The notes under the pieces are model-generated. The model was not told the origin of the DNA, did not search any database, and saw only the letters and a list, made by a program, of their open reading frames with translations. From positions 1 to 22,411 of IMG/VR virus record IMGVR_UViG_3300032296_001778: a stretch of 22,411 nucleotides of DNA. One strand, given 5' to 3'. Both the position numbers and the translations under genes were made by a program. Source of the stretch: a virus. Shown here piece by piece: positions 1 through 22,411 of this stretch (within the stretch, counting starts at the first letter, position 1; each line of letters starts with the position of its first letter).

Positions 1-1338
1 ACAAGTGGTTCATCAGGTATAAACGGAACATCAGGAACTTCAGGTATTAATGGTAGTTCAGGCACATCAGGTGTTAATGGCACTTCAGGAACAAGTGGTA
101 TAGATGGCACATCAGGCACATCAGGTGTGAGTGGTTCATCTGGTTCATCAGGAACAGCAGGTTCATCAGGAACAAGTGCTGTTGTTCTTAATAATATGAA
201 ATTTATAGAACAGAAATCAGATTTACCTACATCAGTAGGTGGTGTTATAACATTAGTAAGTAATTATACTTATTTCTTTACAACTACGGTAGATTTAACA
301 GGTGATAGATTAGTATGTGGTGAGAATACAACTATATTAGGTGGTTCATCTGAGAATTGTAGAATAAAATCAACAGGTTTAACAGACCCTTTAATTAGTT
401 CAACATATTCTATTCCTATTAGAAATATAACTATTGAAGCACAATTAGCACTTAACTTAAATGGTGATGGTGTGAATACGGCTATTGACTGGTTTGGTGT
501 TAATTTTACAGATTGTGCTGTTGTAGGAACCGTATCAAATTATTCTAATGTTATTTTACAAGATAGTGCTTTCTTAAATAGTGGTAATTTAACATTTGAT
601 GGAACAATAGGAACGGTAGGTATGTCTCAGTGTTTATTCAATTGTAATACATCTGGAACGGTTTTCATACTACCTTCAACACTTACTATCACCAGAAGGT
701 TTAGAGTTATTTACAGCTCATTTATTGTATTATCTGGTGAAACAGGAATTAACTTACATTCATCAACTACAATACCAAATGATGGTTATATTTTAACATA
801 TTGTAATTTTAGTGGTGGTGGAACTTATTTATCAGGTGTAAATCATACATCAAATGAGGCTTTGTTTATTAACAATATAGGTATAACAAATACATCAAAT
901 GTAGGTCACTATTATGTTCAGAATAATGCTACTGCCACTACGGTAGGAACAGGACAACAGAATATATGGAGGAAGGCATCAGGAACAACAACAGAAGGAT
1001 TAGGTAATTCACCAAAATGGACTACAGCTACTACAAATAGATTAACATATGCTGGTTCAGTATCAACAGAGTTTGTAATTACGGTTGTTGGTTCAGTATT
1101 TTCAACAGCAAATGGTGTTACTATTGGTGTAGGTATTGCTGAAAATGGTTCTATACAAAATGAGAGTGCTGTATCAGTGAGAACAACAACATTAAATGTT
1201 CCGTTTAGTTTTGCCTTACAAGATATAATTCAAGTTGAAAATGGTGATTATTTTGAGGTATGGGTTAGAAATGAAACAGGAACTCAAAATGTCACTTTAA
1301 GTGATGTCAATGTAATCATACAAAAAATAACAGGTTAA
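1..1338 (+). CDS. Collagen-like tail fibre or spike protein, 5' end missing
   Basis: The reading frame is open from base 1 and its start lies outside the window, so this is a partial gene of at least 445 codons. A GTG at 127 is only an internal codon within the repeats. The first ~60 residues are Gly-X-Y triplets built from Thr, Ser, Asn and Gly (GINGTSGTSG type), as in collagen-like phage fibres. The middle (about residues 65-310 of the visible part) is rich in Asn, Thr, Ile and Gly with short alternating strands, resembling a right-handed beta-helix spike. The last ~90 residues could form a beta-sandwich head domain. The stop is 4 bases before the tape measure gene, so it lies in the tail operon. 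A role as tail fibre, spike or distal tail component is inferred from composition and position. No catalytic residues were recognised. Confidence 0.7.
   Translation, partial: TSGSSGINGTSGTSGINGSSGTSGVNGTSGTSGIDGTSGTSGVSGSSGSSGTAGSSGTSAVVLNNMKFIEQKSDLPTSVGGVITLVSNYTYFFTTTVDLTGDRLVCGENTTILGGSSENCRIKSTGLTDPLISSTYSIPIRNITIEAQLALNLNGDGVNTAIDWFGVNFTDCAVVGTVSNYSNVILQDSAFLNSGNLTFDGTIGTVGMSQCLFNCNTSGTVFILPSTLTITRRFRVIYSSFIVLSGETGINLHSSTTIPNDGYILTYCNFSGGGTYLSGVNHTSNEALFINNIGITNTSNVGHYYVQNNATATTVGTGQQNIWRKASGTTTEGLGNSPKWTTATTNRLTYAGSVSTEFVITVVGSVFSTANGVTIGVGIAENGSIQNESAVSVRTTTLNVPFSFALQDIIQVENGDYFEVWVRNETGTQNVTLSDVNVIIQKITG
16..177 (+). repeat. Six tandem 27-bp units encoding Gly-X-Y repeats
   Basis: Six consecutive 27-bp units begin at 16, 43, 70, 97, 124 and 151. 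Each encodes nine residues of the form G-[IV]-[ND]-G-[TS]-S-G-[TS]-S, with the last two units more diverged. The array probably extends upstream of the window. Units differ at many synonymous positions while the protein pattern holds, which suggests selection on the protein. Confidence 0.85.
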
Positions 1339-1342
1339 AAAG

Positions 1343-4141
1343 ATGGCTGATAGAGATATACAAATACAAATTAAAGCGGCAGTTGATACAGCAAATGCGG
1401 CTCAGAATTTAGGACAATTAGTTAATTCATTAGAACAATTAAATACTTTACAACAACAAGTAGGTGAAGGTTCTGCTGAATGGAAACAATTAGATACGGC
1501 CATTTCAGGAACTACACAAGCTATGGACCAAATGAGACAAAGTGGTTCTGACTTGAATGCTACATTTGAGCAAGTTTATGGTGACCTTCAACCTCTTACA
1601 ACAAGAATGGGTGAGGCTGAAGATAGATTATATGAATTGGCTTTGGCTGGTAAAACTGCTACAAAAGAATATAAAGACCTATTAGCACAAACAGCAAAGT
1701 ATAAACAAGTTCAACAACAAACAGATTTAGTTGTAGATGCTTCATCTAAGACAATCACACAGAAAATGGTTGGTGGTTTATCAGGTGTTGCCTCAGGTTT
1801 TGCTGCGGCACAAGGTGCTATGGCTGTATTTGGTGCTAACGGTCAAAAATTAGAAGCTGTTTTAGTTAAAGTAAATGGTGCTATGGCATTAGCACAAGGT
1901 ATTCAAGGACTTAAAGAGGCAGGACCTCTATTTACATCTATGGGTAAATCAGCTATGACTGCTTTACAAGGTATTAAAGGAGGTATTGCGGCAACAGGTA
2001 TTGGTTTATTACTTATTGCTGTTGGAACATTAGTTGCTTATTGGGATGATATAAAAGGTGCTATTAGTGGTGTATCTGCTGAACAAGAGGCATTGAATAA
2101 GAAAACAAGAGCGAATGTTGAAGCACAAAATGCTAAAATGGAGAGTTTATCTTTACAAGAAAACTCATTAAGATTACAAGGTAAGAGTGAAAGAGAAATC
2201 TTACAAATGAAGATTAAACAATCTGACCAACAAATCTTAGCATTAGAAGCGGCTATTACACAAGCAGAGGCTACAAAGAAATCACAAGTTGAGGCAGCAA
2301 AAAGAAATCAAGACATATTAAAAGGTATTTTAATGTTTGTTCAAGCACCTTTATTGTTAGTTCTTAAGTCTATTGATGAAATTGCTGCTTTTGCTGGTTT
2401 TGAGACAAACTTAGCAGGTGGTTTATTAGAGTTTGAGAGTTCATTCCTATTTGACCCTAAGGCTGTTGGTGAAGAGGCTGATAAAGCAATAAAAGAAGAT
2501 AAGAAGGCATTAGAACAATTAAAAAGTCAGAAGGCTGGTTTTCAATTAGAACTTAAAAACTTAGATAAACAAGCGGCTGATGAAAGAAAATCTGAGGCTA
2601 AATCAGAAGCAGATAAACAAAAAGAATTAAGACAAGGTCAATTAGATAATCTTAAAGGTATTATACAAAGAGAAACAGATGCTGTTAGAGAAGGTGAGGC
2701 TGCTAAGGTTAGTGCTATGGCTGATGGTATTGATAAACAAATTGCTGAATTAGAATTATCTTATAGTCAAGAAAGACAAGCCGTTATTGATAGAGCTACT
2801 GAAAATGAAATCAAAAAACTTGATGAGAAGTATGTAGCTGGTAAAATGACTGAACAACAATACAGAGATGAATTGTTGAAGATACAGACTAATACTTCTG
2901 AAAAAGGTATAGGTATATTAGATGAAGAAAAGGCATTATTAGAACAGAAAGAAAAGGCTAAGAATGATGCTATTAAGAAGATTAGAGAAGATGATAGAAA
3001 GTTAAAAGAGGCAGCAGCGAGACAAGATGTTATTAAGAGTGCTGAGACGGCAGCATCAGCAGCCGCATTTGAGTTAGAGAATACTGAAAAATTAGGTAGA
3101 GATAAGTTTGAGTTAATTAGAAAGAATGAAGATGCTCAATTAAATCTTGCTAAACAAAAATATGAAGTAGGTTTATTATTAGCATTAGATAATGAGGCTG
3201 AGAAGGCAAGAGTTGAAGAAGAATATAGACAGGCTAAGATTAAGGCTACACAAACAGCAGAAAAGGCTATAACAGAAATTGAAAAGTCAGAAAGAGAGAA
3301 AAGATTAAATGACTTAAAAGATAGCACTAAGCAAGTATTAGATGCCATTAAATCAGTAACTATGGAAGGTTCTATGGCTGTAGGTCAGGCTCTACAAGGT
3401 GCTTTAGGTGGTATAACTGGTTTTATTGATATACTTAAAACAGATTTTGAGGAAGGTATTCAAGGAACTATGGATAAGATTAATGCTTACGCTCAGGTTG
3501 TAGGTGGTGTTCTTAATTCATTTGTAGGTGCTATTGCTGAGGCTAATAAATCAAGATTAGAGAATGAGATTGATACTATTAAAGAACAGACTAATGCTGA
3601 AAAAGAAGAATTAAATAAGAAATATAGAAATGGCTTAATTGATAAGGCGGCTTATGATAAAGCATTTGGTGATTTAGATGCTAAGGCTAAACAAAAGGAA
3701 TTAGAAGCGAAGAAAAAGGCATTTGAGCAAGAGAAGAAAACTAAAATTGCCTCTGCTATTATATCAGGTCTTCAAGGTGCTGTTGCTGCTTTTACAGGTG
3801 CTATGAGTTTAGGTCCTATTGCTGGTCCTATTGTAGGTGGTGTTTTAGCTGCCGCAGTTGCTGCTATGACTGCTGTGAATGTGGCTAAAATTAAATCATC
3901 TAAGTTTGATGCTGGTGATGTAGGTGCTGTTGCGGCTCCTGATGTTGCGGCTCCTGGTAGTGCTGGTGGTGAAGGTGGAGGTGCTGCTTTTCAACCTACA
4001 CAATTCTTTGGTTTAGGTCAAGGTTCTCCTCAATCTGGTGCTGGTAATGGTGGTATGAGTAAAGTATATGTAACTGAGACTGATATAACATCAACACAGA
4101 ATAGAGTTAGAGTTATTGAAGATAGAGCGGTAATTGGCTAA
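1343..4141 (+). CDS. Tail tape measure protein
   Basis: This 932-residue protein has the layout of a siphovirus tape measure protein, which sets tail length and is ejected with the DNA. The first ~140 residues are Gln- and Ala-rich helix. Hydrophobic stretches follow at about 145-165, 213-235 (GGIAATGIGLLLIAVG) and 327-352. A long charged coiled coil rich in Lys, Glu and Ala spans about 375-680. A final hydrophobic segment at about 801-860 (Ala/Gly-rich, IASAIISGLQGAVAAF) precedes a Gly-rich tail. It is the largest gene in the window and follows the fibre gene by 4 bases. By the usual rule of about 0.15 nm per residue, the tail would be near 140 nm; this is inference. The start ATG has only an A-rich leader. 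Confidence 0.92.
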   Translation: MADRDIQIQIKAAVDTANAAQNLGQLVNSLEQLNTLQQQVGEGSAEWKQLDTAISGTTQAMDQMRQSGSDLNATFEQVYGDLQPLTTRMGEAEDRLYELALAGKTATKEYKDLLAQTAKYKQVQQQTDLVVDASSKTITQKMVGGLSGVASGFAAAQGAMAVFGANGQKLEAVLVKVNGAMALAQGIQGLKEAGPLFTSMGKSAMTALQGIKGGIAATGIGLLLIAVGTLVAYWDDIKGAISGVSAEQEALNKKTRANVEAQNAKMESLSLQENSLRLQGKSEREILQMKIKQSDQQILALEAAITQAEATKKSQVEAAKRNQDILKGILMFVQAPLLLVLKSIDEIAAFAGFETNLAGGLLEFESSFLFDPKAVGEEADKAIKEDKKALEQLKSQKAGFQLELKNLDKQAADERKSEAKSEADKQKELRQGQLDNLKGIIQRETDAVREGEAAKVSAMADGIDKQIAELELSYSQERQAVIDRATENEIKKLDEKYVAGKMTEQQYRDELLKIQTNTSEKGIGILDEEKALLEQKEKAKNDAIKKIREDDRKLKEAAARQDVIKSAETAASAAAFELENTEKLGRDKFELIRKNEDAQLNLAKQKYEVGLLLALDNEAEKARVEEEYRQAKIKATQTAEKAITEIEKSEREKRLNDLKDSTKQVLDAIKSVTMEGSMAVGQALQGALGGITGFIDILKTDFEEGIQGTMDKINAYAQVVGGVLNSFVGAIAEANKSRLENEIDTIKEQTNAEKEELNKKYRNGLIDKAAYDKAFGDLDAKAKQKELEAKKKAFEQEKKTKIASAIISGLQGAVAAFTGAMSLGPIAGPIVGGVLAAAVAAMTAVNVAKIKSSKFDAGDVGAVAAPDVAAPGSAGGEGGGAAFQPTQFFGLGQGSPQSGAGNGGMSKVYVTETDITSTQNRVRVIEDRAVIG

Positions 4142-4145
4142 TGAA

Positions 4146-4179
4146 TTTTAGAAAAAATATAAAAAAATCTATTATAGTA
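4146..4179 (+). promoter_or_regulatory. Late-type promoter L1
   Basis: TTTTAGAAAAA starts at 4146 and TCTATTATAGTA occupies 4168-4179; the two blocks are offset by exactly 22 bp. The same pair at the same offset occurs at five other places. The distal block ends one base before the ATG at 4181, so the transcript would have almost no leader. Confidence 0.75.
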
Positions 4180-4180
4180 T

Positions 4181-4801
4181 ATGAAAGGAAAATTAAAACA
4201 ATTAGACCCTGAAAAACTTCCGATTTATGAAATCATTGTTGATGATAATGACGAGACAGGTATTAACTTAATCTCACTTGTTGATGAACCAGCTATTATG
4301 ACTAAAGGTATGGCTTTTAGTAGTGGCTCTATGATGACATTTAAGGAAGTGGAGGACAAACAAATTATTGTAGGTCCTGCTTTAATTCCTGATATGAAGA
4401 TTTATAGAGAAGATGATAAGTATGGTCAGTATTATGTTAAGTTCTCAAAAGAAACTATTGTAAGAATGGTTGAGAAATTTAATAAATATGGTTCTAACAG
4501 AAGAATTAACATAGACCATTCTAATCAAATGGTTGATGCGTTCATTATGGAAGACTGGATTATTGAAAATGAGATTTATGATAAGAGTAGAATGTATGGA
4601 TTTGAGCTACCAGTAGGAACTTATATGATTATGGTTAAAGTAGAGAATAAAGATTTCTGGTTAAGTGAAGTTAAAGGTAATGGTAAGTTCGGCTTTTCTA
4701 TTGAAGGTTTATTAGGACAACAATTAGTTCAATTATCAAGTAATTTGACTATTGATGACTTAAATTTAGATGATTTATTAAGAATTTTTGACTTAAAATA
4801 A
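4181..4801 (+). CDS. XkdF-like prohead serine protease
   Basis: This 206-residue protein resembles the XkdF-type phage serine protease that cleaves scaffold and capsid proteins during head maturation. Seen in the sequence: an N-terminal block typical of the family (LPIYEIIVDD, then INLISLVDEPAI), a likely catalytic histidine in INIDHSNQ (His113), and a likely serine in KFGFSIEG (Ser173), the usual order for this fold. It sits directly before the scaffold and major capsid genes, its expected partners. TAG at 4175-4177 blocks any upstream extension, so ATG 4181 is the first possible start, one base from the promoter element. Translation may be leaderless or nearly so. Confidence 0.85.
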   Translation: MKGKLKQLDPEKLPIYEIIVDDNDETGINLISLVDEPAIMTKGMAFSSGSMMTFKEVEDKQIIVGPALIPDMKIYREDDKYGQYYVKFSKETIVRMVEKFNKYGSNRRINIDHSNQMVDAFIMEDWIIENEIYDKSRMYGFELPVGTYMIMVKVENKDFWLSEVKGNGKFGFSIEGLLGQQLVQLSSNLTIDDLNLDDLLRIFDLK

Positions 4802-4817
4802 AAAAATTAGGTCTGAA

Positions 4818-4851
4818 TTTTAGAAAAAAGAATACTATATCTATTATAGTA
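4818..4851 (+). promoter_or_regulatory. Late-type promoter L2
   Basis: TTTTAGAAAAA starts at 4818 and TCTATTATAGTA is at 4840-4851, the same 22-bp offset as L1. It gives the scaffold and capsid genes their own transcript, with about 21 bases from element to ATG. Confidence 0.75.
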
Positions 4852-4872
4852 TATAAAAAAATAACAAATACA

Positions 4873-5502
4873 ATGAATAAACAAGATTTAATTGAGAAAA
4901 TCAAGTCACAATTGAAGTCATTAGTATCTTCTGAGGTAAAATTTGCTGAACAAAAGGCAGGTGATAGACTTATAGTTACTCCAGATGAGAACTTTATGAT
5001 TGGTTCAGAGGTATATTTGAGAGATGAAGAAGGAAATAATGTTCCTCTTTTAGATGGAGAGTATGTTTTTGATGACGGTGTAAAGATTTTAGTTGAGGCT
5101 GGTAAAATCAAAGCTATGGTTGAACCAGATGGTGAAGTTGAAAGAGAAGATGAAGGTTCTGTTGAAGTTGAAGCTGAAGAAGAAGCTAAACCAGAAGAAG
5201 AAAAGGTTGAAGCTGAAGAAGAAGTTAAAGAAGAAGAGCCAAAGTCTGAAGAGATGAAGAAACTTATGGAGAAAATCAAGATGATTGAAGAGAAAGTTGA
5301 AGAAATGGCTAAGAAATTTGCTGAGGTTGAAAAAGAAAATGAGGTTATGAAATCTGAGTTTTCTAAAATCGCTGAACTTCCATCAACTTCTAAAATTGAA
5401 CCAGTATCTACTGAGTTCAAGTCACATGAAGAAAAATCTAACTCGGTTGGTATGGTAGATATAATGGCTATCAGAGAAAAAGCGAGAAAGAATAACAGGT
5501 AA
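4873..5502 (+). CDS. Probable capsid scaffolding protein
   Basis: This 209-residue protein is very acidic and mostly helical. The first ~85 residues look folded. Residues about 90-135 are almost all Glu with Lys, Val and Ala, and residues about 135-165 form a predicted coiled coil. The tail is short and basic (REKARKNNR), which fits a scaffold whose C-terminus binds the capsid shell. Position between the protease and the major capsid gene, 30 bases before the latter, is the classic scaffold position. Scaffolds share little sequence, so the call rests on composition and context. A long antisense reading frame across this gene is a shadow of its Glu-rich codons. Confidence 0.72.
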   Translation: MNKQDLIEKIKSQLKSLVSSEVKFAEQKAGDRLIVTPDENFMIGSEVYLRDEEGNNVPLLDGEYVFDDGVKILVEAGKIKAMVEPDGEVEREDEGSVEVEAEEEAKPEEEKVEAEEEVKEEEPKSEEMKKLMEKIKMIEEKVEEMAKKFAEVEKENEVMKSEFSKIAELPSTSKIEPVSTEFKSHEEKSNSVGMVDIMAIREKARKNNR

Positions 5503-5532
5503 TAAAAACCACAAAAAATAAAATAATAAAAA

Positions 5533-6486
5533 ATGGCAACATTAAATTTAGGAAGTTTAACAAAATATACAGACCAATTGTCTGGTATTTTACTTAAAGA
5601 GGCTGTATTGGTTGGTAATACATTTGATTTCATTTCTGTTCAGACAGGAATTAAATATGCTGATAGTATCAACTTACTTACAAACACTCTTACTGCGGCT
5701 GCTGGTGGTTGTGGAACAATTTCACCAACAGGCTCAACTACTTTAACTCAAAGAGACATCACGGTATGTCCTATTAAAGTAGAAGAAAGCATCTGTGTAG
5801 ATGAATTTGAGCAATACTGGATTGGTCAATTGGCTAAAGAAGGTTCTTACAATGAATTCGCACCTGAGGCTTTTAACCAACTTTACTTAGCTAACAAAGT
5901 TGAGAAAGTAGGTCAATTTGTAGAAGACATCTTCTGGAAAGGTTCTGTATCATCTACTTATGGTGGTGGTAATTTAGCACTTTGTAATGGTATTCTTCAC
6001 ATTCTTGAAGGAACTTCAGCTACAAACTCTGTAATCTCTACAACTTATTCTGGAGCTCTTACAACTGCTAACGCTTTAGATGTAGTAGATAATATGATTT
6101 CTCTATTACCTAATGATGTTCTTGACGCAAGTGATTTAACATTATTTATGTCTCACGCTAACTTCAGAGTATTGATGAATGCGTTAAGAAACAACAACTA
6201 TTTCTTCGGATATGACGGTGTTTCTGGACACACTTGGGTTCTTGAGAACTACACTAACACTAATGTTAGAATTGTAGCTACAAGAGGTCTTAACGGAAGA
6301 AATGAAATGGTTCTTACTCCAGCTTCTAACTTATTCTTCGGAACTGATAGTTTTGGTGAAGCAAGAAACGGAGATGGTTTCCAATTCTGGTATGATTTGA
6401 GAGACAACATCACTTACTTTAGAGCTAAGTTGAAAGTTGGTGCTCAAGTAGCATTCCCTTCTTACATTGTTATTAAGAATTCTTAA
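5533..6486 (+). CDS. Major capsid protein
   Basis: This 317-residue protein lies directly after the protease and scaffold genes, has a size normal for a HK97-fold major capsid protein, and carries no enzyme motifs. The middle (VEESICVDEFEQYW, then a helix with NKVEKVGQFVEDIFWKG) resembles the long helix and loop seen in capsid proteins of related phages. Codon use differs from the neighbours: Asn AAC, Phe TTC, Tyr TAC and Leu CTT are common here while the other genes prefer T- and A-ending codons, as expected for a very highly expressed product. The start ATG follows an A-rich leader. The exact fold is inferred. Confidence 0.85.
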   Translation: MATLNLGSLTKYTDQLSGILLKEAVLVGNTFDFISVQTGIKYADSINLLTNTLTAAAGGCGTISPTGSTTLTQRDITVCPIKVEESICVDEFEQYWIGQLAKEGSYNEFAPEAFNQLYLANKVEKVGQFVEDIFWKGSVSSTYGGGNLALCNGILHILEGTSATNSVISTTYSGALTTANALDVVDNMISLLPNDVLDASDLTLFMSHANFRVLMNALRNNNYFFGYDGVSGHTWVLENYTNTNVRIVATRGLNGRNEMVLTPASNLFFGTDSFGEARNGDGFQFWYDLRDNITYFRAKLKVGAQVAFPSYIVIKNS

Positions 6487-6511
6487 TAGTAGTATAAAAA
6501 ATTAAAGTGGA

Positions 6512-6539
6512 TGGGGTGAGGCGTTGAGTAGTAGCCCCA
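6512..6539 (+). other. G/C-rich hairpin candidate between capsid and tail genes
   Basis: The 81-base gap after the capsid gene holds a local GC-rich island in an otherwise AT-rich spacer. TGGGG at 6512-6516 can pair with CCCCA at 6535-6539 around an 18-base loop. There is no T-run after it, so it is not a normal terminator. It could be an RNA processing or stability element, or a partial attenuator lowering expression of the next gene relative to capsid. Nothing known is recognised. Confidence 0.35.
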
Positions 6540-6567
6540 GAAGCTTAGAAAAATTAATTAAATAAAA

Positions 6568-7083
6568 ATGAGTTGTGTTTTAACAAACGGATATACATTA
6601 GGTTGTAGAGACGGCATTGGTGGTGTTCAAGAGATTTATATTGGAGAATACAATGCTGACGCATTAACTTTCTCTTTAACTGCCTCAAATGTTATTGATG
6701 CTTTCGGTGGTGCTACCGTATCATTCTATACATTTGAGCAAGAAATAGAAACAGGTTCTTACACTGAAAATGGTGTTTTCTCAACAGAGAATGGAACAGC
6801 GTTCTATGAAGAAACGCTTACAATAACTCTTCACAGATTAGATGCTACATTAAGAAATCAAATCTTATTGTTAGGTCAAGGTAAGTGGAGAATTATTATT
6901 AAAGACCAGAGAGGTGTTTATCACCTTATGGGAAAACAAAACCCAGTTAGAGTATCTGCTTCTACACCAGGTGTAGGTAAAGCATACGGAGACTTAAATG
7001 GTGCGGTTATTACTTTCTTAGGAAAAGAACCAGAACCAGCACATATAGTTTCAACTGCGGCTGCTTTAAGTGTAATCGCTTAA
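6568..7083 (+). CDS. Probable major tail (tube) protein
   Basis: This 171-residue protein follows the major capsid gene. It begins MSCVLTNGYTLGCRDGIGG, a Cys-containing opening I associate with structural proteins of Bacteroidota phages. It has alternating beta-strand sequence (VSFYTFEQEIETGSYTEN; ETLTITLHRLDA) and an Ala-rich end, compatible with a tail tube fold. A terminator follows within 60 bases, so it ends the capsid operon, where a high-copy protein would be expected. The tube function is inferred from size, beta content and location; a head decoration protein is the main alternative. Confidence 0.55.
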   Translation: MSCVLTNGYTLGCRDGIGGVQEIYIGEYNADALTFSLTASNVIDAFGGATVSFYTFEQEIETGSYTENGVFSTENGTAFYEETLTITLHRLDATLRNQILLLGQGKWRIIIKDQRGVYHLMGKQNPVRVSASTPGVGKAYGDLNGAVITFLGKEPEPAHIVSTAAALSVIA

Positions 7084-7136
7084 ATCAATATATATCAAGC
7101 ATAAAAAGGTTTATTCCATATTCTTTTCCTTTTTTC

Positions 7137-7166
7137 ACCTCATCAGTCCTTGATGGGGTTTTTTTT
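7137..7166 (+). terminator. Intrinsic terminator of the capsid operon
   Basis: ACCTCATCA (7137-7145) pairs with TGATGGGGT (7151-7159), with one G-T wobble, around a 5-base loop, followed at once by eight T. The next promoter begins 9 bases later. Confidence 0.88.
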
Positions 7167-7174
7167 ATATAAAC

Positions 7175-7208
7175 TTTTAGAAAAAGTTGTCTTTTATCTA
7201 TTATAGTA
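7175..7208 (+). promoter_or_regulatory. Late-type promoter L3
   Basis: TTTTAGAAAAA begins at 7175 and TCTATTATAGTA is at 7197-7208, again offset by 22 bp. It restarts transcription just after the terminator and serves the portal-to-fibre operon (7221-11885). Confidence 0.78.
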
Positions 7209-7220
7209 AAAAGTTATACT

Positions 7221-7478
7221 ATGAAGATAAAACTTAAAGAAGAGTATATTAACAAACAAATATATTTAGCAGTTGAAAACAGAGATGTATTAGGTAAATT
7301 TATAGATGTTAGGTTATATCCTTATTTACAAAAAAAGTATCCCGAATTCTTTGATTTAGTATGTGATAAATGTGATAATACTAAATGTAAATGTAAAAAA
7401 ACAAAAGAAACAAATGATATATCTATCAACAACACAAAGTCAATCAGTGGTTCTGACACTATCGGAGAAGGCGAGTAA
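7221..7478 (+). CDS. Small Cys-cluster protein, function unknown
   Basis: This 85-residue protein is the first gene behind promoter L3. Residues 1-45 resemble small proteins common in phage structural operons (KEEYINKQIYLAVENRDVLG). Four cysteines follow in CDKCDNTKCKC (Cys48, 51, 56, 58), a spacing that could bind a metal ion. The tail is Ser/Asn-rich. Its 3' end overlaps the next gene by 65 bases in another frame. I do not recognise a function. Position before the portal and connector genes suggests a minor head or neck component. Confidence 0.7.
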   Translation: MKIKLKEEYINKQIYLAVENRDVLGKFIDVRLYPYLQKKYPEFFDLVCDKCDNTKCKCKKTKETNDISINNTKSISGSDTIGEGE

Positions 7479-7812
7479 TGTAATTCCATACTATACTTGG
7501 GTTTTGTCTAACAGAGATAGTTTAATTGAGACAATAATCTCACCAGATAATTTCTCAACATCACCTTATTATGATAGTTTTACACTTTCAATAGGAACAG
7601 CTGTTAGTTTAACATCATCAGTTGTTATGAATATACCAGCAGGTGAGTATCATTATTCTGTTTATGAGATGACAACACAATATGACTTAAATATAAATAA
7701 TTCAGTAGGTTTAGTAGAGACTGGACTTTTAATGATTACAGGAACATCAACTCCATTTGTATCATTTACAGCGAGTGAAGGATTTACATTCACAACTTTT
7801 GATAATTATTAA
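7414..7812 (+). CDS. Small beta-rich structural protein, head-tail region
   Basis: The frame is open from 7363, but I start it at ATG 7414, giving 132 residues, because the product then begins MIYLSTTQSQSVVLTLSEKA, the type of opening seen in related phage proteins; the upstream residues are only the shadow of the previous gene's Lys-rich tail. The protein is nearly all beta strand and has blocks such as YYTWVLSNRDSLIETIIS and PAGEYHYSVYE, where the second half resembles a small immunoglobulin-like or jelly-roll fold. It precedes the portal gene by 16 bases. A head or tail accessory protein is likely; the exact role is unknown. Confidence 0.7.
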   Translation: MIYLSTTQSQSVVLTLSEKASNVIPYYTWVLSNRDSLIETIISPDNFSTSPYYDSFTLSIGTAVSLTSSVVMNIPAGEYHYSVYEMTTQYDLNINNSVGLVETGLLMITGTSTPFVSFTASEGFTFTTFDNY

Positions 7813-7828
7813 AAAAATAAATTAAAAA

Positions 7829-8944
7829 ATGGAAGAACAAGATAAAAAAATACAATTTGTAATTCAGAATTTTAACACATCTACGGCTCCTCAGTATGTT
7901 GAAAAGGCATCAAGAGCTGGTTATGTTTTTTATGGGGAGGACAATTTGTATCCTGACTATTTAATTTCATTAATGAATAGAAGTGCTAAACACAATGCTA
8001 TTCTAAATAGAAAGGCAATGATGATTGCTGGTAATGGTTGGAATACAGAAGGTTTAGATGGTATAGCGGCTCAGTTTGTATCAAATCCTTACAATGAATT
8101 ATCACTAAATGACATTGCGTTTAGAACATCTTATGACTTAGAATTGTTTGGAGCATTTGCTTTAGAGATAATTTACTCAAAAGATAAAAGTAAAATAGCT
8201 GAAATTAATTATTTACCAGCAAACAAAGTTAGAATGTCTGATTGTAAAAAGTATGTTTATTACTCAGATGATTGGTCTAACACAAGAAAATATACACCGG
8301 TTAAGAAACCTGTATTCAATCCTAAAAATCCAGTAGCATCTCAAATACTTTATGTAAAAGAATACAGACCAGGTTCAGAAGTTTATGGACAACCTGGTTA
8401 TTTATCATGTGTTAATTGGATTGCTTTAGAATACTCTATTAGTTTATTTCACTTAAATCAAGTTGATAATGGTTTTTCACCTTCAATGGTTATTACATTT
8501 AGAAATGGTGTTCCATCTGATGATGAAATGAGAAGTGTTATTAGACAATTACAATCAGATTATGAAGGTGCTACTAAATCAGGTAAGACAATGTTCTTAT
8601 TTGCTGATGGTGAGGACAACGCACCTCTTATTACACCTTTACAATTAAATGATAGTGATGAAAGATTTATTGAATTAAGTAAAGAAATCACTCAAGGTAT
8701 TTTAACAGGACACTCAATCACTAATCCTATTATTATGGGTATAGCAATTCCTGGTTCATTAGGAGCTAAGAATGAGATTATAGAAGGTGTTGAGATGTTT
8801 CAAGCAATGTATATAAACCCTAAACAACAATTAGTTGAAGCGGTGTATAACAGACTTTTAAGATTTAATGGCTCTCAGTCAAAACTTGAATTAAACAAGT
8901 ATGAGTTAGACATAGAAAAAATAACAGAAGGTAATGGACTATAA
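7829..8944 (+). CDS. Portal protein
   Basis: This 371-residue protein is recognised as a phage portal, the dodecameric ring at the head vertex through which DNA is packaged and which binds the terminase and connector. The N-terminal part has the expected GEDNLYPDYLISLMNRSAKH block and a helix with AILNRKAMMIAGNGW. The centre has strands with REGION-like pattern ILYVKEYRPGSEVYGQPGY, and the stem and crown helices follow (LNDSDERFIELSKEITQGIL and GAKNEIIEGVEMFQAM). At 371 residues it is at the short end of the family. Its last codons overlap the connector gene by 11 bases. It lies downstream of the capsid genes, opposite to the usual phage order. Codons for Gly-Glu-Asp at 7934-7942 carry one of the repeated GGAGGACA sites. 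Confidence 0.9.
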   Translation: MEEQDKKIQFVIQNFNTSTAPQYVEKASRAGYVFYGEDNLYPDYLISLMNRSAKHNAILNRKAMMIAGNGWNTEGLDGIAAQFVSNPYNELSLNDIAFRTSYDLELFGAFALEIIYSKDKSKIAEINYLPANKVRMSDCKKYVYYSDDWSNTRKYTPVKKPVFNPKNPVASQILYVKEYRPGSEVYGQPGYLSCVNWIALEYSISLFHLNQVDNGFSPSMVITFRNGVPSDDEMRSVIRQLQSDYEGATKSGKTMFLFADGEDNAPLITPLQLNDSDERFIELSKEITQGILTGHSITNPIIMGIAIPGSLGAKNEIIEGVEMFQAMYINPKQQLVEAVYNRLLRFNGSQSKLELNKYELDIEKITEGNGL

Positions 8945-9497
8945 ATTATTCATAACAAGCAACTATGTATATAAGATGAGTGTTATTGAAAATAATGTTG
9001 ATGCTGACCTTATTACAAAATTCATTTGGAAAGCACAAGACCTTAATATACAATCAGTATTAGGTCAAAACTTATATACAAAAATGTTAAATGATTGTCC
9101 TAATTATACAGGTTATTACAATCAATTAATGGTTTATTATATCCAACCAGCACTTTGTGAGTGGGTTGTTTATCACGCATTACCTTTTATTAATTTTAGA
9201 ATTACAAATAAGGCTGTTAGTCAGAAATCATCAGATAATTCTCAACCATCAGGTATTGATGACCTTAAATGGTTAAGAAGTCAAGTTAGAAACAATGCTG
9301 AGTTTTATAATGAAAGAACAAGAGACTTTATTAAGAACTTTCCGGCTGAATTTCCTGAGTTTTATCAGACTACACTTGGATTTGAGGTTAAACCTAATGT
9401 ATCAAACTACTTTTCAGGTATAGCTACATCAGGTAGAAAGTTTCAAGGTCCATTTCCTCCATTAGATAATATAGACCCGTGTGAGTTTTGTGATTAA
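8934..9497 (+). CDS. Head-tail connector (adaptor) protein
   Basis: This 187-residue mostly helical protein starts inside the end of the portal gene (11-base overlap), the normal place for a connector that docks under the portal ring. The helical blocks DADLITKFIWKAQDLNIQ, LYTKMLNDCPNYTGYYNQ and LCEWVVYHALPFINF resemble the gp6-type adaptor family of Bacteroidota phages. The end has a Pro-rich stretch (FQGPFPPLDNIDPCEFCD) with two cysteines. The function is inferred from fold type and position. Confidence 0.72.
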   Translation: MDYKLFITSNYVYKMSVIENNVDADLITKFIWKAQDLNIQSVLGQNLYTKMLNDCPNYTGYYNQLMVYYIQPALCEWVVYHALPFINFRITNKAVSQKSSDNSQPSGIDDLKWLRSQVRNNAEFYNERTRDFIKNFPAEFPEFYQTTLGFEVKPNVSNYFSGIATSGRKFQGPFPPLDNIDPCEFCD

Positions 9498-9512
9498 AAA
9501 ATAAAAACATAG

Positions 9513-9638
9513 ATGACTAAGAAGAAAAGAGGCAACTACAAATCTAAAAATGTATTATTATTATCAAAAGTTCTTAAAGTAGAAGAGAATAAAGAAGATA
9601 AAGAAAAAAAAGATGACAAAAAAAATGGAAATGATTAA
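9513..9638 (+). CDS. Small Lys-rich protein, 41 aa
   Basis: A short frame follows the connector gene by 15 bases and overlaps the next gene by 26 bases. The product starts MTKKKRGNYKSKNVLL and ends in a Lys/Asp/Glu-rich tail. There is no recognised domain. Tight operon packing and the A-rich start region support translation, but the sequence is too simple to assign a role. Confidence 0.5.
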   Translation: MTKKKRGNYKSKNVLLLSKVLKVEENKEDKEKKDDKKNGND

Positions 9639-9888
9639 TTTTCTAACTTTAATTGGTGGTGTGATGATGAGTGTTATATCATATTTTCTAAAAAGAACTA
9701 TGGATGAATTAAAAGAGGTTAAAAGTGTGGCCTATGACGCTAAGAATGAACTTAGTGTATTAAAGAATGACCATATTAATAAATATGAACACATGACTGA
9801 AAAATTTGATACATTATGTGAGAGTGTAAAAGACCTTACAAAAGAAATTAAGGAACTTAATAAGGAACTTAATAAAAAAAAAGATTAA
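9613..9888 (+). CDS. Membrane-anchored coiled-coil protein, holin-like
   Basis: The 91-residue protein has one hydrophobic segment near the start (residues about 9-26, FLTLIGGVMMSVISYFL) and a long charged coiled coil to the end (heptad pattern around VKDLTKEIKELNKELN). This architecture matches the XhlA/hemolysin-type or spanin-like membrane proteins found in phage lysis cassettes. It is followed 6 bases later by another small membrane protein. The pair could be the lysis or holin unit of this phage; no endolysin is visible in the window, so this is inference. Confidence 0.6.
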   Translation: MTKKMEMINFLTLIGGVMMSVISYFLKRTMDELKEVKSVAYDAKNELSVLKNDHINKYEHMTEKFDTLCESVKDLTKEIKELNKELNKKKD

Positions 9889-9894
9889 TCATTT

Positions 9895-10080
9895 ATGAAG
9901 AAGAGATTAATAAAGACAGGTATTATCACAACCTTATTAGGAGTGAGTATAATCATATTCAGTGGAGCAATGCTATGGACTGGAAAGGCATCGGCCGAAA
10001 GTCTTAGTGGTTGGTTAGCATTAGGAATTATGTTTCTTAGAAGTAATGATAGTTTAATTGGATTAGGACCTAAAGAATAA
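9895..10080 (+). CDS. Small two-helix membrane protein, candidate holin
   Basis: The 61-residue protein has a basic N-terminus (MKKRLIKTG), a clear transmembrane helix at about residues 9-29 (ITTLLGVSIIIFSGAMLW) and a second shorter hydrophobic stretch at about 37-49 (LSGWLALGIMFL), with a charged end. Size and topology fit a class II holin. It follows the coiled-coil membrane gene. No experiment-level evidence is possible from the sequence; an unrelated small membrane protein is the alternative. Confidence 0.6.
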   Translation: MKKRLIKTGIITTLLGVSIIIFSGAMLWTGKASAESLSGWLALGIMFLRSNDSLIGLGPKE

Positions 10081-10083
10081 GAT

Positions 10084-10212
10084 ATGAAGACTATTACATT
10101 AGATATAAGAGACTTTTATGATGTCATGAAGGTAAGTGTTCATAAGAATAAAAAAAAGTATTGTAGAAAAGAAAAACACAAAAAAAATAATAATAATAAA
10201 TGGGAAATATAA
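10084..10212 (+). CDS. Small basic protein, 42 aa
   Basis: A short frame starts 3 bases after the holin-like gene and overlaps the fibre gene by 13 bases. The N-terminal half (MKTITLDIRDFYDVMKVSVH) looks folded; the rest is Lys- and Asn-rich. No family is recognised. Operon packing supports it being a real gene. Confidence 0.5.
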   Translation: MKTITLDIRDFYDVMKVSVHKNKKKYCRKEKHKKNNNNKWEI

Positions 10213-11885
10213 CAACAACCAATAGAATGGCTATCTTAGATTTGATAGCACAAGCCGATGAGACGGTAGAAGTTACATCAATTGAAAATAGATTAACTAA
10301 TTTAGAAGACTTTATAAATGTTGATGCTACATCTGGTTATGCTACTTTTTCAGCATCACAATCAATAGTATCATCATCAACTGATGGTGTAACAACATCA
10401 ACTCAAACAATAACACCAATCTCAATTACTGGTGAAACTGATGCGTTAAACGCTAATGTTTATATACAAGCTCAATATACAACAACAGAACAGACAGGTA
10501 AAATTTCTTCTTTTATAGATGGTGGTGGTAAAGCTGCTATATATCTTGAAGCTGGTGATAATAATTTTTCATCATCTACTTATTCATTATACACTCAAAA
10601 TGAAAATTCAGTATCAACTTCAATAGCAGTAGGTGGAACTGAAAGCGCAGCAATTGCTATTAGTATTCCAGATAATCAAATTCTTATGCGTATAGGTGAT
10701 TATCTTGGTGGTGGAATAAATTATTCTGAAAATAGTATTAGTCCATATTTACAATATATGGCTTCTGTTGGAACAAACAACACACCAAATACAATAGTAT
10801 CTGATTTAAGATTAGACCCTCTTAATGTAGATGAAGGAACTATGTTTAGAGTAAGAAATGTTGATACTGGTTTATTAGCAAAATTAGAACTTGACCCGGC
10901 TGGTGAGTTAAATGGTAATAGATTATACTCAACTGATGGAACATATGAAACAAGTATTTCTTTTGATGCTAATGGAGCAACCTTTATAGATTTGGTAGCA
11001 ACAGGAACAAATTTTGTTACGAGTATTAATGTATCAGAAAATAAATCAACTTTATCAAGTAATGATGTATCTAATTCAATTTTATCTAAAATTGAAGCAT
11101 CTAATGAACCTGGAGACCCCTTTATTAGAATTCAATCAATAGATAGTGCTAATAGTAATGAAGGTAGAATAGATATAACCTTAGCTACTATGTCAATTAC
11201 ATCAACTGATGGAACAACTACGCTATCAAGTGTATATGATGCTTCTTTACAAACAATAGTGGATACAGCAACTGATGGAACAGATACATCATCAATTACA
11301 ATACAACCACTCGGTATTTCATTTTTTACAGATGATGGTGTTTATGAAGGTAGTATATCAAGCTCAAAAACATCTGCTATAATTCAAGTTGAAGAAAAAA
11401 CCGTATCAAAATCAAGAATAGATTTTACACAAAATACTTCTATATTAAAAACCGAAGATTTAGCAACTGGTGAATACTCTCAAATAGATACAACTACAAC
11501 ATCAGCTGTTATTTCATCTACTGATACAACTTGGACTACAAATGTTAATGTATATCCATCTAATTTTGAGGCTAATACTACTGATGGAACAAGTGATAAA
11601 TGGATAGGACAAGATACAACACAAGTTTTAATTTATTCAACTGATGGAACAAATCAATCAACAATTGATGTTTATGATAATTCTATGGCATTGTCAGTTA
11701 CTGATGGTTTAACAACAACATCTATAACTATTGGAACGGTAAGTATTCAGTTAGATAATATACCATCTTATGATGATGATAGTGCTGCTGGAACAGGTGG
11801 TTTAACACCTGGTATGATATATATGACAACAGGTGGAGGAGCTAATCCTTTAGATGTAGCAGGTATTCTAATGATAAAACAATAA
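10200..11885 (+). CDS. Tail fibre-type structural protein with TDG repeats
   Basis: This 561-residue protein begins with a helical N-terminus (residues about 5-37, ending IENRLTNLEDFI) that could be the trimerising attachment part. It continues as a long beta-rich stem full of Ser, Thr, Asp and Gly. A [ST]TDG[TV] motif recurs at least seven times, at irregular intervals. The extreme C-terminus (GLTPGMIYMTTGGGANPLDV, then AGILMIKQ) matches a short end block I associate with tail fibre and baseplate proteins of Bacteroidota phages. It is the last gene of the portal operon and stops 25 bases before a two-way terminator. A role as tail fibre or appendage is inferred; receptor binding is possible but not shown. 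Confidence 0.65.
   Translation: MGNITTTNRMAILDLIAQADETVEVTSIENRLTNLEDFINVDATSGYATFSASQSIVSSSTDGVTTSTQTITPISITGETDALNANVYIQAQYTTTEQTGKISSFIDGGGKAAIYLEAGDNNFSSSTYSLYTQNENSVSTSIAVGGTESAAIAISIPDNQILMRIGDYLGGGINYSENSISPYLQYMASVGTNNTPNTIVSDLRLDPLNVDEGTMFRVRNVDTGLLAKLELDPAGELNGNRLYSTDGTYETSISFDANGATFIDLVATGTNFVTSINVSENKSTLSSNDVSNSILSKIEASNEPGDPFIRIQSIDSANSNEGRIDITLATMSITSTDGTTTLSSVYDASLQTIVDTATDGTDTSSITIQPLGISFFTDDGVYEGSISSSKTSAIIQVEEKTVSKSRIDFTQNTSILKTEDLATGEYSQIDTTTTSAVISSTDTTWTTNVNVYPSNFEANTTDGTSDKWIGQDTTQVLIYSTDGTNQSTIDVYDNSMALSVTDGLTTTSITIGTVSIQLDNIPSYDDDSAAGTGGLTPGMIYMTTGGGANPLDVAGILMIKQ
10378..11711 (+). repeat. Dispersed ACTGATGG(A/T) repeats in the fibre gene
   Basis: ACTGATGG recurs in the same frame at about 10379, 10932, 11208, 11272, 11579, 11639 and 11700, usually followed by AACA, encoding Thr-Asp-Gly-Thr. 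Spacing is irregular, so these are likely turns of a beta-structured stem and not a simple tandem array. Confidence 0.6.
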
Positions 11886-11910
11886 TAACTTCCATTATTA
11901 TTAAATAAAA

Positions 11911-11944
11911 AAACCCGGTCTTCTGCTTTTGACCGGGTTTTTTG
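11911..11944. terminator. Two-way intrinsic terminator
   Basis: AAACCCGGTC (11911-11920) pairs perfectly with GACCGGGTTT (11931-11940) around a 10-base loop. A-rich sequence precedes it and T-rich sequence follows, so it works on both strands. It lies between the converging fibre gene and the nuclease-like gene. Confidence 0.93.
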
Positions 11945-11948
11945 TTTA

Positions 11949-12452
11949 TCACACATTAGAAATTTCTCTATTCCAACATTTTAATTTTGGAACATTATAG
12001 ACCTTAAATAATTCTCTATTATTAACTCTATTTATTAAAAAACCTTTTACTTTACCACCATCACCACTTTGTGTTGTATATCTAAATAAATCAGGTCTTG
12101 TTAATAATAACTCTTTTAATTTTTTAACTTGTATAAGATAAGCCTCCTCAAAATCAGGAAAGAAATAAACAAATACATCTGCTTCTGTTTTAGATATACC
12201 TGAAGGTTTATTATTACAACTTGTTTCAATAAACATATTATCTGTTTTAACACCTTTTAAGAATTCATATCTATCAGTTTTAACCTCAAATGTAATTGAC
12301 TTACACATTAATTCAGCAGCTATATCATATCTGTAGTCATTGTTAAAGCCAACAATCTCAAAACCTTTTTTCTCTTTTAAGTAGAAAGCAAATACTCTTT
12401 CTCCTAATTCACCATCTTTTAGGTCTTTCTTAAATTTTTCATAGTAATTCAT
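11949..12452 (-). CDS. PD-(D/E)XK nuclease-like protein
   Basis: This 167-residue minus-strand protein shows the core pattern of the PD-(D/E)XK nuclease superfamily. There is a first helix with GELGERVFAFYL (Glu15 and Glu18), then DYRYDIAAEL (Asp43), then a strand with FEVKTD (Glu56-x-Lys58), and later NMFIETSCNNKPSGISKTEAD, which resembles the conserved strand-helix region of phage endonucleases of this type. The catalytic residues D43, E56 and K58 appear intact. It could be a recombination or resolvase-type nuclease or act against host or rival DNA. It stands alone between a two-way terminator and a divergent spacer with an inverted repeat, like a separately controlled cargo gene. Confidence 0.65.
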   Translation of the reverse strand: MNYYEKFKKDLKDGELGERVFAFYLKEKKGFEIVGFNNDYRYDIAAELMCKSITFEVKTDRYEFLKGVKTDNMFIETSCNNKPSGISKTEADVFVYFFPDFEEAYLIQVKKLKELLLTRPDLFRYTTQSGDGGKVKGFLINRVNNRELFKVYNVPKLKCWNREISNV

Positions 12453-12487
12453 AAACTTTTTAATTATTTTTTATACAATATATATAA

Positions 12488-12513
12488 ACCTCCAAAAGTG
12501 ATTTTTTGGAGGT
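12488..12513. repeat. Perfect 10-bp inverted repeat in a divergent spacer
   Basis: ACCTCCAAAA (12488-12497) and TTTTGGAGGT (12504-12513) are a perfect inverted repeat with a 6-base spacer. It lies between the nuclease-like gene (minus) and the 42-aa gene (plus) and overlaps the TTTG box of the plus promoter. It looks like an operator. No T-run follows, so it is not a terminator on the + strand. Confidence 0.6.
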
Positions 12514-12536
12514 ATGGATTATTTATAGTATATTTG
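12505..12536 (+). promoter_or_regulatory. Host-type Bacteroidota promoter
   Basis: TTTG (12505-12508), a 20-bp gap, and TATATTTG (12529-12536) match the known Bacteroidota housekeeping consensus TTTG-N19-21-TAnnTTTG. Transcription would start near 12543, about 10 bases before the ATG of the 42-aa gene. The TTTG box lies within the right arm of the inverted repeat. Confidence 0.75.
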
Positions 12537-12552
12537 TATAAACTAAAAGAAA

Positions 12553-12681
12553 ATGGTAAAAGAAAGTGTATTAAAGGCACAGAAAGTCCTTAAACAACAA
12601 TTCATCAAAGGTTCAATCACAAAGAAAGAATATAAAAAAGAGTTAAAGTGGATTGCTAAGCATATTTTATCCAAAAATTAA
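12553..12681 (+). CDS. Small basic protein, 42 aa
   Basis: The product (MVKESVLKAQKVLKQQFIKG and a further 22 residues) is basic and helical. Its second half (GSITKKEYKKELKWI) resembles the short SHOCT-type helix often found at protein ends. It has its own host-type promoter, so it could be expressed on entry by host RNA polymerase. Its 3' end overlaps the convergent 328-aa gene by 26 bases. The function is unknown. Confidence 0.55.
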   Translation: MVKESVLKAQKVLKQQFIKGSITKKEYKKELKWIAKHILSKN

Positions 12682-13642
12682 CACCTTGTTCATAGATAGT
12701 TCTGGCTCCTGTCCTCCTGTTTAAGACTTGATAAGTCATAAATACAGGTTCATTGCCTATAACTTTTCTTATGTTAGTATCAACTCTATATTTAATAACT
12801 CTTTCTAAAGTAAAGTCACCATCTTGTTTGTTATAGATAATAGGTAAAAATCTGGCTAAGTCATTACCATTTAAGTCAATCACTTTTGTTCCTTCAACAA
12901 CCCATCTATTAGCATATTTAGGTATTAAGAATGAAAAAGGAACTTGAAGAGCTTTATACTTTATATCAACTGGGTCTAACTCAATTCTATTTTCAGCATA
13001 AACAGCCTTTATCTTTTCAATCCAGTCTAAGGCAAGTGGTGTTCCTTTTTGATAAGGAACTTCTTTTGGTATTAGTTTTCTTCTAAATCCATCATCTGTT
13101 TTTAACCAATTAACATAAGGGTCAATTAATTTATTACCAAATTTGTCATATCTAACATAAGCATCCATATAGCCACTTTTTATAGTTTGGTCTATAACAT
13201 ATCTTTCTTCTGATATAGTTATTGGTGGTTTAGGAACTACTATTTGTTGTGGTGCTCTTATAGGTGTAGATGAAATAGGTGTAGGTAATGGTTTTTCAAT
13301 AACAATTTGTCTAATAACAATTAAATTATTTACTCTTTTTTCTATTCTTGTTAGTCTTCCTATTAAATCATTACAACATTTCATAAAATAGTCAAGTAAC
13401 ATATTATACTGATTAAATAGTTTAACAAAGTATTCTACATTATTTGCTTGTGCTGTCTGAACATATTGATAGACATCCATAATTAAATCATTTAGTGAGA
13501 CAAGATGAGGTCCTACACAGACCATAAGTTCATCACAATCCATTTGTGGTGTTTGTGAAACAATTTCGGTAATGGTAGAACAAACGCCATTAACTTCAAC
13601 GGTAATAGTGTCTTGTTGGACACAATCATTAGTAATTCTCAT
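12656..13642 (-). CDS. Unknown 328-aa protein with late-type promoter
   Basis: The N-terminus (residues 1-50) has several cysteines (Cys8, 21, 35, 42) and beta-like sequence. A helical region with coiled-coil character follows (about 50-115, including LTRIEKRVNNLIVI). A Pro-rich linker (about 115-140, PLPTPISSTPIRAPQQ) leads to a C-terminal domain of about 185 residues rich in Tyr, Lys and Val with no motif I recognise. It is transcribed against its neighbours, behind a promoter of the late class at 13657-13690, which suggests a virion or late product. Coiled coil, linker and globular end would fit an appendage or adaptor. No function is claimed. Confidence 0.75.
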   Translation of the reverse strand: MRITNDCVQQDTITVEVNGVCSTITEIVSQTPQMDCDELMVCVGPHLVSLNDLIMDVYQYVQTAQANNVEYFVKLFNQYNMLLDYFMKCCNDLIGRLTRIEKRVNNLIVIRQIVIEKPLPTPISSTPIRAPQQIVVPKPPITISEERYVIDQTIKSGYMDAYVRYDKFGNKLIDPYVNWLKTDDGFRRKLIPKEVPYQKGTPLALDWIEKIKAVYAENRIELDPVDIKYKALQVPFSFLIPKYANRWVVEGTKVIDLNGNDLARFLPIIYNKQDGDFTLERVIKYRVDTNIRKVIGNEPVFMTYQVLNRRTGARTIYEQGVNFWIKYA

Positions 13643-13656
13643 ATTCTTTTTCTTTT

Positions 13657-13690
13657 TACAATAATAGATAAAGTGTTCATTTTTCTAAAT
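13657..13690 (-). promoter_or_regulatory. Late-type promoter L4 (minus strand)
   Basis: Read on the minus strand, ATTTAGAAAAA begins at 13690 and TCTATTATTGTA starts at 13668, offset 22 bp exactly as in the plus-strand copies. It ends 14 bases before the 328-aa gene's ATG. Confidence 0.75.
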
Positions 13691-13721
13691 GTTTATACAT
13701 GTTTTCTCATATTTCCGTGTC

Positions 13722-13764
13722 CCACAGAGTTCGTTTCCGTGTGTGCTCACACTTCACTCTGTGG
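13722..13764. repeat. Nested inverted repeat
   Basis: CCACAGAGT (13722-13730) and ACTCTGTGG (13756-13764) form a perfect 9-bp outer stem. Inside, GTGTG (13739-13743) can pair with CACAC (13748-13752). The block is richer in GC than its surroundings. Confidence 0.7.
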
Positions 13765-13966
13765 TTAAAATCTTTGATGAGGTGGTGGGTAAGGTAAAGT
13801 TAAGTTAAGAAAGTTTAAGTATATGAGATATGAAGATATAAGATACTACTTGTGTCGTTTTTTTGCGTTAAAAAAGGGAGGACACTTATTTTTGTATGTC
13901 TTTTATGAATTATTTTTCACTTTTTTTTAATTATTTTTAATTTTTAACGAAAGGGAGAGAGTGATA

Positions 13967-13978
13967 CTTAATATATAA
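13967..13978 (+). promoter_or_regulatory. Early-type promoter E5 (weak upstream half)
   Basis: CTTAATATATAA matches the 3' half of the early element, but the TGACTTTTTTAA half is replaced by GAGAGAGTGATA. It ends 22 bases before the ATG at 14001, the same geometry as the other copies. Confidence 0.55.
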
Positions 13979-14000
13979 AGTATAAAAATAATTAAAGAAT

Positions 14001-15179
14001 ATGATTGAGATTTTACCTTTTAACAAAACATTGTTTAATGAGTTTAACTTAGATAAACAAGAACTAACTAAGTATTGTTATATTAATAACATAGACCTTA
14101 TATCTAAACTATTAGTTTCTAAATTACCTATATCAAATACAAGAATAGCATTGAAAAATATATTTGACTTTTTAACATATATTGATTTAGAATTAAATAA
14201 ATCTAAAAATACGGTTATACCTATATCATCAAAGAAATTAGAAGAGTTCTTTTCAAGAAATTTATATAAACAATATATGATTTTATTACAAAACTTAGGT
14301 GTTATTACAGCTGTAAGTTATGATGATGGTTCATATTATAAACCAGGTCAATTATATACACAATATAGAATTCATAATAATTATATTAATGAAGAAGATT
14401 TAGCTATTATTATTTTAGATGAAGATAGAAGTAAAAATGAATTTGTAAATGAAGTAGAAGATTTAGATGAAAGATATATTAAGACTATAAAAACAATAGA
14501 GATTAACATAAAAGAAGCCATTAAATCAGAAATACAATACTTTAATGATAATAACCTATCAGTATCTACATTAAGAAATAGAATTTCAAGATTGTTTTAC
14601 ACAAGAAGAAAAAGATATATTAAGAAAGGTAAGAATGTTGATAGAATATATCACTCATTTACTAATGTAAGTAGAGTATCAAGAAAACATATTGACTTAA
14701 AAATGTTTAACATAGACATTAAGAATTGTCAGCCACTACTTTTAGTTTATTTACTAAAGAAAAATAATATGTCTATAGATGAAAATTATCAATTAGATTG
14801 TGAAAGTGGTTTATTCTATGAAAAGTTTATTGGTATAAATAATTGTGATAGAGACCAAACTAAAGTATCTTTATATAAGAATATATTCTTTGGTTTTAGT
14901 ATTAAAAATCAATTTAATAAAAGATTTAGTGAATTATATCCTAAAACTTGGTCATCATTAAATGAAATCAATAATAGTAATGTATCATTAGCCTCACAAT
15001 TACAAAATATAGAGAGTGAATTATTTAATAATTTAATACCTAATAAGTCAAAACATTATTTTACTTTATTTGATGCGATATATTTTGATGATATGAGAGA
15101 TATAAGACCTATATCTAAGTCTATAGATGACTTTTTCAATAGTTTAGATATAGAAGTTAAAACTGAAATAACAATATAG
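14001..15179 (+). CDS. Polymerase palm-like replication protein, tentative
   Basis: This 392-residue Lys-, Asn- and Ile-rich protein is not identified with certainty. It has three motifs in the order of A-superfamily polymerases and T7-like RNA polymerases. There is a motif A-like MFNIDIKNCQPLLL (Asp239), preceded by DRIYHSFTNVSRVSRK, which resembles the template-contact segment before motif A. A motif B-like RDQTKVSLYKNIFFGFS follows (Arg284, Lys288, Lys293, Phe297-Gly298). A motif C-like HYFTLFDAIYFDD comes last (Asp358). The short spacing recalls the compact TV-Pol family of mobile elements, thought to be primase-polymerases. The N-terminal 200 residues are helical with a winged-helix-like patch (about 75-125). 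It opens the early region, beside an origin-like spacer, which fits replication. Alternatives: a replication initiator without polymerase activity. Confidence 0.45.
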   Translation: MIEILPFNKTLFNEFNLDKQELTKYCYINNIDLISKLLVSKLPISNTRIALKNIFDFLTYIDLELNKSKNTVIPISSKKLEEFFSRNLYKQYMILLQNLGVITAVSYDDGSYYKPGQLYTQYRIHNNYINEEDLAIIILDEDRSKNEFVNEVEDLDERYIKTIKTIEINIKEAIKSEIQYFNDNNLSVSTLRNRISRLFYTRRKRYIKKGKNVDRIYHSFTNVSRVSRKHIDLKMFNIDIKNCQPLLLVYLLKKNNMSIDENYQLDCESGLFYEKFIGINNCDRDQTKVSLYKNIFFGFSIKNQFNKRFSELYPKTWSSLNEINNSNVSLASQLQNIESELFNNLIPNKSKHYFTLFDAIYFDDMRDIRPISKSIDDFFNSLDIEVKTEITI

Positions 15180-15186
15180 AAAAAAA

Positions 15187-15210
15187 TGACTTTTTTAACT
15201 TAATATATAA
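15187..15210 (+). promoter_or_regulatory. Early-type promoter E1
   Basis: TGACTTTTTTAAC is followed directly by TTAATATATAA, preceded by an A-run. The TAATATATAA box starts 14 bases after the TGAC. The ATG at 15229 is 18 bases beyond. Confidence 0.75.
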
Positions 15211-15228
15211 TAAAAAATAACAAAGAAT

Positions 15229-15459
15229 ATGGAAAGAAAATGTAACTATCGCAATTGTAATAACTACTTACCAGATGAAATGAAATCTAATGCTAAGTAT
15301 TGTAGTAGAAATTGTAAATCTTGTGAAAGAAAATACAATAAAAGGGAGGACAATAAAATTAAACAAGAGAAAGAACATATTAAGAAATTACTAATACAAG
15401 TTAAAGAACAAACTATAAGTGATGATGTTATGAAATTATTTAATTTAATTAACAAATAA
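15229..15459 (+). CDS. Small zinc-binding-type protein
   Basis: The 76-residue protein has five cysteines near the start (Cys5, 10, 25, 29, 32; CNYRNC ... YCSRNCKSC), a pattern like small treble-clef or MYND-type zinc fingers, followed by a Lys-rich helix. It is alone between two early promoters. Zinc fingers of this kind are common in phage early regions and may bind DNA, RNA or host protein. A GGAGGACA site falls at 15345-15352 in codons Arg-Glu-Asp-Asn. Confidence 0.72.
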   Translation: MERKCNYRNCNNYLPDEMKSNAKYCSRNCKSCERKYNKREDNKIKQEKEHIKKLLIQVKEQTISDDVMKLFNLINK

Positions 15460-15487
15460 CTATAAAAAATCCACATATAGAAAAAAA

Positions 15488-15511
15488 TGAGTTTTAGAAC
15501 TTAATATATAA
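15488..15511 (+). promoter_or_regulatory. Early-type promoter E2
   Basis: TGAGTTTTAGAAC followed by TTAATATATAA, with the same 14-bp internal offset and A-run upstream as E1. It is more diverged in the first half. The ATG is 19 bases further. Confidence 0.72.
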
Positions 15512-15530
15512 TAAAAAAGAACAAAAGAAT

Positions 15531-15728
15531 ATGGAAACACAAAAACAAAAAGTAATCTTCTTTATAGACCAACTTAGAGAAGAAATGTTTAAGAACACTA
15601 TTTATGATAGTGAGCTTAAAATGTTAAGAAAAAAGTATATCTACAAAGACATTTCTGGTGGTGAGCTTGTAAAAGATGTTGAGTATCTAATCAACATGAA
15701 AAATATAAACTACTACTATGAAAAATAA
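15531..15728 (+). CDS. Hypothetical early protein, 65 aa
   Basis: Charged, probably helical protein (METQKQKVIFFIDQLREE; later SGGELVKDVEYLINMKN). No family is recognised. It heads an operon of four overlapping small genes behind promoter E2. Confidence 0.7.
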   Translation: METQKQKVIFFIDQLREEMFKNTIYDSELKMLRKKYIYKDISGGELVKDVEYLINMKNINYYYEK

Positions 15729-15882
15729 TATAGATGAATTACTAATTAAACAAGCTGAATTAATAGCTGAAATGTTTGAGGTGAATGGTCATCCAACATT
15801 AGCAAAAGAACAAAGAAGAAATGTTAAAAAAAGAAAAAAAGAATATGAAAACAAAAGAAGAGTTGAAAGAGAGAATAATTGA
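15718..15882 (+). CDS. Hypothetical early protein, 54 aa
   Basis: Starts inside the previous gene (11-base overlap) and overlaps the next by 38 bases. The N-terminal half is a leucine-rich helix (IDELLIKQAELIAEMF), the C-terminal half is Lys- and Arg-rich, suggesting nucleic-acid contact. No function is known. Confidence 0.55.
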   Translation: MKNNIDELLIKQAELIAEMFEVNGHPTLAKEQRRNVKKRKKEYENKRRVERENN

Positions 15883-15988
15883 ATTAAACTATGAAACTCT
15901 AAAATACTTAGATAAAGGTGATAGAGATAAACTATTAGCGATTAGAAAAGAGATGACTGAATTAATAAATGAATACTTAGAAAGATGA
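15845..15988 (+). CDS. Hypothetical helical protein, 47 aa
   Basis: A short frame encoding one long charged helix (KEELKERIIELNYETLKYL; RKEMTELINEYLER). Its stop overlaps the next start as ATGA, typical of translational coupling. No family is recognised. Confidence 0.6.
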   Translation: MKTKEELKERIIELNYETLKYLDKGDRDKLLAIRKEMTELINEYLER

Positions 15989-16329
15989 AATTTTGTAATA
16001 AATGTGAAGAAATAAAAGAGTTGAGATACTTTTACGCAAGAACTGACAAGTATGGTCGTGTTAGATATGGTTATACTTGTAAGTCTTGTTTAGGTGTTAA
16101 AAACCCAGAAAGAATTACTAAACAAAAAACAATTGAAGTAAAACCTACAAAGAAAGAAATTAAATCTTTTGTAAAAGAAATGAGTGATAAAGGTGGTTAC
16201 TTTGATTTTGTTGATAGTTTAAGATTAGTTGATTTATTCACAAGACAATATGGTATAGTATTCACTTCATTCTCTATTGAAGATGAATTGATGTATATGT
16301 GGGAAGAATTAAAAAGTGGAAAAAAGTGA
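15985..16329 (+). CDS. Zinc-ribbon protein
   Basis: The 114-residue protein starts with a CxxC-x24-CxxC zinc ribbon (Cys4, 7, 32, 35; MKFCNKCEEIKE ... TCKSCLG) of the type that often precedes phage HNH nucleases, but no HNH motif follows. Instead there is a Lys/Thr-rich linker and a helical domain (residues about 55-110, FVKEMSDKGGYFDFVDSLRL). The likely role is nucleic-acid binding in the early phase. Its stop codon TGA is the first three bases of promoter E3. Confidence 0.7.
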   Translation: MKFCNKCEEIKELRYFYARTDKYGRVRYGYTCKSCLGVKNPERITKQKTIEVKPTKKEIKSFVKEMSDKGGYFDFVDSLRLVDLFTRQYGIVFTSFSIEDELMYMWEELKSGKK

Positions 16330-16350
16330 CTTTTTTAACTTAATATATAC
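16327..16350 (+). promoter_or_regulatory. Early-type promoter E3
   Basis: TGACTTTTTTAAC then TTAATATATAC, nearly identical to E1 and E4. Its first bases are the stop codon of the zinc-ribbon gene. The ATG at 16374 is 23 bases further. Confidence 0.75.
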
Positions 16351-16373
16351 TATACAAAAAAAAATTAACCACT

Positions 16374-16754
16374 ATGAGTTTATTAGATGTAAGAAAAGAA
16401 ATAGATAGTAGATTAGGCTATTTACCTGAATGGATAGATACAAAAAGTCCTACGCATAAGAAAGTATGGCATACAATAGAAGATTGTCATGAAATACTAT
16501 TTGTTCTTTTAGTAAATATGATTTTAAGCGAAAAGGCTATTTACAAAATAGCAAGAAGATTTGATGATTACATTAATGAGATTATTGATTTAGTTGATGG
16601 TGAATTACAAATACTACTAAACATATATTTTTTATCAGTAGTTGAATACATGATTTTAGTATGTTTAGAGAATGAAGAATATGAAGCAGCAACCAACCTT
16701 AGAAATTTTAACACTTTATATTTTCAAGAAAATGTAAATGATGTAGATGAATAA
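16374..16754 (+). CDS. Hypothetical helical protein, 126 aa
   Basis: An acidic helical protein. Residues about 38-55 (EDCHEILFVLLVNMILSE) and 82-98 (LLNIYFLSVVEYMILV) are amphipathic or hydrophobic but contain charges, so buried helices are likelier than membrane spans. It overlaps the sigma-like gene by 8 bases, suggesting coupled translation and perhaps a joint role. No family is recognised. Confidence 0.7.
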   Translation: MSLLDVRKEIDSRLGYLPEWIDTKSPTHKKVWHTIEDCHEILFVLLVNMILSEKAIYKIARRFDDYINEIIDLVDGELQILLNIYFLSVVEYMILVCLENEEYEAATNLRNFNTLYFQENVNDVDE

Positions 16755-17268
16755 GGATGAGATTATACTTTATATATGGAATAATAAAAATGTTTTAGCT
16801 TATTGTAAAGTAGTAGGTGGAAACAACTGGGATGAATTAAGAAGTGAGTTAATAGGACAACTTTACTTAATGGATATAAATAAACTCTTACAAGCTTATT
16901 ACACAAACTTTTTAGAATACTTATGTTTTACAATATGTAGTAGAATTAAGAAAGGTAAGATTGCTGATACAGGCATCTTCTATAACTATTCATCTGTAAA
17001 TATGGAAACAGATGGTGTAGGTGTTGATGTTGTTGATGATAATGTAAATGTTGCTGAATTATATGATAAAGTTCTTTCTTTAATAGATGAACAACATTGG
17101 TATAATAAAACATTGTTTAAGCATTATTACATTGATGGTATGAAGTTAAGAGAGATAAGTGAAATGTATGGAATAAATATAAAGAGTATTCATTACGCAA
17201 TCGGTAAGATTAAGAATGAAATAAAAAAACAAATTGAAGATGACAACAATGATTTTATTTGGAGCTAA
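16747..17268 (+). CDS. Sigma-70-like transcription factor, tentative
   Basis: The 173-residue protein has the size and layout of a compact sigma factor. The C-terminal part (about 107-163) looks like a sigma region 4 helix-turn-helix: LYDKVLSLIDEQHWYN, then FKHYYIDGMKLREISEMYGI, then NIKSIHYAIGKIKNEIKK. The pattern of acidic residue, Y-x-x-G, L-R-E-I-S and I-x-x-x-I-x-K is typical. The N-terminal part (about 27-70, WDELRSELIGQLYLM and FLEYLCFTICSRIKKG) is compatible with region 2 but is short. A role in directing host RNA polymerase to the late phage promoters is inferred. A plain HTH regulator is the alternative. Confidence 0.62.
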   Translation: MNKDEIILYIWNNKNVLAYCKVVGGNNWDELRSELIGQLYLMDINKLLQAYYTNFLEYLCFTICSRIKKGKIADTGIFYNYSSVNMETDGVGVDVVDDNVNVAELYDKVLSLIDEQHWYNKTLFKHYYIDGMKLREISEMYGINIKSIHYAIGKIKNEIKKQIEDDNNDFIWS

Positions 17269-17509
17269 ACTATTTATGTTTAGTTGGTTAATGACGAGGT
17301 TTCAACCTATACAAATGTTATTAGAAGCACTACCTGATAAACTACTAACTAATATAATTAAATTACTATTTAGTTGTTTAATGTGTTTTAGTTTTTGGAC
17401 TACACTAATTTACACAGGAGACTTTTTCTTTGCGTCTATTATGGCGTTTATAGGTTTCTGGTATGATAAGATAATCGGTTTCTATGAGAATAGAGTTAGA
17501 TTAAAATAA
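17240..17509 (+). CDS. Small membrane protein
   Basis: Open from a TTG at 17234; I take ATG 17240 as the start, giving 89 residues; ATG 17249 is also possible. It overlaps the sigma-like gene by 29 bases. Three hydrophobic stretches are visible (about residues 4-18 MILFGAKLFMFSWLM, 37-57 and 60-74 with FFFASIMAFIGFWYD), so it probably spans the membrane two or three times. This kind of protein recurs in Bacteroidota phages and elements; the function is not known. Confidence 0.7.
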   Translation: MTTMILFGAKLFMFSWLMTRFQPIQMLLEALPDKLLTNIIKLLFSCLMCFSFWTTLIYTGDFFFASIMAFIGFWYDKIIGFYENRVRLK

Positions 17510-17523
17510 AAATAAAAACTATT

Positions 17524-17661
17524 ATGAAAAAACAAACATCAATTAAAGTTCATTTTAAGAAGCCTAAAGTAAAAAGAAAAGGTATTCATTCTAAATGTAA
17601 AAGTTCTAAGAATAAAAATTCTAAAAATTATATAAAAAAATATAAAGGACAAGGTAAATAG
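17524..17661 (+). CDS. Small highly basic protein, 45 aa
   Basis: Almost half the residues are Lys or Arg (KKPKVKRKGIHSKCKSSKNK). I recognise the KVKRKGIHSK motif as recurring in small proteins of Bacteroidota phages. The charge suggests nucleic-acid binding. It ends 7 bases before promoter E4. Confidence 0.68.
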   Translation: MKKQTSIKVHFKKPKVKRKGIHSKCKSSKNKNSKNYIKKYKGQGK

Positions 17662-17668
17662 AAAAAAA

Positions 17669-17692
17669 TGACTTTTTTAACTTAATATATAA
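17669..17692 (+). promoter_or_regulatory. Early-type promoter E4
   Basis: TGACTTTTTTAAC then TTAATATATAA, identical to E1 over the whole element, with an A-run upstream. The ATG follows 18 bases after the element. Confidence 0.75.
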
Positions 17693-17710
17693 AAGAAAAA
17701 CAAAAAGAAT

Positions 17711-17908
17711 ATGGGACAAAGAGAAGTTTATTTACAGAATGGCTTTAGTTATTCAGTTAAATTAAAACAAATTAAATCAAAACAATACACAGAATTCACG
17801 GTGTTTTATCATGATATAGAAATATATTGCTCAACAATTAACTGGAGAATTGATACTGAAAAAGTTTTCATTAAAATATGTGAAGACTTTCTACAAAATA
17901 ATTATTAA
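17711..17908 (+). CDS. Hypothetical early protein, 65 aa
   Basis: A small beta-rich protein (YLQNGFSYSVKLKQIKSKQY; TEFTVFYHDIEIY) with a helical end. It is the first gene behind promoter E4 and ends one base before the next ATG. No family is recognised. Confidence 0.7.
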   Translation: MGQREVYLQNGFSYSVKLKQIKSKQYTEFTVFYHDIEIYCSTINWRIDTEKVFIKICEDFLQNNY

Positions 17909-17909
17909 T

Positions 17910-18188
17910 ATGAAAGATATAAAAGAACTTATGAAAGGTAAAGAATTAGTTATTGACCCTTCAATTGAATTAGAAAATGTATTAGATGAATTAATTAGAA
18001 ACTTTAAGGTTAAGATTATATCTTATTCTGATAATGAAGAAGTATTGACTAACATATACTTTGTTATGAAGACATACTTTTCTGATGCGGTTGTTGATGA
18101 TGTTATTAAAAGTTGTTTAGATAAATCAGCTGAACCTATATTGATTAAAGGATTAAGAAATAAAAAAATAGATGAGTTATTAAAATGA
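17910..18188 (+). CDS. Hypothetical protein, 92 aa
   Basis: The frame is open from 17850, but I start at ATG 17910 because it lies just after the previous stop and gives a product beginning MKDIKELMKGKELVIDPSIE. It is an acidic, mostly helical protein. It overlaps the next gene by the ATGA arrangement. No function is recognised. Confidence 0.68.
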   Translation: MKDIKELMKGKELVIDPSIELENVLDELIRNFKVKIISYSDNEEVLTNIYFVMKTYFSDAVVDDVIKSCLDKSAEPILIKGLRNKKIDELLK

Positions 18189-18475
18189 ATAAAAAATGTA
18201 TAGTAGATAAAATGATTGATTTAACAAAATATACACAATCAATAAAAGAAGATGGTTGTTTAACAGAATTATTTGTTGTTATTAAGAAAGATGTTTATGA
18301 TGACATTAGAAAACATGATGGTGAGTTTTGTTACAATGAAAGAGTATTTACTCTAAAAGAATTTAATACTGATTTAATTGGTTTAGGATATGATTGTGAT
18401 TATCATGTCTTATTAGTAATGAATGAAGTTGATTGGAGTAAAAGAGATAGAAAAATAAAAGAATTAGGATTATGA
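18185..18475 (+). CDS. Hypothetical protein, 96 aa
   Basis: An alpha/beta-type small protein (CIVDKMIDLTKYTQSIKE; ELFVVIKKDVYDDIRKHDGE; LGYDCDYHVLLVMNEVDW). It overlaps both neighbours by four bases (ATGA), so translation is likely coupled. No family is recognised. Confidence 0.7.
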   Translation: MNKKCIVDKMIDLTKYTQSIKEDGCLTELFVVIKKDVYDDIRKHDGEFCYNERVFTLKEFNTDLIGLGYDCDYHVLLVMNEVDWSKRDRKIKELGL

Positions 18476-18681
18476 TTACACTACTTATATTAAATTATAT
18501 CATATGGATTTATGAAGCGATTACATATGATAAAAGAATTTCACAAATGAATATAGATGAGATGACTAAAGATATGGCTATGAGCTTAAAACCAATTGTT
18601 TTAGCTATTAGTCTTATACCATATATATCTTTAGTTGATTTTATACTAAAACCTTTAATAAAAAAACATTTTAACTTATGA
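18472..18681 (+). CDS. Small membrane protein, 69 aa
   Basis: Two hydrophobic segments at residues about 1-17 (MITLLILNYIIWIYEAI) and 39-60 (LKPIVLAISLIPYISLVDFIL) point to a two-helix inner-membrane protein. It overlaps both neighbours by four bases. Early membrane proteins can act in exclusion of other phages, but nothing here shows that. Confidence 0.68.
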   Translation: MITLLILNYIIWIYEAITYDKRISQMNIDEMTKDMAMSLKPIVLAISLIPYISLVDFILKPLIKKHFNL

Positions 18682-18878
18682 CAGAAGATTTTAAGAATTG
18701 GTGGTTACACTATGTATCAGGTAAAACACCAGAAGGTTATTTCTACCTACCATTAGAACCGAAACATATAAATGATATGACACCTGAAGAGTTTGATTTA
18801 TTAGATGCCTCAGAATGGGAATTGAAAGATGACAACGCATATGGTATAGTATGGTTTTTATGTAAAAAAATAAATTAA
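18678..18878 (+). CDS. Hypothetical acidic protein, 66 aa
   Basis: An acidic, Trp-rich protein (EDFKNWWLHYVSGKTPEGY; EEFDLLDASEWELKDDNAYG; IVWFLCKKIN). Small acidic early proteins of this kind can be DNA mimics or anti-defence proteins, but composition alone does not show it. Confidence 0.68.
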   Translation: MTEDFKNWWLHYVSGKTPEGYFYLPLEPKHINDMTPEEFDLLDASEWELKDDNAYGIVWFLCKKIN

Positions 18879-18882
18879 GAAT

Positions 18883-19266
18883 ATGAATAGAAAAGAAGAA
18901 CTAAGAAAAGAAGTAGATAAACTCTACTATGTAGATGCTATAGACATATATCATATGTATCAACATCTACGACAACAAAAAATATGTAAAGTAAGAGTAT
19001 ATAGTAAAGATGAAATTAAAGAAAACTTTTTCTGTTATGATAAAGATGCTAATGATATACTAATAGAACTACTTAATAAATGTAAATACTTTGATGTGGA
19101 ACCATATGATAATAGTAGTAATTTAGTTTCAGTAGAAGATATGCGTAGAGAATTAAAATGGTATGAAAGTATAATACAATCTGACTTTGTAGTAAATGTA
19201 ATGGCTATATCTATAATAGCTTTACTAATAACAGGATTATTTCAAGTAATAACTTGGATTTTCTAA
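18883..19266 (+). CDS. Hypothetical protein with C-terminal membrane anchor
   Basis: The 127-residue protein has a charged soluble part with many Tyr and Lys (residues 1-100) and one clear transmembrane helix at the end (about 103-125, VNVMAISIIALLITGLFQVI), so it would be tail-anchored with the soluble domain in the cytoplasm. No family is recognised. It starts 4 bases after the previous gene. Confidence 0.7.
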   Translation: MNRKEELRKEVDKLYYVDAIDIYHMYQHLRQQKICKVRVYSKDEIKENFFCYDKDANDILIELLNKCKYFDVEPYDNSSNLVSVEDMRRELKWYESIIQSDFVVNVMAISIIALLITGLFQVITWIF

Positions 19267-19275
19267 AAAAAGAAA

Positions 19276-19539
19276 ATGAGTAAGAAAATGAGTAAGAAAA
19301 AAGAATTAGACCCAGACAGAATGTTTTCAGTAGAAGACAAAGAAGAGATTTTAAGACTATTTAAGATTGCTACAGCAAATCAAAGTGATATGGATAGTAT
19401 TTATCATCTATATAAAAAATACATCAATCCTAAGGCAGTTATGTATCAAATAAATTGTAAATGTAATTCATCTATTAGTTCATACTATCAAGGTGTTTTA
19501 GATTTCTATGCTGATAATGCTGAGAAATTTGTTGAATAA
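19276..19539 (+). CDS. Hypothetical protein, 87 aa, last early gene
   Basis: A charged protein with helices and a short Cys pair (INCKCNSSISSYYQGVLDFY). The start is a tandem duplication, ATGAGTAAGAAA twice, so ATG 19288 is an alternative start. Proteins of this look often lie directly before the terminase genes in related phages. It ends just before promoter L5. Confidence 0.7.
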   Translation: MSKKMSKKKELDPDRMFSVEDKEEILRLFKIATANQSDMDSIYHLYKKYINPKAVMYQINCKCNSSISSYYQGVLDFYADNAEKFVE

Positions 19540-19540
19540 G

Positions 19541-19575
19541 ATTTAGAAAATATAAAAAAATTTCTATTATTAGTG
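19541..19575 (+). promoter_or_regulatory. Late-type promoter L5 for the terminase genes
   Basis: ATTTAGAAAA starts at 19541 and TCTATTATTAGTG at 19563, keeping the 22-bp offset but with one extra T in the second block. A 41-base leader with a short GC-rich patch (CCGGCG, 19582-19587) lies between the element and the ATG at 19617. A packaging recognition site could also lie here, as is common next to terminase genes, but none is identifiable. Confidence 0.65.
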
Positions 19576-19616
19576 TAATACCGGCGTAAAGTTAGGTTAA
19601 AAAATTAGATTTAAGC

Positions 19617-20039
19617 ATGCCAAAACAAATAAAAACAGAAGACTTAGTTAATGGTGTAGTAAAGATGAAAGTTGAGAATGGTGCTTCTAATAAGACCATT
19701 CTTGACTTTCTAATGAATGACTTAGGTTATGGTCAATCATACGCCTATGAAGTTATGAGAGAAGCCAGAAAGAAAATACAAGAGATATGGGATAAGAATG
19801 CTGAAGCACATTTAGAAGAAGCAAAGGCACATTTAGAAGAATTGTATGAGAATGCTATTAGAAGAAAAGATATGAAGTTGGCTTTACAAGTCAGACAAGA
19901 ACTGAATAAACTTATGGGTCTATATTCACCTGAAAAACTTGATATAACATCTAACGGTCAAACTATATCAGAGATAAAAATAATTGAAATAAGAAATGAG
20001 CAGAAGCCTGGAGCTGAAGACAACACCAGTGTTCAGTAA
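19617..20039 (+). CDS. Terminase small subunit
   Basis: The 140-residue protein has the layout of a phage terminase small subunit, which recognises the packaging site and loads the large subunit. An N-terminal helix-turn-helix is seen (about 20-50, NKTILDFLMNDLGYGQSYAYEVM), then a long oligomerising helix pair (about 52-95, including a repeated EAHLEEAKAHLEELY) and a flexible charged tail for binding the large subunit. It overlaps the large subunit gene by 44 bases in another frame. The role is inferred from layout and position. Confidence 0.85.
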   Translation: MPKQIKTEDLVNGVVKMKVENGASNKTILDFLMNDLGYGQSYAYEVMREARKKIQEIWDKNAEAHLEEAKAHLEELYENAIRRKDMKLALQVRQELNKLMGLYSPEKLDITSNGQTISEIKIIEIRNEQKPGAEDNTSVQ

Positions 20040-21171
20040 GAACTGGGATGTTATTAATAATGAAAAGATTAGATTTGTAATCAATCAAGGTGGTTCAAGA
20101 AGTTCTAAAACATATTCTATTTGTCAATTACTTATTGTCTTATGTCTCAAACAACCTGGTGTAATGATTTCTATTGTAAGAAAGTCTTTTCCATCACTTA
20201 GAGCGTCTGTAATGAGAGATTTCTTTGAGGTGATGAGAGAATTAAACTTATATAAGACAACAGAACATCATAAAACAGAAAACATTTACAACTTTGATAA
20301 TGGTTCATCAGTTGAATTCTTTGCTGTTGATGATGAACAGAAGTTAAGAGGTAGAAAAAGAGATATATTATGGGCCAATGAGGCAAATGAGTTGAATTTT
20401 GAGGAATATACTCAGTTAAATATGAGAACAACTGGTAAATTAATCTTTGACTTTAACCCATCAGATAATTTTCACTGGTTATATGACCTTATATCAAGAC
20501 CTGAGAGTAAATTAATACACTCTACCTATAAAGATAATCCATTTTTAGAAGAAGCGTTAGTAAAAGAGATTGAAAACCTCATCAATGTAGATGAGAGTTA
20601 TTATAGAATTTATGCCTTAGGTGAAAAAGGAACAGGTAAGACTACAATCTATACTCATTGGAAGTATTATGAAGATTTACCTGAGACTAAAACAAAGATA
20701 TATGGTCTTGACTTTGGTTTCAATCACCCTATGTCTTTATTAGAAGTAAATTTTATTGATAATAAAGCTTATGTTAGAGAATTAGTTTATGAAAGTGGTT
20801 TAACGGTAGATGATTTAATTTTAAGAATGTCCTCCCTTGAAGTCAGTAAGAAACATGAAATGATTTGTGATGGTGCCAGACCTGAGATGATTGAAGAAAT
20901 AAAGAGAGCTGGTTATATGGCTAAGTCTGCTGTTAAAGAGGTAAAGAAAGGAATAGACAGCGTTAAATCTACTGAGTTATACATTCATAAGGAAAGTCTT
21001 AATGTAGTTAAAGAGACGGCTTCTTACAAATGGAAAACAAATGGTGATGTTATATTAGATGAGCCAGTAAAGATGTATGATGATGCTATGGATGCTATGA
21101 GATATGCTATACATTGGTGGAAGTTAAAAGGTAAAAAAACAGATAAGAATTATTTTAGAATACACTATTAG
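19996..21171 (+). CDS. Terminase large subunit
   Basis: This 391-residue packaging motor has a clear PBSX-type layout. The Walker A is GGSRSSKT (residues 32-39) and the Walker B with catalytic Glu is DILWANEAN (Glu129). The coupling region is around FDFNPSDNFHWLY (151-163). The nuclease domain follows, with acidic residues in IYGLDFGFNHP (Asp239), ICDGARPEMIEE (Asp292) and MYDDAMDAMRYAI (Asp362, 363 and 366). The ATG at 19996 is inside the small subunit gene; the reading MELKTTPVF-like opening (LELKTTPVFSKNW) supports this start. Oddly, the linker between the two domains reads GEKGTGKTT (209-217), a second perfect P-loop pattern. A GGAGGACA site lies on the opposite strand at 20828-20835. Confidence 0.95.
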   Translation: MSRSLELKTTPVFSKNWDVINNEKIRFVINQGGSRSSKTYSICQLLIVLCLKQPGVMISIVRKSFPSLRASVMRDFFEVMRELNLYKTTEHHKTENIYNFDNGSSVEFFAVDDEQKLRGRKRDILWANEANELNFEEYTQLNMRTTGKLIFDFNPSDNFHWLYDLISRPESKLIHSTYKDNPFLEEALVKEIENLINVDESYYRIYALGEKGTGKTTIYTHWKYYEDLPETKTKIYGLDFGFNHPMSLLEVNFIDNKAYVRELVYESGLTVDDLILRMSSLEVSKKHEMICDGARPEMIEEIKRAGYMAKSAVKEVKKGIDSVKSTELYIHKESLNVVKETASYKWKTNGDVILDEPVKMYDDAMDAMRYAIHWWKLKGKKTDKNYFRIHY

Positions 21172-21199
21172 AAAAAGTAGTTGTTTATCTATTATAGTA
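21166..21199 (+). promoter_or_regulatory. Late-type promoter L6
   Basis: TATTAGAAAAA begins at 21166 and TCTATTATAGTA is at 21188-21199, again 22 bp apart. The first block overlaps the terminase stop codon. The ATG at 21219 is 19 bases past the element. Confidence 0.75.
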
Positions 21200-21218
21200 A
21201 AAAAAGAATATAAAAATT

Positions 21219-21815
21219 ATGATTGAATTTACATTAAATGAAAAGGCCTATAAAATGGCTACAAGTTGGGAAGAACTTACATTAGATAAGTATATTAACT
21301 TAGTTAATTTACAAGGTGTTGATGCTGAAGTTAAGATTGAAGAGTTGTATTTACTTAAAATTGTTGGTGCTTTATGTGGTGTTGATTTAAGTGAGTTATA
21401 TGAACTTGATATGGATACGGTTAGAAATCTTGTAGATAAGTTAGAATTTATTTACAAACAACCTGAGTGGCCATTGAAAAGATTTATTATGTTTAATGAC
21501 CAGATGTTTGTGTTTCCACAAGAATTGAATAAGATTACAATGGGTGAGATTATATCAATTAAGACATTACAAGAGAATAAAGGACAAGGTGAGTTCTTAC
21601 CTTATCTTTTAGCGGTTATATTAAGACCAGGTAGTGAGTATGAAGTTAATGGTGAGAAGAAATATAAACAAGATAAGTTTAATGCTGATGATATAGAGTA
21701 TAGAGCTAAATTATTTTTAGATTTAACTATACCTGAAATTATGGGAAGCATCAATTTTTTTTTAACTGGGAACAATATATTACCAAGCAATACAGCGGTC
21801 TCTACAGAAAAGTAA
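21219..21815 (+). CDS. Tail assembly chaperone, zero-frame product
   Basis: The 198-residue protein opens MIEFTLNEKAYKMATSWEEL, followed by TLDKYINLVNL, the type of start seen in tail assembly chaperones that coat the tape measure protein before tail polymerisation. The rest is helical and acidic. A U_UUU_UUA slip site lies near the end (21758-21764). After it the zero frame adds only 17 codons, while the -1 frame stays open for 90, the pattern of the lambda G/GT pair. The tape measure gene is not adjacent in this window, though it may be a few genes away beyond the right edge or in circular order. Confidence 0.75.
   Translation: MIEFTLNEKAYKMATSWEELTLDKYINLVNLQGVDAEVKIEELYLLKIVGALCGVDLSELYELDMDTVRNLVDKLEFIYKQPEWPLKRFIMFNDQMFVFPQELNKITMGEIISIKTLQENKGQGEFLPYLLAVILRPGSEYEVNGEKKYKQDKFNADDIEYRAKLFLDLTIPEIMGSINFFLTGNNILPSNTAVSTEK
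21758..21764 (+). promoter_or_regulatory. -1 ribosomal frameshift site, T_TTT_TTA
   Basis: A run of nine T (21755-21763) followed by AA contains T TTT TTA aligned with zero-frame codons TTT (21759-21761) and TTA (21762-21764), the X_XXY_YYZ form also used by HIV-1 gag-pol. Slipping both tRNAs back one base continues at AAC (21764). Confidence 0.75.
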
Positions 21816-22036
21816 GCTCAGTAGAAACCCCTACGCTTGGAGGTTATGTTTTAGATAGTAGATGGGGTTGGTTAGCAATGGTTGATAGACTTAGTCAAGG
21901 TGATATAACTAAACATGACCAGATATATGAAAGGAATTATATTGAGTGTCTAAACTTATTATCATTCTGGCACGAGAGAGATAAGTTTTATGAACAACAA
22001 AATGAAATAAAAAATAGACAACATAGACATGGCTAA
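21764..22036 (+). CDS. Tail assembly chaperone, frameshift (GT-like) extension
   Basis: This is the -1 frame, open from just after a TGA near 21735 to TAA 22034-22036. It has no ATG until codon 40 (21881), so it is best read as the extension added by frameshifting, giving a fused product of about 272 residues. The extension (NWEQYITKQYSGLYRK; later GWLAMVDRLSQGDITKHDQI; NLLSFWHERDKFYEQQNEI) is helical and Trp-rich, as in T-domain extensions that bind the tail tube protein. It overlaps the next gene by 8 bases. Confidence 0.7.
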   Translation, partial: NWEQYITKQYSGLYRKVSSVETPTLGGYVLDSRWGWLAMVDRLSQGDITKHDQIYERNYIECLNLLSFWHERDKFYEQQNEIKNRQHRHG

Positions 22037-22411
22037 TAATACGGTGAGTATAAATAAAATAGTTTCAATCTTTCAAGACTTGGCTATTAGACAACAAATG
22101 ATAAATGATTTTGGTTATGGACCAGCATATAACATAGGTGCTTCTAATGAAATGAAGTTTCCTTATATTTGGATTGAGAATAATAATACTACAACACAAA
22201 GAAGTGATAATGGTTACAAAGTTAATCTATACACATTCACGGTTTATTGTATGGATAAAATCAACTTTGGGGAGGACAACTATAATGAAATTATATCAGA
22301 TACTCATTACATTTTAGACACAATGATTAGTGAAATCTCACAACATAAATACTATGTTGATATGAATTTGTCTATTGATGGTGATATAAACTTCACACCT
22401 GTTGTTGAAGC
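22029..22411 (+). CDS. Probable tail completion or terminator protein, 3' end missing
   Basis: ATG 22029 starts inside the end of the chaperone extension and the frame is open to the window edge (127 codons visible). The product (MANNTVSINKIVSIFQDLAI; FPYIWIENNNTTTQRS; GYKVNLYTFTVYCMDKINFG; YNEIISDTHYILDTMISEI) has the helix, strand, helix order and the periodic acidic helix typical of small tail terminator or neck proteins. The function is inferred and unconfirmed because the gene is cut. A GGAGGACA site is at 22271-22278 in codons Gly-Glu-Asp-Asn. Confidence 0.6.
   Translation, partial: MANNTVSINKIVSIFQDLAIRQQMINDFGYGPAYNIGASNEMKFPYIWIENNNTTTQRSDNGYKVNLYTFTVYCMDKINFGEDNYNEIISDTHYILDTMISEISQHKYYVDMNLSIDGDINFTPVVE

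Follow-up and report, generated by a model that had tools for sequence, protein, structure and literature searches.

Recoded tail chaperones are a textbook case of ribosomal frameshifting. The slip site of phage lambda is G_GGA_AAG and the -1 site of P2 is T-rich, and recoding close to a gene's end, with the addition of a domain of some ninety residues, is the pattern of the tail chaperones. By such a -1 shift lambda and many dsDNA phages make the protein pair gpG and gpGT, and the minimal -1 site is a tetramer of the form Z_ZZN (PMC5009743).

The gene described here was found in a stretch of viral DNA of 22,411 nucleotides (IMG/VR record IMGVR_UViG_3300032296_001778), analysed over its whole length and called the window in what follows; the recoded gene, its T run and the terminase, terminator-like and tape measure genes are all on the plus strand. 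The window, a partial contig, belongs to a phage of which a fuller copy is available (G001). The account that we favour on balance is that of a gene recoded by a programmed -1 shift, which encodes a short chaperone and a longer fusion and at which the slip is made at least partly by the ribosome.

The recoded gene and its relatives

The zero frame begins with an ATG at 21219 and ends with a TAA at 21813-21815 (gene 21219-21815). Its product of 198 aa is the proposed short form, a gpG-like tail assembly chaperone, as suggested by the ORF itself, its relatives, an AlphaFold2 model and a profile match. Near the end of the gene lies a run of nine T (21755-21763), the recoding site, read in the zero frame as AAT TTT TTT TTA. 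The run provides two in-phase slippery heptamers, U_UUU_UUA (21758-21764) and U_UUU_UUU (21755-21761), the codon phase of both being read directly. Past the slip, the -1 frame starts with AAC at 21764 and is open for 90 codons up to a stop at 22034-22036 (ORF 21764-22036); it would encode the gpT-like C-terminal domain of the fusion, judging from the conserved offset, the alignment, the dN/dS values and the relatives fused in frame. A sequence-only reading of the window had described the heptamer T_TTT_TTA within nine T, a zero-frame stop 17 codons beyond the slip and a -1 frame of 90 codons ending at 22036 and lacking an ATG at its outset. All of this is borne out by the codon phase and the ORF coordinates: in the -1 frame an ATG first appears at codon 39 (21878), and neither GTG nor TTG precedes it.

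Translation of the second ORF from a start of its own has a point in its favour in Nonlabens phage P12024S, where an ATG at 23663 is used in the annotation of gp39. In the window, however, the first ATG lies past the conserved columns E3, L13, G26 and W36, and an independent start is rejected there, no ATG, GTG or TTG being present in the first 38 codons; this explanation is considered very improbable.

Relatives were collected by scans with the terminase large subunit (TerL), the -1 product and the alignment of the latter, which gave a panel of 54 distinct loci with both parts, the window included. Together with the loci L025 and L125 and with P12024S, the number of distinct recoded sites is 57. 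At every panel locus (54/54) the first part is followed by the second in the -1 frame, and so it is in L025, L125 and P12024S, with U_UUU at the joint throughout. Across the 16 relatives of alignment A1 the -1 product has 37-71% identity, with twelve invariant columns, and in most of these relatives it is more conserved than the zero-frame part, whose product has 26-48% identity to its relatives. Between closely related sequences dN falls far short of dS in both parts (for the -1 part, dN/dS is well below 1 in 13 close pairs), and by this sequence measure purifying selection acts on the -1 frame.

Homopolymers are prone to errors, and the two frames might be put down to a mistake of sequencing or assembly at the T run or to decay of the gene. 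Against this, T9 together with the -1 offset recurs in dozens of contigs, drawn from many samples, as well as in the GenBank phage P12024S, so that the homologues with a matching slip site which the earlier reading had named as a check do exist, and both parts are under purifying selection. A chance run, an assembly error and a pseudogene are therefore excluded by the conservation of the offset and by a dN far below dS in both parts, and the probability left to error or decay is negligible.

Some relatives carry both parts in a single uninterrupted frame. L122 and L123 (identical in this region) and L124 do so, and fall inside the recoded family on a quick tree. More distant proteins of this kind are gp12 of Flavobacterium phage 2A, gp17 of Flavobacterium phage laban6-1 and gp31 of Bacteroides phage BT-TP2. 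A profile of the joined product matches the profile of these three with an E value of 6e-12, in an alignment that spans the junction; the -1 part alone is below significance, and the zero-frame product matches the 2A gp12 family in a profile-profile comparison with an E value of 2.3e-11. Programmed -1 recoding, as initially proposed, is strongly supported by the conserved offset and slip site, the purifying selection and these single-frame relatives, and it is almost certain at this locus.

Flavobacterium phage 6H (NC_021867, L099) presents unusual frames at 10047-10927, where gp10 and the following gap are out of frame. Its relative 2A has an intact gene of 293 aa, so sequence errors in 6H are the most likely cause.

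Searches of GenBank phages with the products of the window by tblastn gave no match, and the isolate phages were reached via the fold search and then by profiles. The hosts of the nearest isolated phages indicate that the host is probably a member of the Bacteroidota. Among cellular genome contigs no relative was confirmed. A gene of similar size after TerL in Parabacteroides phage PM21P1 was also considered as a relative and rejected, as the profile of the family did not match it.

The slip site and the agent of slipping

The T9 run is found at 47 of the 57 recoded sites (45/54 in the panel) and a run of T8-T10 at 51, the longest T run near the junction having been scored at each locus and the longer one wherever there were two candidates. 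A run of nine T is by itself unsurprising in the AT-rich window, where 3 are observed vs 5.6 expected; its conservation at the junction is far beyond chance. Elsewhere on the plus strand of the 54-locus panel (374 kb), just 2 of the 154 runs of at least six T are nine long. NNT TTT TTT TTA/G/C is the site in most relatives; CAG TTT TTT TTT ATC, with ACC in place of ATC in one member, characterises another large group, and further sites are GTT TTT TTT TGG (L088 and L090), CTT TTT TTT TCA (L023) and CTT TTT TTT TAT (L025 and P12024S); T9 at the slip site spans all three codon phases. T10 is present in L013 and L125, and T8 in L067 and L089.

An in-phase U_UUU, the P-site core, is common to all panel loci (54/54): 48 have T8-T10 with an in-phase heptamer, one has T6 with U_UUU_UUA, and five have the tetramer only. 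Keeping of the run is not universal, as six split-frame loci with T4 or T6 retain the offset. Most of them (L051, L052, L053, L056 and L063) form a clade with a support of 100/100 nested among T9 relatives, with the site GCT TTT A(C/T)R (T4) or, in L052, GGT TTT TTA (T6), and with the -1 offset kept. L086, which stands apart from this clade, also has a short run, within the range of 4-6 T, and the same offset.

If the slip is ribosomal, most translation would end 17 codons past the site and yield the protein of 198 aa, and a minority would shift by -1 on U9, at U_UUU_UUA overlapped by U_UUU_UUU, and read 90 codons to give a fusion of about 270 aa. The short product would accordingly be expected in excess over the fusion. 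The proposal of a ribosomal slip at U_UUU_UUA holds in part: the heptamer is in phase and the T4/T6 clade fits it, because Z_ZZN tetramers are minimal -1 sites (PMC5009743), but the constancy of T9 fits transcriptional slippage. Within the T4/T6 clade, ribosomal slipping at U_UUU is the only mechanism at hand. As for a downstream stimulatory RNA structure, folding of single sequences gave no consistent fold, with z-scores mostly near zero and a few strongly negative; the class-A alignment gave no consensus fold for a stem-loop or pseudoknot, and the T4/T6-clade alignment nothing convincing.

The RNA-DNA hybrid within RNA polymerase measures about nine base pairs. The same gene pair could be expressed with RNA polymerase, slipping on T9, as the main source of the shift, some of the mRNAs then carrying an extra U. 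The T runs on which transcriptional slippage is known are those of Tn with n above 8 (PMC3711429), and for bacteria it is established on nine consecutive A or T (PMC5009743); a run kept constantly at nine is in this known range and therefore argues for polymerase slippage. This length is kept despite differing codon phases and flanking residues, is rare among the T runs elsewhere in the panel, and exceeds the need of a ribosomal heptamer, for which U_UUU_UUN suffices. Moreover, wherever the run begins at a wobble base, that base, just before the first TTT, is always T although it belongs to codons of several amino acids, and the tree shows at least nine codon changes across which it was kept; the chance of this constancy is ~1e-8 for independent draws and ~0.008 for one draw per codon type, relatedness placing the true value between the two. 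On the other side, the T4/T6 clade and L086 keep the offset with 4-6 T, below the known range of transcriptional slippage, and T9 always includes an in-phase U_UUU_UUU; longer U runs may also be selected for the two tandem ribosomal heptamers that they offer.

Slipping by the ribosome is retained as the leading mechanism, with polymerase slippage as a close rival and a joint action of both possible; at least part of the slipping is presumably done by the ribosome. That RNA polymerase is the main agent is conceivable, though the lesser prospect. Equally tentative is a broader picture of a tail chaperone family of Bacteroidota phages in which polymerase slippage on the exact T9, with or without ribosomal slipping, would set the ratio of short to long product, one lineage having become purely ribosomal and another fused.

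Gene neighbourhood and identity of the protein

The upstream neighbour of the recoded gene is the gene of the terminase large subunit (19996-21171; PF04466, E 9.3e-29; phrog_2, E 6.5e-41), in agreement with the sequence-only reading, and a tape measure gene is present too, at 1343-4141 (phrog_24676, tail length tape measure, E 2.4e-13), about 10 kb downstream of the recoded gene on a map presumed to be circular. The gene that follows the recoded one (22029-22411) runs off the window and is tail-terminator-like, its match to PF23818 Phage_tail_terminator_7 (E 0.032) being below the cut-off; most of the examined relatives have a terminator-like gene immediately past the -1 ORF. The resulting order is TerL, recoded gene, terminator-like gene and Neck1-like gene, with the tape measure gene ~10 kb further on. 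The fuller copy G001 (IMGVR_UViG_3300033571_007312, also L095; 30,588 bases) begins where the last gene of the window continues, and the coordinates and the protein overlap indicate that the map is probably circular, with ~280 bases of overlap if it is a circle. In G002 and in the presumed circle of G001 the recoded gene is thus not directly upstream of the tape measure gene, the two being ~10 kb apart. In Flavobacterium phage 2A (Unahavirus), the gene of the gp12 family is ~3 kb upstream of the annotated tape measure gene.

Other features of these maps may be recorded here. Given a circular map, the tape measure gene is ahead of the protease and capsid genes. A probable tail fibre gene precedes the tape measure gene and has collagen-like TSGSSG/INGTSG repeats at its start (1-1338 in the window, 8217-8600 in L095). 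After a candidate tail tube gene (6568-7083) the window has two overlapping ORFs of 85 and 149 aa at 7221-7812, the second without a clear start outside the first, which could be either an ordinary overlap or another frame junction. In L094 (3270-4904) the terminator-like protein downstream of the recoded gene continues, as a fusion, into collagen-like G-x-x repeats and another C-terminal region. In L025 (7818-8142) the recoded pair, with its T9 at 7869, and the terminator-like gene are located ~2.7 kb downstream of TerL and do not adjoin it.

In the search against phage tail chaperone families suggested by the earlier reading, no family with such a name in Pfam, NCBIfam or PHROG reached a significant match to the recoded protein, and no significant match of any named function was obtained for it in Pfam, PHROGs, NCBIfam or PDB. 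PF10109 (Phage_TAC_7) reached E values of 0.036 and 0.087 in two relatives, below the cut-off, and the protein of the window itself has no match to it. AlphaFold2 gave a fairly confident model of the zero-frame product (mean pLDDT 81.6); the -1 domain alone was poorly modelled (pLDDT 64) and was left out of the fold search. With the zero-frame model, Foldseek retrieved 41 viral proteins at E <=0.001, none of which has a named function and two of which are P12024S gp38 and 6H gp10. In BFVD one protein annotated as a tail assembly chaperone, A0A8S5V8Z8, was matched weakly (E 6.6e-3, prob 0.98), and in PDB no solved structure was matched.

It could then be asked whether the recoding is real but the product, in its short and extended forms, is another head-tail or neck protein. 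Its neighbours are the terminase and the terminator-like and Neck1-like proteins and not the tape measure protein, the single-frame relatives are located after a DUF6712 protein, and a match to a TAC family is absent, all of which would suit such a protein. The addition of a domain of this size by recoding close to a gene's end is nevertheless the pattern of tail chaperones (PMC5009743), and the Foldseek match to A0A8S5V8Z8 and the signal of PF10109 in two relatives point the same way; a different head-tail or neck protein is accordingly held to be rather unlikely. The earlier identification as a tail chaperone is made plausible by the architecture, by the position of the 2A gene upstream of the tape measure gene and by one weak fold match, but not by any curated family or solved structure nor by a place adjoining the tape measure gene. 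On architecture and synteny, the recoded gene is likely to be a tail assembly chaperone. On the model of lambda gpG/gpGT, the short product would form a coat on the tape measure protein, and tail tube subunits would be recruited by the domain that the fusion has in addition.

Comparison with known systems

The family, seen in more than 50 related viruses, is probably an unannotated version of the tail assembly chaperone pair: it has the architecture of the tail chaperones away from the tape measure gene, and its annotated relatives are hypothetical proteins. Within it natural variants occur together (T9 in three codon phases, T8, T10, T6, T4 and fused single frames), a set that allows one to ask directly whether the ribosome or RNA polymerase slips, and by what steps the one mechanism gives way to the other.

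With Shigella mxiE, a case of transcriptional slippage (cited in PMC3711429), the locus shares a long T run that joins two frames; mxiE is a host regulator gene and not a phage structural gene, and in the gene of the window slippage of this type is a candidate. A weak similarity to PF10109 (the P2 gpE and Mu gp41 type) is seen in two relatives, but the match is below the curated cut-off and a protein of 198 aa in the window compares with a profile of 79 positions. In lambda gpG/gpGT, as here, a -1 shift close to the end of a zero-frame gene lengthens its reading, to give a short product and a fusion; unlike the lambda pair, the gene of the window has no detected homology to a curated TAC family, is away from the tape measure gene and uses a U9 run instead of G_GGA_AAG. 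In Flavobacterium phages 2A (gp12) and laban6-1 (gp17; phrog_25418) the first part is homologous and the joined profile spans the junction, but the frame is uninterrupted and recoding is unneeded, and the 2A gene is upstream of the tape measure gene.

A likeness in gene order is found in Nonlabens phage P12024S (L098, 23136-23830), where the annotation of gp38 and gp39 goes no further than hypothetical protein and the -1 part appears as a truncated separate gene, gp39. Its gp38 (phrog_32199) is matched by the zero-frame profile with an E value of 2e-12, the T9 site is at ~23578 and the -1 frame runs through gp39, so that the present reading would correct the annotation of this and other isolates. 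As in the window, the order is TerL, zero-frame gene, T9, -1 frame, terminator-like gene and Neck1-like gene.
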